Assembly (NCBI RefSeq): GCF_014645235.1
Contig: NZ_BMLM01000002.1
Span: forward strand, 480,696-544,695
Source of the DNA: Agrococcus terreus
Lineage (GTDB): Bacteria > Actinomycetota > Actinomycetes > Actinomycetales > Microbacteriaceae
Length of the DNA: 64,000 bases
Direction: 5' to 3'
The notes beneath the pieces are model-generated. The model was not told where the DNA came from. It saw only the letters and a program-made list of their open reading frames with translations, and made no database searches. Positions 1 to 64,000 of this stretch are shown piece by piece. A program made the position numbers and the translations under genes. Within the stretch, counting starts at the first letter, position 1, and each line of letters starts with the position of its first letter.

Positions 1-99
1 GCGGCACGCCAGGCAGACCCGGCACGTCAGAGAACGGGGCTACAGTGACTCCGGCCCTGCGCCGCCGGACGGCGCGGCCCCTGTGCAGGAGGCGGAACG

Positions 100-1530
100 G
101 TGGCTGAGCAGCGGACGGGCGCGGATCGACCGCTCCTCGTGCGATGGCGCGATCGCTTCGAGCAGTTCGCCTCGCAGTACCCGTCGCGCTTCGCGATCCT
201 CGTCTTCGGCGGCCTCAACGTGCTCTGGACCGCCCTCCTCATGACGCCGTGGGCGTCGGCGACGGGCGAGCCGACACCGCTCGTGGACGCCTTCTTCCAG
301 GCGGTGTCGATCATCTGCGTGACGGGACTCACGGTCGTCGACATGGCGACGCACTGGAGCCCGTTCGGCAACGCGCTCGTGCTCGTGGGCGTGCAGGTGG
401 GCGGCATCGGCGTGCTGACCCTCGCCTCCATCCTCGGCCTCACCGTCGCGCGCAAGCTCGGCCTGCGCCAGCGCCTCCTCGCCGCGGGCGACTCGAACCC
501 CTCCCGCGTGCGCAAGGGCGCCGTGGTCGAGAACCAGGCCGTGCGCCTCGGCGACGTGGGCGCGCTGCTGCGCACCGTCGCGCTCTCGGTGCTCGTGTTC
601 GAGGCCGCGCTCATGCTGCTGCTGTACCCGCGCATCCTGCTCGAGGGCACGAATCCGCTGCAGGCGCTCTACGAGGCCGCCTACTGGTCGTTCATGTCGT
701 TCACGAACTCGGGCTTCGTGCCGACCGTCGCCGGGCTCGAGCCCTACGCGACCGACCCGTGGTTCCTCACGGTGCTCATGATCGGCGTCTTCCTCGGCTC
801 GCTCGGATTCCCCGTCTACTTCGTGCTGCTGAAGAACCTCGGCAACCCGCGCCAGTGGTCGCTGCACGTCAAGCTCACGATCACGGTCTCCGTGCTGCTC
901 TTCCTGCTCGGCGGCCTCGTCTTCCTCGTGCTCGAGTGGGGCAACAGCAACTCGTGGGGCGAGGAGGACTTCGGGCAGCAGGTGCTGCAGGCCTTCTTCC
1001 TCTCCTCCATGGCCCGGTCCGGCGGCTTCGCCGTGTACGACCTGGGCCTGCTCCACAACTCGAGCCTGCTCGTCACCGACATGCTCATGTTCGTCGGCGG
1101 CGGCTCCGCCTCCACCTCCGGCGGCATCAAGGTCACGACCCTCGCGATCCTCTTCCTCGCAGCGGTCGCGGAGGCGCGCGGCCGCAGGTCGATGGAGGCG
1201 TTCGGCCGCCGCATCCCCTCGGATGTGCTGCGCCTCGCCGTCGCCGTCACGCTGTGGAGCGCGACGATCATCGCGGGCGTCACGATCGTGCTGCTCGAGA
1301 TCACCGGGGCGCCGCTGTCGTTCGTGCTCTTCGACGTGATCAGCGCGTTCGCGACCGTGGGCCTCTCGACCGGCTTCACGCATCCGGGCCTCGAGGAGGA
1401 GGCGAAGGTCATCCTGGCACTGACGATGTTCGCCGGCCGCATCGGCAGCGTGACCCTCGCCGCCGCGCTCGCGGCGAACCAGCGCACGCAGCTGTTCACG
1501 CGACCGGAGGAGCGCCCGATCGTCGGTTGA
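100..1530 (+). CDS. ktrB: TrkH/KtrB-family potassium uptake channel subunit
   Basis: This 476-residue membrane protein is the K+-conducting subunit of a Trk/Ktr uptake system. Four pore-loop motifs of the family are visible: VTGLTVVD near residue 72, FTNSGFVP near 206, ARSGGFAV near 306 and ATVGLSTGF near 418, each with the selectivity-filter glycine. The GTG start is chosen because AGGAGGCGG lies just upstream (about 88-96). The length is typical of KtrB. The next gene encodes the single-domain RCK partner, which supports a KtrAB pair over a classical TrkH with double-domain TrkA. The first 99 bases of the window show no gene. Confidence 0.93.
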   Translation: MAEQRTGADRPLLVRWRDRFEQFASQYPSRFAILVFGGLNVLWTALLMTPWASATGEPTPLVDAFFQAVSIICVTGLTVVDMATHWSPFGNALVLVGVQVGGIGVLTLASILGLTVARKLGLRQRLLAAGDSNPSRVRKGAVVENQAVRLGDVGALLRTVALSVLVFEAALMLLLYPRILLEGTNPLQALYEAAYWSFMSFTNSGFVPTVAGLEPYATDPWFLTVLMIGVFLGSLGFPVYFVLLKNLGNPRQWSLHVKLTITVSVLLFLLGGLVFLVLEWGNSNSWGEEDFGQQVLQAFFLSSMARSGGFAVYDLGLLHNSSLLVTDMLMFVGGGSASTSGGIKVTTLAILFLAAVAEARGRRSMEAFGRRIPSDVLRLAVAVTLWSATIIAGVTIVLLEITGAPLSFVLFDVISAFATVGLSTGFTHPGLEEEAKVILALTMFAGRIGSVTLAAALAANQRTQLFTRPEERPIVG

Positions 1531-1577
1531 GGACGCCCGCGCGGCGCACCCGGGCCGCCGGCCCTACGCTGGTGCGC

Positions 1578-2249
1578 ATGGTGGACAGGATCCCGCACGA
1601 CGCCCCCGTGCTCGTCATCGGGCTCGGCCGCTTCGGCGCGGCCACGGCAGGACAGCTCGCGCGCCTCGACCGCGAGGTGCTCGCGATCGACGGCAGCATC
1701 GACCTGGTGCAGAAGTGGTCGGAGCGGCTCACGCACACCGTCCAGGCCGACGCCCGCTCCATCGACGCGCTCAAGCAGGTCGGCGCGCACGAGTTCTCGA
1801 TCGCGGTCTGCGCCGTCGGCTCGTCGATCGAGGCCTCGGTGCTCATCGTCGCCAACCTCGTCGACCTCGGCATCCCGCAGATCTGGGCGAAGGCCATCAG
1901 CCAGTCGCACGGCAAGATCCTCAGCCGCATCGGCGCCAACCACGTCATCTACCCGGAGGCGGAGGCCGGCGAGCGCGTCGCGCACCTCGTCTCGGGCCGG
2001 ATGCTCGACTACATCCAGTTCGACGACCGGTTCGCCATCGTGAAGATGTACCCGCCGAAGCACATCCGCGGCGTCACGCTCGCCGAGTCGAGGATCCGCT
2101 CGAAGTACCACCTGACGGTGGTGGGCGTGAAGAGCCCCGGCGGCGAGTTCACGTACGCGACGCCCGACACGGTCGTGTCGAACCACGACCTCATCATCGT
2201 CTCCGGCAATCAGGACGACATCGAGCGGTTCGCGGGCCTCGGCTCGTGA
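1578..2249 (+). CDS. ktrA: TrkA/KtrA potassium uptake regulatory subunit (RCK domain)
   Basis: This 223-residue cytosolic protein gates the K+ channel encoded just upstream by binding nucleotide. The Rossmann motif VIGLGRFG is near residue 14. The N-terminal half is a TrkA-N domain and the last 80 residues match the TrkA-C lobe (IRGVTLAES, then VGVKSPGGEF). There is only one RCK unit, as in KtrA. TACGCT at 1565-1570 ends 7 nt before the ATG, so the gene probably also has its own leaderless transcript although it follows ktrB by only 47 nt. The stop overlaps the GTG of the next gene. Confidence 0.92.
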   Translation: MVDRIPHDAPVLVIGLGRFGAATAGQLARLDREVLAIDGSIDLVQKWSERLTHTVQADARSIDALKQVGAHEFSIAVCAVGSSIEASVLIVANLVDLGIPQIWAKAISQSHGKILSRIGANHVIYPEAEAGERVAHLVSGRMLDYIQFDDRFAIVKMYPPKHIRGVTLAESRIRSKYHLTVVGVKSPGGEFTYATPDTVVSNHDLIIVSGNQDDIERFAGLGS

Positions 2250-2629
2250 CGCGGCCCACCCGCTGCCCCTGCGGCACCGGCCTGCCGCTCGACGAGTGCT
2301 GCGGCCCGGTGCTCGCCGGCGAGCGCGAGGCGGCGACGGCCGAGACGCTCATGCGCTCGCGGTTCACGGCCTTCGCGCGCGGCGACGTCGACCACCTGCT
2401 CGCCACCTGGCACTCCTCCACGCGGCCGCGCTCCCTCGAGCTCGACCCGGGCATCCGCTGGCTGCGCCTCGACGTGCTCGGCACGAGCGGCGGCGGCCCG
2501 TTCGACGCCGAGGGCACCGTGGCGTTCGAGGCGCACTGGGTGGCCGACGGCACGCGCGGCTCGATGCGCGAGCTCAGCCGGTTCCGCCGCGACCGCGGCT
2601 GGCAGTACGTCGACGGCGACGCGATCTAG
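2246..2629 (+). CDS. YchJ-family SEC-C zinc-binding protein
   Basis: The gene encodes a 127-residue protein of the YchJ/UPF0225 family. The N-terminus carries the cysteine cluster CPCGTG...DECCGP, a SEC-C zinc-knuckle signature, followed by an NTF2-like fold with MRSRFTAFARGDVDHLLATW as the conserved core. The GTG start overlaps the stop of ktrA (GTGA), which indicates translational coupling. The biochemical role of this family is not established and nothing here links it to potassium transport except co-transcription. Confidence 0.8.
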   Translation: MTRPTRCPCGTGLPLDECCGPVLAGEREAATAETLMRSRFTAFARGDVDHLLATWHSSTRPRSLELDPGIRWLRLDVLGTSGGGPFDAEGTVAFEAHWVADGTRGSMRELSRFRRDRGWQYVDGDAI

Positions 2630-2656
2630 CGGGGCCGGCAGCGCGGAGGCGCAGCC

Positions 2657-3475
2657 TCAGTTGGCCGCGAGCTCCTGCGCACGGGCGAGCGCCGCGGCCG
2701 TCGCGCGGTCGAAGACCTCGCCGAGCCGCGCGTCCTGCAGCACGGCGACGGCCCGCTCGGTCGTGCCCTTCGGGCTCGTGACGCGGCGGCGCAGCTCCGC
2801 CGGCGGCAGCTGCTCCGCGGCGAGCAGCTCCATCGCCCCGCGGAACGTGCCCTGCACCATCGTGGCCGCCTGCTCGGGCGTGAACCCCATCCGCTCGGCC
2901 GCGTCCGTGAGCTCCTCCACGAGCAGGAAGACGTAGGCGGGCCCGGAGCCCGAGATGCTCGAGAGCGCGTCGATCTGCGCCTCGTCGACGACGAGCACCT
3001 CGCCGACCGCCTCGAACAGGCCCACCGCGAGCGCCACGTCCGCCTCCGACGCCCGGCTGCCGCCGGCGACGCCCGTCACGCCGAGCCCGACGTGCGAGGG
3101 CGTGTTCGGCATGGCGCGCACCACCGCGACGCCCTCGGGCAGCACCGCCTCGATCGCGGCGATCGGCGTGCCGGCGGCGATCGAGACGACGACGGATCCG
3201 GGGCGCAGGTCGCCCGCGACCTCCCGGGCGAGGTCGACGATCCCGTACGGCTTCACGCCGAGCACGACGAGGTCGGCCTCGGCCGCCGCGCGGCGGTTGC
3301 CGCCCGGCTCGTCCTCGAGCGCGATCGCCTCGACGCCCTCCTGCGCGAGCGCGGCCGCCTTCTCGCGGCTGCGGTTCGTGGCGAGCACGCGGCCCGCGCC
3401 AGCGCGCAGGAGGCCTGCCAGGATGGCGCCGCTCATGGAGCCGGTGCCGAGGAACGCGATGGTGGGCTGCGACAT
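2657..3475 (-). CDS. proC: Pyrroline-5-carboxylate reductase
   Basis: This 272-residue enzyme reduces 1-pyrroline-5-carboxylate to L-proline with NAD(P)H, the last step of proline synthesis. It has the N-terminal dinucleotide motif FLGTGSMSGAI, VRAMPNTP near residue 118, and the ProC signature SSISGSGPAYVFLLVEELTD in the C-terminal half. Length is normal for the family. TAGCCT (minus strand, 3482-3487) lies 6 nt before the ATG, so the message is probably leaderless. It is convergent with the SEC-C gene; the small hairpin GAGGC-GCA-GCCTC at 2646-2658 overlaps its stop. Confidence 0.95.
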   Translation of the reverse strand: MSQPTIAFLGTGSMSGAILAGLLRAGAGRVLATNRSREKAAALAQEGVEAIALEDEPGGNRRAAAEADLVVLGVKPYGIVDLAREVAGDLRPGSVVVSIAAGTPIAAIEAVLPEGVAVVRAMPNTPSHVGLGVTGVAGGSRASEADVALAVGLFEAVGEVLVVDEAQIDALSSISGSGPAYVFLLVEELTDAAERMGFTPEQAATMVQGTFRGAMELLAAEQLPPAELRRRVTSPKGTTERAVAVLQDARLGEVFDRATAAALARAQELAAN

Positions 3476-3587
3476 GGCGCCAGGCTATCGGCGACGGTGC
3501 GCCCCGACCCGAGCGGTGGCCCCGTCGTGCGCCCGCCGCGACCCGCATCGCGGCCGTCGCCACGCCGCCGCGCGTAGACTCGCCGCC

Positions 3588-4550
3588 GTGAGCGCAGAGC
3601 ACGGCACCAGAGCAGTCATCGCGGCCTTCCTGGCGAACACCGGCATCGCGGTGACGAAGTTCGTCGCGTGGTTCTTCTCGGGCTCCGCCTCGATGCTCGC
3701 CGAGGCCATCCACTCCGTCGCCGACGCCGGCAACCAGCTGCTCCTGCTGCTCGGCGGCCGCCTCGCCAAGCGCAGCCCCACGAAGGAGCACCCCTTCGGC
3801 TACGGCCGCGAGCGATACGTGTGGGCGTTCATCGTCGCACTCGTGCTGTTCTCGGTCGGCGGCCTCTTCTCGATCTACGAAGGCATCGACAAGCTGCAGC
3901 ACCCGCACGAGCTGACGAACGCCTGGCTGCCGCTCACGGTGCTCGCCATCGCGATCGTGATGGAGTCGCTCTCGTTCCGCGTCGCCATCCGCGAGGCGAA
4001 CCGCACGCGCGGCACGGCCCGCTGGAGCCAGTACATCCGGAAGGCGAAGTCGCCGGAGCTGCCCGTCATCCTGCTCGAGGACTTCGCGGCGCTCACGGGC
4101 CTCGTGTTCGCGTTCGCGGCGGTCGGCCTCTCGGTCCTCACGGGCAACCCGGTCTTCGACGCGATCGGCACGCTCTTCATCGGCGCCCTGCTCATCGCGG
4201 TCGCCGTCGTGCTCGCGTTCGAGATGAAGTCGCTGCTCATCGGCGAGGGCGCGACCGACGAGGAGCACGCCGCCATCCAGTCGCTCATCAACGAGGCGCC
4301 CGGCGTCGAGGCGCTCATCCACATGAAGACGCTCTACCTCGGCCCGGAGGAGCTGATGGTGGCGGCGAAGATCGCATTCCCGCCGCGCTCGACGGTCGAG
4401 CACATCGCGCGCTCCATCAACGCGCTCGAGAAGGCGATCCGCGAGCGCGTGCCGCACGCCCGGGTCATCTACATCGAGCCGGACCTCTACGTCGAGGAGC
4501 CGGAGATCGCGCCCTCGACCGACCACATCGTCATCCAGTCCGGCAACTGA
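3588..4550 (+). CDS. Cation diffusion facilitator family metal exporter
   Basis: This 320-residue inner-membrane antiporter belongs to the CDF family (Zn2+/Co2+/Fe2+/Mn2+ exported against protons). The transmembrane metal-site motif EAIHSVADAGNQ is near residue 40; a second acidic cluster (LLEDFAALTGLV) is near residue 160, and the C-terminal cytosolic dimerisation domain follows from about residue 220. TAGACT at 3575-3580 sits 7 nt before the GTG, which fixes the start and suggests a leaderless mRNA. The metal specificity cannot be read from the sequence. Confidence 0.9.
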   Translation: MSAEHGTRAVIAAFLANTGIAVTKFVAWFFSGSASMLAEAIHSVADAGNQLLLLLGGRLAKRSPTKEHPFGYGRERYVWAFIVALVLFSVGGLFSIYEGIDKLQHPHELTNAWLPLTVLAIAIVMESLSFRVAIREANRTRGTARWSQYIRKAKSPELPVILLEDFAALTGLVFAFAAVGLSVLTGNPVFDAIGTLFIGALLIAVAVVLAFEMKSLLIGEGATDEEHAAIQSLINEAPGVEALIHMKTLYLGPEELMVAAKIAFPPRSTVEHIARSINALEKAIRERVPHARVIYIEPDLYVEEPEIAPSTDHIVIQSGN

Positions 4551-4587
4551 CCGGGGCGCGAGCCGCGCGCTTGTGTAGGCTGTCTGC

Positions 4588-5004
4588 ATGGACTTCCTGC
4601 ACTCGCTGCTGCTCGCCGTCCACTTCGTGGGCGTCTCGATGCTCGTCGGCACGTTCGTGCTGCAGATGCGCACGCGCGCGAACCACGCCTTCTGGGCGCT
4701 GCTCATCGGCGCCTCGCTCCAGCTCGTCTCCGGCGTCGGCCTCTACGGCCTGGCGATGGCGGGCGACGACGAGCCGAACCACATGAAGCTCGGCATCAAG
4801 ACCCTCATCGCGCTCGTGGTCTTCGTCGCGGCGCTCGTGGGCTTCCTGCGCCAGCGCGCCATCCGCGCCGAGCGCGCGACCCTCACCGCGAACGGCGCGA
4901 ACGTCGTCGCCGACGTGTCGATCGAGCGCAAGCTCGGCCCGTTCTTCCACACCGCCGGCGGCCTCGCGGTCGTCAACCTGCTCATCGCCGTCTTCTGGCG
5001 CTGA
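4588..5004 (+). CDS. Small integral membrane protein of unknown function
   Basis: I do not recognise the family. The 138-residue product has four hydrophobic segments, roughly residues 5-25, 32-54, 68-88 and 114-136, with a basic loop (RQRAIRAERAT) between the third and fourth. TAGGCT at 4576-4581 lies 6 nt before the ATG, giving the gene its own probable leaderless promoter despite following the CDF gene by 37 nt. Its position suggests co-expression with the metal exporter, but no function is implied. Confidence 0.75.
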   Translation: MDFLHSLLLAVHFVGVSMLVGTFVLQMRTRANHAFWALLIGASLQLVSGVGLYGLAMAGDDEPNHMKLGIKTLIALVVFVAALVGFLRQRAIRAERATLTANGANVVADVSIERKLGPFFHTAGGLAVVNLLIAVFWR

Positions 5005-5023
5005 GCGCGCGCGGCGGCGGTCG

Positions 5024-5524
<501 letters not shown>

Positions 5525-5538
5525 CTACCCTGGAGCCT

Positions 5539-6177
5539 ATGCGAGTGCACGTGGCAGACCATCCGCTCATCACCCACAAGCTGACCGTGCTGCGGGACGA
5601 GCGCACGCCGTCGCCGACCTTCCGCTCGCTCGTCGGCGAGCTCATGACGCTGCTGGCCTACGAGGCGACCCGCAACGTGCGCGTCGCGCCCAAGGAGATC
5701 CGCACGCCCGTCACCACGACGGTCGGCGTCGCGATCGCCGAGCCGCGCCCCATCGTCGTGCCGATCCTGCGCGCGGGCCTCGGGATGCTCGAGGGCATGA
5801 CCACGATGGTGCCGACCGCCGAGGTCGGCTTCCTCGGCATGGCGCGCAACGAGGAGACCCTCGAGCCGTACACGTACGCCGAGCGCCTCCCCGATGACCT
5901 CTCCGACCGCCAGTGCTTCGTGCTCGACCCGATGCTCGCCACCGGCGGCTCGCTCTCGGCGGCGATGCAGTACCTCTTCGACCGCGGCGCCGTCGACGTC
6001 ACCGCCATCTGCCTGCTCGGCACCCCCGAGGGCATCGAGCGCATCGAGCGCGACATGGGCGACCACGACGTCACGATCGTGCTCGGCGCGCTCGACGAGC
6101 GCCTCAACGAGCAGGGCTTCATCGTGCCCGGCCTCGGCGACGCCGGCGACCGGCTCTACGGCACCGTCGGCGACTGA
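5539..6177 (+). CDS. upp: Uracil phosphoribosyltransferase
   Basis: This 212-residue pyrimidine-salvage enzyme makes UMP from uracil and PRPP. The N-terminal [17 protein letters not shown] is typical of Upp, and the PRPP-binding loop reads DPMLATGGS near residue 130; the uracil-binding GTPEGIERI segment follows. TACCCT at 5526-5531 ends 7 nt before the ATG, so the transcript is probably leaderless. It is divergent from tadA. A hairpin at 6195-6223 closes the unit. Confidence 0.95.
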
Positions 6178-6194
6178 CGCCGACCCGCGCAGCG

Positions 6195-6223
6195 GCCCCC
6201 GTCTCCCTCCGCAGCGCGGGGGC
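6195..6223 (+). terminator. Putative terminator after upp
   Basis: The arms GCCCCCG (6195-6201) and CGGGGGC (6217-6223) can pair 18 nt after the upp stop. The loop is 15 nt and there is no U-tract, so this is a moderate candidate. From here to 6400 I see no gene. Confidence 0.45.
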
Positions 6224-6405
6224 TCGCCGCATCCGGGCACGATCTGCGCGAAGTCGTCGAGATTGGGCAGCGCGCGCTCCTGCCATGGTCGATCCGCGAG
6301 TCAGACACCGCACGCCTCTGGTCACATCGCGCAGTCGAGGCGGCACCCGCGACGCACTCCGCATCCGGAGGCGTCACATTTCGTCATGATCGTCAGCCAT
6401 GTCGT

Positions 6406-6435
6406 TTGACACGGGGCGTCATATATGTGGATACT
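6406..6435 (+). promoter_or_regulatory. Strong promoter of the leaderless Met-rich microORF
   Basis: TTGACA at 6406-6411 is a perfect -35 box. GATACT at 6430-6435 is a good -10 box at 18-nt spacing. Transcription would start about 7 nt later, essentially at the ATG at 6443, so the first cistron would be leaderless. The flanking DNA (6370-6440) is clearly more AT-rich than the neighbourhood. Confidence 0.7.
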
Positions 6436-6442
6436 CGCAACC

Positions 6443-6538
6443 ATGACGACCACCACTGCCCTCAAGCCCGTCTTCGCGGCCCAGGGGACGAACGGCATGA
6501 TGATGCCGATGGTCGACATGCGTCGAATGTGTGCTTGA
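6443..6538 (+). CDS. Leaderless 31-residue Met-rich microORF (possible leader peptide)
   Basis: ATG at 6443 opens a 31-codon frame that ends with TGA at 6536-6538. The peptide begins MTTTTALKPVFAAQ; six of the last 13 residues are methionine (residues 19, 20, 21, 23, 26 and 29) and it ends in Cys-Ala. There is no Shine-Dalgarno, but the consensus promoter places the transcript start at the ATG. The frame lies 231 nt upstream of a winged-helix regulator in the same direction, so it could be a leader peptide sensing translation of Met codons, or an independent microprotein. I know no characterised homologue. Confidence 0.55.
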   Translation: MTTTTALKPVFAAQGTNGMMMPMVDMRRMCA

Positions 6539-6769
6539 GCCTCGCTCGCACCCCGTCCGACCGCTCCCGCCGGCAGCTGACACGCTGCGCTGAGGCCGCT
6601 CGCTGATCCAGCGGCCCCGCTCCCGGCACAGGCCCGCACCGAGCACATGCCCGCAGGCCGAGCGGTCCGTGAGTCCTCCAGCGACTCGCACGACACCTCG
6701 ACACCCCAGGTCGGCAGACCACCGCCCCTCCAGCGGACGGCGCCGACCGCACCCGGAAGGCCTCCTCCG
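6539..6769 (+). promoter_or_regulatory. Long spacer between microORF and winged-helix gene
   Basis: This 231-nt spacer holds no convincing gene. A hairpin with 7-bp arms, GGCCGCT (6594-6600) and AGCGGCC (6610-6616), is present without a U-tract. GGAAGG at 6755-6760 is the probable RBS of the next gene. If the region is transcribed from 6442 it forms a long leader between two cistrons. Confidence 0.4.
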
Positions 6770-7513
6770 ATGACGCTCACCGCTCTCCCTACCCGCCGCC
6801 CCGCCGCCGTCCGCACGCACGGCGCCACCGCCCTCGCCACCCGCCCCGCCGTCGCCATCGCTCCGACGCCAGCGCCGAAGCCCCGCATCCGCGCCGTCCC
6901 CGATGGCGTCAAGCGTCCCGTCCGTGCCGTCCCCGACGGCACGGAGGCCCGCGGCTTCGTGCTCTACGTCGGCCTCGGCGAGGGCGCCGCCGCCGCCGAC
7001 CAGATCGAGCTCGCCCGGCTCGTGAGCGAGCTGCGCACGCTCACCGCCCGCCTCGCGCCGAGCGCCGAGACGCACGCCGCCGTCGCGCTCGCGCCGGCAG
7101 GCTCCGGCGGCCGCGACGTCGACGTCGTCCGCCGCGCGCTCCAAGACCCCGCCGTGCAGCAGCCGGTCGCCGAGCCCGACTCGGGCATCGTCATCGACCT
7201 GTCGCGCAAGCGCGTCGCGATCGGCGACGACATCGCGCCGCTCACGTACAAGGAGTTCGAGCTGCTGCAGCACATCGTGCTTCGCGAGGGCTCGACCGTC
7301 GGCCGCGAGGCGATCATCGACGCGCTCTGGCCCGACGAGGACGACGCGAACCGCCCGAACGAGCGCACGATCGACGTGCACGTCCGCCGCCTGCGCGCGA
7401 AGCTCGGCGACTACGCCGAGGTCATCCGCACGGTCCGCGGCTCGGGCTACCGCTTCGACCGCCACGCGGACGTCACGGTCCTCGCCGACGGCCCGAGCCC
7501 CGACCGGTTCTGA
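6770..7513 (+). CDS. Winged-helix (OmpR/PhoB-type) transcriptional regulator without receiver domain
   Basis: The 247-residue protein has a C-terminal OmpR/PhoB DNA-binding domain (residues about 145-235): LTYKEFELLQHIV, the recognition region ERTIDVHVRRLRAKL and the wing VRTVRGSGYRF. There is no phospho-acceptor receiver domain. Instead the first 60 residues are Ala/Pro/Arg-rich with a duplicated RAVPDG, and residues 65-110 form a small alpha/beta segment (GFVLYVGLGE...). I recall similar proteins as common in Microbacteriaceae but know no function. No histidine kinase is nearby. The start is set by GGAAGG upstream. An ATG at 6647 in frame would add a low-complexity extension and lacks an RBS. 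Confidence 0.85.
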   Translation: MTLTALPTRRPAAVRTHGATALATRPAVAIAPTPAPKPRIRAVPDGVKRPVRAVPDGTEARGFVLYVGLGEGAAAADQIELARLVSELRTLTARLAPSAETHAAVALAPAGSGGRDVDVVRRALQDPAVQQPVAEPDSGIVIDLSRKRVAIGDDIAPLTYKEFELLQHIVLREGSTVGREAIIDALWPDEDDANRPNERTIDVHVRRLRAKLGDYAEVIRTVRGSGYRFDRHADVTVLADGPSPDRF

Positions 7514-7672
7514 GCCTCCGAGCCGGCCGCCGGGCGCTGGAGCCACAGACATTTCTCAGGCGGATCTAGGCTCGTTCGTTACCGATCCGTTATACGGTGG
7601 TTCCACGTTGATCGTAGTGCTGTGGCGGTCAACGGAAGCGAAGCTCAAGGCCTCGCTTGGTGCAAGGGACTG

Positions 7673-7700
7673 GGGCCGGTCGGGATCTCCCGACCGGCCC
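7673..7700. terminator. Strong hairpin, probable terminator of the alpha/beta hydrolase gene
   Basis: A perfect 13-bp inverted repeat (7673-7685 with 7688-7700, core GGCCGGTCGGGA) lies 47 nt beyond the end of the minus-strand hydrolase gene and 160 nt beyond the plus-strand winged-helix gene. It could serve both. The rest of the 7514-7746 gap contains a less GC-rich stretch (7555-7615) in which I cannot support a gene. Confidence 0.6.
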
Positions 7701-7746
7701 TGCACCATGTCCGGGGCACGTCGATCTGCCCCCGCCGCACGCCGCC

Positions 7747-8523
7747 TCAGGCGGCGGCCGCGTCGCCGCGGAGGCGCGCGGCCAGGAAGGCCGTCGCCTC
7801 GCGGCGGAAGGCGCCGGAGGTCGGCGCGTTCATGTGGTTGCGGCCCGGGATGGGTGCGAAGCGGCCGTCGGCCAGCAGCGGCACGAGCGACGCCGAGTCC
7901 GGCGCGCGCGTGTCGCGGTCGCCCGTCATGAGGAGGGTCGGCGCCGTCGGCGGCGCCTGCTCCGGGTCGAACAGCGAGTCGGACACCTCGGCGGCGAGGT
8001 GGACGAGCGTGGCCGGGTCGTGCTCGGGGAAGACGCCCGCGAGGTCGACGACGAACGACTCCGTCGGGCCGGCCTCCGCCTCCCCCGCCATCGCCCGCAG
8101 CGCCAGGTCGAGGTCGAAGCGCTGGAACGGGTCGCCGGCGGGCAGGCCGCCGAGCACGAGCGCCCGGAAGGCGAGCGTGCGCGTGCCCGCGTGCCGCCAC
8201 AGCAGCCGCGCGCCCATTGAGTAGCCGATCGCGCCGGGCGGCTCGTCGAGCATGAGCTGCTCGAGCACCGCGTCGACGTCGTCGAGGAACCGCGGCACCT
8301 CGTAGCCCGTCGTCGGGCGGCCGCTGTCGCCGTGGCCGCGCAGGTCCATCGCGATGCCGCGGAGGCCCGCCTCGGCGAGCGCGCCGCTCCAGCCGGTGTC
8401 GATCCAGTTGCGCTGCGCGTTCGACGAGAAGCCGTGGATGAGGAGCACGGGCGCGCCGTCGGGGTCGCCGAGCTCGTGGAGCGCGATGCGGACGCCGTCG
8501 GGCGACATGGCGAAGACGGTCAC
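7747..8523 (-). CDS. Alpha/beta hydrolase
   Basis: This 258-residue enzyme has the alpha/beta-hydrolase fold: oxyanion-hole motif LIHGFSSNAQ near residue 30, DLRGHGDSGRP near 62, nucleophile elbow GYSMGARL (Ser) near 101, acid GDRDTRAPD near 200 and catalytic His in GRNHMNAP near 232. Substrate is unknown. The start is the GTG at 8523 because GGAGGT precedes it by about 4 nt; the in-frame GTG at 8529 would overlap that RBS. Confidence 0.85.
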   Translation of the reverse strand: MTVFAMSPDGVRIALHELGDPDGAPVLLIHGFSSNAQRNWIDTGWSGALAEAGLRGIAMDLRGHGDSGRPTTGYEVPRFLDDVDAVLEQLMLDEPPGAIGYSMGARLLWRHAGTRTLAFRALVLGGLPAGDPFQRFDLDLALRAMAGEAEAGPTESFVVDLAGVFPEHDPATLVHLAAEVSDSLFDPEQAPPTAPTLLMTGDRDTRAPDSASLVPLLADGRFAPIPGRNHMNAPTSGAFRREATAFLAARLRGDAAAA

Positions 8524-8609
8524 GGGCACCTCCGGGTGCAGGGATGCCGGCGCGGCGGCCGGGGCTCGACCAGGCTACGACGCGCGGTGCGCGGCGACGG
8601 TCGCGCGCG

Positions 8610-9023
8610 TCACGGGGCGACGTCGATCGTGGCGGCGTGCGGGCCGCCGCACTGCTCGGAGCCGCCCGTGCGCTGCCACGCCGGCTCGACCTCCGCCTCG
8701 CCGAGCAGCGCGCCGGACTCGTCGAGCATCCGCACGGTCACGCGCTCCGGGGCGTCGAGCAGGCCCCCGGCCAGCCACCGGCCGGCGCCGTCGGGCTCCG
8801 GCGCGGCGTGCGCGAAGGCGCCGGTCGAATCGGGGCTCGCGGCAGCCTCGGACGACGAGCAGCCGTCGGTGTCGCAGAGCTCGATGGATGCGACGCGGTC
8901 GTCGGCGACCTCGACCGCGAGCGTGTGGAGGTAGCCGATCGCCGGGCAGACGGTCTGGGCGCAGGCGGTCGTCGAGAGCGCGGCGACGAGCGCGATCGCT
9001 GCCGCCGTCGCCCGCATCCGCAT
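8610..9023 (-). CDS. Small exported protein, possible lipoprotein
   Basis: The 137-residue product starts with a signal peptide (MRMRATAAAIALVAALSTTAC). Cys21 could be a lipidation site, but the -3 residue is Thr, so the lipobox is poor and type I cleavage near ACA-QT is equally possible. The mature part contains further cysteines (VCPAIGY, LCDTDGCSS, EQCGGPH) that may form disulfides. TAGCCT on the minus strand (9030-9035) lies 6 nt before the ATG, so translation is probably leaderless. I do not recognise a domain. Confidence 0.75.
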   Translation of the reverse strand: MRMRATAAAIALVAALSTTACAQTVCPAIGYLHTLAVEVADDRVASIELCDTDGCSSSEAAASPDSTGAFAHAAPEPDGAGRWLAGGLLDAPERVTVRMLDESGALLGEAEVEPAWQRTGGSEQCGGPHAATIDVAP

Positions 9024-9050
9024 GGGGCCAGGCTAGGCGGTCGCCGCGCC

Positions 9051-9199
9051 CGCTGGTCGAGGAGCACGCGCCCGCTCCCCCGCTGGTCGAGGAGCACGCG
9101 CCCGCAGGGCGCGCCCGTCTCGAGACCACCGCACGGAGCACCGCTCGCCGCGCTGTGGTCTCGACACGCTCAGCGGCCTGCGGCCGCGGAGCGGCTCGA
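9051..9199. repeat. Intergenic repeat: tandem CTGGTCGAGGAGC units plus GTCTCGAGAC palindrome
   Basis: Two identical 25-nt copies beginning CGCTGGTCGAGGAGCACG occur at 9051-9075 and 9081-9105. They are followed by CGAGACCAC (9121-9129) and its inverted copy GTGGTCTCG (9155-9163), then by GGCTCGACCGGCGG near 9192. The same words recur near 58.27, 62.64, 62.72 and 63.88 kb, so this is one member of a dispersed family. No coding potential is apparent. Confidence 0.8.
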
Positions 9200-9210
9200 C
9201 CGGCGGAGGG

Positions 9211-10128
9211 TCAGACGACGGGGCGGAGGATGCCCACCGGCACGTCGGCGCTGCGCTGCACGAGGCCCAGCGGCTCGGCGAGCCGCTCCCCCGTGCCCTC
9301 CGGGATCGCACCGACCCGCTCGAGCAGCGCGATCGCCACCGGCGCGCCCGCGCGCCGCGCGCCGTCGGCCGCCTTCACCACGACGGTCGTGCCGTCGGGC
9401 GCGACGATCGCCTGCGTGCCCTCGGCGCCGAACTTCGTGGCGCATCCGGTCTCGGCGATGACTACCGCATCCGGCTTGCCCTCGCCGTCGATGAGCACCG
9501 GATGCGCGCGCATCGCGTCGCCGACCGCGCGGAAGGCGCCCTCACCGTCGGGCGCGAGGCGGCGGAAGGCGCGCGCCATGCCGACGGGCGTGGTGGAGAA
9601 GACGAGCGCGCCGCAGCCGTCGTGGGCGACGAGCCCCTCCGCCTCCCCCGCGGCCTGCGCGACGCCGCGGCGCAGCAGCGCCCCGAGCGGGTGCTCGTCG
9701 GCCCAGTAGCCTTCGGGCTCGCCGAGCGCGCGGGCCGCGGCCGCCATCGTGATGTGCTTGCCGACGCACATGTGCGCGAAGCGGCGCTCGCCGCCGCCCG
9801 GCGCGCGCATCGGCGGGCAGCGGAGGGCGTCCTCGTCGACGCCGAGCGCCGCCGCCATCGCCGTCGCGGTGTCGACGTGCACCTGCTCGCCGTGGTGGCT
9901 CGCGCTCGCGAGCGCCGCGCACGCGGGCTCGAGCTCGACGAGCCCGGCATCGAGCATCGTGGCCGCGTAGAGCGGCTTCAGCGCGCTGCGCGCGAGGAAC
10001 GGCAGCGTGACGTCGCCGTGGCGCTCGATCACCCGCCCGTCCGGGTCGATGACGACCGCGACGCCGCGGTGCTCGGACTCGACGAAGCCGTCGCGCTCGA
10101 CGACGGCGAGGAGCTCGGTGTGTGGCAC
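9211..10128 (-). CDS. Asparaginase (type II-like amidohydrolase family)
   Basis: This 305-residue protein matches the actinobacterial asparaginase family that hydrolyses L-asparagine to aspartate and ammonia (unrelated to AnsA/AnsB). Family landmarks are RSALKPLYA near residue 45, SHHGEQVHV near 75, the CVGKHITM segment near 117 and the C-terminal GCATKFGAEGTQAIVAPDG. The GTG start at 10128 is chosen because TACGGT on the minus strand (10135-10140) lies 6 nt upstream, a leaderless arrangement. A longer in-frame reading has no supporting signal. Confidence 0.85.
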   Translation of the reverse strand: MPHTELLAVVERDGFVESEHRGVAVVIDPDGRVIERHGDVTLPFLARSALKPLYAATMLDAGLVELEPACAALASASHHGEQVHVDTATAMAAALGVDEDALRCPPMRAPGGGERRFAHMCVGKHITMAAAARALGEPEGYWADEHPLGALLRRGVAQAAGEAEGLVAHDGCGALVFSTTPVGMARAFRRLAPDGEGAFRAVGDAMRAHPVLIDGEGKPDAVVIAETGCATKFGAEGTQAIVAPDGTTVVVKAADGARRAGAPVAIALLERVGAIPEGTGERLAEPLGLVQRSADVPVGILRPVV

Positions 10129-10160
10129 CCGACCACCGTAGTCGCCCGGATCGCCCGCTC

Positions 10161-10751
10161 TCAGCCCGCCTCCACAGCCAGCAGCAGCCGCTTCGCAGCC
10201 TCGCCGCCCGCGTACTGCCCGAGCGAGCCGTCGCTGCGGACGACGCGGTGGCACGGGATCGCGATGGGCAGAGGGTTGCGGCGGCAGGCGGTGCCGACCG
10301 CGCGCACGGCGCGCGGCGAGCCGGCCGCCGCGGCGACCTGCGCGTAGGAGCGCGTCTGGCCGTAGGGGATCTCGCGCAGCCGCTCGACGACCTCCCGGCT
10401 GAAGCCGCGCGCGAGCGCGAGGTCGAGCGGGCCGTCGAAGGCGCGGGCGCGGCCGTCGACGAGCGCCTCGAGGGCGCGCGCGGCGGCGTCGAGCCGCGCG
10501 GGTGCCCGCAGGATCCTCGGGCTCAGCTCGCGGGCGAGCCGCTCGAGCGTCGCGTCCGGATGCTCGCCGTCGAACGTGACCGAGACCAGGCCGCGCTCGG
10601 TGGCGGCGAGCAGCAGCGCACCGACGCGGGTGTCGAGGGTGCGGACGGCGACGTCGAGCAGCCCGGCGCCCGCCGCGTCGGCCGCGAGGCGCGCGCGCAG
10701 CGCGTCGAGCGGCGCATCCGGCACCGCGAGCGGCAGCTCGTGCTCAGGCAT
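10161..10751 (-). CDS. ogt: Methylated-DNA--protein-cysteine methyltransferase (first copy)
   Basis: The 196-residue suicide enzyme removes alkyl groups from O6-alkylguanine. The active-site motif IPCHRVV carries the acceptor Cys near residue 168; EIPYGQTRSYAQVA and GTACRRNP (Asn hinge region) are conserved. The N-terminal 60 residues are diverged. It overlaps the upstream sigma-factor gene by 8 nt and is the last gene of a three-gene unit with a second alkyltransferase. Confidence 0.92.
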   Translation of the reverse strand: MPEHELPLAVPDAPLDALRARLAADAAGAGLLDVAVRTLDTRVGALLLAATERGLVSVTFDGEHPDATLERLARELSPRILRAPARLDAAARALEALVDGRARAFDGPLDLALARGFSREVVERLREIPYGQTRSYAQVAAAAGSPRAVRAVGTACRRNPLPIAIPCHRVVRSDGSLGQYAGGEAAKRLLLAVEAG

Positions 10752-11205
10752 CGGCGCCTCCCAGCAGCTCGCGCAGGCGGCGCACGCCGTCCGACGAGGC
10801 GCGCCGCACCGCATCCGACGACGTGCCCAGCTGCGCCGCGACGTCGAGGAACGGCAGGCCGCCCAGGTGGTGGAGCACGACCGCCTCGCGCTGCCGCTGC
10901 GGCAGCGCCGCGAGCGCCCTGGCCAGATCGAGGTCGCGCGCCCGCTCGGGCGCCGGCCGGTCGGCGGGCTCGCCCGCCACGAGCCGCGACGAGCGGCGGA
11001 GCACGTCGACCGCGCGGCGGTGGGCGACGGTCACGAGCCAGCCCTCGATGCGCGCCGGATCGAGCGTCGGGTAGGCCTCGAGCGCCGCGAGGAAGGTCTC
11101 GCTCCACGCGTCCTCGGCATCGGCGTGCGCGAGCAGCGCGCGGCAGACGCGCCACACGCGGGCGCCGTGGGCCTCGACGATCGACTCGAACGGCGCACGG
11201 CTCAC
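10744..11205 (-). CDS. ECF-like RNA polymerase sigma factor
   Basis: This 153-residue protein has sigma region 2 (residues about 8-75: [20 protein letters not shown], then [17 protein letters not shown]) and sigma region 4 (about 95-150: [23 protein letters not shown]... followed by a helix-turn-helix). No anti-sigma gene adjoins it. It sits between two alkyltransferase genes, overlapping both, so it may drive or respond to alkylation stress. The GTG start overlaps the end of the upstream alkyltransferase; TAGATT (11213-11218, minus) 7 nt before it could be an internal promoter. Confidence 0.88.
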
Positions 11206-11705
11206 GCGACCGAATCTAGCCGCGCGCCGCGCTCGTGATCGAGCAGGTGGCGCTTGCGCTCGACGCCGCCGGCGTACCCGGTGAGCTGGCCGGTCGACCC
11301 GACGACCCGGTGGCAGGGCACGACGATCGAGAACGGGTTGCGGCCGTTCGCGAGCCCCACGGCCCGCACGGCGGTCGGCTGGCCGATCCGCTCGGCGATC
11401 CAGCCGTAGGTGCGGGTCTCGCCGTAGGGGATCTCGGCGAGCGCGGCCCAGACGCGCCGCTGGAAGGGCGTGCCGACCTCGGCGAGCGGGAGCGCGAAGG
11501 CGGTGCGGTCGCCCGCGAAGTACGCGCGCAGCTGCGCGGCGGCCTCGGCGAGCGGGCTGCCGGCGGCGGGCGCGTCGTCGCACTCGCCCCAGGTCGCCTC
11601 GTCGGGCGCGGGACGGTGGTCCTCCATCGTGATGGAGGTGAGGCCGGCCTCGCCCGCGACGATCGTGAGCGTGCCGATGGGGGTGTCGATGGTGGTGTGC
11701 GTCAT
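11202..11705 (-). CDS. ogt: Methylated-DNA--protein-cysteine methyltransferase (second copy)
   Basis: The 167-residue enzyme is a complete Ogt with active-site motif VPCHRVVG near residue 132, [18 protein letters not shown] before it and the Asn hinge in GLANGRNP. It is closer to the canonical family than the copy downstream. It is the first gene of the alkyltransferase-sigma-alkyltransferase operon. The ATG at 11705 is preceded by AGAGGAAT, a weak RBS. A longer frame to 11774 lacks signals. Confidence 0.92.
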
Positions 11706-11797
11706 GCCCGGATTCCTCTCATGCCCCGCCTTCGCGCGGGGAGGTCGGGATGTGAGCCTGTGGAATCTCCGCATCCGCGCCGACGTAGGCTCGGAGC

Positions 11798-12343
11798 ATG
11801 GAGATCGCCCTCGTCCGCCACGGCCAGACCGACTTCAACCTCCACGGCAGGCTGCAGGGCACGAGCGACATCCCGCTCAACGAGACCGGCATCGCGCAGG
11901 CGCACGCCGCCGCCCGGCTGCTCGCCGACGAGTCGTGGGATGCGGTGGTCTCGTCCACGCTGCAGCGCGCGATGGTGACGGCCGACATCATCGCGGCCGA
12001 GCTCGGGCTCGAGGTGGGCGGCCGCTACGAGAGCCTCGTCGAGCGCGCGTACGGTGAGGTCGAGGGGCTCACGAAGGAGGAGGCGGTCGCCCGCTTCGGC
12101 GAGGAGTGGCCGGGCGAGGAGCCGTACGACGCGCTCCAGGAGCGCGCCGTCGCCGCGGTCGACGACGTGGCCGGCCACGTGGCGGTCGACGGCCTCGTGC
12201 TCGTCTGCCACGGCACGTTCATCCGCGCCTTCGTCGACGCCGTGACGGGCCTCGAGACCCGCACGCCCGACAACGCGCACTCGGTGCGCTGCACCGGAGG
12301 TCCGGGCGCGTGGCGCGTCGCCGAGGGCCTGGTGCTGCGGTGA
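11798..12343 (+). CDS. Histidine phosphatase family protein (phosphoglycerate mutase-like)
   Basis: This 181-residue phosphatase carries the RHG catalytic motif [10 protein letters not shown] at residues 4-13 and the second catalytic His in [10 protein letters not shown] near residue 140. The short length and single domain fit broad-specificity phosphatases rather than glycolytic mutase. TAGGCT at 11786-11791 is 6 nt before the ATG, so the message is probably leaderless. The stop overlaps the GTG of the FAD oxidase gene. Confidence 0.88.
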
Positions 12344-13716
12344 CCGCCGCCGCCGCGACCGCGCTCGACGACCTGCGGGCGGCGCTGCCCGCCGACGTCC
12401 TCGTCACCGAGCCGGCGGCCCTCGAGGTCGCCCGCGCCGATCGCTCCGGCCACAGCTCGACCGGCGCGCCGCTGGCCGTCGTCGAGGCGACCGAGGTCGC
12501 CCACGTGCAGGCCGCGATGCGCTGGGCGAGCGCGCACGGCGTGGCGGTCGTGCCGCGCGGCGCGGGCACGGGCCTCGCCGGCGGCGCGAACGCCGGGCCG
12601 GGCGAGCTCGTCGTCTCGGTCGACCGGATGCGGCGGCTGCTCGACGTCTCGCTCGTCGACCAGACCTGCACGGTCGAGCCGGGCATCCGCAACCTCGAGC
12701 TCGACGAGCTGCTCGCGGGCCACGGCCTGTGGTGGCCGCCGGACCCGGCGAGCCGCGCGATCTCGACGGTCGGCGGCAACATCGCGACGAACGCCGGCGG
12801 GCTCCTCTGCGCCAAGCACGGGGTGACGCGCGAGTGGGTGCTGTCGCTCGACGTCGTGCTCGCCGACGGCGAGCTCATCCGCACCGGCCACCGCACCGTC
12901 AAGGGCGTGACGGGGCTCGACCTCACCGCGCTCGTCATCGGCTCGGAGGGCACCCTCGGCATCGTCGTCGGCGCGGTGCTGAAGCTGCGCCCCGCGGTGA
13001 CCGGTGCCGTCTGGACGGTCGGCGCGTTCTTCTCCGACGAGGAGCGCGCCGCGGCCGCGTGCACCGCGATCACCGCCGCGCGCCTCCGCCCGGCGATCAT
13101 GGAGCTCGTCGATCGCGAGGGCGTCGGCATGCTCGCCGCCTACACGGGCGAGCCGCTCGCCGGCGCGTTCGTGCTGCTGCAGGCCGACGAGGCGGGCGCC
13201 GAGGAGGTCGCGCGCACCGCCGCGGCGATGCTCGAGGCGCACGGCGGCACCGTGGAGGTGACCGACGACCCGGCGCGCAGCGACCTGCTCGTGCAGGTGC
13301 GGCGGCAGGTGCACTTCGCGCTCGAGTCGTTCGGCACGATCCTCGTCGAGGACGTGTCGGTGCCGCGCTCGCGCATGGCCGACATGTTCCGCATCTGCCG
13401 GGATGCGGCTGCGCGCCACGGCGTGCGGCTGCCGGTCACGTGCCACGCCGGCGACGGCAACCTGCATCCGACGTTCGTGTTCGAGGGCGGCGGTCCGGAC
13501 GGCACCGAGCCGCCGGCGGCGGTGTGGGCGGCGGCGGACGAGGTGTTCCAGGCGGCGATCGCGCTGGGCGGCACGCTCACGGGCGAGCACGGGGTCGGCA
13601 CCCTCAAGCGGCGCTGGCTCGTCGACGAGCTGGGCGAGCGGCAGCTCGCGCTGCAGCACGCGATCAAGGCCGCGTTCGACCCGCAGGGCATCCTCAACCC
13701 CGGTAAGGCGCTGTAG
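12340..13716 (+). CDS. FAD-binding oxidoreductase (glycolate oxidase GlcD / D-lactate dehydrogenase-like)
   Basis: The 458-residue flavoenzyme belongs to the GlcD/D-lactate dehydrogenase group. FAD-binding motifs are VVPRGAGTGLAGGA near residue 68, GGNIATNAGGLLCAKHG near 145 and VIGSEGTLGIV near 203. The C-terminal domain contains the metal-ligand pattern CHAGDGNLHP near 367 and GEHGVGTLKRRWL near 415. GlcE and GlcF subunits are absent, so it is probably a stand-alone 2-hydroxyacid dehydrogenase. It is translationally coupled to the upstream phosphatase through GTGA. Confidence 0.9.
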   Translation: MTAAAATALDDLRAALPADVLVTEPAALEVARADRSGHSSTGAPLAVVEATEVAHVQAAMRWASAHGVAVVPRGAGTGLAGGANAGPGELVVSVDRMRRLLDVSLVDQTCTVEPGIRNLELDELLAGHGLWWPPDPASRAISTVGGNIATNAGGLLCAKHGVTREWVLSLDVVLADGELIRTGHRTVKGVTGLDLTALVIGSEGTLGIVVGAVLKLRPAVTGAVWTVGAFFSDEERAAAACTAITAARLRPAIMELVDREGVGMLAAYTGEPLAGAFVLLQADEAGAEEVARTAAAMLEAHGGTVEVTDDPARSDLLVQVRRQVHFALESFGTILVEDVSVPRSRMADMFRICRDAAARHGVRLPVTCHAGDGNLHPTFVFEGGGPDGTEPPAAVWAAADEVFQAAIALGGTLTGEHGVGTLKRRWLVDELGERQLALQHAIKAAFDPQGILNPGKAL

Positions 13717-13821
13717 CGCCGACCCCGGACGCGGCGAGAGGTGCCCCTCTGCCCGAGGGGTGCCGGTGGACCAGCACCTGTTGGGCGGAGGAGCACCTCT
13801 CGCTCGGTGGAGCTACAGCGC
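13708..13821. repeat. Nested inverted repeat filling a convergent intergenic region
   Basis: An outer pair GCGCTGTAGC (13708-13717) / GCTACAGCGC (13812-13821) covers the stop codons of both flanking genes. An inner perfect 11-bp pair GCGAGAGGTGC (13734-13744) / GCACCTCTCGC (13793-13803) lies inside it, and a 6-bp stem CCCCTC (13744-13749) / GAGGGG (13755-13760) lies inside that. The likely minimal role is a bidirectional terminator, but it is far more elaborate than needed. Confidence 0.75.
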
Positions 13822-14192
13822 TAGCGGACCGCGATGAGGTCGCAGACGAAGATCAGCGTCTCGTTCGCGCCGATGACGCCGCCGGCGCCGCGCTCGCCGT
13901 AGGCGAGGTGCGGCGGGATGACGAGCTTGCGGCGGCCGCCGACGCGCATCCCCTCGATGCCCTGCTCCCAGCCCTTGATGACCATGCCGACGCCGAGGGG
14001 GAACTCGAGCGGCGCGCCGCGGTTGTACGAGGCGTCGAACTCCTCGCCGGTGGAGTGGGTCACGCCCACGTAGTGCACGGACACCTGCTTGCCGGCCTCG
14101 GCGAGGTCTCCCTCGCCGACGGTGATGTCGGTGATCTCGAGGTCAGCGGGCGCGGGGCCCTCGGGGGCGTCGATCTCGGGCTTCTCAGTCAT
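13821..14192 (-). CDS. FKBP-type peptidyl-prolyl cis-trans isomerase
   Basis: This 123-residue cytosolic isomerase is a single FKBP domain: VSVHYVGVTHSTGEEFDASY, then VIKGWEQGIEGMRVGGRRKL, PPHLAYGERGAGG and the terminal LIFVCDLI. No signal peptide is visible. The ATG at 14192 is taken; a TTG four codons earlier (14204) is possible but adds nothing conserved. It is convergent with the FAD oxidase gene across the nested inverted repeat. Confidence 0.92.
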   Translation of the reverse strand: MTEKPEIDAPEGPAPADLEITDITVGEGDLAEAGKQVSVHYVGVTHSTGEEFDASYNRGAPLEFPLGVGMVIKGWEQGIEGMRVGGRRKLVIPPHLAYGERGAGGVIGANETLIFVCDLIAVR

Positions 14193-14219
14193 GCACCCAT
14201 CCAAGCACCAGCGCGCCGG

Positions 14220-15962
14220 TCAGTCGCCCTGCATCCGCTCCAGGCGGATCTCCTGGTCGTCGAGCGCGGCGAGCACCTGCGCGATCGCCTCGGACGAGAA
14301 CTCGCCGCGTCGCCGCTCGCGATCGAGGGCGGCGCGCTCGGCGTCGATCTCGACGCGCTGCAGCGCCTGGATGCGCTGGATGAGCGCGAGCCGCGACCCG
14401 TCGTCGGCGGCCTCTGCGACCGCGTCGGCCCTCGCGGAGCGGTCGTCGATGCGGCGGCGCAGCTCGGCGGCCGCGCGGCGGTCGACGTCGTCGTCGCGGG
14501 CGGCCTCGTCGACCGCCTCGGCACCCACCGCCTGCAGCCGCTCGAGGAGCCGCACGAGCTGCGTGCGCTCGCTCACGTCGCTGTCGCGCTCGAGCCGCAG
14601 CCGCCGCACGACGACCGGCAGCAGCAGCCCTTGCGGCAGCAGCGTCGCGACCGCGACGACGAAGGCGATGAGCACGAGCGGCTCGTACAGCGGGTGGTCG
14701 CCCGGCAGGGTCTGGGCGGCCGCGATCGTGACGACGCCGCGCATCCCGGCCATGCCGAGCACGACCCCGTCGCGCCAGCCCAGCGCCCCGTCGCGCTCGG
14801 CGCTCACGTCGTGCTGGCTGCGGTCGACGCTCCCGCGGAAGCGGTCGAGGCGGGTGCGGATGCGCGGGTCGTCGACCGTGCCGAAGCGCTCGTCGGCCGC
14901 CGCCATCCTGTCGGCCGCGACCTCCTGGCGCCGCTCGAGCTTGCCCGCGCGGGCGCGGATCGACCACAGCAGCAGCGGCATGACCGCGAGCCGCAGCGCG
15001 ATGAGCACGGCGGTGACGACCAGGCCGATGCCGACGACCGCCCCGAGGCTCTGCGGCCCCTCCTCGACGGCCACGACCACCGGCGGCAGCAGGTAGCCCA
15101 TGAGCAGGAACACGCCGTTCTCGACGAGCATCGTGAACGTGCGCCAGTTGACGCCCTCGGCGCGGCGGTGGGCGGCGCGGATGCGGTAGGCGCCGCCGTT
15201 GCCGACGACGATGCCGGCGACGACCACCGCGACGACGCCCGAGGCGGCGATGTGCTCGGCGACGAGGAACGCGACGAACGGCACGACGAGCGAGACGGCG
15301 GTGTCGAGCACGCTCTCGCGCACGCGCGCCCGCAGCCGCACCGCCACGGTGCCGACGAGCCAGCCGACGAGCACGGCGCCTGCGACCGCCCAGGCGAAGT
15401 CGGAGGCGAGGTCCCAGCCGTCGAGCGCGAGCCCCTGGTCGGCGGTCGCGACCGAGAGCGCGGTGCTCAGCAGCACGAGCGCGGTCGCGTCGTTCACGAG
15501 CCCCTCGCCCTCGAGGATGGTGACGATGCGCGGCGGCAGGCCCAGGCGCTTGCCGAGCGAGATCGCCGCGACCGCGTCCGGCGGCGAGACGACGGCCCCG
15601 AGCGCCAGCGCGAGCGCGAGGCCGACGCCGCCGAGCAGCGCGTGCACCACGAGGCCGGCCGCCGCCGCGGAGACGACGACGAGCACGACGGACAGGAACG
15701 CGATGACCCGCAGGTTGCGGCGGAACTCGACGAACGGCACCTGCAGCGCGGCCGCGTAGAGCAGCGGTGGCAGCACGACGGTGAGGATGAGCTCGGGCTC
15801 GAGCTCGATCTCAGGCGTGCCCGGGACGAGCGCGAGGACCACCCCGACGACGACGAGCGCCAGAGGCGCGGCGACGCCGATGCGGCTCGCGAAGTGCGAG
15901 ACGAAGCCGATGATGACGACGGCGACGACGGCCATCACCGTCAGCTGCTCGAGCGGTGGCAT
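14220..15962 (-). CDS. CPA1-family Na+/H+ antiporter
   Basis: The 580-residue protein has about 12 transmembrane helices followed by a hydrophilic, charged C-terminal tail from about residue 420. The ion-site region reads LGAVVSPPDAVAA near residue 148 and EGEGLVNDATALVL near 178, as in CPA1 exchangers (Asp-Asp/Asn-Asp pair). It probably exports Na+ in exchange for H+ for pH and salt balance. TAGCCT on the minus strand (15969-15974) is 6 nt before the ATG, a leaderless arrangement. Confidence 0.9.
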   Translation of the reverse strand: MPPLEQLTVMAVVAVVIIGFVSHFASRIGVAAPLALVVVGVVLALVPGTPEIELEPELILTVVLPPLLYAAALQVPFVEFRRNLRVIAFLSVVLVVVSAAAAGLVVHALLGGVGLALALALGAVVSPPDAVAAISLGKRLGLPPRIVTILEGEGLVNDATALVLLSTALSVATADQGLALDGWDLASDFAWAVAGAVLVGWLVGTVAVRLRARVRESVLDTAVSLVVPFVAFLVAEHIAASGVVAVVVAGIVVGNGGAYRIRAAHRRAEGVNWRTFTMLVENGVFLLMGYLLPPVVVAVEEGPQSLGAVVGIGLVVTAVLIALRLAVMPLLLWSIRARAGKLERRQEVAADRMAAADERFGTVDDPRIRTRLDRFRGSVDRSQHDVSAERDGALGWRDGVVLGMAGMRGVVTIAAAQTLPGDHPLYEPLVLIAFVVAVATLLPQGLLLPVVVRRLRLERDSDVSERTQLVRLLERLQAVGAEAVDEAARDDDVDRRAAAELRRRIDDRSARADAVAEAADDGSRLALIQRIQALQRVEIDAERAALDRERRRGEFSSEAIAQVLAALDDQEIRLERMQGD

Positions 15963-16073
15963 GCGTCGAGGCTACGGCCGCGGCATCGGTGCGGCCCTGG
16001 TCCGGCCCAGGCGCCGGCCGTAGCCTGGGCCGGTCGGCCGCACAGGGCGACCGACGCCTGAGGAGGTTCCCGC

Positions 16074-16496
16074 ATGCCCATCACCTCGACCGCGAGCACC
16101 CAGTGGACCGGGGGCCTCGGCTCCGGATCCGGCACGACGACGCTCGGCACCGGCTCGACCTTCGACCTCACCTGGCGCGCCCGCGCCGAGGAGGGCGGCG
16201 CCACCACGCCCGAGGAGTTCCTGGCCGCCGCACACGCGTCCTGCTACGCCATGGCGCTCTCGCACACGCTCGGCGAGGCGGGCCACGAGCCCGAGACGCT
16301 CGCGACGAGCGCGAAGGTCTCGTTCGTGCCGGGCACGGGCATCACCACGAGCGTGCTGACCGTCCAGGGCTCCGTGCCCGGGCTGTCGCAGGAGGAGTTC
16401 GCCGACTACGCCGAGCAGGCGAAGGCTGGCTGCCCCGTCTCGCAGGCGCTCTCGGGCGTCGAGATCCGGCTCGAGTCCGCCGAGCTCTCGGCCTGA
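16074..16496 (+). CDS. OsmC-family peroxiredoxin
   Basis: This 140-residue enzyme detoxifies organic hydroperoxides. The two catalytic cysteines are in the expected context: AAHASCYAMALSHTL near residue 60 and AKAGCPVSQAL near 123. The N-terminus (WTGGLGSGSGTTTLGTGS) and length match OsmC rather than Ohr. A strong AGGAGG RBS precedes the ATG by 6-7 nt, in contrast to the many leaderless neighbours. A hairpin at 16530-16550 follows. Confidence 0.92.
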   Translation: MPITSTASTQWTGGLGSGSGTTTLGTGSTFDLTWRARAEEGGATTPEEFLAAAHASCYAMALSHTLGEAGHEPETLATSAKVSFVPGTGITTSVLTVQGSVPGLSQEEFADYAEQAKAGCPVSQALSGVEIRLESAELSA

Positions 16497-16529
16497 CGGC
16501 GACCGCGGCGCACAGCCGTCGCGAGGCGT

Positions 16530-16550
16530 ATCCCCCGGTCACCGGGGGAT
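16530..16550 (+). terminator. Terminator after the OsmC gene
   Basis: A perfect 9-bp stem (ATCCCCCGG with CCGGGGGAT) around a TCA loop lies 33 nt after the OsmC stop. It separates that gene from the microprotein gene at 16663. No U-tract follows, which is usual at this GC content. Confidence 0.65.
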
Positions 16551-16662
16551 CGCTCCCGGCGCCCGGCCATCCGCGTGTCGGAAACTTTGCAATAGCGGAA
16601 AGCACGCTCCGACCCGTATAACAGAAGGGTCGGTTCCCCCCACTCACAGATCGGAGCGCATC

Positions 16663-16767
16663 ATGCGTCCCAACAAGAACGACCTCAGCACCAGCAAGTC
16701 CGGTGACGGCTGGATCATCATGGACGCCGTCGCGCGCTCGGGCGACGGTTGGATCATCATGCGCTGA
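16663..16767 (+). CDS. 34-residue microprotein with duplicated SGDGWIIM motif
   Basis: ATG at 16663 starts a 34-codon frame with GGAG 7-10 nt upstream as RBS and TGA at 16765-16767. The peptide has a polar start (MRPNKNDLSTS) and then two exact copies of SGDGWIIM at residues 13-20 and 26-33, each preceded by Lys or Arg and linked by DAVA. The two copies use different codons for some residues, so selection on protein sequence is suggested. A -10-like TATAAC lies at 16617-16622; no convincing -35 box is at standard spacing. A 17-bp hairpin follows 13 nt after the stop. I know no homologue; function is unknown. Confidence 0.65.
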   Translation: MRPNKNDLSTSKSGDGWIIMDAVARSGDGWIIMR

Positions 16768-16780
16768 CCAGCGCGCTGAC

Positions 16781-16819
16781 GGCCGCGGCCCCGCACCACA
16801 TCGGTGCGGGGCCGCGGCC
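16781..16819. terminator. Very strong bidirectional terminator hairpin
   Basis: A perfect 17-bp inverted repeat (16781-16797 with 16803-16819, arm beginning GGCCGCGGCCCC) encloses the 5-nt loop ACATC. It lies between the convergent microprotein gene and the aldehyde dehydrogenase gene and can terminate both. Confidence 0.85.
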
Positions 16820-16842
16820 GTCCGTCCGGGAGGTCCGGGTCG

Positions 16843-18444
16843 TCAGGGCAGCACGACGGCGCCGTCGACGAGCCGCGGCAGCGCCGCGATCGCGTCGTCG
16901 CGGAGCGCGGCCGGCAGGAGCGCCTCGGGCACGTCCTGGTACGCGACGGGGCGCTGGAACCGCTCGATGGCGAGCGAGCCGACCGAGGTCGACCGGCCGT
17001 CGGAGGTCGCGGGGAACGGGCCGCCGTGCACGACGGCGTGGCCCACCTCGACACCGGTCGGCCAACCGTTCACGACGATGCGGCCCGCGAGCTCCTCGAG
17101 GGCGATCACGAGGTCGGCCGCGAGGGAACGCTCGTCGTCGGGCGCATCGTCGAGGTCGACGTGGACGGTGGCCGTCAGCTGCCCCTCGAGCGCCGCGAGC
17201 GCCGCGCGCAGCTCGCGCTCGTCGCCCCAGCGCAGCACGAGCCCGGTCGCGCCGAACACCTCGTCGGCCAGCGCCGGCTCGGCGACGAGGTCGGCCGCCG
17301 CCGCCTCGACGAGGCTCGGGGCGGGCGCGCGCTCGGCGCCCCCGCCCTCGGCGATGCGAGAGCCGCGGCCGGCGAGCGCGTCGCGGCCGGCGACGTAGGC
17401 GTCGCGGATGCCCTCGGTGAGCATGACCTGCCCGTCGCGGGCGGCGAGCGCCTCCGCGGCTGCGGCCACGAAGGGCTCCCCGGCCTCGCCGGAGGGGACG
17501 AGGACGAGGCCGGGGTTCGTGCAGAACTGGCCGGCGCCGAGCAGCAGCGAGTCGACGAAGGCGCGGCCGCGCTCTGCCGTGGCGGCGGACGGCAGCACCA
17601 CGACGGGGTTGACGCTGCTCATCTCGGCGTAGACGGGGATGGGGACGGGCCGCTCGCGCGCGGCCCGCACGAGCGCGAGCCCGCCGGAGCGGGAGCCGGT
17701 GAAGCCGACGGCGCGGACGCGAGGGTCCTCGACGAGGGCCGTGCCGACCTCACGCCCGGAGCCGAGGAGCGCCTGGTACGTGCCGGCGGGCAGCCCGAGC
17801 CGCTCGACGACCTCGACGACGATCGCCGACACGAGCTCCGCGACGCCGGGATGCGCCTGGTGCGACTTCACGATGACGGGGCAGCCCGCGGCGAGCGCCG
17901 AGGCGGTGTCGCCGCCGGCGTTCGAGAAGGCGAACGGGAAGTTGCTCGCGCCGAAGACCACGACCGGGCCGAGGGGCAGCCGCCGCTGGCGCAGCTCGGG
18001 CCGCGGGGCGGGCGCACGGTCGGGCAGCGCGGGGTCGATGCGGAGGCCCTCGGACAGTCCCGACTCGACGAGGCCCGCGAACAGGCGCAGCTGGCCGCTC
18101 GTGCGCCCGACCTCGCCGACGAGCCTCGCCTGCGGCAGGCCCGTCTCGAGCCGGGCCCGGTCGACGAGCTGCCCGGAGGCGGCGTCGAGCCCGTCGGCGA
18201 TGCCGCGGAGCAGCGCGGCGCGGGTCGCGGGCGGCGCGGCGCGCAGGACCGGGGCCGCCTCGGCGGCCGCGGCGGCGGCGTCGGCGGCGTCCTGGCGCGT
18301 CGCGAGGCCGAAGGCGGGCTCCAGCCGCTCGCCGGTGGCGGCGTCGACGCCGCGCACCTCCCCCGCCGTGCCGCGCCGGCGCCTGCCGGCGACGAAGGAC
18401 TCCCCCGTGAGCGCCGCGCGCTCGGCGACCTCGACGGCGCTCAT
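16843..18444 (-). CDS. Alpha-ketoglutaric semialdehyde dehydrogenase (NADP+-type aldehyde dehydrogenase)
   Basis: The 533-residue enzyme oxidises 2,5-dioxopentanoate to 2-oxoglutarate, the last step of the oxidative uronate/aldarate route. Aldehyde-dehydrogenase motifs are GASNFPFAFSNAGGDTASAL, the nucleotide segment FTGSRSGG, the general base in YAEMSSVNP and the catalytic Cys in GAGQFCTNPGLV. The long form with FCTNPG is characteristic of KGSADH type III. It overlaps the KdgD gene by 4 nt (ATGA), which makes the pathway role firm. It is the last gene of the uronate unit. Confidence 0.9.
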   Translation of the reverse strand: MSAVEVAERAALTGESFVAGRRRRGTAGEVRGVDAATGERLEPAFGLATRQDAADAAAAAAEAAPVLRAAPPATRAALLRGIADGLDAASGQLVDRARLETGLPQARLVGEVGRTSGQLRLFAGLVESGLSEGLRIDPALPDRAPAPRPELRQRRLPLGPVVVFGASNFPFAFSNAGGDTASALAAGCPVIVKSHQAHPGVAELVSAIVVEVVERLGLPAGTYQALLGSGREVGTALVEDPRVRAVGFTGSRSGGLALVRAARERPVPIPVYAEMSSVNPVVVLPSAATAERGRAFVDSLLLGAGQFCTNPGLVLVPSGEAGEPFVAAAAEALAARDGQVMLTEGIRDAYVAGRDALAGRGSRIAEGGGAERAPAPSLVEAAAADLVAEPALADEVFGATGLVLRWGDERELRAALAALEGQLTATVHVDLDDAPDDERSLAADLVIALEELAGRIVVNGWPTGVEVGHAVVHGGPFPATSDGRSTSVGSLAIERFQRPVAYQDVPEALLPAALRDDAIAALPRLVDGAVVLP

Positions 18445-19367
18445 GCGGCGACCCGCTCGGCGATGCGGGCGATGAGCGCGGCGAGGTCCTGGCGCTCGTC
18501 GGGGCGGAGCTCCGAGAGCGGCGGGCGCACGGGGCCGCCGTAGCGGCCGATCGCGTCGACGCCGGCCTTCACGATCGAGACGGCGTAGCCGCGGCCGCGG
18601 TCGCGGATCTCGAGGTAGGGCAGCACGAACTCCTTGAGCCGGCGGGTGACCCCGGCGCGATCGCGCGCCCGCACGTCGGCGTAGAAGGCGGAGGCGAAGT
18701 CGGGCACGAAGTTGAACATGGCCGACGAGTAGGTGGTGACGCCGAGTTCGAGGTAGGGCAGCGCGAAGGTCTCGGCGGTCGGCAGGCCGCCGACGTAGAG
18801 GAGCCGGTCGCCCACGGTCGCGACGATCCGGGTCATCCGCTCGAGGTCGCCGATGCCGTCCTTGTAGCCCATGAGGTTCGGCAGCTCGTCGGCGAGCTGC
18901 TCGAGCGTCTCCGGCTCGAGCACCGCGTTGGCGCGGCCGTAGACCACGACGGGCAGGTGCGTGCTCGAGGCGACGGCGCGGATGTGGTCGCGCAGCCCCG
19001 CCTGGGACGCCTCCGTGAGGTACGGCGGGAAGAGCAGGAGGCCGGCGGCGCCCGCCTCCTCGGCGATGCGCGCGTGCTGCTGGGCGCTGCGCGTCGAGCC
19101 GCCCGCCGGGGCGAGGATCGGCACGGCGCCGCCCGAGCTCTCGAGCGCGAGGCGGATCGTGGTGGCGACCTCCTCGGGCGTGAGCGAGAAGAACTCGCCC
19201 GTGCCGCCGGCGGCGAAGAGGCCGCTGACCTCGTGCTCCGAGAGCCACGAGACGTGCTCGCGGTAGCGCTGCTCGTCGAGCTCGCCATGGGCGTCGAAGG
19301 TGGTGATCGGGAACGAGAGCAGCCCGTCGCCGAGCCGGTCCGCCAGTTCCTGGTGCGATGCGTGCAT
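18441..19367 (-). CDS. kdgD: 5-dehydro-4-deoxyglucarate dehydratase
   Basis: This 308-residue member of the DapA/NAL lyase family converts 5-keto-4-deoxyglucarate to alpha-ketoglutaric semialdehyde, CO2 and water. Visible features are LSFPITTFDAHGELD at the N-terminus, the GGTGEFFSLTPEE loop, the VVYGRANA strand with the proton-donor Tyr and the Schiff-base Lys in LMGYKDGIGDLERM. The start at 19367 is set by GGAGCAACAGG upstream; an in-frame start at 19406 lacks a signal. The 102-nt gap to the uronate dehydrogenase gene contains CATGCATG and could hold a secondary promoter. Confidence 0.92.
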   Translation of the reverse strand: MHASHQELADRLGDGLLSFPITTFDAHGELDEQRYREHVSWLSEHEVSGLFAAGGTGEFFSLTPEEVATTIRLALESSGGAVPILAPAGGSTRSAQQHARIAEEAGAAGLLLFPPYLTEASQAGLRDHIRAVASSTHLPVVVYGRANAVLEPETLEQLADELPNLMGYKDGIGDLERMTRIVATVGDRLLYVGGLPTAETFALPYLELGVTTYSSAMFNFVPDFASAFYADVRARDRAGVTRRLKEFVLPYLEIRDRGRGYAVSIVKAGVDAIGRYGGPVRPPLSELRPDERQDLAALIARIAERVAA

Positions 19368-19469
19368 CCTGTTGCTCCTCACTCGCCGCGGTGCGGCTGC
19401 CGCCACGCTAGGGCGGCTGCGTCATGCATGTCTAGAATCGTTTGGGTCTTGTCAGATGCGCTTCGCGCA

Positions 19470-20291
19470 TCACCGCACGGCGGAGCTCTGCCCGAGCGGC
19501 ATGTGCACGAAGTGCGCCCCGAGCGGCTCGTCGGGATCCACGCCCGCCGCGTCCGGGAAGCGGTCCGCGTACCGCTCGGAGTCGTCCTGCGGCGCGAAGC
19601 CGATGCGGCGCCCGCCCTCGAGCGAGCACCAGCTGCGCGCGTTCGCCGAGACGCCCCAGACGATCTGGAACGGCTCGATGTCGTGATGGAGGCTCGCGTC
19701 GACGAGCCCCCTCGCGTCGCCGGGCGAGAGCCACACGGGCAGCCGGGGACCGGTGAGCGGCTCGGGGAAGCAGTGGCCGATGCGCAGCGCGACGCCGCGC
19801 ATCGAGCCGCGCTCGCAGTAAAGCCGCACGAGCGCCTCGCCCGCCGCCTTCGACCAGCCGTAGTAGGTGTCGGGCCGCGGCGGCGCGTCGTCGGCGAGCC
19901 GGCCGTCGGGCCCGGCGTCGCTCGGCGCGTAGAAGCCCACGGCGTGGTTGCTCGAGGCGTAGACGAAGCGGCCGACGCCGTGCTCCTCCGCCGCGTCGAG
20001 CACGGTGCGCGTGCCCGTCACGTTGACGTCGAGGATCGCCTCCCACTCGTCCTCGGTGCTCAGCGCCCCGAGGTGGACGACGTCGGTCGCCTCGCGCATC
20101 GCGTGCCGCACGGCATCCGCGTCGGTGAGGCTGCCGAGAACCTGCTCGACGTCGCCGCGCGAGGCGAACGGCTCGGGCAGCGGCGTCGGATCGAGGACGA
20201 CGGACCGCCAGCGCTCCCGCGCCGGCCGGTCGAGCAGCATCCGCCCGATCGTGCCGGCGCCGCCCGTGATCATGACCACGCGGTCGCTCAT
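19470..20291 (-). CDS. udh: Uronate dehydrogenase (NAD-dependent epimerase/dehydratase family)
   Basis: This 273-residue SDR-type enzyme oxidises D-galacturonate or D-glucuronate to the aldarolactone with NAD+. It has the ITGGAGTIGRML nucleotide motif, DVVHLGAL, ASSNHAVGFY and the catalytic Tyr/Lys in TYYGWSKAAGEAL. The SNHAVGFY segment and length fit Udh better than a nucleotide-sugar epimerase, and the neighbours supply the remaining pathway steps. It overlaps the upstream cycloisomerase gene by 4 nt. The palindrome GATGCGC-TTC-GCGCATC at 19455-19471 overlaps its stop and may help terminate transcription. Confidence 0.88.
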   Translation of the reverse strand: MSDRVVMITGGAGTIGRMLLDRPARERWRSVVLDPTPLPEPFASRGDVEQVLGSLTDADAVRHAMREATDVVHLGALSTEDEWEAILDVNVTGTRTVLDAAEEHGVGRFVYASSNHAVGFYAPSDAGPDGRLADDAPPRPDTYYGWSKAAGEALVRLYCERGSMRGVALRIGHCFPEPLTGPRLPVWLSPGDARGLVDASLHHDIEPFQIVWGVSANARSWCSLEGGRRIGFAPQDDSERYADRFPDAAGVDPDEPLGAHFVHMPLGQSSAVR

Positions 20292-21457
20292 CGGACCTCC
20301 GTCCGCTCGATGGTGTGCGCTGCGATGTGCTCGAGGTCGAGCTCGACGCCGAGGCCGGACCGCTCCGGCAGGGTCACCCAGCCGTCGTCGTCGAGCGGAT
20401 CGACGACCGACGCGAGGTGCGGCGGCAGCCAGTCGTAGTCGGCGTGCGGGTGCAGCAGGCCGCGCTCGTAGAGCTGCGACGCGAACGTCGCACCCACGAC
20501 CGCGAGGCTCGCCGCGCCGTTGCCGTGCACCTCGCACGTCATCCCGACGCTCTCGGCGAGGTGCAGCGCCTTGATCGTCGAGGTGATGCCGCCGCCGTTC
20601 TGCGGGCCGATGCGCAGGATGTCGACGGCGCCCGCGAGCACCCAGTCGCCGCGAGCGTGGTTGCGGCCGGCGACGGTCTCGGGGCCGATGACCGGGATGT
20701 CGAGCTGCTCGCTGAGCCAGCGGTAGGCGGCCATCGAGTTCTCCTCGATGGGCTCCTCGAACCAGCGGAAGCCGAGCTCCTGGATGCCGCGGCCGATCCG
20801 GAGCGCCTGCTGTCGGTCGTACCAGTGGTAGCCGTCGAGCATGAGGTCGACGTCGGGGCCGACCGCCTCGCGCACCGCGGCGCACGCCTCGAGGTCGCGC
20901 TCGACGCTCGGCGCGAACGAGACCGGCGGGAACCAGGTGTGGAGCTTGATGGCGCGGTAGCCCTGCTCGACGAGCTGCACGGCGAAGGCCGCGAAGTCGG
21001 CCGGTGTCGCGAGGCCGCCGGGCGTCTCGTCGCCGCACATGGTGCTCGCGTAGGCCTGCACCCGGGAGCGGGCGCCGCCGAGCAGCCGCCACACGGGCTC
21101 CCCGGCGCGGTGGCCGATGAGGTCCCAGAGGGCCTCGTCGACCACCGCGAGCCGCCGCTCGGCGATGTCGATCGGGTTGCCGCGCTGCGCGATCGTGAGC
21201 TGCCGCTGCAGCGCCTCGACCGCCACCGCCGGCTTGCCGAGCAGCGGCCGCAGCATCGGCTCGACGATGCCGTCGGCGCGGAGGCTCCGCACCGGTGCCA
21301 CCACCCGTCCCTCGACGCCGTCCGAGTCGCGGACGGTGAGCAGGGCCTCGGTGGCCGGCGCGAGCGGGCCCGGATGCCGGTGCCCGTTCGCGTCGCGCTG
21401 CGACCTGGTCTCGGTCTCGAAGACCGCGATCTCGAACGACTCGATGGTCGCCGTCAT
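20288..21457 (-). CDS. Enolase-superfamily aldarolactone cycloisomerase / dehydratase
   Basis: The 389-residue protein belongs to the mandelate racemase/muconate lactonizing group. It has the acid/base Lys in AIKLHTWF near residue 165, metal ligands in MLDGYHWY (Asp), WFEEPIEE (Glu) and GPETVAGR (Glu), and the His of EVHGNGAA. By context it opens or isomerises the lactone formed by uronate dehydrogenase, as D-galactarolactone cycloisomerase does; a galactarate/glucarate dehydratase role is the alternative. It overlaps the udh gene and the upstream solute-binding protein gene by 4 nt each. Confidence 0.82.
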   Translation of the reverse strand: MTATIESFEIAVFETETRSQRDANGHRHPGPLAPATEALLTVRDSDGVEGRVVAPVRSLRADGIVEPMLRPLLGKPAVAVEALQRQLTIAQRGNPIDIAERRLAVVDEALWDLIGHRAGEPVWRLLGGARSRVQAYASTMCGDETPGGLATPADFAAFAVQLVEQGYRAIKLHTWFPPVSFAPSVERDLEACAAVREAVGPDVDLMLDGYHWYDRQQALRIGRGIQELGFRWFEEPIEENSMAAYRWLSEQLDIPVIGPETVAGRNHARGDWVLAGAVDILRIGPQNGGGITSTIKALHLAESVGMTCEVHGNGAASLAVVGATFASQLYERGLLHPHADYDWLPPHLASVVDPLDDDGWVTLPERSGLGVELDLEHIAAHTIERTEVR

Positions 21458-22764
21458 CGGCTGGACTCCAGGTACGCCTGCTGCGCCTCCGTCATCTTGT
21501 CGGCCCAGAGCGTCAGGAAGTCGGCCGGGGCGAGCTCACCCAGCAGCACGCGCTGCAGCTCGGGCTCGAGGTCGTTGCGCATGATCGTGCCGTAGTCGGG
21601 CAGGTGCGTGGGCGCCGAGAGGATCGTGACGCCCTCGCCCTCGATCCAGTCGCTCGCGATGCTCACCGACTGCGACGACGTGAGCCAGTCCTCGCTGCGC
21701 GACTCGAGGTTCGAGGGGATCTGGCCGATCGTCTCGTTCAGCGCGCCGTTCGACGACTCGCTGAGCATGAACTGCAGGAACTCCCACGCCTCCTCCGGGT
21801 GCTCGGTCTGCTCGAACACGGCGAACGAGGGGATCGGGTCGGCGATCACGACGCGCGCGCCGTCCTCGCTCTCGGGCAGGGGGACCGCGGCGAACTGGCC
21901 GGGCAGCGCGGCCTCGTGCTCGGGGTAGGAGCCGAGGTTGTGCTGGAGCGTCGCTGCGGCGCCGGAGCCGAAGGCCGCGACCATCTCGGGGTAGCCGAAG
22001 CCGAGGTCGGCCTGGCTCGTGGCGGTGTTGTAGAGGCCCACGTACTGCTCGAAGGCCTCGACGTTCGCGGGGTCGTCGATCGTGGAGACGCCCTGCTCGT
22101 CGAAGAGCGTCTCGACGCCCGACTGCGCGTACATCGCCTGGAGGAACTGGAAGACGCCGCCCGCGCCCCCGCGCATCGCGAAGCCGTACTGGCCGGCGGA
22201 GGGGTCGGTGAGCTCCTCGGCACCGGCGTAGAAGTCGTCCCAGGTGGCGGGGCCGTCGGGGTAGCCGGCCTCCGACCACAGGTCGGTGCGGTACCAGAAG
22301 AGCCCGTTCGTGAGCGTGTACGGCAGCGCGTAGAGGCCGCCGTCGCGGGCGTCCTGGCGCATGACGTCGATGAGCGCGGGATCGAGCTGGTCGGCGAGCT
22401 CCGAGGCGGCGAACTGCTCGTCGAGCGGCAGCAGCGCGTCCTGCGCGGTGAGCGGCGCGAGGAAGGTGCCACTCAGCGACGAGATGTCGGGCGCCTCGCC
22501 CGAGGCGAGGCTCGTCTGGATCTTCTCGAACGCGGAGTCGGAGGGCAGCGTGAGGAAGTCGATCGTGATGTCCTCGTGCTCGGCCTCGAACTCGGCGATG
22601 AGCTCCTCGTACGTCGCGGCGCGCGTGGGGTTGCCGCTGTGGTCCCAGAACGTGAGCGTGACGGGGCCGTCCTCGCCGGCCGCTGCCGAGCATCCGACGA
22701 GTCCGCCGACGAGCGCCGCCGTGGCACCGGCTGCGATGGCGGTGCGGAGGGTTCGCTTGCGCAT
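21454..22764 (-). CDS. Sugar ABC transporter solute-binding lipoprotein (family 1)
   Basis: This 436-residue lipoprotein has a signal peptide ending in the lipobox LVGC (Cys25), so it is anchored outside the membrane. The mature part begins VTLTFWDHSGNPTRAATYEEL, typical of family-1 extracellular binding proteins, with FWYRTDLW and GGVFQFLQAMYAQSG later. AAGGAG precedes the ATG by about 6 nt. The neighbouring permeases and uronate enzymes make a uronate, oligouronide or aldarate ligand likely. Confidence 0.9.
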   Translation of the reverse strand: MRKRTLRTAIAAGATAALVGGLVGCSAAAGEDGPVTLTFWDHSGNPTRAATYEELIAEFEAEHEDITIDFLTLPSDSAFEKIQTSLASGEAPDISSLSGTFLAPLTAQDALLPLDEQFAASELADQLDPALIDVMRQDARDGGLYALPYTLTNGLFWYRTDLWSEAGYPDGPATWDDFYAGAEELTDPSAGQYGFAMRGGAGGVFQFLQAMYAQSGVETLFDEQGVSTIDDPANVEAFEQYVGLYNTATSQADLGFGYPEMVAAFGSGAAATLQHNLGSYPEHEAALPGQFAAVPLPESEDGARVVIADPIPSFAVFEQTEHPEEAWEFLQFMLSESSNGALNETIGQIPSNLESRSEDWLTSSQSVSIASDWIEGEGVTILSAPTHLPDYGTIMRNDLEPELQRVLLGELAPADFLTLWADKMTEAQQAYLESSR

Positions 22765-22801
22765 GGTTGTCTCCTTGTGTTGTGGGGCGGCGATGGTGCC
22801 G

Positions 22802-23677
22802 TCAGCCCTTGACGGCCCCGGCCCCGAGGCCCTGGACGAGGTACTTCTGGATGAAGGCGAAGATGACGATGACGGGCAGCGCGGCGACGATGCCGCCCGC
22901 GGCGAGCACGCCGAAGTTCACGCCGAACTCGCCCATCGTGTAGCTGAGGCCGACGGGCAGCGTGAAGCGCTGCTGCGACTGGATGAACATGAGGCCGAAG
23001 AGGAAGTTGTTCCAGGCGCCGATGAAGCTGAACGAGCCGACCGCGATGATCGCCGGGCCGAGCACGGGCAGCACCGCGAGGCGGAAGGCGTGGAACCGGC
23101 TGCAGCCGTCGATCATCGCCGCCTCCTCGAGCTCGAAGGGGATCTTCGAGATGAAGGACGTCATGAACATGATCGCGAGCGGCAGGCTGAAGACCGTGTC
23201 GGCGATCGCGAGGCTCAGCAGGTTGTTGATGAGCCCGAGCGAGTTGAAGATCTGGAAGAGCGGGATGAGCATCATCGCGCCGGGGATGAACTGCGTGCAC
23301 AGCAGCACGAGCGTGAACGCGCGCTTGCCCTTGAACTTGTAGCGGGCCATCGCGTAGCCCGAGGGCAGCGCGAGCGCGAGCGTCGCGACCGTGGTGAGCA
23401 CGCCGACGAGCACGCTGTTCCAGAAGAAGAACTCGTACCCGACCTCGTTCCAGACGAAGACGAAGTTGTCGAACGTGATGGGGAACGGCAGCCAGCTGTT
23501 CGACGACGGCTCGCGGAACGCGAAGAGCACGACCCAGTAGAAGGGGATGATCGTGAACACCGTGTAGAGCGCGAGCGGCAGCGAGATGCGGCCGTGGAAG
23601 CTCAGCGCGCGCTTGGCGCGGATGGCCGGGGCGACCTGGCGGCGGGGCCGCTGCAGGGTGGGGGCGGTGACGGCCAT
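22802..23677 (-). CDS. Carbohydrate ABC transporter permease (MalG-like)
   Basis: The 291-residue inner-membrane permease has six predicted transmembrane helices and the EAA loop EEAAMIDGCSRFHAFRLAVLP near residue 185 that contacts the ATPase. The N-terminus carries a cytoplasmic basic segment before helix 1 (ISLPLALYTVFTIIPF). It is co-transcribed with the MalF-like permease (1-nt gap) and the binding protein. Confidence 0.92.
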   Translation of the reverse strand: MAVTAPTLQRPRRQVAPAIRAKRALSFHGRISLPLALYTVFTIIPFYWVVLFAFREPSSNSWLPFPITFDNFVFVWNEVGYEFFFWNSVLVGVLTTVATLALALPSGYAMARYKFKGKRAFTLVLLCTQFIPGAMMLIPLFQIFNSLGLINNLLSLAIADTVFSLPLAIMFMTSFISKIPFELEEAAMIDGCSRFHAFRLAVLPVLGPAIIAVGSFSFIGAWNNFLFGLMFIQSQQRFTLPVGLSYTMGEFGVNFGVLAAGGIVAALPVIVIFAFIQKYLVQGLGAGAVKG

Positions 23678-23678
23678 C

Positions 23679-24650
23679 TCAGTCCTCCTCGCGCGAGAAC
23701 GCGGTCAGCTTCAGGTAGACGATCGAGACGATGAGCAGGATCAGGAACGCGAAGACCGTGAGGGCCGAGCCGTAGCCGAAGTCGTGGGCCTGGGTGGCGA
23801 GCTGGGCGACGTACAGCGGGAGCGTCGTCGTCATGCCGGCCGGGCCGCCGTTCGTCATCGTCAGGAGCAGGTCGACGTTGTTGAACTCCCACACGCCGCG
23901 CAGCAGCGTCGTGAGGATGATCGCCGTCTTGAGGTGCGGCAGCGTCACGTGCAGGAAGCGCTTGATGCGGCCGGCGCCGTCGACCGCGGCGGCCTCGTAG
24001 AGCTCCTTGGGCGCGCTCTGCAGCTCGGCGAGCAGCATGATCGCGAAGAAGGGGACGCCGCGCCACAGCTCGGCGACGACCACGGCCCAGAAGACGCTGT
24101 CGGGGTCGACGAGCACCGCCTGGGTGCCGTCGCCGATGCCCCACTCGGCGAGCAGGCGGAAGATGCCGGTGCCGGGGTTGTAGACGAGGATCCAGATGGC
24201 CGTGGTGAGCACGCCGGAGATCGCCCAGGGCGAGAACACGAGCGCCCGCCAGAAGCCGCGGCCGCGGAACGCCTCGTTCACGACGAGCGCGATGATGAGG
24301 CCGAAGATCAGCTGCAGCACCACCTCGACGAGCACCCACTGGGCGGTGAAGCCGAGCGAGGGCCAGAACTTCGGGTCCTCGAAGAGCATGAAGCGGAAGT
24401 GCTCGAGGCCGATGAACGCGTCGTTCCAGGGCTCCGTGAGCTTGCGCTCGAACATCGCGTTCCAGAAGACGCTGAGCACCGGCGCCGCGATGAAGGCTGC
24501 GCTCAGCAGGATCACGGGCGACAGCAGCAGCCACGGCGCGGCCGAGCGGCGCCACGAGCGCCGGTTGCGCGGCGGTCGCGGCGGCTGGTCGACGGCGGCT
24601 GCCGCCACCGGGGCGGCGACGGCCACGTCGTCCGCGATCATTCTCGTCAT
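23679..24650 (-). CDS. Carbohydrate ABC transporter permease (MalF-like)
   Basis: This 323-residue permease has a basic cytoplasmic N-terminus (RPPRNRRSWRRS), six or more membrane helices and the EAA loop YEAAAVDGAGRIKRFLHVTLP near residue 218. I place the start at 24650 because GAAGGTGGA lies about 6 nt upstream; in-frame starts at 24668 and 24722 lack an RBS. No ATP-binding subunit is encoded anywhere in the cluster, so a shared MsmX-type ATPase elsewhere is probably used. Confidence 0.9.
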   Translation of the reverse strand: MTRMIADDVAVAAPVAAAAVDQPPRPPRNRRSWRRSAAPWLLLSPVILLSAAFIAAPVLSVFWNAMFERKLTEPWNDAFIGLEHFRFMLFEDPKFWPSLGFTAQWVLVEVVLQLIFGLIIALVVNEAFRGRGFWRALVFSPWAISGVLTTAIWILVYNPGTGIFRLLAEWGIGDGTQAVLVDPDSVFWAVVVAELWRGVPFFAIMLLAELQSAPKELYEAAAVDGAGRIKRFLHVTLPHLKTAIILTTLLRGVWEFNNVDLLLTMTNGGPAGMTTTLPLYVAQLATQAHDFGYGSALTVFAFLILLIVSIVYLKLTAFSREED

Positions 24651-24725
24651 CGAGTCCACCTTCGTCATCGTTGCCGGAGGGTCGTGCGTCCCAGCACACA
24701 CCGTCCGAGCGATGTTGTCCAAGCC

Positions 24726-25928
24726 TCAATCGGCATGCAGTGATGCGCTCCGTGCATCGCGCGTCGCGGCGACGTCGACGGTGCGCACGGCCCACCGCTC
24801 GACGTGCGCGCGATCGACGGCGACGCCGAGCCCCGGCGCCTCGCCGGGTCCGATCTCGCCGGCGAGCGGCACGGGGCCGCCGCGGAGCGGGCCGTCGACG
24901 GCGTCGATCGGCTCGTCCGGCGCCGATTCGACGTACCACTCGACGCGGCGCACCGAGGGCAGCGCCGCGGCGACGTGCACGCCCCACGGCGACCCCGAGA
25001 GGTGCGGCGCGAGCTCGACCCCGGCGGGCAGCGCGTCGTGCAGCCGCCGCACCGCGGTGATGCCGCCGCACCAGGCGAGGTCGGGCTGCAGCACGCGCAC
25101 GCCGGCGGGCGGCAGCGCGAGCAGCGCCGGGATGCTCGTGGCGTGCTCGCCCGTGGCGAGCGGCACGTCGCCGAGCGCGCGGGCGACGGCGACGAGGCCG
25201 TCGAGGTCGTCGGGCGGCAACGGCTCCTCGAGCCACTGCATCCGCGCCGCCCGGAGCGCCGGCGCGAGCGCGACGGCGAAGGGCGCGTCGAGCCCCATCC
25301 AGCCGTCGACCATGAGGCCGTGGTCGTCGCCCGCCGCCTCGCGCGCCTCCTCGACCTGCCGGATCGCGTCGGCGAGGCCGTCGTCGTGCCACGGCCCGGC
25401 ACGGAGGCCGATCTTCGAGGTGCGGAGCCCGAGCGCCCGGTGGTGCTCGATGTCGTTGCCGGTCGCGTACGCGGGCAGGCGGCGTGCCTCGCCGCCGAGG
25501 AGCCGCACGAGGGGCTGCTCGGCGACGCGGCCGAGGAGGTCCCACGCGGCGATGTCGATCGCGGAGCGCGCCATGGCGGCGAGGCCGTCGCTGCCGTAGG
25601 GCAGCGTAGCGAGCCGCAGCCGCTCCCAGAGCGCCTCGACGTCGGCGACGCCGCGCAGCGGCGAGCCGAGCGCGAGCGGCAGCAGGTGGTCGGCGAGCAG
25701 GGCCGCGACGGCGGAGCCGCCCTGGGTGACGGCGAGCCCGACGGGCGCCGCGTCGTCGAGGCCGTCGACCGCCAGCTCGACGAGCACCGCGTCCATCGAG
25801 CCGTACCAGCTCGCGCGCCGGCCGCGGTGCGCGGGGATGCGATCCATCGGGGCGGTGATCTCGCTCGACGCGAGCCGCGAGGGGGCGCGCAGGAGCGTGA
25901 CGCGGGCGCGCTCGAGGCGGGTCGTCAT
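24726..25928 (-). CDS. Enolase-superfamily sugar-acid dehydratase (L-rhamnonate dehydratase-like)
   Basis: The 400-residue protein is a second, distinct enolase-superfamily enzyme in the cluster. Metal ligands are in LMVDGWMG (Asp), QWLEEPLPPDD (Glu) and LATGEHAT (Glu); LQPDLAWCGGIT and the catalytic His of LAPHLSGSP follow. The TGEH...QPD.WCGG pattern is close to my recollection of L-rhamnonate dehydratase. Its substrate is likely a different sugar acid from that of the enzyme at 20288-21457. It is the second gene of the minus-strand unit that starts with the propeller protein. Confidence 0.82.
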   Translation of the reverse strand: MTTRLERARVTLLRAPSRLASSEITAPMDRIPAHRGRRASWYGSMDAVLVELAVDGLDDAAPVGLAVTQGGSAVAALLADHLLPLALGSPLRGVADVEALWERLRLATLPYGSDGLAAMARSAIDIAAWDLLGRVAEQPLVRLLGGEARRLPAYATGNDIEHHRALGLRTSKIGLRAGPWHDDGLADAIRQVEEAREAAGDDHGLMVDGWMGLDAPFAVALAPALRAARMQWLEEPLPPDDLDGLVAVARALGDVPLATGEHATSIPALLALPPAGVRVLQPDLAWCGGITAVRRLHDALPAGVELAPHLSGSPWGVHVAAALPSVRRVEWYVESAPDEPIDAVDGPLRGGPVPLAGEIGPGEAPGLGVAVDRAHVERWAVRTVDVAATRDARSASLHAD

Positions 25929-25979
25929 GCGGTCGTCCTCACGCGGCGACGGGCACCCGGGGCGCTCGGCCAGCGACGG

Positions 25980-27029
25980 TCATCGGGCGACCGCCACGGC
26001 GCACGCGGGCGCCGCATGCGCCATCGAGCGCCGCACCGCCCGTCGGCCGGCCGCGGCCTCCTCGGTGTCGAGCAGGTCGACGCGGTGGTCGCCCATCGCG
26101 GCGACCGCGAGCAGGTCGAGCGAGGGCAGGAGCCCCGCGAAGCGCGGCGTGCGCCCCTCGACCGGCAGGTGCCCGACGAGGGCGGGCCGCTCGGGCTCGG
26201 CGACGTCGAAGACCGCGACGGAGTCGTGGCCGCGGTTGGAGACGAGCACGCGATGCCGCGCGGCGTCGAGCGAGATGGCAGCGGCGGCCAGGTCGCCGAA
26301 CCAGTCGGGCGGCAGCGCCGAGCGGACGTCGATCGGCTCGAGCAGCTCGCCCGCCGCGCCGGAGCGGCGCAGCGTCACGAGCGTCGCGTCGAGCTCGCCG
26401 ACCAGGTAGGCGACCGGGGCGTCGGGGTGCAGGACGAGGTGCCGCGGCCCGGCGCCGGGGCGCAGCGTCGCCGCGACCTCGTGCGAGCCGTCGGGCCGGA
26501 TGCGGTGCACGACGTCCTGCGCGCGGTCGGGCACGAGCACCGAGCCGTCGTCGAGGAGGGTCGCCTGGTGCGGCTCGGCCTCGCTCTGGAGCGCGTTGCG
26601 GTGGGTCGCGCCCGGTGCGGCGCCCTCGAGCGCCCAGGTGCGCTCGACGCCGGCGAAGCGGCCGTCCTCCGCGATCGCGGCGCGGACCACGACGCCCTCC
26701 GTGAAGCACGCCGCGACGGCGCTGCGGCCGTCGGGCGCGACCGCGACGTGGGCGGGGTTGAGCGCCCCGATGTCGAGCTGGTCGACGAGCTCGAGGCCGC
26801 CGTCGGCGTCGAGCCGCACGGCGCTCAGCGTGCGGCGGGCGCTGTGGCTCACGTAGAGCAGGTCGCCGTGCGGCGCGGGCGCGATCCACGTGGGGTTCTC
26901 GAGGTCGAGCGTCGCCACGGGTCCGTCGCCGGTGTCGGCACGGTGGGTCGCCAGGCCGGCGGGGATGCCGGCGGGGGCGTCGTCGGTGAACCCGCCGAGC
27001 ACGATCCAGGGGGTCGGGTCGTCGGTCAC
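25980..27029 (-). CDS. Beta-propeller lactonase family protein
   Basis: The 349-residue protein resembles the seven-bladed lactonase/6-phosphogluconolactonase (Pgl) family: repeated blades such as LYVSHSARRTLSAV, HVAVAPDGRSAV, HQATLLDDGSVLVPD and PRHLVLHPDAPVAYLV. By context it would hydrolyse the aldarolactone from uronate dehydrogenase. The GTG start at 27029 is chosen because GGAGG precedes it by 6 nt; the ATG two codons earlier abuts the RBS with no spacer. It is the first gene of the uronate/sugar-acid unit. Confidence 0.8.
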   Translation of the reverse strand: MTDDPTPWIVLGGFTDDAPAGIPAGLATHRADTGDGPVATLDLENPTWIAPAPHGDLLYVSHSARRTLSAVRLDADGGLELVDQLDIGALNPAHVAVAPDGRSAVAACFTEGVVVRAAIAEDGRFAGVERTWALEGAAPGATHRNALQSEAEPHQATLLDDGSVLVPDRAQDVVHRIRPDGSHEVAATLRPGAGPRHLVLHPDAPVAYLVGELDATLVTLRRSGAAGELLEPIDVRSALPPDWFGDLAAAAISLDAARHRVLVSNRGHDSVAVFDVAEPERPALVGHLPVEGRTPRFAGLLPSLDLLAVAAMGDHRVDLLDTEEAAAGRRAVRRSMAHAAPACAVAVAR

Positions 27030-27179
27030 GCGCATCCTCCGGGCCTCGTCGTCCAGCTGCGGCCCGCGAGGGGCCGCCTGCAAGCCTAGGGAGCGGCCGA
27101 TGCCGCGACGATGCGGATGCTCGATGCAGCGATGCTCGCGCGGCATCGCCGCGGGCTCGCCGCCGCGCCGCCCGGCGCC

Positions 27180-28076
27180 TCAGCCGAGCTGCAGCGGCGC
27201 CGCGATCGCCTCGAGCGCGCGCGGCAGCACGGGGTTGCGGGAGTGCCGGTCCCAGACGGCGGCGATGGTCACCTGCGCCTCGGCCGCGAGCCTGCCCGGC
27301 AGGTCGAGCTCGAGGAACGCCACGCCGTGCGGCCGCAGCGACTCGGTGGAGCGCGGCACGAGCGCGACGCCGACGCCGCGCGCGACGAGCGAGAGCATGC
27401 TGAGGATCTGGGCGACGCTGTAGACGGTGCGCACCTGCCGGTCGCCGACGATCCGCTCGACCTTGCGCAGGAAGTACTCCGACTCGGGCCGCGCGTAGCC
27501 GATCATCGGGTGCTCGACGAGCCGGTCGACGGCGACCGGTCCGCCGGCGTCGAGCTCGTGGCCGCTCGGCACGGCGACCACGAGGTCCTCGCGGAACAGC
27601 TCGCGCACGCCGTACTCCCCCGCCGGCACCGTGCGCAGCAGGCCGAGGTCGATCGAGCCGCGGTCGATCTCGGTGCGCTGGAGGCCCGAGACGCGCTCGC
27701 GCAGGTCGACGTCGACGTCGGGCAGCGCGTCGTGGATGCGGTCGAGGAGCGGCCCGAGCACCGAGAGCGCCGAGGTGGCCGTGAAGCCGATCGTGAGCGT
27801 GCCGCGCTCGCCGTGCGCGACGCTGCGGACGGCGGCGCGCGAGCGGTCCGCGAGCGCGAGGATGTGGCGCGCGCGCTCGAGCAGCTCGGCACCGGCCGCC
27901 GTGAGGGCCACCTGCCGGTTCGTGCGGGTGAGGAGCTGCACGCCGAGCTCGGCCTCGAGCTTCTGGATCTGGCGGCTGAGCGGCGGCTGCGTCATCTGCA
28001 GCGACTCGGCGGCGCGCCCGAAGTGGAGGTGCTCGCTGACGGCGACGAAGCCGCGCAGCTGCTCGAGGCTGTACAT
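27180..28076 (-). CDS. LysR-type transcriptional regulator
   Basis: This 298-residue regulator has the N-terminal winged helix (LRGFVAVSEHLHFGRAAESL, then QPPLSRQIQKLEAELGVQL) and a two-lobed effector-binding domain. TACAGT on the minus strand (28083-28088) is 6 nt before the ATG, so it has its own leaderless transcript. It lies between the polyamine genes upstream and the uronate genes downstream, all on the same strand. Which set it controls cannot be told from position alone; the effector domain resembles those of aromatic or sugar-acid LysR proteins. Confidence 0.92.
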   Translation of the reverse strand: MYSLEQLRGFVAVSEHLHFGRAAESLQMTQPPLSRQIQKLEAELGVQLLTRTNRQVALTAAGAELLERARHILALADRSRAAVRSVAHGERGTLTIGFTATSALSVLGPLLDRIHDALPDVDVDLRERVSGLQRTEIDRGSIDLGLLRTVPAGEYGVRELFREDLVVAVPSGHELDAGGPVAVDRLVEHPMIGYARPESEYFLRKVERIVGDRQVRTVYSVAQILSMLSLVARGVGVALVPRSTESLRPHGVAFLELDLPGRLAAEAQVTIAAVWDRHSRNPVLPRALEAIAAPLQLG

Positions 28077-28127
28077 GCTGCGACTGTAGCGAGCGACCCG
28101 GACCGCTCGGTCCGGGCCGAGCCCGCC

Positions 28128-29510
28128 TCAGGGCATGACGACGAGCTTGCGGTTCATGAACTCCTCCATCCCGTGCGGCCCGAGCTCGCGGCCGAAGCCG
28201 GAGCGCTTGGTGCCGCCGAAGGGCATGTCGTAGTCCTCGGCGCCGGCGCCGTTGATGGCGACCATGCCGGCGTCGATGCGGTCGGCGATCGCGCAGGCCT
28301 GCTCGGGGTCGCTGCACCACAGGCGCGAGCCGAGCCCGAAGGGCGTGTCGTTCGCGATGCGGATCGCGTCGTCGACGTCCTTCGCGCGGTACACCGTGCC
28401 GACCGGGCCGAACAGCTCCTCGCGGTAGAGCGCCATCGCGGGCGCCGCGCCGCCGAGCAGCGTCGGCCGCACACGGGCACCCTCGCCGGTCTCGACGCCG
28501 GCCTCGACGCCGCCCGCGAGCACCGTCGCGCCGTCGACGACCGCGTCGGCGACCTGCCGGCGGAGGCGCTGGGCGGCTGCCGCCGACGACAGCGGACCGA
28601 CGAGCGCGTCCTCGTCCTCCGGGCCGCCCACCTCGAGCGCCGCGATCGCGGCGGCGAGCCGCTCGGCGAACGCGTCGTAGAGCTCGTCGACGACGATGAA
28701 CCGCTTCGACGCGTTGCACGACTGCCCGGAGTTCTCCATCCGCGTCTCGAGGGCGTTCTCGACGACCGCGTCGAGGTCGTCGGTGGAGATCACGATGAAC
28801 GGGTCGGAGCCGCCGAGCTCCAGCACCACCTTCTTGAGGTTCCGTCCGGCGACCTCCGCGACCGCGGCGCCGGCGCGCTCGGAGCCGGTGAGCGAGACGC
28901 CACGGATGGCGGGGTGCGGGATGACGATGTCGCTGATCTGCTCGTTCGTCGCGAACACGTTCTCGTACGCGCCCGCCGGCAGCCCCGCCTCGGTGAGGAT
29001 CTCGGCGATCGTCGTCGCCGACCACGGGCACTGCGGCGCGTGCTTGAGCACCACCGTGTTGCCGAGCATGAGATTGGGGAACGCGAACCGGGCCACCTGG
29101 TAGTACGGGAAGTTCCACGGCATGATGCCGAGGATCGCGCCCTGCGCGCTCTTCCGCACCCGGGCGTCGACGCCGCCGCGGTTCTCGAGCACCTCATCCC
29201 CCAGGAAGGCCTCCGCGTTGTCCGCGTAGTACTGGATGATCTCGCCCGAGAACTCCGCCTCGAAGATCCCCTGCCCGAGCGGCTTGCCCATCTCGGTGCG
29301 GATGATCTCCGCCAGCTCGCGCGAGCGCTCCGCGAAGATCGCCGCCGCCCTCGACAGCACCGCCGCCCGCTCCGCGATCGGCGTCGTGGACCACGACGCG
29401 AACGCCTCGTGCGCGCGCTCCACGGCCGCGCGGACCTCGTCGTCGGTGGCGGTGGGGTACTCGCGCACCAGCTGCCCGGTGGCGGGGTCGATGACCCGGT
29501 ACTCGCTCAT
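28128..29510 (-). CDS. NAD(P)-dependent aldehyde dehydrogenase (succinate-semialdehyde/aminobutyraldehyde type)
   Basis: The 460-residue enzyme shows the Asn of GIMPWNFPYYQVARF, nucleotide motif LTGSERAGAAVAE, general base in LELGGSDPFIV and catalytic Cys in NSGQSCNASKRF, and ends with the MEEFMNRKLVV typical of the GabD/SSADH subgroup. It follows the agmatine deiminase gene by 42 nt and is likely to oxidise 4-aminobutanal or succinate semialdehyde from putrescine breakdown. AGGAG precedes the ATG. Confidence 0.9.
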   Translation of the reverse strand: MSEYRVIDPATGQLVREYPTATDDEVRAAVERAHEAFASWSTTPIAERAAVLSRAAAIFAERSRELAEIIRTEMGKPLGQGIFEAEFSGEIIQYYADNAEAFLGDEVLENRGGVDARVRKSAQGAILGIMPWNFPYYQVARFAFPNLMLGNTVVLKHAPQCPWSATTIAEILTEAGLPAGAYENVFATNEQISDIVIPHPAIRGVSLTGSERAGAAVAEVAGRNLKKVVLELGGSDPFIVISTDDLDAVVENALETRMENSGQSCNASKRFIVVDELYDAFAERLAAAIAALEVGGPEDEDALVGPLSSAAAAQRLRRQVADAVVDGATVLAGGVEAGVETGEGARVRPTLLGGAAPAMALYREELFGPVGTVYRAKDVDDAIRIANDTPFGLGSRLWCSDPEQACAIADRIDAGMVAINGAGAEDYDMPFGGTKRSGFGRELGPHGMEEFMNRKLVVMP

Positions 29511-29552
29511 GGATTCCTCTCCTGGCCGCGCGTCCTCGCGCGGCCTCGTCGA

Positions 29553-30584
29553 TCATCGCCCGGGGGTGGGCTGCTGCTGGGTGATGCAGTGGATGCCGCC
29601 GCCGCGCGCGAAGATCGGCCGCGCGTCGACGGTGACGACCTCGCGGCCGGGGTAGGCCTCGGCGAGGATCGCGCGGGCGCGGGCGTCGGCCTCCGGCTCG
29701 CCGAATCCGCAGGCGACGACGCCGCCGTCGACGAGCGAGTGGTTGACGTAGCTCCAGTCGACGAAGCCGTCGTCGTCGCGGAGCGTCGCGGGCGCGGGCA
29801 GCGCCACGACCTCGAGCGCTCGGCCGCGGGCGTCGACGGCGCCCTCGAGCAGCTCGCGCAGCTCGCGGCCGACGGCATGGTCGGGATGCGCGGCGTCCTG
29901 CTGCTCGTGGAGCAGCACGCGGCCGGGGCCGGCGAAGGCGGCGACGATGTCGACGTGGCCGTTCGTGCCGAAGTCCTCGTAGTCGCGGGTCAGGCCGCGC
30001 GGCAGCCAGATGGCGCGCTCGGCGCCGAGCGTGCGCGCGAGCTCCGCCTCGACGCGCGCGCGGTCGGCGTGCGGGTTGCGACGGGGGTCGAGCTGCACCG
30101 TCTCGGTGAGCAGCACGGTGCCCTCGCCGTCGACGTGGATCCCGCCGCCCTCGTTGACGAGCAGCGAGGGCACGACCTCGGCGCCCGCGAGCTCGCCCAC
30201 GATCCGTCCGAGCGCGGCCGAGCGCTGCCACTCGGCCCAGGCCGGGGCGCCCCAGCCGTTGAAGATCCAGTCGACGGCGCCGAGGCGGCCGTCCTCGTCG
30301 TCGACGACGAAGGTGGGGCCGACGTCCCGCATCCAGAACTCGTCGAGCGGCGCCTCGACGAGCTCGACGCCCTCGCCGAGCATCCGCCGCGCGCGGGCGG
30401 TCTCGCTCGGGTCGACGACCATCGTCACGTGCTCGAAGGCCGCGATGGCGTGGGCGACGGCGGTCCAGGCCGCGTAGCCCTCCTCGCGCTCCGCATCTGT
30501 GCTGCCGAGGGTGACCCCCTCGCGGGGGAAGGCCATCCACGTGCGCTCATGGGCCGCGCCCTCGGCCGGCATCCGCCACACCAT
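29553..30584 (-). CDS. aguA: Agmatine deiminase
   Basis: This 343-residue guanidino-modifying enzyme converts agmatine to N-carbamoylputrescine and ammonia. Family landmarks are HERTWMAFP near residue 13, DEFWMRDVGPTF near 80, NEGGGIHVDGEG near 145, GHVDIVA near 205 and the catalytic-Cys end GGGIHCITQQQP. It is divergent from the amine oxidase gene; the 114-nt gap holds an operator-like site (30612-30631). An AguB-type N-carbamoylputrescine amidase of the nitrilase family is not in the window. Confidence 0.94.
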   Translation of the reverse strand: MVWRMPAEGAAHERTWMAFPREGVTLGSTDAEREEGYAAWTAVAHAIAAFEHVTMVVDPSETARARRMLGEGVELVEAPLDEFWMRDVGPTFVVDDEDGRLGAVDWIFNGWGAPAWAEWQRSAALGRIVGELAGAEVVPSLLVNEGGGIHVDGEGTVLLTETVQLDPRRNPHADRARVEAELARTLGAERAIWLPRGLTRDYEDFGTNGHVDIVAAFAGPGRVLLHEQQDAAHPDHAVGRELRELLEGAVDARGRALEVVALPAPATLRDDDGFVDWSYVNHSLVDGGVVACGFGEPEADARARAILAEAYPGREVVTVDARPIFARGGGIHCITQQQPTPGR

Positions 30585-30611
30585 TGCGGTCGTCCTCTCT
30601 GACGCCTACTC

Positions 30612-30631
30612 TTGACCAAGCGATCAATAAG
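30612..30631. promoter_or_regulatory. Operator-like site between agmatine deiminase and amine oxidase genes
   Basis: TTGACCAAGCGATCAATAAG matches 17 of 20 positions of the site at 36332-36351 in front of the permease. The core TTGACC-N4-GATCAA is an imperfect palindrome, as expected for a TetR-family dimer. The TetR regulator encoded at 33931-34566 is the obvious candidate ligand. Confidence 0.6.
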
Positions 30632-30698
30632 GTTGACGCTAGCGACCGGACCCGCGTTCGTCAACGCCGGGCGCCCACGCCCATCTCGAGGAGGAGAC

Positions 30699-32102
30699 AT
30701 GGCCACCACCCAGATCCACGGCCAGATCGACGGCCCCATCCACGACGGCCGCCTGCACGACGTCGTCGTCATCGGCGCCGGCGTCGCGGGCCTCTCGGCC
30801 GCGACGCGGCTGACGGAGGCGGGCCACGACGTCGTCGTGCTCGAGGCGCGGGACCGCGTCGGCGGCCGCCTGTGGACGCGCGAGATCGACGGCGCGATGC
30901 TCGAGATCGGCGGCCAATGGGTCTCCCCCGACCAGACGGCCCTCATCGAGACCATCGACGCGCTCGGGCTCGAGACCTTCGCCCGCTACCGCGACGGCGG
31001 GAACGTCTACATCGACGAGGCCGGCCGCCGCACCGAGTTCACCGGCGAGCAGCTGCCCATGCCCGCCGCGACGGAGGCCGAGATGGAGCGCCTCACCGTC
31101 GTGCTCGACGACCTCGCCGCGGCGATGGACCCGGATGCGCCGTGGGCGCACCCGCAGGCCCGCGAGCTCGACACCGTCTCCTTCGCCGACTGGCTCGAGG
31201 GCCAGAGCGACGACGAGCTCGCCCGCCGCCACATCTCGCTCTTCATCGCGGAGGCGATGCTCACGAAGCCGGCGCACGCCTTCAGCGCGCTCCAGGCCGT
31301 GCTCATGGCCGCCTCCGCCGGCTCGTTCTCGAACCTCGTCGACTCGGAGTTCATCCTCGACCGCCGCGTCGTCGGCGGCCTCCAGCGCGTGCCGCTCACG
31401 CTCGCGGAGCGCCTCGGCGACCGCGTCGTCACGGGCGCGCCCGTGCGCCGCATCGAGCACGACGCCGAGGGCGCCACCGTCGTCTCCGACCGCGGATCCG
31501 TGCGCGGCCGCCGCGTGCTCGTCGCGATGCCGCCGAACCTCTTCTCGCGCATCGACTACCAGCCGCCGCTCCCCCGCCGCCAGCACCAGCTGCACCAGCA
31601 CCTCTCGCTCGGCCTCGTCATCAAGGTGCACGCCGTCTACGACCGGCCCTTCTGGCGCGACAAGGGCCTCTCGGGCACCGCCTTCAGCCCGTACCGGCTC
31701 GTGCACGAGGCCTACGACAACTCCAACCACGAGGACCCGCGCGGCACGCTCGTCGGCTTCGTCTCCGACGAGCACGCCGACGCCGTCTTCGCCCTCCCCG
31801 CCGAGGAGCGGCGGCGCCGCATCCTCGCGAGCCTCGTCGACTACTTCGGCGACGAGGCCGCCGAGCCGCTCGTGTACTTCGAGAGCGACTGGGGCTCCGA
31901 GGAGTGGACGCGCGGCGCCTACGCCGCCTCCTACGACGTGGGCGGGCTCAGCCGCTACGGCGCCGACCAGCGCACGCCCGTGGGCGTCATCCACTGGGCC
32001 TGCAGCGACTTCGCGGGGATCGGCTTCCAGCACGTCGACGGCGGCATCCGCTCCGGCTGGCGCGCGGCCGAGGACATCGCGGCCGCCCTCGGCGGTCGCT
32101 GA
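30699..32102 (+). CDS. Flavin monoamine oxidase (putrescine oxidase-like)
   Basis: The 467-residue FAD enzyme has the N-terminal VVVIGAGVAGLSAATRLTEA, VLEARDRVGGRLWT, GGQWVSPDQ near residue 70 and the C-terminal FAD segment HVDGGIRSGWRAAEDIA. It would oxidise putrescine (or another primary amine) to the aminoaldehyde with H2O2 release. Length and the GGQW motif fit actinobacterial putrescine oxidases. GAGGAGG upstream fixes the ATG at 30699. The amidase gene follows after 10 nt. Confidence 0.9.
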   Translation: MATTQIHGQIDGPIHDGRLHDVVVIGAGVAGLSAATRLTEAGHDVVVLEARDRVGGRLWTREIDGAMLEIGGQWVSPDQTALIETIDALGLETFARYRDGGNVYIDEAGRRTEFTGEQLPMPAATEAEMERLTVVLDDLAAAMDPDAPWAHPQARELDTVSFADWLEGQSDDELARRHISLFIAEAMLTKPAHAFSALQAVLMAASAGSFSNLVDSEFILDRRVVGGLQRVPLTLAERLGDRVVTGAPVRRIEHDAEGATVVSDRGSVRGRRVLVAMPPNLFSRIDYQPPLPRRQHQLHQHLSLGLVIKVHAVYDRPFWRDKGLSGTAFSPYRLVHEAYDNSNHEDPRGTLVGFVSDEHADAVFALPAEERRRRILASLVDYFGDEAAEPLVYFESDWGSEEWTRGAYAASYDVGGLSRYGADQRTPVGVIHWACSDFAGIGFQHVDGGIRSGWRAAEDIAAALGGR

Positions 32103-32112
32103 GGAGGCACGG

Positions 32113-33876
32113 ATGGCCCCCCAGGACAGCGTCGTCCCGGATGCCGGGGCGCAGGGCCGCGTCGAGGTGCACGAGGCGTCGATCGCGCAGCTGCGCGCCT
32201 GGCTCGAAGCCGGTGCGGCGACGAGCGTCGACCTCGTCGAGGCCTACCTCGCGCGCATCGACGCCTACGATGCGCCGAGCACCGTGACCGCCCTGAACGC
32301 CGTGGTCGTGCGGAACCCCGACGCGCTCGAGGAGGCCCGCGCCTCCGACCAGCGCCGCGCGGCGGGCCGCGCGCTCGGCCCGCTCGACGGCATCCCGTAC
32401 ACGGCGAAGGACAGCTACCTCGTGCGCGGCCTCACCGCCGCCGCCGGCAGCCCCGCGTTCGTCGACCTCGTCGCGCAGCGCGACGCGTTCACGATCGAGC
32501 GGCTGCGCGCCGCGGGCGCGATCTGCCTCGGGCTCACGAACATGCCGCCGATGGCGAACGGAGGCATGCAGCGCGGCGCCTACGGTCGCGCCGAGAGCCC
32601 CTACTCGGCCGACTTCCTCACCTCGGCGTTCGGCTCCGGGTCGTCGAACGGCTCGGGCACCGCCACCGCCGCGAGCATGGCGGCCTTCGGCCTCGGCGAG
32701 GAGACGTGGTCGAGCGGCCGGGCGCCCGCCTCGTGCAACGCGCTCTGCGCGTACACGCCCTCGCGCGGCGTGATCTCGGTGCGCGGCAACTGGCCGCTCG
32801 TGCCGACGATGGACCTCGTCGTGCCGCACGCCCGCACCATGGAGGACCTCCTCGCGGTGCTCGACGCGGTCGTCGCCGACGACCCGGAGGTGCGCGGGGA
32901 CCTGTGGCGGGCGCAGCCATGGGTGCCGATCCCCGCCGCATCCGCGGTGCGGCCGGCGTCGTACGCGGCGCTCGCCCCCGCCGGCGCCGCCGCCGCTCGC
33001 GCGGCGCTCGCCGGGAAGCGCATCGGCGCACCGCGCATGTTCCTCGGCGCCGACCCCGAGCAGGGCGTCGGCGCCACCGGCATCGGCGGCCCCACCGGGC
33101 AGCGGATCGATCCGCGGCCGAGCTCGCTCCGGCTCTGGGAGGCGCTGCGGCGCGACCTCGAGGCGGCGGGCGCGGAGGTGATCGACGTCGACCTGCCGAT
33201 GGTGACGAACTACGAGGGCGACCGCGCCGGCGCGCCCACGATCCGCACGCGCGGCCTCGTGACCGAGGCCTTCCTGCACCGCGAGATCGTCGACCTCTCG
33301 GCCTGGGCGTGGGAGGACTTCCTGGCCGCGAACGGCGACCCGGCACTGTCGTCGCTCGTCGACGTCGACGGCGCGCGGATCTTCCCGCACCCCGAGGGCG
33401 CGCTCCCCGACCGCTACGACGGCTTCGACGACGACATCGCCGACTACCCCGCGCACGTGCGCACGCATCGGGTCGGCTCGTTCCTCGAGATCCCCGAGCT
33501 CGAGGCGGGCCTGCGCGGCCTCGAGGAGACGCGCCGCGTCGACCTCGAGGCGTGGATGGACGAGCTCGGCCTCGACGCGATCGCCTTCCCCGCGATGGCC
33601 GACGTCGGGCCCGCCGACGCGGACGTCGACCCCGCCTCGGCCGACCTCGCCTGGCGCAACGGCGTGTGGGTGGCGAACGGCAACCTCGCGATCCGGCACC
33701 TCGGCGTGCCGACCGTCACCGTGCCGATGGGCACGATGGCCGACATCGGGATGCCGGTGGGGCTCACGATCGCCGGCCGCGCCTACGACGACACTGCGCT
33801 GCTCGCGCTCGCCGCCGCCGTCGAGGCGACGGGCGAGCGGCGCACCGCGCCGCCGCGGACGCCGCCGCTCGGCTGA
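32113..33876 (+). CDS. Amidase-signature family amidohydrolase
   Basis: The 587-residue protein is an amidase-signature hydrolase. The catalytic Lys is in IPYTAKDSYLV near residue 97; the cis-Ser region is GSGSSNGSGTATAASMA near 176, and the nucleophile region reads ETWSSGRAPAS near 196 instead of the usual TGGSIRxPA, so the Ser-rich core is unusual. By context (deiminase, amine oxidase, permease) it might hydrolyse N-carbamoylputrescine or an acylated polyamine. GAGG upstream of the ATG at 32113 serves as RBS. Confidence 0.85.
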   Translation: MAPQDSVVPDAGAQGRVEVHEASIAQLRAWLEAGAATSVDLVEAYLARIDAYDAPSTVTALNAVVVRNPDALEEARASDQRRAAGRALGPLDGIPYTAKDSYLVRGLTAAAGSPAFVDLVAQRDAFTIERLRAAGAICLGLTNMPPMANGGMQRGAYGRAESPYSADFLTSAFGSGSSNGSGTATAASMAAFGLGEETWSSGRAPASCNALCAYTPSRGVISVRGNWPLVPTMDLVVPHARTMEDLLAVLDAVVADDPEVRGDLWRAQPWVPIPAASAVRPASYAALAPAGAAAARAALAGKRIGAPRMFLGADPEQGVGATGIGGPTGQRIDPRPSSLRLWEALRRDLEAAGAEVIDVDLPMVTNYEGDRAGAPTIRTRGLVTEAFLHREIVDLSAWAWEDFLAANGDPALSSLVDVDGARIFPHPEGALPDRYDGFDDDIADYPAHVRTHRVGSFLEIPELEAGLRGLEETRRVDLEAWMDELGLDAIAFPAMADVGPADADVDPASADLAWRNGVWVANGNLAIRHLGVPTVTVPMGTMADIGMPVGLTIAGRAYDDTALLALAAAVEATGERRTAPPRTPPLG

Positions 33877-33886
33877 GCCGGCGAAG

Positions 33887-33916
33887 CGGGGCGGCGGGGG
33901 CGACCCTGCCGCCCCG
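33887..33916. terminator. Bidirectional terminator between amidase and TetR genes
   Basis: The arms CGGGGCGGC (33887-33895) and GCCGCCCCG (33908-33916) form a perfect 9-bp stem with a 12-nt loop between the two convergent genes. Confidence 0.65.
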
Positions 33917-33930
33917 TCGTCGTGCGCGGG

Positions 33931-34566
33931 TCAGTCGGCGATCGCGCCGGGCGCGAGCCCGAGCATCCCCTCGGCCGCCCGCTTCGCGATCGCGCCCTGC
34001 GCGGCCGGGCCGCCCCAGTGCACGAGCTCGTGCGCGTTGAGGCCGTCGATCATCGCGAGCAGGTGCAGCGCCGTGCCGTCGACGTCGTCGCAGCGCATCG
34101 AGCCGGCGTCGACGCCGGCCCGGATCGTGCCGCTGATGATGCCGAGCCACTCGTCCATGCGCAGCCGCACGGCGTCGGCGAGCGCCGTGTTGCGGCGGCC
34201 GAGCGACCACGCCTGCACCCACAGCGAGGTGACGTCCTGCCGCTCGGGGTCGATGGCCGCGTCGATGAGCGCGCCGATGCCGGCGATCGCGTCGGGCTCG
34301 TCGGCCACGAGCGCCCGCACCTCGACGATCTCCTCGGCGACGACCTCCGAGAAGGTGTCGGCGACGAGCGCGTCCATGCTCTCGACGTAGTGCGCGACGA
34401 GCGCCGCGGCCATCGAGGCGCGCCCGGCGACGGCGCGCTGCGTCACGGCGTCGAGGCCCTCCTCGAGCGCGATCGCCCGGGCGGTCGCGGCGATCTCGGC
34501 GCGGCGGTCGTCGGGCGACCGCCGGACGCGGCGGCGGGGAGCCGCGGGCTCGGTCGTCGTCTCCAT
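33931..34566 (-). CDS. TetR-family transcriptional regulator
   Basis: This 211-residue repressor has the N-terminal helix-turn-helix (AEIAATARAIALEEGLDAVT, then RASMAAALVAHYVESMDALV) and a ligand domain of about 140 residues. The helix-turn-helix and C-terminal pattern resemble BetI-like regulators. It lies inside the polyamine cluster and is the likely ligand of the TTGACC-type sites at 30612 and 36332. GGAGG about 10 nt upstream supports the ATG at 34566; a 50-residue upstream extension encoded by hairpin DNA is rejected. Confidence 0.9.
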   Translation of the reverse strand: METTTEPAAPRRRVRRSPDDRRAEIAATARAIALEEGLDAVTQRAVAGRASMAAALVAHYVESMDALVADTFSEVVAEEIVEVRALVADEPDAIAGIGALIDAAIDPERQDVTSLWVQAWSLGRRNTALADAVRLRMDEWLGIISGTIRAGVDAGSMRCDDVDGTALHLLAMIDGLNAHELVHWGGPAAQGAIAKRAAEGMLGLAPGAIAD

Positions 34567-34583
34567 GCCGCCATCCTCCCCCA

Positions 34584-34611
34584 CCGGGGCGGGCACGCCC
34601 GCCCGCCCCGG
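34584..34611 (-). terminator. Terminator after the permease gene
   Basis: CCGGGGCGGGC (34584-34594) pairs with GCCCGCCCCGG (34601-34611) across a 6-nt loop. A partial copy of GCGGGCACGCCCGCCCG follows at 34625-34641. These lie between the permease stop and the TetR start. Confidence 0.6.
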
Positions 34612-34654
34612 CCATCCATCCGGCGCGGGCACGCCCGCCCGCGTCGGCGGTCCG

Positions 34655-36274
34655 TCAGTTCCGCTCGGCGGTCGCGGCGCCCTCGTCGTGGGCGAGCTCG
34701 TCGTCGTCCGCCGCATCCGGGTCGTCGACCGCCACGGGCAGCACCTCGCCGCGGAAGAACGCGGGGTGGCGGGCCGCCTGCACGAGCATGAGCACGACGC
34801 CCAGCAGCAGGATGCCGACGCTCGCGACGAAGACGAGGCCGATGCCGTCCTGCGCCATGCCGTCGGCGTCGTATCGGGTCGCGAAGAGCGCCGAGCCCGA
34901 GCCGAAGGCCGGGTCGATCGAGTCGACGGCGGTCTTGCAGAACAGCGCCAGGAGCGCGAGCCCGCCGAGCAGCGGCAGCACGATCCGCGACAGCGCGCGC
35001 CGCACGCCCGAGCGCCACGAGCGGCGGAAGTACCACGCGGCCGCGAGGCCCGTGATGCCGTAGTAGAAGCAGACCATCATGCCGAGGGCGCTGATGGTGT
35101 CCCAGAGCGCGTTCTCGGAGAGCACGCGCATGACGGCGTAGAGCGCCATCGCGACGATCGCCGACGCGAGCGTGGCGACCGAGGGCGAGCGGAAGCGCGG
35201 GCTCACCGTGCGGAACGCGCTCGGCATCGCGCCGTAGTGGCCCATCGCGAGGATCGTGCGGGAGGGCGAGATCATCGTCGACTGCAGCGAGGCGGCCGAG
35301 CTGAGCAGGATCGCGATCGAGACGAGGATCGCGAACGGGCCCATGATGGGCGCCGAGAGCACGGCGAAGATCGACTCCTGGTTCTCGGGGTTGCCGGCGC
35401 CGAGGCCGGTCTCGCCGACGCCCGCGTAGGCGAGGGTCGCGATGGTGACGAAGAGGTAGACGGCCATCGTGATGACGATCGTCGCGATGGCGGCACGGCC
35501 GGGCGTGCGCTTGGGGTCCTTCGCCTCCTCGTTCATCGTGACGACGGTGTCCCAGCCCCAGAAGAGGAAGATCGCGAGCGAGACGCCGGCCGAGAGCGCC
35601 GACAGGCTCGAGGCGGCGAAGGGGTCGAACCAGGAGGCGTCCACCTGCTGCGGGTCGAAGCCGTCGCCGTTCGCGACCGCGACGAGCGCGGCGACGACGT
35701 ACCAGCCGAGCGCGCCGAGCTGGAAGATCACGAGGCCGATCTGCACCTTCTTCGTCGCCTCGACGCCGCGGTAGCTGATCCACGCGGCGCCGGCCACGAA
35801 CAGGCCCGTGCAGAGCAGGTTGAGCCAGAGCACGCGCGTGAGGTCGGCGAGCGACTCGTCGCCGGTGATCTGCGCGAGCAGGATGAAGAGGAAGTCGACG
35901 GCGACGGCCGCGAGGTTCGAGAGCACCAGGATGGTGGAGGCGACGAGGCCCCAGCCCGCCATCCAGCCGAGCCACGGCCCGAACGCGCGCGTGGCCCAGG
36001 TGAAGCTCGTGCCGGAGTCGGGCATGGCGGCGTTCAGCTCGCGGTAGCCGAAGAGCACGAAGAGCATCGGGACGAAGCCGATGAGCAGCACGGCCGGCAC
36101 CTGCAGGCCAACCTCGGCCACCACCGGGCCGAGGCCAGAGGTGAGCGTGTACGCGGGCGCCACCGCGGAGACGCCGATGATGGCGCCGCCGATGGCGCCC
36201 ACCTTCCCGACGCCCAGTCCCTTGCGCGAGACGCCGCGCTGCGCGGCTCCGCTCTGCTGCTCGATCGTGGTCAT
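34655..36274 (-). CDS. APC-superfamily amino acid/polyamine permease
   Basis: The 539-residue transporter has about 12 membrane helices; the first contains the APC substrate motif GAIIGVSAVAPAYTLT, and the sixth-helix region reads IFLFWGWDTVVTMNEEAKDP. The C-terminal 35 residues are acidic and cytosolic. It probably imports putrescine, agmatine or an amino acid for the neighbouring catabolic enzymes. AAGGAG precedes the ATG at 36274. An operator-like site lies 58-77 nt upstream of the start. Confidence 0.9.
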   Translation of the reverse strand: MTTIEQQSGAAQRGVSRKGLGVGKVGAIGGAIIGVSAVAPAYTLTSGLGPVVAEVGLQVPAVLLIGFVPMLFVLFGYRELNAAMPDSGTSFTWATRAFGPWLGWMAGWGLVASTILVLSNLAAVAVDFLFILLAQITGDESLADLTRVLWLNLLCTGLFVAGAAWISYRGVEATKKVQIGLVIFQLGALGWYVVAALVAVANGDGFDPQQVDASWFDPFAASSLSALSAGVSLAIFLFWGWDTVVTMNEEAKDPKRTPGRAAIATIVITMAVYLFVTIATLAYAGVGETGLGAGNPENQESIFAVLSAPIMGPFAILVSIAILLSSAASLQSTMISPSRTILAMGHYGAMPSAFRTVSPRFRSPSVATLASAIVAMALYAVMRVLSENALWDTISALGMMVCFYYGITGLAAAWYFRRSWRSGVRRALSRIVLPLLGGLALLALFCKTAVDSIDPAFGSGSALFATRYDADGMAQDGIGLVFVASVGILLLGVVLMLVQAARHPAFFRGEVLPVAVDDPDAADDDELAHDEGAATAERN

Positions 36275-36331
36275 GAGGCTCCTTCGCCCGTCCCGGCCCG
36301 CCCCGACTGCGCGGCGGGCTGTCGGCCATTG

Positions 36332-36351
36332 TTGACCATGTGATCGATAAG
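36332..36351. promoter_or_regulatory. Operator-like site in front of the permease gene
   Basis: TTGACCATGTGATCGATAAG matches the site at 30612-30631 at 17 of 20 positions, in the same orientation. It lies in the divergent gap between the permease and OBAP-family genes, in a locally AT-richer stretch. Confidence 0.6.
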
Positions 36352-36449
36352 CGCAAGCCCGGTGCGGCGACGCGGACGCCACATCCACCTGTCCCCCATC
36401 CGCGGCGCGTACGGTCGCCGCACCCGCGACGGACCACGAGGAGGACGCG

Positions 36450-37163
36450 ATGCGACGGAAGAGCCCGACCGAACCGGCAGGATCCGGCAAGCCATGGTCG
36501 TTGCAGGCCCTCGAGCTGGGTGCGAAGGCGCTGCAGTCGACGCCGCCCCTGCACGCCTTCGACGTCTACGTCGTGGGCTTCCACCCGGCCAAGGACGACC
36601 CTTCGATGCAGATGGAGGCGCACCACTTCTGCCGCGTGGTGAACGACGACCTCATCGAGGCGACGATCTTCGACGGGAACGCCGCCGACGCGAACCTCAT
36701 CGGCATCGAGTACATCGTCTCGGAGGCGCTCTTCGAGACCCTCGACGACGACGAGCAGCGCCTCTGGCATCCGCACAACTACGAGATCCTCGGCGGCTCC
36801 CTCGTGGCGCCGGGTCTGCCGGCGGCCGCGGAGGACGCACTCATGCGGCGGCTGCTCAACAGCTACGGCAAGACCTGGCACACCTGGCACACCGGACGGC
36901 ACGACGTCGGGGGCGGGCACTCCCTGCCGCTCGGCGAGCCCATGCTGATGTGGTCGTTCAACCGCGACGGCGAGACCGATGCGTCGCTCGAGGCCGACCG
37001 CGAGCGCGCGCTCGGGCTCGACACGGCGCGGACGCGCGAGCGCAGGGCGTCGATGGCGGAGCACGCACGGCCGCAGCGGGGCGTCGACGCCCTGCGCTCG
37101 CACTTCCCCGACGCGACACCCGCCCCCGGCGTCGTGGACGACGGCCGAGACGCGGCGCGCTGA
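36450..37163 (+). CDS. OBAP-family (DUF1264, oil-body-associated-like) protein
   Basis: The 237-residue product matches the DUF1264 family named after plant oil-body-associated proteins: MEAHHFCRVVNDDLIEATIF, then NLIGIEYIVSEALFETL, WHPHNYEILGGSLVAPGLP, NSYGKTWHTWHTGRHD and LPLGEPMLMWSF. The family is also found in bacteria and fungi and its biochemical function is unknown. No signal peptide or membrane helix is visible. AGGAGG lies just upstream of the ATG. The last 40 residues are charged and not conserved. Confidence 0.85.
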   Translation: MRRKSPTEPAGSGKPWSLQALELGAKALQSTPPLHAFDVYVVGFHPAKDDPSMQMEAHHFCRVVNDDLIEATIFDGNAADANLIGIEYIVSEALFETLDDDEQRLWHPHNYEILGGSLVAPGLPAAAEDALMRRLLNSYGKTWHTWHTGRHDVGGGHSLPLGEPMLMWSFNRDGETDASLEADRERALGLDTARTRERRASMAEHARPQRGVDALRSHFPDATPAPGVVDDGRDAAR

Positions 37164-37221
37164 GGCCCGCATCGACCAGCGGCCCTGGACGACAGGGCCG
37201 CGCAGACCTACGCTCGGCGGC

Positions 37222-37803
37222 ATGACGACGGCCGCGCACCGGGTCGAGGCCCTGAGCCCGGCCACCTGGTCCGCGTTCGCCGACCTCGTCGAGCGCCACG
37301 GCGGGATCTTCGGCGGCTGCTGGTGCACGTACTTCCACCCGGCGTGCGCGGATCGGGCGCCGGGCGCCGACGGCAGCCGGGACTACAAGCGGCGGCTCGT
37401 GGATGAGGGGCGGGCGCACGCCGCGCTCGTCATGCTCGGCGACGAGGCGATCGCCTGGGCCGAGTACGGCACGCCCGAGGAGCTGCCGAACATCCACCAC
37501 CGCAAGCAGTACGACGCGGAGGCCGACCTCGTGCCCGATCACCGCATCACGTGCATCTTCGTCGACAAGCGGCACCGGCGCGGCGGCTACGCGGAGATCG
37601 CCTTGGGCGGCGCGCTCGAGCTCATCGCGGCCGCGGGCGGCGGGGTCGTCGAGGGCTACCCGCACGAGGTGGGCGAGCAGCGGATGAGCAGCTCGTTCGT
37701 CTACAACGGCACCCGCGCGATGTACGAGCGAGCCGGCTTCGCGCTCATCCGGCCGAAGGGACTGAGGAACACCGTGATGCGCCGAACGGTGACGGCGGCC
37801 TGA
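37222..37803 (+). CDS. GNAT-family N-acetyltransferase
   Basis: This 193-residue enzyme has the GNAT acetyl-CoA core: ITCIFVDKRHRRGGYAEIAL near residue 108 is the motif A strand and pyrophosphate loop, and MYERAGFALIRP near 166 is motif B. The N-terminal GGCWCTYFHP segment occurs in a defined subgroup whose substrate is unknown. TACGCT at 37209-37214 is 7 nt before the ATG, so it is probably leaderless. Confidence 0.85.
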   Translation: MTTAAHRVEALSPATWSAFADLVERHGGIFGGCWCTYFHPACADRAPGADGSRDYKRRLVDEGRAHAALVMLGDEAIAWAEYGTPEELPNIHHRKQYDAEADLVPDHRITCIFVDKRHRRGGYAEIALGGALELIAAAGGGVVEGYPHEVGEQRMSSSFVYNGTRAMYERAGFALIRPKGLRNTVMRRTVTAA

Positions 37804-37820
37804 GCGCCGCCACCGCCGGG

Positions 37821-37857
37821 CGGCTCAGTGCACGATCGGCGGCTCAGTGCGCGATCG
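37821..37857. repeat. Short tandem duplication of the end of the DHA2 transporter gene
   Basis: CGGCTCAGTGCACGATCG (37821-37838) and CGGCTCAGTGCGCGATCG (37840-37857) differ at one base. The second copy contains the stop codon and last codons of the transporter gene; the first lies just outside it. This is a 19-nt-period duplication at a gene terminus. Confidence 0.7.
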
Positions 37858-39355
37858 TCCGCTCCCCCGCATCCGCGCCCTCGTCGGCCGCGGCGTCGCC
37901 CCGCACGAACGCGGCGAGCACGACGGCCGCGAGCGAGAGCGAGGCGCCCACGACGAACGCCGCGTGCACGCCCGAGCTCATCGCCGCCGCACCGCTCGCC
38001 CCGTCGGCCGCGGCGCTCGCGGCGCCCACCGCCATGAGGGTCACGAACAGCGCGGTGCCTGCGGCGCCGGCCACCTGCTGCAGCGTCGACATGACCGCCG
38101 AGCCGTGCGAGTAGAGGCGGCGCGGCAGCGAGCCGAGCGCCGAGGTGAGCAGCGGCGTGAACATGAACGCGAGGCCGAGGTTGAGCACGAGGTGCATCGC
38201 GATGATCGTCGGCACGGTCGAGGCCTCGTCGAGCGTCGTCATCCACCACAGCGCGCCGCTCGTGACGATCGCGGCGGGCAGCACGAGCGGGCGAGGGCCG
38301 AAGCGGTCGAAGAGCGCGCCGACGACCGGTGCCGCGACGCCCATGAGCACGCCGCCGGGCAGCAGCATGAGGCCGGTCGCGAGCGTGTCGAGGCCGAGCA
38401 CCTGCTGCAGGTACAGCGGCAGCAGGATGAGCGTGCCGAGGAGCACGGCGAACACGACGACCACCAGCACGACCGCGAGCGAGAACGGGCGGGTGCGGAA
38501 CACGGCGAGGTCGAGCAGCACGCGGTCGGTGCCACCGAGCGACAGCTGGCGCCACACGAACGCACCGAGCGAGAGCACGCCGATCGCGATCGGCACCCAG
38601 ACGGGCACGCCCTCGTTGCCCTCGGCCGACTCCCCGAGCGACGCGAGGCCGAAGATGAGGCCGCCGAAGCCGATCGCGGCCAGTGGCACCGACACGAGGT
38701 CGAGGCGGCCCGGCTTCGTCTCGGTGAGGTTGCGCACGAAGACGCCGCCGAGGATCAGGGACAGCACCGCGATCGGCAGCACGAACACGAAGAGCCAGCG
38801 CCACTCGAAGGCCGACAGGATGAGGCCCGAGACCGTGGGACCGACGGCGGGCGCGACGGCGATGACCACCGAGACGACGCCCATGAAGCGGCCGCGCCGC
38901 TCCGGGGGCACCACCGACAGCACCGTGGTGAACAGCAGCGGCATCATGATCGCCGTGCCGGCGGCCTGCACGACGCGGCCGACGAGCAGCACCCCGAACC
39001 CGGGTGCGATCGCCGCGACGAGGGTGCCGGCCGTGAACAAGCCCATGGCGACGAAGAACAGGGCGCGCAGCGGCACGCGCTGCAGCAGGAAGCCCGTGAT
39101 GGGGATGATGACCGCCATCGTGAGCAGGAAGCCGGTCGTCAGCCACTGCGCGGTGCTCGTGGTGATGCCGAGGTCGACCGTGAGCTGCGGGATCGCGACG
39201 CCCATGATCGTCTCGTTGAGGATCACGACGAAGGCGCTCGCGACGAGCAGGGCCAGCACGGGGCCGGGGCGCGGCGCGGTCATCGGTGCGGCTGCGACGG
39301 GCGCGGCGTCCGGGCGGATGGTCGGGGTGGATGCGGTGTCGGTGGCGCTGCTCAT
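37844..39355 (-). CDS. DHA2-family MFS multidrug exporter (EmrB/QacA-like)
   Basis: The 503-residue protein has about 14 membrane helices. MFS motifs include NETIMGVAIPQLTVDLG in helix 1, TAQWLTTGFLLTMAVIIPITG, and the drug-efflux motif C-like GPTVSGLILSAFEWRWLFVF near residue 155. It is divergent from a TetR gene across a 75-nt gap with a near-perfect 25-bp palindrome, the usual arrangement of a drug-inducible exporter. Confidence 0.93.
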   Translation of the reverse strand: MSSATDTASTPTIRPDAAPVAAAPMTAPRPGPVLALLVASAFVVILNETIMGVAIPQLTVDLGITTSTAQWLTTGFLLTMAVIIPITGFLLQRVPLRALFFVAMGLFTAGTLVAAIAPGFGVLLVGRVVQAAGTAIMMPLLFTTVLSVVPPERRGRFMGVVSVVIAVAPAVGPTVSGLILSAFEWRWLFVFVLPIAVLSLILGGVFVRNLTETKPGRLDLVSVPLAAIGFGGLIFGLASLGESAEGNEGVPVWVPIAIGVLSLGAFVWRQLSLGGTDRVLLDLAVFRTRPFSLAVVLVVVVFAVLLGTLILLPLYLQQVLGLDTLATGLMLLPGGVLMGVAAPVVGALFDRFGPRPLVLPAAIVTSGALWWMTTLDEASTVPTIIAMHLVLNLGLAFMFTPLLTSALGSLPRRLYSHGSAVMSTLQQVAGAAGTALFVTLMAVGAASAAADGASGAAAMSSGVHAAFVVGASLSLAAVVLAAFVRGDAAADEGADAGERTIAH

Positions 39356-39380
39356 CGTCTCTCGTTCTGCGTGTGCGTGC

Positions 39381-39405
39381 CGACTTGGCAGTGACTGCCA
39401 TGTCG
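39381..39405. promoter_or_regulatory. 25-bp palindromic operator between DHA2 exporter and TetR genes
   Basis: The core TGGCAGTGACTGCCA (39386-39400) is a perfect inverted repeat around a central G. It extends to CGAC/GTCG on the outside with a single mismatch, so 11 of 12 positions pair in each 12-nt arm. It overlaps the probable promoters of both divergent genes. Confidence 0.85.
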
Positions 39406-39430
39406 GCGGGGACTACCGTAGCATGGCGGC

Positions 39431-40048
39431 ATGACGAGCACCGAGGATCGGCACGCGACCGACCTGCGCGAGCGACGGCGCTCGCAGACCCGGCGCGAGA
39501 TCGCCGACGCGGCGATCGACCTGTTCGAGCGGCAGGGGGTGGCCGCGACCACGGTCGAGGACATCGCGGCGGCGGCCGGCATCTCGCCGCGCACCTTCTA
39601 CCGCGTGTGCGGCACGAAGGAGCAGGCGGTGCTCGACGACAGCGAGCTCGCCGGCGCCATGGCCGCCGCCGCCGCGGGCATCGACGCCGCCGCTCCCCTG
39701 CGCCCGCAGCTGGTCGCCTTCTGGCGCGAGCAGATGGCCATCATCGAGGCGGACGCCGAAGGGCATCGCCGCCACCTGCGGGTGCGCCGGCTCATCGCCG
39801 ACGAGCCCACCCTGCTCGCGGCGGCGCTGCGGCAGGAGCACGACCGCGACGAGGCGTTCGTGCAGGCCCTGGTCGAGGCGACCGGCCGCGACGCGCTGCA
39901 GCTGCGCGCGCTCGCCGAGTGGATCTCGGTGCTCGTGCGGCTCACGATCGAGGAGCGGCTGTGCGCGGGCGAGGGGGCCGGCGCGCTGCCGCTCACGCCG
40001 ATCTTCGATCGCGCGCTCGAGGCGCTGGAGGGCGTGCAGGCGCTCTGA
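39431..40048 (+). CDS. TetR-family repressor of the adjacent DHA2 exporter
   Basis: This 205-residue regulator has a clear TetR helix-turn-helix: QTRREIADAAIDLFERQGVA followed by TVEDIAAAAGISPRTFYRVC. The C-terminal domain (residues about 80-200) would bind the inducing compound. TAGCAT at 39419-39424 is 6 nt before the ATG, so the message is leaderless and overlaps the operator region, implying autoregulation together with repression of the exporter. Confidence 0.92.
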   Translation: MTSTEDRHATDLRERRRSQTRREIADAAIDLFERQGVAATTVEDIAAAAGISPRTFYRVCGTKEQAVLDDSELAGAMAAAAAGIDAAAPLRPQLVAFWREQMAIIEADAEGHRRHLRVRRLIADEPTLLAAALRQEHDRDEAFVQALVEATGRDALQLRALAEWISVLVRLTIEERLCAGEGAGALPLTPIFDRALEALEGVQAL

Positions 40049-40070
40049 GGGCTCGGCCGGCCGGCCGCCG

Positions 40071-40838
40071 TCAGCGCAGGAGGCGAGCCAGGATCGCCGA
40101 GGCCATCGCCTCCGGGGCCTCGATGGGCACGAAGTGGCCGCCCGGCACGATGCGCAGCTCGACCCGCTCGAACCATGCGGGCAGCTCGTCGGCCCACTCG
40201 ATGGGGAAGAGCGGGTCGCGCTCGGGCCACAGCATCGTCGTCGGGATGCGAGAGCGCCGACCCTCGGCGTAGCCGACGTTGTCGCGGTACCAGGCGATGC
40301 TCGCCGTGAACGCGCCCGGCCTGGCGTAGGCGCGCACGACCTCCTCGAACCGGGGCCCCGCGACGACGGAGGCGTCGCCCGACCACGCCTCGATCAGGAA
40401 CGCCAGGTGCTCGCGCACGGCGTCCTCCCGCCCGTCGATGAGCCGCTCGGCGAGCAGCGTCCGGTGGAAGTGCTGGTACCAGAAGCGGTCCGCCAGGGCG
40501 GCGGCGCCCGCGCGGTCGCCGATGCCGGGATAGCCGGGGGTCAGCACGGCGCCGACGATCCGTTCGGGCGCGGCTCGCACCATCGCCTGCGCGATCCGGC
40601 TGCCGATGTCGTAGCCGACGACCACCAGCGGTGCGTCGTCCGGCAGCGCCGCGAGCAGCCGCTCGGCATGCGCGGCCGCCGACGCGGCGCCGGGCGCCAT
40701 CGGCCCCGCGAACCCGTCGCCCAGGCCCGCCAGCACCGGCACCTCGACGCGCACGCCGGGCAGCAGCGCCCGCGCGGCGTCGTAGTCCGAGGGCAGCCCG
40801 GGCCAGCCGTGGAGCAGCACGACGATCGGTTCGCTCAC
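40071..40838 (-). CDS. Alpha/beta hydrolase with Asp nucleophile (epoxide hydrolase/dehalogenase-like)
   Basis: The 255-residue enzyme has HGWPGLPSDYDAARAL near residue 12 and the nucleophile elbow VVGYDIGSRIAQ near 91, where Asp replaces the usual Ser, as in epoxide hydrolases and dehalogenases. The catalytic His is in VPGGHFVPIE near 238. The GTG start at 40838 is preferred because GGAG precedes it by about 7 nt; the longer frame to 40874 lacks an RBS. It is the last gene of the minus-strand run that begins at 45277. Confidence 0.83.
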   Translation of the reverse strand: MSEPIVVLLHGWPGLPSDYDAARALLPGVRVEVPVLAGLGDGFAGPMAPGAASAAAHAERLLAALPDDAPLVVVGYDIGSRIAQAMVRAAPERIVGAVLTPGYPGIGDRAGAAALADRFWYQHFHRTLLAERLIDGREDAVREHLAFLIEAWSGDASVVAGPRFEEVVRAYARPGAFTASIAWYRDNVGYAEGRRSRIPTTMLWPERDPLFPIEWADELPAWFERVELRIVPGGHFVPIEAPEAMASAILARLLR

Positions 40839-40937
40839 GTCGGGCTCCGTCCTCTGCGGGACGGACGCCCGCACGCCGCCATCATGCCGAGGCGTCCCTG
40901 CGAGCCGGACGAAGGGACGTCGCGCTCAGCGGATGCT

Positions 40938-41699
40938 TCAGGTGCGCAGGTGCGAGGCGCCGTTCAGGTCGAGGACCGCGCCCGAGGCCCACTGCGCGTC
41001 GGGCGAGGCGAGGAACGCGATGGCGTGGGCCACCTCCTCCGGGGTGCCGACCCGGCCGAAGGGGCTCTGGGCGCGCACCGCGTCGCCCTCGCTGCCGGCG
41101 AGCCTCGACTCCTGCCGCTCCGTGCCGACGAAGCCGGGCGCGACGCTCGTCACGGCGATGCCGTGCGGCGCGAGGGCGACGGCCATCGACTGGCCGAAGG
41201 CATGCAGGCCGGCCTTCGCGGCGCCGTAGGCCGGGTACTCCGGCTCGCCGCGGAACGCGCCGCGCGAGCCGACGTTGACGATCGAGCCCGGTCGGCCCTG
41301 CGCGATGAGCGCCTCCGCCACCAGGAAGGTCACGTTCGCGGGGCCGCGCAGGTCGAGGTCGAGCATCTGCTCCCACACCTGCGTCCATCGCTCGTACGAG
41401 ACCTCGCCGATCGCGTGCTCGGTAGCCGGGCTCGGCGCGATCGCGGCGTTGTTGACGAGCAGGTCGACATGGCCGAAGGCGTCGAGGACCTCGGCCACGA
41501 CCCGCTGCGCCGCCCCCGGATCGGCGAGGTCGCCGCCGACGACGATGTGGCCGGAGCCCTCGAGCAGGCCGAGGGTCTCGTCGGCCGCCGCGGCGTCCGA
41601 TCCGTAGTGGACGGCGACGCGATCGCCGCGTCGGCTGAGCTCCACAGCGGTGGCGCGGCCGATCCCGCGGGATGCGCCCGTGACGAGTGCGTTGGCCAT
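40938..41699 (-). CDS. Short-chain dehydrogenase/reductase
   Basis: This 253-residue classical SDR has the TGASRGIG cofactor motif, NNAAIA near residue 88, the catalytic Ser in IVNVGSRG and Tyr/Lys in YPAYGAAKAG near 157. A short-chain alcohol/ketone substrate is likely but unspecified; the residue pattern after the first strand (HYGSD) suggests NADP(H). GAAGGA lies 6-7 nt before the ATG. The 110-nt gap to the cyclase gene upstream has no evident promoter. Confidence 0.9.
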   Translation of the reverse strand: MANALVTGASRGIGRATAVELSRRGDRVAVHYGSDAAAADETLGLLEGSGHIVVGGDLADPGAAQRVVAEVLDAFGHVDLLVNNAAIAPSPATEHAIGEVSYERWTQVWEQMLDLDLRGPANVTFLVAEALIAQGRPGSIVNVGSRGAFRGEPEYPAYGAAKAGLHAFGQSMAVALAPHGIAVTSVAPGFVGTERQESRLAGSEGDAVRAQSPFGRVGTPEEVAHAIAFLASPDAQWASGAVLDLNGASHLRT

Positions 41700-41809
41700 G
41701 GCCGGTCCTTCCGTCGTGCGCCCTTGGCGACCCGAGGCTACCGCCGGGGCCGGAGCGGCAGCGGGGGTGGTGTGCGCCGTGCACGCGGCGCCACGGCCGG
41801 CGCTGCGGC

Positions 41810-42487
41810 TCAGTCGAGGAAGGCGACCGCCCTGACGGGCGCGCCGTCGCCGCCGAGGCGCAGCGGGAAGATGCCGATCCGGATGCGCGCGGGCAGGTCG
41901 TCCGGCACGACGAGGTTCTCGACGATGCAGCCGTCGGCGCCGAGCACCGCCTCGTGCACCGGGAAGCTCGTGCCCTCGGCCGCGCCCTCGCCCGTCGCAT
42001 CGGGGCTCAGCGCGTCGACCGCGAGCACGCGCATCCCGCGGCGCACGAGCTCGCGCGCGGCGGCGCCCTCGAGCCACGGATGGCGGAGGGCGCGCTCGGT
42101 GCCGAAGTGCGCCGACCAGCCGGTCGCGACCACGACGATCGGCGGCACCGCATCCGGCACCGGACCCGCCGCCTCGAGCGCCTCCCAGCCGACGCCGGCG
42201 CCATCCGCGAGGCCCGGCACCCGCAGCACGAGCGCCTCGCCGACGAGCTCGTCGAGAACGACCTGGGCCATCGTCCGGCCGCCCTCGACGGTGTGCGAGG
42301 GCGCGTCGACGTGCGTGCCCGTGTGCGAGCCCATCGCGAGCCGCTCCACCGCGACGCCGTCGTGGCCGAGCGTGAGCGCGGCCACGACCTCGACCGCGGG
42401 GTCGCCGGGGTAGACCTGCATGCCGTCGCGGACGGGATGCGTCAGGTCGACGAGGCGCGGCCAGCGCGCCGCCGCGTCAGCGGGCAT
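41810..42487 (-). CDS. Cyclase-family (kynurenine formamidase-like) metal hydrolase
   Basis: The 225-residue protein belongs to the cyclase/KynB family of Zn- or Mn-dependent amide and cyclic-imide hydrolases. It carries the metal-binding signature MGSHTGTHVDAPSH near residue 52 with an early Asp/His (LVDLTHPVRDGMQVYPGDP). Known members act on formylkynurenine, isatin and similar ring amides. It overlaps the NCS1 permease gene by 11 nt, so its substrate is probably the compound imported by that permease or a product of it. Confidence 0.87.
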   Translation of the reverse strand: MPADAAARWPRLVDLTHPVRDGMQVYPGDPAVEVVAALTLGHDGVAVERLAMGSHTGTHVDAPSHTVEGGRTMAQVVLDELVGEALVLRVPGLADGAGVGWEALEAAGPVPDAVPPIVVVATGWSAHFGTERALRHPWLEGAAARELVRRGMRVLAVDALSPDATGEGAAEGTSFPVHEAVLGADGCIVENLVVPDDLPARIRIGIFPLRLGGDGAPVRAVAFLD

Positions 42488-43850
42488 CGGCGTCGGCGAG
42501 GTGGCGGGCGGCCTCCGGCTCGCGCCGCCGCCCGGCGACCATCGAGACGACGAGGTAGAGCGCGAAGGTGACGACGAAGCTCGGCACGGTCGCGCCGAAC
42601 GGGAGCGGCACGACGTATGCCCACACGTAGGCGAGGGTCGCCCCGACGAGCCAGGAGCCCACCGCGATCCAGTTGACGCCTCCCGAGAACCAGTACCGCC
42701 CGCCCCGCGGCTCGAGCAGGTCGGCGCTGTACGAGCGCCGGTGCAGCAGGTAGAAGTCGACGATCATGATCGCGAACACCGGCGCGAAGAGCGCCCCGAT
42801 CGTCACGAGGAAGGTCGTGAACTGGTCGAGGAGGCCGAAGAACGTCGACCCCAGGACCGAGATCGCGCCGAGCACGAGCGCGGTCGCGAGGAAGGGCACG
42901 CGCCGACCGGGCAGCGCGTTCACGACCGTGGTCACCATCCCGTAGACGACCATCGTGTTCGTCGCCATGACCGAGAGGAAGATCGCGACGGCGAAGAGCG
43001 GGCCGAAGGGCTCGATGATCGTCGCCGGGTCGAACGGCACGGCCTCGCCGCCGCGGAGCACGACGAAGCCGATCGCGGTGGCGCCGACGGCCATCGCGAC
43101 GACGGTCGAGAGCGTGTAGCCGATGCCGGCGCCGATCGCGCCGCCGCGCACCGTGCGGGCGAAGCGGTTGAAGTCGGCCGAGAGCACCGTCCAGGAGATG
43201 GCGGTCGCGAGCACGACGTCGAAGACGAGGCCCGGCGTGTAGAACGGCTCGGCGGGCGCCGGGATGGCGGCGAACTCGGCCGGCGAGAAGGTCGTGAAGG
43301 CAGTGATCGCGACGTAGGCGGCGATGGCGAGGATGACGGCGGCGAACCACGGCTCGACGCGCGCGACGCCGGCGTGGCCGAAGATCGCGAGCACCACCAC
43401 GATGGCCTGGCAGAGGATCGCGAAGACCACCGGGCTCGAGAAGCCGGTGACGCTCGCGACGAGCCAGTCGAGCGAGATGCCGGCGAGCATCGCCTGCACC
43501 CAGCTCCATCCCATGAGGATGACGAGGTTCGCGGCGGCCGGGAGCAGGCTGCCGCGCGTGCCGAACGAGGCACGGGTGAGCGCCATCGTCGGGAGGCCCG
43601 TGCGGGTGCCGATCGCGCCCACGAGCACGAGCACGCACGCCCCGAGCACCGTGCCCGCGACGATGAGGCCGAGCACGAGCCCGTAGGGCACGTCGGGCAC
43701 GAGCAGGGTGCCGGTGAGCAGCGTCGTCACGACGAGGTTCGCGGCGAGCCAGATCATGAGCATCCGGCGCGACGAGTAGGTGCCGCGCACGGGGCCGGCG
43801 TCGTCGGCATCGGCCTGCAGGCGTCGCTCGAGGCGGGAGTAGAGCGTCAT
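42477..43850 (-). CDS. NCS1-family nucleobase/hydantoin-type permease
   Basis: This 457-residue transporter has about 12 membrane helices and NCS1 family features: the cytoplasmic start with RGTYSSRRMLMIWLAANLV, GTRTGLPTMALTRASFGTRG near residue 80, and GWSWVQAMLAG near 113. The family carries cytosine, purines, allantoin and hydantoins by cation symport. AAGGAG precedes the ATG at 43850. The partners (ureohydrolase, cyclase) suggest a ring-amide or guanidino compound. Confidence 0.9.
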   Translation of the reverse strand: MTLYSRLERRLQADADDAGPVRGTYSSRRMLMIWLAANLVVTTLLTGTLLVPDVPYGLVLGLIVAGTVLGACVLVLVGAIGTRTGLPTMALTRASFGTRGSLLPAAANLVILMGWSWVQAMLAGISLDWLVASVTGFSSPVVFAILCQAIVVVLAIFGHAGVARVEPWFAAVILAIAAYVAITAFTTFSPAEFAAIPAPAEPFYTPGLVFDVVLATAISWTVLSADFNRFARTVRGGAIGAGIGYTLSTVVAMAVGATAIGFVVLRGGEAVPFDPATIIEPFGPLFAVAIFLSVMATNTMVVYGMVTTVVNALPGRRVPFLATALVLGAISVLGSTFFGLLDQFTTFLVTIGALFAPVFAIMIVDFYLLHRRSYSADLLEPRGGRYWFSGGVNWIAVGSWLVGATLAYVWAYVVPLPFGATVPSFVVTFALYLVVSMVAGRRREPEAARHLADADAR

Positions 43851-43920
43851 CGGTCTCCTTCGACGGATGCGGAGCCCGCGCGGGGCTCGTGGCTGGGCGC
43901 CGGCGCGGCCGGTGCTGGGA

Positions 43921-44322
43921 TCAGGGGGCGGCTGCGGGCAGGGGCGACAGGTGCTCGTGGACCGCGACGAGGCGGTCGCCGTCGAGGGCGAGCACGATCG
44001 ACTCGCGCTCGCGGTAGGACTCCTGCCCCGCCCCGGTCTCGACGGTCGTGTCGACGGTGTGCGTGAGGACGGCGCCGCCCGGCAGCGGCTGCACGAGCCG
44101 TTCGGTCGACCTGCAGGCGATCACGTGCCAGCCCTCGGCGAGCCACGACCGCCACAGCGCCTCGTACGCCGCGCGGTCGTCGAGCCGGCGCGGCTCGGTG
44201 TGGAACACGAACGAGGCGCTCGGCGCGAAGGCCGCGAAGTATCGCTCGGTGTCGGTGGCGGCGAAGGCCGCGACGATCGCGTCGACGGCGGCCTCGACCT
44301 CCGCGGCGTCAGGCGTGCGCAT
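43921..44322 (-). CDS. SnoaL/NTF2-like protein
   Basis: The 133-residue product is a compact NTF2/SnoaL-like fold: [33 protein letters not shown], then [10 protein letters not shown] and a C-terminal beta sheet ([24 protein letters not shown]). Such proteins can be small hydrolases, isomerases or ligand carriers. It overlaps the ureohydrolase gene by 14 nt, so both are made together. Confidence 0.8.
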
Positions 44323-45277
44323 CGGAGCCCCCTCCCGTGCGGGGCGCCATGGCGCTCAGCAGCTCGTAGACGACGTGGCTGGCCGCGACGGCGGTGAGCT
44401 GCGCGTGGTCGTAGGCCGGAGCGACCTCGACGACGTCGGCGCCGACGATGCGGCGACCGGCGAGCGCGCGCAGCATGCGCAGCAGCTCGCGGCTCGTGAG
44501 CCCGCCGGCCTCGGGCGTGCCGGTGCCGGGCGCGTGCGCGGGGTCGAGCACGTCGATGTCGATCGACACGTACAGCGGCGCGTCGCCGATGCGCGCGTGC
44601 ATCCGGTCGATCGCGGCCGCGACGCCGTGCTCCTCGACGAACTCGCTCGTGACGACCGAGAAGCCCAGCCGCTCGTCGTCGGCCAGGTCGTCCTTGTCGT
44701 AGAGCGGACCGCGCGTGCCGACGTGCATGCTCGCCGTCAGGTCGATCAGGCCCTCCTCGGAGGCGCGGCGGAAGGGCGTGCCGTGGGTGACGGGCGCGCC
44801 GAAGTAGGTGTCCCACGTGTCGAGGTGGGCGTCGAAGTGCAGCACGGCCACGGGGCCGTGCTCGGCGTGCACCGCGCGGAGCAGCGGCAGGGCGATCGTG
44901 TGGTCGCCGCCGATGACGACGAACCGGTCGGCGCGCTCGCGCAGCTCGCGGGCGCCGGCCTCGATGCCCGCGACGGCGTCCTGCAGGTCGAACGGGTTGG
45001 CCACGAGGTCGCCCGCGTCGGCCACCTGCTGGGCGCCGAAGGGGAAGACGTCCTGCGCCGGGTTGTAGGGGCGCAGCAGCCGCGACGCCTCCCGCACGTG
45101 GGCAGGCCCGAAGCGCGCGCCCGGGCGGTACGAGACGCCGCTGTCGAAGGGCACGCCCGCGACGGCGATGTCGGCGCGGCCCACCTCGTCGAGGCGCGGA
45201 AGCCGCGCGAAGGTGGCGATGCCGGCGAACCGGGGCACGGCGCTCGCGTCGATCGGACCGACGGGGGTGGGTTGCAT
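44309..45277 (-). CDS. Agmatinase/ureohydrolase family enzyme
   Basis: This 322-residue Mn-dependent ureohydrolase hydrolyses a guanidino compound to urea and an amine. Metal ligands are visible in [26 protein letters not shown] and [20 protein letters not shown]. It is annotated as agmatinase by family, but guanidinobutyrase or guanidinopropionase would look the same. The NCS1 permease and cyclase neighbours argue that the substrate may not be agmatine. The ATG at 45277 lies inside an inverted repeat shared with the divergent XRE-cupin gene region. Confidence 0.87.
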
Positions 45278-45287
45278 ATTTGACAAC
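45271..45287. promoter_or_regulatory. Operator-like inverted repeat at the ureohydrolase start
   Basis: GTTG-N9-CAAC (45271-45287) is a short inverted repeat in an AT-rich patch covering the ATG of the ureohydrolase gene. It is the best candidate target for the XRE-cupin regulator encoded 110 nt away. TTGACA at 45280-45285 has no -10 box at correct spacing, so I do not call a plus-strand promoter there. Confidence 0.4.
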
Positions 45288-45396
45288 TCTCGATACTCTG
45301 GGGGCAACGCTGCGTCGTCACCGTAGAACGCGGCGCGCCGGTCCGTCAAGCGCCCGGTCCGTCGAGCACTCGTCCGCTGCACACCGAGGAGCCCCG

Positions 45397-45981
45397 ATGC
45401 GCCCGATCCACCCCTCTGCCGACTCGAGCGCCGTCGCGATCGGGGCGAGGCTGCGGGGCGCACGCCTCGCGCAGGGCCTCTCGCTCAGCCAGGTGGCGGC
45501 GAGCGCCGAGCTGTCGAAGGGCTTCCTCAGCCGGGTGGAGCGCGACGAGACGTCGCCGAGCGTCGCGACGCTCGTGCAGCTGTGCCAGGTGCTGTCGGTG
45601 CCCGTCGGCGCCCTCTTCGAGGAGCCGGACGTGCAGCGGGTGCGCTGGGCGGATGCGCCGCGCATCAACCTGGGCGGCGAGGGGGCGGACGAGCGCCTGC
45701 TCTCGCCCCGCCACGAGTCGCGGGTGCAGCTGCTGCGCAGCGAGCTCGCGCCCGACGCGCACGGCGGCGCCGACCTCTACACGATCAACTGCGAGGTCGA
45801 GGTGCTGCACGTCGTCGAGGGCACGATCTCGGTGCGACTGACGGACCGCGAGGTGCTGCTCGAGGCGGGCGATGCGCTGACGCTGCCGGGGCGGGAGCCG
45901 CACACCTGGCGCGTGGAGGGCGATCGGCCGGCGGTCGCCCTGTGGGTGATCTCGCCCGCGCCGTGGAGCGGGTCGGCCTGA
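45397..45981 (+). CDS. XRE-family regulator with C-terminal cupin domain
   Basis: The 194-residue protein has an N-terminal Cro/C1 helix-turn-helix ([20 protein letters not shown], then [20 protein letters not shown]) and a C-terminal cupin fold ([37 protein letters not shown]). This architecture is typical of repressors such as PuuR that sense polyamines or amino acids. It is divergent from the ureohydrolase operon and is its likely regulator. GAGGA precedes the ATG at 45397; an upstream in-frame start is not needed. Confidence 0.9.
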
Positions 45982-46041
45982 CGGGGTGGCGCTGGACGGC
46001 TCGCTTAACCTCGGCGCCGCACCCGGATCCCGGAGACCGCT

Positions 46042-46815
46042 TCAGACGAGCCAAGAGTCGTCGTACCTGTTCCCCAGTCTTCTCCTTGCCTCCAGGCGCA
46101 ACGCTTCCGGGAAGGCGCGACTCTCATAGATCGCACCGTTCCTGACGTGAAGCAGATCGATCAGCGTGGCGGGAGTGTCGACACCGGCCACCCATTCCAG
46201 AGTCAGTGTTTTGAGTGCGGGCAGCGACCGCAGCTCCCCCCAGTTGGTGAGCATCTTGATATCACCTAGTATCAGGTTTTCGAGATTCGTGCATTCACGG
46301 ATCCCGCGGAGGTCGAGATGCCGAGTGTCTGTGATCCGAAGAGTTCGGAGCAGTTCAGGAGAGGCCAACTTAGGGAGGCTGCGCAGCGACTTCGCCCTCT
46401 TCAGATCCAGATGCTCGAGGGGACTTTCCACGATCAACTCATCGAATGCGAACTTGCTGTCGTAGTTGTCCAGGTTCTTCAGACCAGGAGCGCGAACGAG
46501 TGGACTCCAAATCGGACCCAAGTAGCGCTCGACGCTAGCCGGTAGTGACGCGGACTGCGGCCTCAGCGGACCAGAGATCACCAGCGTCCTGAGGTTCTCG
46601 AACGCTTCTATGCCGTCCAGCCGCGACTTGGCGCCGACCAAGAGGTTCATCTCTTTGACCGCCTGGGCGAGTCCAGGTGCTGCGACGATCGACGAGAGGC
46701 TGGAGACTCCACGAGTCAGGGTCGTTGCGAGAAGCCCGGATCCGCTGACCCGCGAAACCACCTCCGTCGTCCACGGCCCTTCCTCTGTGCGCAAAGGAAG
46801 ATCGAAGATGCTCAT
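46042..46815 (-). CDS. Leucine-rich-repeat protein in an acquired, lower-GC segment
   Basis: The 257-residue cytosolic protein contains irregular leucine-rich repeats from about residue 70: FENLRTLVISGPL, PLEHLDLKRAKSLRSLPKL, LLRTLRITDTRHLDLRGI, CTNLENLILGDIKML and LPALKTLTLEWVAGV. There is no signal peptide. Its base composition and codon use are clearly less GC-rich than all neighbours, indicating transfer. I cannot assign a function; LRR proteins of this kind sometimes accompany toxin or immunity genes, but nothing here proves that. Confidence 0.75.
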   Translation of the reverse strand: MSIFDLPLRTEEGPWTTEVVSRVSGSGLLATTLTRGVSSLSSIVAAPGLAQAVKEMNLLVGAKSRLDGIEAFENLRTLVISGPLRPQSASLPASVERYLGPIWSPLVRAPGLKNLDNYDSKFAFDELIVESPLEHLDLKRAKSLRSLPKLASPELLRTLRITDTRHLDLRGIRECTNLENLILGDIKMLTNWGELRSLPALKTLTLEWVAGVDTPATLIDLLHVRNGAIYESRAFPEALRLEARRRLGNRYDDSWLV

Positions 46816-47008
46816 GAGTCCTGTCTACCTGGATCTTGCGTGACTGCGGTTCCTGCTCGGTTTCGATGGTGGGGTGTCTGCCCGCGTGATCATCACGCGC
46901 TGCGCGACAACAACTGCCCGGGCTGCGGATGGGCGCGCGTACCGAGTACTGCCATTGCGGTCCGCCGCCGGTCAGGGTGAACGTCGCCTCGCCACAACGG
47001 TCGACCGC

Positions 47009-47485
47009 TCATGCTTCGCGATCTTCGAGGCCACGACGCCCTTCACCACCGAGCGTGCGTCGCTCTTCTCGGTACCACGGCAGTCGCCTGGCCAACCGGT
47101 CCATGGTCGTCAAGCGGCCAACGTAGGTCAGCGCGACGCCGCCGCCAAGATCGATCCATCGCCAAGATGCATACGGCGGCCAGAGCTCACTCGTGACTTC
47201 GTGAACTGGACTGCGGTCGAACTGGCCAAGCACCAGCTCCAGCGGTCGACCGCGCATCGGCATCTCAACCTCGAGATCCGAGCCGCTGACATCGACCACC
47301 AGGTTCACCCCGACCTGCCAGATGCGCATCGTCACATCGTGAGCAGCGCCGGAGACCAGGGCAGAATCGTCTGCATCGAACAAGGAGATGTCGGTTGCTG
47401 GCAGCTCGCTCCATGTGACCGTCGGAGCGAGGGCTCGCGACATGCCCTCGAGTCTCTGACGCAGAGCATTCCTCATCGAGCACAT
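47009..47485 (-). CDS. Hypothetical protein in the acquired segment
   Basis: I do not recognise this 158-residue product. It reads as a plausible globular protein (TVTWSELPATDISLFDADD, then MRIWQVGVNLVVDVSGSDLE and LGGGVALTYVGRLTTMDRL) with a charged C-terminus. The start is uncertain: ATG at 47485 or 47476. The region shares the lower GC content of the LRR gene 193 nt downstream. A longer plus-strand open frame covers the same DNA but has Thr/Arg/Ser-rich composition typical of a shadow. It could be an immunity-type or orphan protein. Confidence 0.45.
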   Translation of the reverse strand: MCSMRNALRQRLEGMSRALAPTVTWSELPATDISLFDADDSALVSGAAHDVTMRIWQVGVNLVVDVSGSDLEVEMPMRGRPLELVLGQFDRSPVHEVTSELWPPYASWRWIDLGGGVALTYVGRLTTMDRLARRLPWYREERRTLGGEGRRGLEDREA

Positions 47486-47633
47486 TCAATGGTCGGCGCA
47501 CTGCCACCAGCAGGCAAGGAAGTGGAGTCGATGAGGCCCCGGGCGTCCTTGCCTCCACGCCAGCGGACGATGAGGGCCGGAGTGACCATACCAGCCGATT
47601 GGGTAGCGACCTCGATCGTCGAGCAACCACGAA

Positions 47634-47657
47634 GGCCACCTGCTTCCGCAGGTGGCC
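47634..47657 (-). terminator. Terminator after tRNA-Arg
   Basis: GGCCACCTGC (47634-47643) pairs perfectly with GCAGGTGGCC (47648-47657) around TTCC, 22 nt downstream of the tRNA 3' end on the minus strand. Confidence 0.75.
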
Positions 47658-47678
47658 TCCTACTGTCTCAACACAGTG

Positions 47679-47751
47679 CGCGCCCGGAGGGACTCGAACC
47701 CCCAACCTTCTGATCCGTAGTCAGATGCTCTATCCGTTGAGCTACGGGCGC
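47679..47751 (-). tRNA. tRNA-Arg (anticodon ACG)
   Basis: The minus strand folds as a 73-nt tRNA: acceptor GCGCCCG/CGGGCGC, D-arm AGCTCAACGGATAGAGC, anticodon loop CTACGGA giving ACG, and T-arm GGGGGTTCGAGTCCC. The 3' CCA is not encoded. Its A34 is the expected target of the TadA encoded at 5024-5485. The lower-GC segment begins immediately beyond its 3' end, the usual side for integration. Confidence 0.95.
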
Positions 47752-47803
47752 TTGGCCTTCTCGGGCCAGGGATCAGACTAGCCGACCACTGGCCCGAGCG
47801 CCA

Positions 47804-47826
47804 ATCGGGGCGCGTCGCGCCTCGAT
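47804..47826 (-). terminator. Putative terminator after the cold shock gene
   Basis: ATCG-GGGCGCG and CGCGCC-TCGAT form a stem of about 10 bp with one mismatch just beyond the cold shock gene stop, before tRNA-Arg. Confidence 0.5.
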
Positions 47827-47835
47827 CAGGTCAGA

Positions 47836-48039
47836 TCAGAGCGGGCGGATGTTCGCGGCCTGCGGGCCCTTCGTGCCCTCGACGACCTCGAACTCCACGG
47901 CCTGAGCCTCCTCGAGCGTCTTGAAGCCGCTCGAAGCGATCTGGCTGTAGTGGGCGAACAGGTCCTTGCCGCCGTCATCGGGGGCGATGAAGCCGAAGCC
48001 CTTGCCCGAGTCGAACCACTTGACGGTTCCGGTTGCCAT
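47836..48039 (-). CDS. Cold shock domain RNA chaperone
   Basis: The 67-residue protein is a single cold shock domain: [20 protein letters not shown] contains RNP1 (KGFGFI) and LFAHYSQI is RNP2. It binds single-stranded RNA/DNA and is of the CspA type. GGAGG lies 4-5 nt before the ATG. The leader to the preceding MFS gene is about 106 nt, too short to judge whether a thermosensor is present. Confidence 0.95.
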
Positions 48040-48145
48040 GCATCCTCCAGGGTGCTGATTGCGCGCCGTAGCAGCGACGCGTCTGGTCGGGCCTTGCACC
48101 CTCCCCCAAGCCTAGCGGCATCGGGTGGCGGCGCGCTGAGGGATC

Positions 48146-49396
48146 CTACGGGCGGCCCGGCTCGAGCGTGTCGCCGAGGCGCGGCGCCCACAGCACCGCG
48201 AGCAGCGCGGCGACGCCGATCGCCGTGAGCGCTCCGAGCGCCGCGACGGCGAGCCCGGTGTCGACGGCGATCCAGCCGACCAGGAGCGCGCCGACGGCGG
48301 CGGCGGCGTAGGTCACCGCTGCATAGAGCGACGACAGCGCCCCTTGCCTGGCCGGAGTGGTGCCGCGCGTCAGCGCGACGAGGCCCACGCGGTACGAGAC
48401 GCCGACCCCCGCGCCGACCAGCGTGAAGCCGACGAGCGCGACCGCGTCGAGCGCCCCGAGCGCCCCCGCGACGATGCCCGCGACGCCGGCGACGACGACG
48501 AGCGCCCCGCTCGCCCGCGGCGCGACGCGCGCCAACCAGGGGCTCGCGAGCTGCGCTGCGGCGCTCGAGCCGAGCAGCAGCGCCGGGCCGACGGCCTGCA
48601 CGACCGGTCGGCCGAGGTCTGCGAACACCGTCGCCCCGAACACGGTCGCGGTGCTGAGGCCGATCCAGCCGATCGCCCCGATGCCGAGCGAGCGCGCAGC
48701 GTCGGCGTCCAGGCGCAGCCTCGCGGTCGCGCCGCCCAGGTCCTCGAGCGCGGCGCGGTTCGCCCGCCGGCGCACCCCGAGCACCACCGCCGCGAGCGCG
48801 AGGAGCACGAGCACGATGCCCGCGTGACCGAGGGCGACCGCGCGCGGGGCGTCGGCGACGAGCGCGCCTGCGACCGCCTGCGACCACGCGGTGCCGAGCA
48901 CCGCGCCGACGAGGTTGCCGGTCGCCGACAGCGCTCGACCCGGCGCGCCCACGGCGGCGACCACGAGCGCAGCCGCGGCGCCGGTGCCGATGCCGCCGGC
49001 GACGCCGGCGACGGCGCGGCCCGCGAGGATCGACCACTCCTGCTCGACCCACAGCAGCGCATCCGACCCGATCGACGTCGCGAGCGCCGCGAGCAGCAGC
49101 GGCGCGGCGAGCCGCGTGGCCCGCGGCCGGGCCAGGAGCAGCAGCACGGCGACGAGCACCGTGACGTAGCTGACGAAGGTGAGCGAGAGCACGAGCGGAT
49201 CGAGCCCCAGCAGGTCGCGGTAGACGGGCAGGAGCGGGTTCATGGCGTTCGTGCCGGCGAGCAGCATCGAGAACGCCGCCGCGACCACGGCGGCCTGCAG
49301 CAGCGCCCAGATCCGGCCGCCGCGCGGTGCGGGTGCGGCGGATGCGCCGCCGCCGACGGCCTCGATCTCCCCGGTCCTGAGCCCCTGCGACGCCAC
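48146..49396 (-). CDS. MFS transporter
   Basis: This 416-residue protein has about 12 membrane helices, starting after a polar 25-residue N-terminus. MFS features include SFVSYVTVLVAVLLLLARPRAT with the loop 2-3 basic motif, and LAGRAVAGVAGGIGTGAAAAL in helix 4. Substrate is unknown; the overall pattern fits drug or metabolite exporters. The GTG start at 49396 is supported by TAGGCT on the minus strand (49403-49408), 6 nt upstream. Confidence 0.88.
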   Translation of the reverse strand: MASQGLRTGEIEAVGGGASAAPAPRGGRIWALLQAAVVAAAFSMLLAGTNAMNPLLPVYRDLLGLDPLVLSLTFVSYVTVLVAVLLLLARPRATRLAAPLLLAALATSIGSDALLWVEQEWSILAGRAVAGVAGGIGTGAAAALVVAAVGAPGRALSATGNLVGAVLGTAWSQAVAGALVADAPRAVALGHAGIVLVLLALAAVVLGVRRRANRAALEDLGGATARLRLDADAARSLGIGAIGWIGLSTATVFGATVFADLGRPVVQAVGPALLLGSSAAAQLASPWLARVAPRASGALVVVAGVAGIVAGALGALDAVALVGFTLVGAGVGVSYRVGLVALTRGTTPARQGALSSLYAAVTYAAAAVGALLVGWIAVDTGLAVAALGALTAIGVAALLAVLWAPRLGDTLEPGRP

Positions 49397-49472
49397 CGAT
49401 CCAGCCTAGGCGGCGTGCGAGCCGCAGCCGAGCGGCTGCCGACCGTGAGACGCGGAGCAGCGGGCCGCGTCG

Positions 49473-50939
49473 TCAGCGCTCGGCGCTCGGACCGCGCCCG
49501 TTGCCGCTGTTCTGGCCCGGACCGCTGCCGCTGTTGGCGTCGCGGCCGTTGCCGTTCCCGTTCGAGCTTCCGTTCCCGGTCGGGTTCCCGTTGCCGCTCC
49601 CGTTGCCGTTCCCGGTGGAGTTCCCTCTGCCGTTCCCGTTGCCGTTGCCGTTCGAGCTCCCGTCGGCGTCGGCGTCGGCGTCGGGCTCGACGGTCGCAGC
49701 AGGCGCTGCCGAGCCCGCCGAGACCGGCTCGACGTCCGCCGCATCCGCGGAGCCCGCCGCTGGAACGACCGCGGCGGTGCCTGCCGAGGCAGCGTCGACG
49801 GCGTCCGCGCCCGCATCCGCCTCGTCGTCGACAGCCACGCCCACGACGTCGTCCGCCACGACGGCGGGCGACTCGTCTGCGGGCGGCTGCGTCACGGCGA
49901 CCGGCTGCTCGGACGCCGGCTCCGCGGTCGTCGGCTGCAGTGCCACGACGGCGCCGAGCCCGACGACCGCCGCGGCGACCGCGACCCCGCCGATGATCGC
50001 CGCGCGACGGCGGCGACGGCGCCGCTCGAGCGGCTCCACGTCGGTCGCGATGGCCACCGGCCCGAGCCGCGAGCCCGCGCGCCGGTCCACGTGCACGTCA
50101 CCCGGCACGTGCGCCAGCGCATCCGCCACGTCGGCCGCCGACGGGCGCGCTGCGGCGTCTCGCGCCGTCATCGCCGTCAGCAGCGCCGACCACGCCGGTC
50201 CCAGCGACTCCGGCACGGCCGGGTCGCGCAGCATCCGAGCGGTGAGCATCTCCATGAGGGCGCCCTGGTACACGGGCGCGCCCTGCAGCGCCTCGAGCAG
50301 GATCAGGCCCAGCGCGTAGACGTCGGTCGGCGGGCCGACGCGCTCGCCGGACGCCTGCTCCGGGCTCACGTAGGCGGCGCTGCCGAGCACCGTGCCCGTC
50401 ATCGTGATGCGCGTCGAGTCGATGAAGGAGGCGATGCCGAAGTCGGCGAGCTTCGCGTCGAAGGCGCGGTCAGGAACGTTCGAGGCGGCGAGCAGGATGT
50501 TACCCGGCTTGACGTCGCGGTGCACGACGCCGTGCGCATGCACCTCGGCGAGCGCGCCCGCGATCGCGCGGCCCACCTGCGCGACGTCGCCCGCATCCAT
50601 GGGCCCGCTCTCGAGCAGGCCCGCGAGCGTCGGTCCGTCGACGAGGTCCATGACGAGGTAGCCGACGCTGCGGCCGAGCACGTCGAGCTGGCCGGCGTCG
50701 AGCAGCGTGACGAGCGACTCGTGCTGCAGCGACGAGAGCACCTGCACCTCGTGCTGCGCGCGGCGCGCGGTGACCGGATCGGTCGGGGCGCCGAGCAGCA
50801 CCTTCACGGCGACCGGTAGGTCGAGGTGCTCGTCGTGCGCGCGCAGCACCGTCGACATGCCGCCCGAGCCGAGCTTCCCCTCGACCGTGTACCGGCCGTC
50901 GATCGACGTGCCCGGTGCGAACGGGTCGGATGCATCCAC
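49473..50939 (-). CDS. Membrane-anchored Ser/Thr protein kinase (downstream paralogue)
   Basis: The 488-residue protein has an N-terminal Hanks-type kinase domain (residues about 17-270) with GKLGSGGMSTVL (P-loop), AVKVLL (Lys), VHRDVKPGNILL (catalytic loop), LADFGIAS (DFG) and YVSPEQ. A basic stretch precedes one membrane helix (IIGGVAVAAAVVGLGAVVAL) near residue 310. The external part is Ala/Asp-rich and then a low-complexity Asn/Gly/Ser tail instead of PASTA or another sensor. The GTG at 50939 aligns with the start of its paralogue and has GGGAG upstream. Confidence 0.9.
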   Translation of the reverse strand: MDASDPFAPGTSIDGRYTVEGKLGSGGMSTVLRAHDEHLDLPVAVKVLLGAPTDPVTARRAQHEVQVLSSLQHESLVTLLDAGQLDVLGRSVGYLVMDLVDGPTLAGLLESGPMDAGDVAQVGRAIAGALAEVHAHGVVHRDVKPGNILLAASNVPDRAFDAKLADFGIASFIDSTRITMTGTVLGSAAYVSPEQASGERVGPPTDVYALGLILLEALQGAPVYQGALMEMLTARMLRDPAVPESLGPAWSALLTAMTARDAAARPSAADVADALAHVPGDVHVDRRAGSRLGPVAIATDVEPLERRRRRRRAAIIGGVAVAAAVVGLGAVVALQPTTAEPASEQPVAVTQPPADESPAVVADDVVGVAVDDEADAGADAVDAASAGTAAVVPAAGSADAADVEPVSAGSAAPAATVEPDADADADGSSNGNGNGNGRGNSTGNGNGSGNGNPTGNGSSNGNGNGRDANSGSGPGQNSGNGRGPSAER

Positions 50940-51019
50940 GGGGACTCCCAGGCTGGCCGCCGACCGCGCGAGGGGCGCGGGCGTCAGGAGCGGCGGGTCG
51001 AGCGGGCTCGACCGCGGCA

Positions 51020-51041
51020 ATGGTCGCACGCGGTGGGGGAC
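51020..51041 (-). promoter_or_regulatory. Conserved upstream element of the downstream kinase gene
   Basis: ATGGTCGCACGC followed by GGGGGAC is shared with 52704-52724 at nearly the same distance (about 80 nt) from the start codon of the paralogous kinase. It is probably promoter or operator sequence duplicated with the gene. Confidence 0.5.
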
Positions 51042-51089
51042 GCCGCATGCACCGGGGACTCAGGTGGATCCGGCTTCCGGTCCCACGGG

Positions 51090-52628
<1,539 letters not shown>

Positions 52629-52703
52629 CGCGCCTCCCAGGGCGGTCGCCGGCGACCGCGGGAGCGGGCGCGAGGTGCGGCGGTCGAGGTGCTCGAAGCG
52701 TCC

Positions 52704-52724
52704 ATGGTCGCACGCTTGGGGGAC
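52704..52724 (-). promoter_or_regulatory. Conserved upstream element of the upstream kinase gene
   Basis: ATGGTCGCACGCTTGGGGGAC is the partner of the element at 51020-51041. It lies in the 250-nt gap 52629-52878, which otherwise holds only G/C-rich inverted repeats (52718-52758) and no gene. Confidence 0.5.
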
Positions 52725-52878
52725 AAGTCGGTGGGAGCCCCCTGGGGACACCCCGGGCGCTCGTCGTCGGACCTCCGGTGCCCGTCACGCACAGGGCGAC
52801 GACCGCGAGCGCCGCGTCCAGCAGCATGCGCCTGCAGGTGTGCCGAGCGCGGTGGCGATGACGCTCGGCGGACGCTCC

Positions 52879-53310
52879 TCAGGAGGACGCGCCAGCGCGG
52901 CCTCCGGACCCGATCCCCGTCAGGCGGGTGAGCGCCCTGAACCCGTCCTCGGTGCCGGGCCAATGCGCGCGGACGGCACCGATCCCGGCTCGCCGCACCG
53001 TGCTCCGCAGCACGAGCGAGACGACGATCGCGTCATCGGCGTACCCGAGCACCGGGATGAAGTCCGGCACCAGGTCGATCGGGAACGCGAGGTAGACGAG
53101 CAGCGCCGCGAGCCGCCACCTGACCCCACGCGGCAGCGACGCGTCGGCCGCGAGCCGCCGCAGGAGCCGCAGCAGGTCCGGCAGCAGCCGCACCGCCTCC
53201 TGCAGCAGAGGCCCCTTCGGCCGAGCGAGCAGCAGCGCCACGAGCAGCGCGAGCCACGTCGCCAGGATCGCGACCCCGAGGCCGATCAGCGCCTCCGCCC
53301 ACCACGGCAT
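52879..53310 (-). CDS. YkvA-family (DUF1232) membrane protein
   Basis: The 143-residue product has an N-terminal membrane helix (ALIGLGVAILATWLALLVALLLA) and the DUF1232 core YLAFPIDLVPDFIPVLGYADDAIVV near residue 92, which defines the YkvA family. Function of the family is unknown. TAGCCT on the minus strand (53317-53322) is 6 nt before the ATG, so translation is probably leaderless. Confidence 0.88.
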   Translation of the reverse strand: MPWWAEALIGLGVAILATWLALLVALLLARPKGPLLQEAVRLLPDLLRLLRRLAADASLPRGVRWRLAALLVYLAFPIDLVPDFIPVLGYADDAIVVSLVLRSTVRRAGIGAVRAHWPGTEDGFRALTRLTGIGSGGRAGASS

Positions 53311-53377
53311 GCTCGAAGGCTACAGCCGCGAGCCGATGCGGGGCGGGCGCGGGGGAACGCTCGCGCCTGAACCACGA

Positions 53378-53420
53378 AGAGGCCCCGACTCGCCTGATCG
53401 CTCAGCGGTTCGAGGCCTCT
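53378..53420 (-). terminator. Putative terminator after tRNA-Ser(GCT)
   Basis: AGAGGCC (53378-53384) can pair with GGCCTCT (53414-53420), just beyond the 3' end of the tRNA gene on the minus strand. The loop is long (29 nt). Confidence 0.45.
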
Positions 53421-53425
53421 CTCGG

Positions 53426-53517
53426 TGGTGGAGACGGAGGGATTTGAACCCTCGGTCCCCTATTGGGGACTCCACCTTAGCAGGGTGGTGCACTCGGCCG
53501 GACTATGCGACGTCTCC
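53426..53517 (-). tRNA. tRNA-Ser (anticodon GCT)
   Basis: The minus strand reads a class II tRNA: acceptor GGAGACG/CGTCTCC, anticodon stem CCACC/GGTGG with loop CTGCTAA (GCT), a long variable arm (GTCCCCAATAGGGGAC) and T-loop GTTCAAATC. The 3' CCA appears encoded (53426-53428). The long variable arm confirms serine. Confidence 0.93.
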
Positions 53518-53593
53518 TCGGCCCGCCTGCGCAGGCCGGACGCAACTCTACCAAACCGGCGGAGCGCACCCGTGCGCGCGGCGCGGAACCGGG

Positions 53594-54877
53594 TCAGCTG
53601 CCGAACGGCACCACGCACGACTGCTGCGACGCGTCCTGCCCGATGACGCCGTCGAGCGCGGGCGTCTCGGTCGGCTCGGGTGTGCCGGCCGGGTCGGACG
53701 CCGCGGGGTCGGTGGGCGCAGGCGTCTCCGTGGGTGCCGGGGTCTCGGTCGCACCCGGCGTCTCGGTCGCCCCGGGCGTCTCGTCGGTCGACCCGACGCC
53801 CAGCGAGTCCTCGCCCAGCTGGATCGGCTGGTCGGTGCGGACGAGCTCCATGAGCGCCTCGGCCCGCTCGGGATCGGGTATGACGCGCGGCCCGCTCGGC
53901 ACGTTCGGGTAGAGCACGAACTGCATCGTGTCGAGCGGGATGTCGGCGAGCACGCGGCCCATCGACACCATCGTGCCGATGTCGCCGAGCCCCGACGAGA
54001 GCGTCATGTTCTCGGTCGCGACGCCGGCGATGTTGTACAGCTTCGTGAAGTCGGTGAGCACCGCATCCGACTGGAGCGTGCGCACGAGCGACGACAGGAA
54101 CACCTGCTGCGACGAGATGCGCGCCAGGTCGGAGCCGTCGCCCACGCCGTGGCGGGAGCGCAGGAACGCGAGCGCCTGCTCGCCCTCGAGGTCGTACGTG
54201 CCGGCCTCGGGGATCTGCAGGCCGGTCCAGCGGTCGTCGATCGGCCCGGCGAAGCAGACGGGCACGCCGCCGACGGCGCTCGACATGCTGATGACGCCGT
54301 TGAACGTGATCATCGCCGCGAACGGCACGTCGAGGCCCGTGAGCTCCTCGACCGTGGAGGCGACGCAGCCGAGGCCGCCACGGCTGAGCGCCTGGTTGAA
54401 CTGGATGCCGTCGACCGCCGGAGCCGTCTCGCCCGTCTCCGGGTCCTCGCACGCGGGCATGTCGACGAGGAGGTCGCGCGGGAACGAGACGACGGTGGCG
54501 CGCGAGTGGTCCTCGCTCACGCGCATGAGCATCGTCACGTCGTTGAGCTTGCCGCCCTCGTAGGCGGCCTCGCCGAACGCCTCGCCCTGGCCCTCGCGCT
54601 GGTCGGAGCCGACGAGCAGGATGCTGAAGGCGCCCTGGTACGGGGCGAAGCCGGGCTGCGCGGGCGGCACGTCGCCGCCGAGGTCGACGGTCGCGATGTT
54701 CGTCGTGAGCCGCAGCACCGAGACGCCGACGACGCCGGCCATCGCCACGAGCACGACGCCCACGCCGAGCGCGACCCAGCGCAGCACGTGCGTGACGCCG
54801 TTGCGCCGGCGCAGGCGCCCGTGGCGCGGCGCCATCGACGACGTGTCGACGACGGTCCGTCGCTCCTCGCTGGCCAT
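53594..54877 (-). CDS. LytR-CpsA-Psr (LCP) family cell-wall glycopolymer transferase
   Basis: This 427-residue enzyme attaches wall glycopolymers to peptidoglycan. After a basic N-terminus and one membrane helix (VLRWVALGVGVVLVAMAGVV) comes the LCP domain: FSILLVGSDQR, NDVTMLMRVSEDH, VVSFPRDLLVDMP (catalytic Arg), INGLxxG-like VDGIQFNQALSRGG and FLRSRHGVGDGSDLARISSQQ (conserved Arg). The C-terminus has a Pro/Thr/Glu repeat (TETPGATETPAPTETP) ending in a Cys-containing tail. GGGGAG precedes the ATG at 54877. Confidence 0.93.
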   Translation of the reverse strand: MASEERRTVVDTSSMAPRHGRLRRRNGVTHVLRWVALGVGVVLVAMAGVVGVSVLRLTTNIATVDLGGDVPPAQPGFAPYQGAFSILLVGSDQREGQGEAFGEAAYEGGKLNDVTMLMRVSEDHSRATVVSFPRDLLVDMPACEDPETGETAPAVDGIQFNQALSRGGLGCVASTVEELTGLDVPFAAMITFNGVISMSSAVGGVPVCFAGPIDDRWTGLQIPEAGTYDLEGEQALAFLRSRHGVGDGSDLARISSQQVFLSSLVRTLQSDAVLTDFTKLYNIAGVATENMTLSSGLGDIGTMVSMGRVLADIPLDTMQFVLYPNVPSGPRVIPDPERAEALMELVRTDQPIQLGEDSLGVGSTDETPGATETPGATETPAPTETPAPTDPAASDPAGTPEPTETPALDGVIGQDASQQSCVVPFGS

Positions 54878-54893
54878 GCTGCTCCCCTTTCCG

Positions 54894-54978
54894 CGGAGGG
54901 CGTGGGATTCGAACCCACGAGGCATCGCTGCCCACCGGTTTTCAAGACCGGCTCCATCGGCCGCTCGGACAGCCCTCC
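54894..54978 (-). tRNA. tRNA-Ser (anticodon TGA)
   Basis: The minus strand folds as an 85-nt class II tRNA: acceptor GGAGGGC/GCCCTCC, anticodon stem CCGGT/ACCGG with loop CTTGAAA (TGA), long variable arm (GGGCAGCGATGCCT) and T-loop GTTCGAATC. The CCA is not encoded. It is 17 nt upstream of the LCP gene on the same strand and near serS. Confidence 0.95.
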
Positions 54979-55111
54979 ATGCCCGTCGCTGCTGGCTGCG
55001 ACGACCGACGACGATGGTACCGCCGGAGCGGATGCCAGGGCTGCCGACCGGCTCGCGATCGGCTGTGGATGCGCGCCTGTCCCCCGATCGGCGCCGCTGC
55101 GGCCGCCCCGG

Positions 55112-55912
55112 TCAGCGCTCGTCGAGCAGCGACTCCAGCAGCACGGCGAGGCCGTCCTCGTCGACCGGCGCGGTCGTCTCGGTCGCGACCGCGAGCAGCT
55201 CCTCGGGCGCCTGGCCCATCGCCACCGCGCGGCCGCCGCCCGCGGCGACCCACTCGAACATCTCGATGTCGTTGCGGCCGTCGCCGACCACGACGATCCG
55301 CTCGCGCGGGATCTCGAGCAGCTCGGCGACCCGCTCGAGGCCGGTCGCCTTGTTCACGCCGTCGGGCGCGATGTCGAGCCACGACGAGTAGCCGATGGCG
55401 TACGAGACCTTGTGGAGGCCCATCCCCTCGACGATCTCGAGGAACTCGTCGACCTCGTGGTCGGGGCTCATGACGACGACGCGCATCGCGGGCACCTCGA
55501 AGAGGTCTTCGAACTCCACCCGCTGCGCCTCGTCGAGGTTCCAGTCGACCATGCCGTCGGTGTAGCGGCGGTGGCCCTCCGCGTCCTCCACCATGTACGC
55601 GCCCGTCGGCAGACCCTGCGCGATGGTGCGCAGCGCCTCCGACGCGTCGAAGGTCTCGACGTGCAGGCGCTCGTAGCCGTCGCCGTTCCTGCCGAGCACG
55701 AGCGCGCCATTGGCCGAGACGAGGTGGCTCGGCTCGATGCCGAGCCGCAGCGCCGTCGACTCGGTGGTCGACTGCGAGCGGCCGGTGGCGAGCACGACCA
55801 CGTGGCCGGCGTCGACCACGGCCCGCACGGCATCCGCCACGCGGTCGGAGAGCGAGTCGTCCTCGCGCACGACGGTGCCGTCGATGTCGAGGCCGATGAG
55901 CAGCGGCTGCAT
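55112..55912 (-). CDS. HAD-superfamily (Cof-type) phosphatase
   Basis: The 266-residue enzyme has HAD motif I GLDIDGTVVRED, motif II VLATGRS and motif IV VVGDGRNDIEMFEW with the C2B cap of Cof-type phosphatases between. It dephosphorylates small sugar or cofactor phosphates; the substrate cannot be assigned. Its ATG overlaps the serS stop (TGATG), so it is co-translated with SerS. Confidence 0.9.
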   Translation of the reverse strand: MQPLLIGLDIDGTVVREDDSLSDRVADAVRAVVDAGHVVVLATGRSQSTTESTALRLGIEPSHLVSANGALVLGRNGDGYERLHVETFDASEALRTIAQGLPTGAYMVEDAEGHRRYTDGMVDWNLDEAQRVEFEDLFEVPAMRVVVMSPDHEVDEFLEIVEGMGLHKVSYAIGYSSWLDIAPDGVNKATGLERVAELLEIPRERIVVVGDGRNDIEMFEWVAAGGGRAVAMGQAPEELLAVATETTAPVDEDGLAVLLESLLDER

Positions 55913-57177
55913 CAGGCGACCGGCTCGATGGTGCTGATGCCGCCCAGGTGCGGGCGCAAGGCCTCCGGCACGCGCACCGAGCCGTCGGGCTGCTGGTGCG
56001 TCTCGAGGATCGCGACGAGCCAGCGCGTGGTGGCGGCGGTGCCGTTGAGCGTCGCGACGGGCGCCGTGCGGCCGGTCTCGGTGCGGTAGCGGGTGCCGAG
56101 GCGGCGCGCCTGGAACGTCGTGCAGTTCGAGGTGGAGGTGAGCTCGCGGTACTGCTGCTGCGAGGGGATCCACGCCTCGATGTCGAACTTGCGGGCGGCC
56201 GAGGAGCCGAGGTCGCCCGCGGCGACGTCGATGACCCGGTAGTCGAGCTCGCAGGCCTGCAGCATCCGCTCCTGGAGCGCGCGCATCCGCTCGTGCTCGG
56301 CCTCCGCGTCCTCGGGCTTCACGTACGAGAACATCTCGAGCTTGTTGAACTGGTGCACGCGCAGGATGCCGCGGGTGTCGCGGCCCGCGGACCCGGCCTC
56401 GCGCCGGTAGCAGGTCGACCACCCGGCGTACCGCAGGGCGCCCTGCTCGAGGTCGACGATCTCGTCGGCGTGGAAGCCCGCGAGCGCCACCTCCGACGTG
56501 CCGGTCAGGTAGAGGTCGTCGGCGGGCAGGCGGTACACCTCGTCGGCGTGCTCGCCGAGGAAGCCGGTGCCGCGCATGATCTCCGGGCGGACGAGCGTGG
56601 GCGTCGTGAGCGGGGTGAAGCCGTCGGCGAGCACCTGCTCGAGGCCCAGCAGCATGAGCGCGAGCTCGAGCCGCATGCCGATGCCGGTCAGGTAGTAGAA
56701 GCGGCTGCCCGCGACCTTCGCGCCGCGCGCGATGTCGAAGGCGCGGAGGCTCTCGCCGAGCTCGACGTGGTCCTTCGGCTCGAAGTCGAACGAGCGCTCC
56801 TCGCCGTGCGTCGAGAGCGTGATGAAGTTCGCCTCGTCGCCCGCGGGGACGTCCGGGTGCACGATGTTGCCGAGCCGGGAGACGCTCGCGTCGAACGCCG
56901 CCTCGGCCTCCGTCACGCGCGTCTGCGCCTGCTTCACGCCGCCCGCGAGCGCCTTGCCCTGCTCGATGAGCGCGCCGCGGTCCTCCTTGGCGGCGGCGCC
57001 GACGAGCTTGCCGTGCGCGTTCTGCTCGGCGCGCAGGCGCTCGAACTCGGTGATCGCGGAGCGGCGCGCCGACTCCGCCTCCAGCGCCTCGTCGACGTAC
57101 GAGACCGGGTCGCCCCGGCGCTCCTGGCTGGCCTTCACGAGGTCGGGCTGCTCGCGCAGCAGCTGGGGATCGATCAC
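55912..57177 (-). CDS. serS: Seryl-tRNA synthetase
   Basis: This 421-residue class II synthetase charges tRNA-Ser. The N-terminal coiled-coil arm is residues about 28-105 ([20 protein letters not shown]). Motif 2 reads FRRE-like [22 protein letters not shown] and motif 3 [18 protein letters not shown]. The GTG start at 57177 is supported by TAGACT on the minus strand (57184-57189), 6 nt upstream. Two tRNA-Ser genes lie within 4 kb on the same strand. Confidence 0.96.
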
Positions 57178-57283
57178 CCCAGCAGTCTACGAGCGGCGGA
57201 TGTCCTGCACCTGCGGGCCGCGCTGGGCGACCGCTGACCTCGCCCACGGCGAACCCGCGGCGCCGCGGCAGTACAGTCCACCC

Positions 57284-58261
57284 ATGCGCGCAGGCATCGT
57301 CTACAACCCCGTCAAGGCCGACCGCGAGGCGCTCGCGGCCCAGGTCGAGTCGGCCCAACCCATCGAGTGGTCGGAGCCGGTGTGGTTCGAGACCGACGCC
57401 GACGACGCCGGCGAGGCGGCGGTGCGGAAGGCGCTCGACGCGGACATCGACCTGCTGCTCGTCGCGGGCGGCGACGGCACGGTGCGCGTGGCGGCCGACC
57501 TCGTGACGGCCACCGAGGTGCCGCTCGCGATCATCCCCTCCGGCACCGGCAACCTGCTCGCCCGCAACCTCGGCATCGACGTGGTCTCGCTCAAGAACGC
57601 CGTGCGCACCGCCTTCGACGGCGAGCAGCGCGAGATCGACCTCGGCGAGCTCGAGGTGGAGTCGCCCGACGGGAAGCGCACCAAGCACGCGTTCGCGGTC
57701 ATGGTCGGCTTCGGCCTCGACGCCGAGATGATCGACAAGACCGACGAGGGCCTGAAGAAGAAGGTGGGCTGGCTCGCCTACGTCGACGCCGCCGGCAAGG
57801 TGATCAACTCGCTCGACACCGTGCGCGTGCAGGTCCGCCTCGACGGCGGCCGCACGGTGCGCTCGACCGTGAACACGATGCTCATCGGCAACTGCGGCAC
57901 CGTGACGAACGGCATCGTCGTGCTGCCCGACGCGGTCGTCGACGACGGGATGCTCGACATCGCGCTCGTGCGGCCCAAGGGCGTGCGCGGCTGGCTGCAG
58001 GTGGGCGGCTACGTCGCCCGCAACAACCTGCTCGTCACGAAGGTGCTGAAGCGCACGGGCCGCCTGGGCAAGCAGCGCACCGGCCCCGCCCTCGGGTACG
58101 GCCAGGCGAAGGAGACGCACGCGCGGCTGTCGGAGCCGAGGGCTGTGCAGGTCGACGGCGACGTCGTGGGCGACGCGATCGCGCTGCGCGCGACGATCCG
58201 CACCGACGCGCTCGTGGTGCGGGTGCCGAAGCAGCGCCCGCACCTCGGCGTCGCGGTCTAG
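57284..58261 (+). CDS. Diacylglycerol kinase-family lipid kinase
   Basis: The 325-residue protein has the DAGK catalytic motif [17 protein letters not shown] near residue 65 and the nucleotide/substrate loop [15 protein letters not shown] near 88. The C-terminal beta domain ([12 protein letters not shown]...[10 protein letters not shown]) completes the YegS/DgkB-like fold. It phosphorylates a membrane lipid such as diacylglycerol or another isoprenoid/lipid alcohol. TACAGT at 57272-57277 is 6 nt before the ATG. Confidence 0.92.
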
Positions 58262-58270
58262 GCGCGGCCA

Positions 58271-58350
58271 GGTCTCGAGACGCGAGCCGCCCGCGGCGGC
58301 GCGCTCCTCGACCAGCGGGAGGGAAGGCTGCGGGCTCCTCGACTTGCGAG
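58271..58350. repeat. Dispersed GGTCTCGAGAC/CTCCTCGACCAGC element
   Basis: GGTCTCGAGACGCGAG at 58271-58286 is followed by GCTCCTCGACCAGCGGG at 58303-58319, then by a partial copy GGGCTCCTCGACTTGCGAG ending near 58350. The same arrangement recurs at 62721-62766 and 63876-63925. It fills most of the gap between the convergent lipid kinase and pheA genes. Confidence 0.8.
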
Positions 58351-58367
58351 GGCGGAGCAGCGGCCGG

Positions 58368-59306
58368 CTACGCCTCCGGCTCGGCGGCGAGCAGGCCGCG
58401 CAGCCAGTCGCGGGCGTCCTCGAAGCGGCGGTCGGCGTAGCGCTTCTCGACCGTGGCGCGCTCCCCCTCCGCCTTCGGGTACGAGCCGAGGAAGATGACG
58501 TTCGGGCTGAAGCGCTTGAGGCCGAGCAGCGCATCCGCCACCCGCTCGTCGCGCACGTGCCCGTCGCAGTCGATCACGAAGCGGTAGCGACCCAGCCGGT
58601 CGCCGATGGGGCGCGACTGGATGAGCGTGAGGTTCACGCCGCGGGTCGCGAACTGCTCGAGCATGTCGAGCAGGGCGCCCGGCTCGTCGCTCGGCAGCTC
58701 GACGACGAGGCTCGTCTTGTCGGCGCCGGTGCGCTCGGGCAGCTGCTCGGCACGGCCGACGAGCAGGAAGCGCGTGACGGCCGTGCGGGAGTCGGCCACG
58801 TGCTCGGCGAGCACCTCGAGGCCGTCGACCCACTGCGTGATCGTCGGCGTCGAGAGCGCCGCCTGCGCGACGCCCTGCGCGAGGTCGGCGGCGGCCGTCA
58901 CGTTCGACGGCGCAGGCAGGTGCGCGCGGCCGGGCAGCTCGCGCTGCAGCCAGCGCGAGCACTGCGCGAGCGCCACCGGGTGCGCGGCGACGACCCGCAC
59001 GTCCTCCAGCCGCGTGCCGGCGAGCGCCACGAGCGAGAAGTCGACCGGCACGAGGTGCTCGGAGAGGATGCGGATGCCGGGCGTCGCCGCGAGCGCGTCC
59101 TGCGCGGCGGTCACGCCGCCCTCGAGCGAGTTCTCGATCGCGATCATCGCGGCCGCCGAGCGGCCCTCGGCGACGTCGGCGAGCGCCTCCTGCACGTTCG
59201 CGACCGGACGCCGCTCCCACGAGCCGATGCCGGGCACCTGGTCGAGCGCGAGCTCCGTGAACGTGCCGCGGGGACCCAGGAAGCTGACGACGCGGGGACC
59301 CACCAT
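58368..59306 (-). CDS. pheA: Prephenate dehydratase
   Basis: This 312-residue monofunctional enzyme converts prephenate to phenylpyruvate in phenylalanine synthesis. The N-terminal catalytic domain shows [26 protein letters not shown] and [12 protein letters not shown]; the ACT regulatory domain (residues about 195-275) has [12 protein letters not shown] and [21 protein letters not shown], the phenylalanine-binding ESRP-like motif. TAGGCT on the minus strand (59313-59318) is 6 nt before the ATG. Confidence 0.94.
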
Positions 59307-59315
59307 GGGCCCAGC

Positions 59316-60707
59316 CTACGGTCGGGCGGGCACCGCCTCCCCCATGCCCGCGACGATGCGGCGCACGGCGCCGAGCGTGCGCTCGAGGTCGTCGGGCGTC
59401 GTCGCCCACGACGACATCGAGCAGCGCAGCGCCGTGCGACCCCGCCAGGTGGAGCCGGTGACGACCGCCGTGCCGTCGACGAGCATCGCGTCGCCGAGCG
59501 CGCGCGTGGCCGCGTCGTCGCGCAGCCGGAACAGCACCTGCGTGTAGTCGACGTCGTTCACCACCTCGACGCCGCCGATGCCGCGCAGCCCCTCCGCGAC
59601 CGCGACCGCGTTGTCGTGCAGCCGCTCGACGAGCGCCGCGACGCCGCCTCGGCCGAGGCTCCGCAGCGCCGCCCACGCGGGCACACCGCGCGCGCGCCGC
59701 GAGAGCTCGGGCGTGACGTCCCACGGGTCGAGGCCCGTGTAGACCAGGTAGTCGCCGCCCGTGCGGAACGCGGCGATGGAGTCGGCCGGGTCGCGCACGA
59801 TCGCCATGCCGCAGTCGTAGGGCACGTTGAGCGTCTTGTGCGCATCCGTCGCCCACGAGTCGGCGCCGCCGACGCCGGCCGTGAGGTGCGCGAGGCGCGG
59901 CGAGGCGCCCGCCCACAGCCCGAAGGCGCCGTCGACGTGCACCCACGCGCCGTGCTCGTGGGCGATCGGGATGAGCGCCGCGAGGTCGTCGAAGGCGCCC
60001 GTGTGCACCTCCCCCGCCTGCAGGCAGACGACGAGCGGGCCGTCGTCCGTCGCGAGCGCCGCGCGCAGCGCGTCCGGCAGCATCCGGCCCTGGTCGTCGG
60101 AGGCGACCACGACGAGGTCGTCGGTGCCGATGCCGAGGAACCGCGCCGCGCGGTCGATCGAGCCGTGCCGGTCGGCGCCGACGGCGAGCCGGACGGCGGG
60201 CGCGCCCCGGAGGCCGCGCTCGGCGAGCGGCCAGCCCGCGCGCGTCAGCACGGCGCGCTGCGCCACGAGCAGGCACGCGTAGTTCGCGAGCTGCCCGCCG
60301 GTGACGAAGCCGACGCTCGCCGTCTCGGGCAGGCCGAGCAGGTCGAGCATCCACCGGCCCGCGACTCGCTCGAGCGCGACCGTCGCGGGCGTCAGCATCG
60401 CCGATCCCGAGTTCTGGTCCCACGCCGAGACGAGCCAGTCGGCCGCGAGCGCCGCGGGCAGCGTGCCGCCGATCACGAAGCCGAAGAACCGGCCGCCCGG
60501 GATGCCGACGAGGCCCGGATCCGCATCCGCCATCAGCCGCTCGACGACGGCGGTCGGATCGAGGCCCTCGTCGGGCAGCGGACCGCCGAACGCCTCGAGC
60601 ATCGCGTCGAGGTCGGCGCGCGGCCACACCGGCCTCGTGTCGAGCGTGCGCAGGAACGCCTCCGCCCCGCGATGCGCCGCGTCGAGGGCGCGCTCCCGTC
60701 CGTCCAC
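59316..60707 (-). CDS. PLP-dependent aromatic-L-amino-acid/group II decarboxylase
   Basis: The 463-residue enzyme belongs to the group II PLP decarboxylases (DOPA/tryptophan/glutamate type). Key residues are the cofactor-stacking His in [16 protein letters not shown] region, Asp in [12 protein letters not shown] and the Schiff-base Lys in [17 protein letters not shown] near residue 297. The amino acid substrate is not evident. The GTG start at 60707 has GACACT (60714-60719, minus) 6 nt upstream. It ends 9 nt before the pheA start, so both may share readthrough. Confidence 0.87.
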
Positions 60708-60845
60708 GGGGCCAGTGTCATCCCGCTCGCGCGCCGCGACAAGGGGCGGATCCGGCGAGCGGCTCGGCGACCGGACGTGACGCCCCGCGGAGGGCGGCAG
60801 ATGCGCGCTCCGCCGCTCGCAGGGCCGCGGTGCCAGGATGGCCAC

Positions 60846-62470
<1,625 letters not shown>

Positions 62471-62480
<10 letters not shown>

Positions 62481-62598
62481 CGGAGGCCCGGTGGGCCTCC
62501 GCTGCGAGGGCCGCCGAGCGCGCAGCGCGAGGATCGCTGGATAGCGGAGGCCCGGTGGGCCTCCGCTGCGAGGGCCGCCGAGCGCGCAGCGCGAGGAT
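62471..62598. repeat. Perfect 64-bp tandem duplication carrying pgm stop and terminator
   Basis: Positions 62471-62534 and 62535-62598 are identical. Each copy contains CGCTGGATAG (the last codons and stop of pgm in the first copy) and the hairpin GCGGAGGCCC-GGT-GGGCCTCCGC, a strong 10-bp terminator (62480-62502 and 62544-62566). The gene therefore ends in two consecutive terminators. Confidence 0.92.
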
Positions 62599-62638
62599 GG
62601 CGGGGTAGCCTCCCCGCCGGTCGAGCCGCTCCGCCACC

Positions 62639-62766
62639 CACCGCTGGTCGAGCCGCTCCGCGCGCGAAGCGCGCAGAGCGAGTCGAGACCACAGCATGGC
62701 GGGCCGCTCGTCGCGCAGGTGGTCTCGAGACGCGGCCGGCTGCGCCGGCAGCTCCTCGACCAGCGG
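62639..62766. repeat. Pair of dispersed CTGGTCGAG/GTCTCGAGAC elements in opposite orientation
   Basis: CCGCTGGTCGAGCCGCTCC (62639-62657) to GAGTCGAGACCAC (about 62680-62692) is one copy. GGTCTCGAGACGCGGCC (62721-62737) to GCTCCTCGACCAGCGG (62751-62766) is a second copy in inverted orientation. Together with the 64-bp duplication they fill the 326-nt gap 62481-62806, which contains no gene. Confidence 0.8.
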
Positions 62767-62806
62767 AGGGCCACCGGGTGTCGGCGGCCACGCGTAGCGT
62801 CGCAGC

Positions 62807-63922
62807 ATGCGCAGCGAGCCCGTCCGGATCGACCTGTCCGCCGCCGACCTCGACCGGCTCCACCGCCGGCTCGACGAGACCGTGCTGCCCGAGCCGACGC
62901 CCGGCGCGCACGGCATCCCCATGCCCACGCTGCGGCGCCTGCTCGACCGCTGGCGCTCCGGGGAGCCGTGGCGCGCGCTCGTCGAGCGGCACGCGGCGCT
63001 CGACCACCGGCTGGTCGAGGTCGAGGGCACCCGCATCCACTGCGTCGTCCTGCCGGGCCCCGACGAGGGGCGCCTCCCCGTCGTCCTCACGCACGGCTGG
63101 CCGTACACGGTCAACGAGATGCTGCCGCTCGCCGAGCTGCTGGCCGAGCGCACCGACGTCGTCGTGCCCTCGCTGCCCGGCACGCTGCTGTCGCAGCCGC
63201 TGCCCGAGCCGTTCACCAGCGCCGGCGTCGCCCGCCGCTGGCGCGGCCTCATGCGCGCGCTCGGCCACGAGCGGTTCCTCACCTACGGCGAGGACGTGGG
63301 TTCCTCCGTGAGCGACTGGCTCGCCGGCGCGCACCCGGATGCGGCGGTCGGCATCGTCGCGACCCACGCGTCGTTCGGCGTGCGCGACCGCGGCGAGGCC
63401 ATGGACGACGCCGAGCGCGCGTTCTTCGCGCGCTTCGACGCGGAGGGCCCGCTCGCCGGCGGCTACGCGCACCAGCAGGGATCGCGGCCCGACACGACGG
63501 CGGCCGCGCTGCTCGACTCCCCCGCAGGCCTCGCCGCGTGGGTGGGCGAGAAGATGCTCGAGTGGGCGGGCGACGAGGGGCTCGACGACGACGCGGTGCT
63601 CGCGCCCGTCATGCTGCTCCACGCGACGCGCTCGATCGGCACCTCGTTCCGGCCCTACGCCGACAGCGGCGAGCGGCCGCATCCCATCGTCGAGGTGCCC
63701 GCCGCCGTGCGCGTGCAGCGGCGCGAGGTCGACTACCCGCGCTCGCTCGCCGAGCGCAGCTACCGCGACCTGCGCTCGTTCTCGGTGCTGGAGCGGGGCG
63801 GGCACTTCCCGGGGCTCGAGGCGCCCGATGAGGTGGCTGAGGCGATCCTGCAGCTGGATGCGGCGGTACGTCGCGGGTCTCGTGACGCGGGCGGCTGCGC
63901 CGTGCGCTCCTCGACCGGCTGA
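62807..63922 (+). CDS. Epoxide hydrolase (EHN-domain alpha/beta hydrolase)
   Basis: The 371-residue enzyme has the N-terminal EHN domain (residues about 5-85: VRIDLSAADLDRLHRRLDET) and a hydrolase core with the oxyanion motif LTHGWPYTVNEML, nucleophile region LTYGEDVGSSVSDWLA (Asp) and catalytic His in ERGGHFPGLEAPDEVA. It opens epoxides to diols; natural substrate unknown. TAGCGT at 62795-62800 is 6 nt before the ATG. The last 17 or so residues, after AILQLDAAV, are encoded by a copy of the dispersed repeat. Confidence 0.9.
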   Translation: MRSEPVRIDLSAADLDRLHRRLDETVLPEPTPGAHGIPMPTLRRLLDRWRSGEPWRALVERHAALDHRLVEVEGTRIHCVVLPGPDEGRLPVVLTHGWPYTVNEMLPLAELLAERTDVVVPSLPGTLLSQPLPEPFTSAGVARRWRGLMRALGHERFLTYGEDVGSSVSDWLAGAHPDAAVGIVATHASFGVRDRGEAMDDAERAFFARFDAEGPLAGGYAHQQGSRPDTTAAALLDSPAGLAAWVGEKMLEWAGDEGLDDDAVLAPVMLLHATRSIGTSFRPYADSGERPHPIVEVPAAVRVQRREVDYPRSLAERSYRDLRSFSVLERGGHFPGLEAPDEVAEAILQLDAAVRRGSRDAGGCAVRSSTG

Positions 63923-63925
63923 GCG
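63876..63925. repeat. Dispersed repeat copy forming the end of the epoxide hydrolase gene
   Basis: GGTCTCGTGACGCGGGCGG to GCTCCTCGACCGGCTGAG aligns closely with the non-coding copy at 62721-62766, including the shared CGGCTGCGCCG spacer. Here it is read in frame and supplies the C-terminal tail and the TGA stop. Confidence 0.8.
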
Positions 63926-63928
63926 GGG

Positions 63929-64000
63929 CTAGCGGGTCTCCGTGTCGATGCGCACGTCGGGGCCGAGCACGTCGGTGACGAGCTCGATGCCGGACTCCAC
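63929..64000 (-). CDS. C-terminal end of an unidentified protein (partial)
   Basis: The minus strand has an open frame running off the window edge and ending with TAG at 63929-63931. The visible 23 residues end in VLGPDVRIDTETR. Codon pattern (G/C in third positions) fits a real gene end, and it faces the epoxide hydrolase gene convergently. The family cannot be identified from this fragment. Confidence 0.55.
   Translation of the reverse strand: MESGIELVTDVLGPDVRIDTETR

Follow-up and report, generated by a model that had tools for sequence, protein, structure and literature searches.

A tandem-motif microprotein gene downstream of osmC, found in Agrococcus only among the genomes searched

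The DNA analysed here (the window) is a stretch of 64,000 nucleotides from Agrococcus terreus, in which a very small ORF follows osmC on the same strand. The features of the locus are as follows.

16074-16496, + strand: osmC, encoding an OsmC-like protein (PF02566, E=3.7e-16); the upstream neighbour, which adjoins the ORF in 17 carriers
16530-16550, + strand: short inverted repeat in the osmC-ORF gap, without a counterpart in the other carriers
16617-16622, + strand: TATAAC, a -10-like box read from the sequence, with like hexamers in relatives
16653-16656, + strand: ribosome-binding site, GGAG here; by eye, many relatives have GAAGGAG or AAAGGAG
16663-16767, + strand: microprotein ORF of 34 codons, peptide MRPNKNDLSTSKSGDGWIIMDAVARSGDGWIIMR, with syntenic counterparts in relatives
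16699-16722, + strand: SGDGWIIM, copy 1, eroded to DKDPVLEA in genome G017
16738-16761, + strand: SGDGWIIM, copy 2, kept as NGDPWIIM in G017
16778-16822, + strand: G+C-rich hairpin 3' of the ORF, with a 20-bp stem (16778-16797 / 16803-16822)

A sequence-only reading of this DNA had described the 34-codon ORF with its two SGDGWIIM copies, and these are exact in the sequence, coordinates included; the GGAG and TATAAC elements that it placed upstream were likewise located. The ATG at 16663 is the sole ATG, GTG or TTG start within the open frame of the ORF, and a single in-frame CTG lies upstream of it at 16426. The same reading had the gene isolated from both neighbours by terminators. There is indeed a hairpin downstream, but its stem is of 20 bp and not 17, starts 10 nt and not 13 past the stop codon, and is without a T tract; scans of 16450-16900 for terminators and for the sigma-70 consensus gave no match and no full promoter. 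The upstream element is a short inverted repeat (two analyses gave 10-bp arms around a 1-nt loop and 9-bp arms around a 3-nt loop) and not a terminator common to the other 16 carriers, where the longest perfect stem in the osmC-ORF gap is of 4-7 bp and of other sequence; terminator isolation on both sides is therefore not common to the carriers.

Shuffling the residues of the peptide 100,000 times never gave an eight-residue repeat (maximum 5), and the next-best repeat among the 99 ORFs of 25-60 amino acids in the window (the microprotein ORF counted) is of 5 residues, so that a chance repeat was rejected. The two 24-nt copies are 88% identical at the DNA level and their three differences are all silent, as the sequence-only reading had stated; a fresh DNA duplication was rejected on the same silent differences.

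Annotation readily overlooks bacterial proteins of fewer than 40 residues. Of the 22 Agrococcus genomes in which osmC was found, 17 proved, when the DNA 3' of the gene was read directly, to have a counterpart of 32-38 codons immediately after it. The frame, whose lack of conservation in close relatives would have refuted the sequence-only reading, is thus conserved. The motif itself is conserved in the 17 carriers, although the first copy has been lost in G017, the nearest relative compared, and the ORF is missing at five of the 22 osmC loci. Genomes G008, G021 and G023 (99% complete) have osmC with no ORF downstream; in G003 and G012 the osmC genes are more distant and likewise lack the ORF; and G009 (65% complete) and G015 (86% complete) gave no osmC match. 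In a search of 60 genomes with the single peptide, G017 was the only clear match besides the peptide's own genome (E=5.4e-7), all others being at 0.016 or worse. At E<=1, a profile built from 15 members matched 18 of the 24 genus genomes, including the same 17 found by synteny; the eighteenth and weakest match, in G003 (E=0.008), sits in a response-regulator-like reading frame and was discounted.

Beyond the genus, the profile gave six matches at E<=0.01 among 299 Microbacteriaceae genomes, all of them in Agrococcus. When genome_contigs (84,980 species) was scanned for the tandem pattern, which requires a tandem with ATC/ATT Ile codons on contigs of at least 3,000 bases and so would miss single-copy or diverged members, 22 loci were returned. 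Nine of them are family ORFs in Agrococcus; the other 13 were judged to be chance: six are one-frame matches in open stretches of more than 200 residues, five have their halves in different frames and two are short same-frame matches. The two short ones, L092 (48 residues, Bacteroidales MAG) and L110 (37 residues, Actinomycetota MAG), are otherwise unlike the family and lack a Met ahead of the motif. A looser single-motif pattern occurred in 46 of the 299 Microbacteriaceae genomes, the 40 outside the genus having one or two matches each, and in the six genus genomes sampled the D[D/G]xIIM DNA pattern was confined to the microprotein gene. No such ORF lay downstream at 28 osmC loci of other genera (by a simple filter, with three unrelated repeat ORFs set aside), and plasmids and phages, searched with a single query each, gave no match; one match in viral contigs was rejected, with its motif halves in different frames inside a 216-residue open frame. 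The microprotein gene is a selected, lineage-restricted gene, found in Agrococcus only among the genomes searched.

These proteins share an acidic-hydrophobic motif, D[D/G/P](F/W/D)IIM, of which each has one to three copies; the N-terminus, spacers and tails vary, and the motif is the sole stretch common to all leader types. Four types were told apart by eye.

Type i, seven genomes: MK...QLP(T/I)HLL...GDDDIIM...GDDDIIM
Type ii, six genomes: ...FKQLPTHL...DDFIIMG..DDFIIMGGGS
Type iii, two genomes: MK..KP.RRGDDFIIMG..., G001 having three copies and G007 two
Type iv, two genomes (the window and G017): the W type, of which G017 keeps the second copy only

The spacer from one IIM to the next DDx or DGx core ranges from 1 to 7 residues. 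In every one of the 16 multi-copy members the residue before IIM is identical in all copies, being F, D or W according to type.

The sequence-only reading had proposed that the motif is kept by selection, and the comparisons bear this out. Across the 21 pairs formed by the seven type i members, which are of equal length, summed pN was 0.098 and summed pS 0.334, giving a pN/pS of 0.29. Comparison of copies within genes over the six-residue core (16 copy pairs from 15 genes, omitting G022, which is identical to G016, and G017, which has one copy) gave nine silent differences and no replacement. These nine are not independent, some being shared by descent (e.g. the copy-1 GAT in G014, G016 and G020), and Ile is almost always ATC, which limits silent change at Ile codons. 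Both the frame and the likeness of the copies are under purifying selection. Tandem copies are nevertheless not essential, since G017 manages with one. The presence of the same residue in all copies may reflect change passing through both copies, homogenisation, separate duplications in each type or allele exchange; separate duplications per type or homogenisation could account for the matching copies with no partner that requires the match.

A tree of three proteins (13 rows, midpoint root only) grouped the 10 carriers included together against G008, G021 and G023 (100/100); the tree of OsmC alone was poorly resolved. A single gain or birth on the carrier side would agree with the three-protein tree, and a single loss on the non-carrier side may be the alternative. 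The three-protein tree also places G007 (F) inside a well-supported group with three D-type, long-leader type i species. The short leader KP.RRG occurs in both G001 (L026) and G007 (L032), and this sharing suggests either allele exchange or repeated deletion of the leader.

Upstream of the ORF, 17/17 carriers have a TA[TC][AG][AT][ACT] hexamer, at a distance from the start of 42-51 nt in types i, iii and iv and of 80-87 nt in type ii; at either distance it is a possible promoter of the ORF's own. In G013 (L027) both places are occupied by -10-like hexamers (TACATT at -81, TACAAC at -46), and the start codon is GTG. The osmC stop and the start of the ORF lie 89-119 nt apart in 15 carriers, 142 nt apart in G017 and 166 nt apart in the window, and because this gap is short in most species, osmC transcripts may there run on into the ORF. 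From the DNA sequence we infer that the ORF is transcribed. Two further observations concern this region: the block upstream of the -10 box (16577-16603; CTTTGC..TAGCGGAAAG in the window) is common to G017 and partly to others, and several type i species have, directly after the osmC stop, a TTGC-N6/7-GCAAA sequence that looks operator-like by eye. Upstream of osmC, a block comprising asparaginase, two O6-methylguanine methyltransferase-like genes, histidine phosphatase, FAD oxidase and FKBP is largely syntenic across the nine carrier loci compared; a Na+/H+ antiporter gene between FKBP and osmC was unmatched in five of the nine. On the other side, synteny with other Agrococcus genomes ends just past the hairpin (about 16822 in the window), and the spot to its right may be an insertion-prone boundary.

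That the peptide belongs to no established family, as first proposed, agrees with searches of Pfam, NCBIfam, PADLOC, PHROGs and PDB sequences, all of which returned chance-level matches only (best E 0.23 for PHROGs, 0.32 for Pfam and 1.9 for PDB). The PDB match, MazE9, and an antifreeze beta-roll model matched by one member (E=0.32) were taken as chance. Among the papers searched, none contains the motif strings and nothing relevant on Agrococcus small proteins was found. AlphaFold2, run with nine sequences, produced no confident fold for the window and type i peptides (mean pLDDT 51.6 and 55.2, respectively), which fits a disordered peptide and does not prove disorder. The tails of two host proteins, as possible models for imitation, were compared with the motif. 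The SSB tail NDETPF is constant, being present in 22 of 23 genus loci (G012 was not recovered, and G009 and second SSB genes fall outside the count), and is unlike the motif, so an SSB-tail mimic was rejected. The FtsZ tail EEEDEFLPDFLR is loosely like the F type, both it and EDDFIIM running from acidic residues to F and hydrophobics; a cell-division regulator imitating this tail, through putative binding, is nonetheless highly improbable, given that the motif has no Pro and no second Phe, that EDEFLPDFLR is constant in 17/17 carriers against an F, W or D motif by type, with no co-variation, and that such similarity is frequent by chance.

A short peptide signal or bacteriocin precursor, in which the motif copies would be cores that are cut out, possibly unmodified, and exported, is an alternative that we regard as unlikely. 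A leader followed by one to three matching cores with variable spacers is what such a precursor would look like, and microviridin-type RiPPs provide known multi-core precursors (PMC5934393), in which a variable leader is likewise followed by a core repeated in varying number. A basic residue had been reported before each copy; K or R is found there in the window species, and a basic residue precedes the first copy of type iii, but none stands directly before any copy in type i or before the second copy in type ii or type iii. Three RiPP-related families, YcaO, SPASM and peptidase C39, were each unmatched in 24/24 genus genomes, with control genomes positive in 5/14, 8/14 and 8/14 cases, respectively. 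These families stand for the YcaO and the radical SAM/SPASM classes of RiPP and for peptides with double-glycine leaders. Thioether, ester and azole chemistry uses side chains that are missing from the cores of types i-iii, which are without Cys, Ser, Thr, Lys and His (the spacers sometimes contain them), and most Agrococcus cores thus differ from those of microviridin-type peptides. The precursor reading is weakened by these two results taken together. In addition, only 9-12 residues precede the first copy in types iii and iv, no signal peptide was seen by eye, and the neighbourhood consists of osmC and a syntenic block of ordinary make-up. Of the roles suggested by the sequence-only reading, neither a modified precursor nor a membrane-active peptide gained supporting evidence, nor did a secreted precursor, and no signal or transmembrane segment was apparent by eye; its further suggestion, a regulator, may apply. 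Streptococcal SHP pheromones, e.g. DIIIIVGG, resemble the Agrococcus microprotein in running from an acidic residue into branched hydrophobics and GG, whereas the Agrococcus peptide is from another phylum, is repeated and has, by eye, no hydrophobic signal segment.

Also doubtful, in our judgement, is a self-assembling beta mini-protein in which the IIM strands would pair within or between molecules, with the acidic turns keeping it soluble or binding a cation. Type ii has a strand-plus-turn period of 8-9 residues, the copies match at the variable site, and there is a resemblance to RTX nonapeptide repeats (PF00353), with a Gly-Asp-rich turn and a short hydrophobic stretch at a period of about nine residues in part of type ii. 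The RTX consensus is GGxGxDxUx. This consensus is unmatched here, there are two repeats and not many, and the Pfam scan of 15 members (E<=1) gave no match to PF00353; moreover, the IIM-to-core spacer varies, G017 has a single copy, and the AlphaFold2 strands are of two residues only and of low confidence in the window peptide and absent from the type i peptide. The runs of ATC ATC ATG followed by a strong hairpin in 17/17 carriers (the 75 nt past the stop fold at -40.3 to -59.5 kcal/mol) might instead point to a translated leader controlling the next gene, by attenuation via Ile/Met/Trp codons, or to a dual-function small RNA, but we consider this very unlikely. Over about 1.2 kb past the hairpin any DNA is shared by just 24 of 136 carrier pairs and no stretch is common to all carriers; the window proteins to the right of the hairpin found one weak match (35%) in the loci of 12 relatives; the next window gene is on the opposite strand, as is the first downstream ORF in 8/10 loci (by a composition heuristic; G010 and G013, with both on one strand, are the exceptions); a convergent tRNA-Arg, tRNA-Arg(ACG), lies downstream in 5/17 loci; and selection acts on the protein sequence.

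The reading that we favour, tentatively and at somewhat less than an even chance, is that the gene encodes an unmodified, largely disordered, intracellular, multivalent docking microprotein. A docking motif is suggested because the motif stays constant while leader length, spacers and tails change; and this reading is preferred over a precursor because of the missing YcaO, SPASM and C39 matches and the unsuited cores, together with the lack of any firm structure. The gene on the 3' side of osmC would be translated in vivo, and its product, remaining inside the cell and disordered, would present one to three copies of D[D/G/P](F/W/D)IIM to a putative partner protein. Contact would be made by the acidic head and the IIM strand, for example by beta-strand addition, and the presence of several copies would provide avidity. 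A more extended version of the docking reading adds that the gene was born or gained 3' of osmC in the ancestor of one clade, and that a single partner holds the copies alike, F, W and D switching together as that partner changes; as a whole this is improbable.

Disordered microproteins acting via short linear motifs form a general class (PMC13276856). The Agrococcus microprotein is like these in being tiny, in having no predicted fold and in that its function probably resides in a short conserved motif; it differs in being bacterial, in being known from one genus and in carrying up to three motifs within 38 residues. Lineage-restricted microproteins are already known, and a tandem, matching motif that fills much of a tiny protein is an unusual variant of them. 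With a fixed chromosomal site, 17 genomes and a motif that matches within each genome, the family is a small system well suited to the question of how a lineage-specific microprotein gains a partner, and the function of the peptide could be addressed with one deletion. If the extended docking reading were true, a young bacterial protein would here provide a compact, natural example of coevolution between a motif and its partner.
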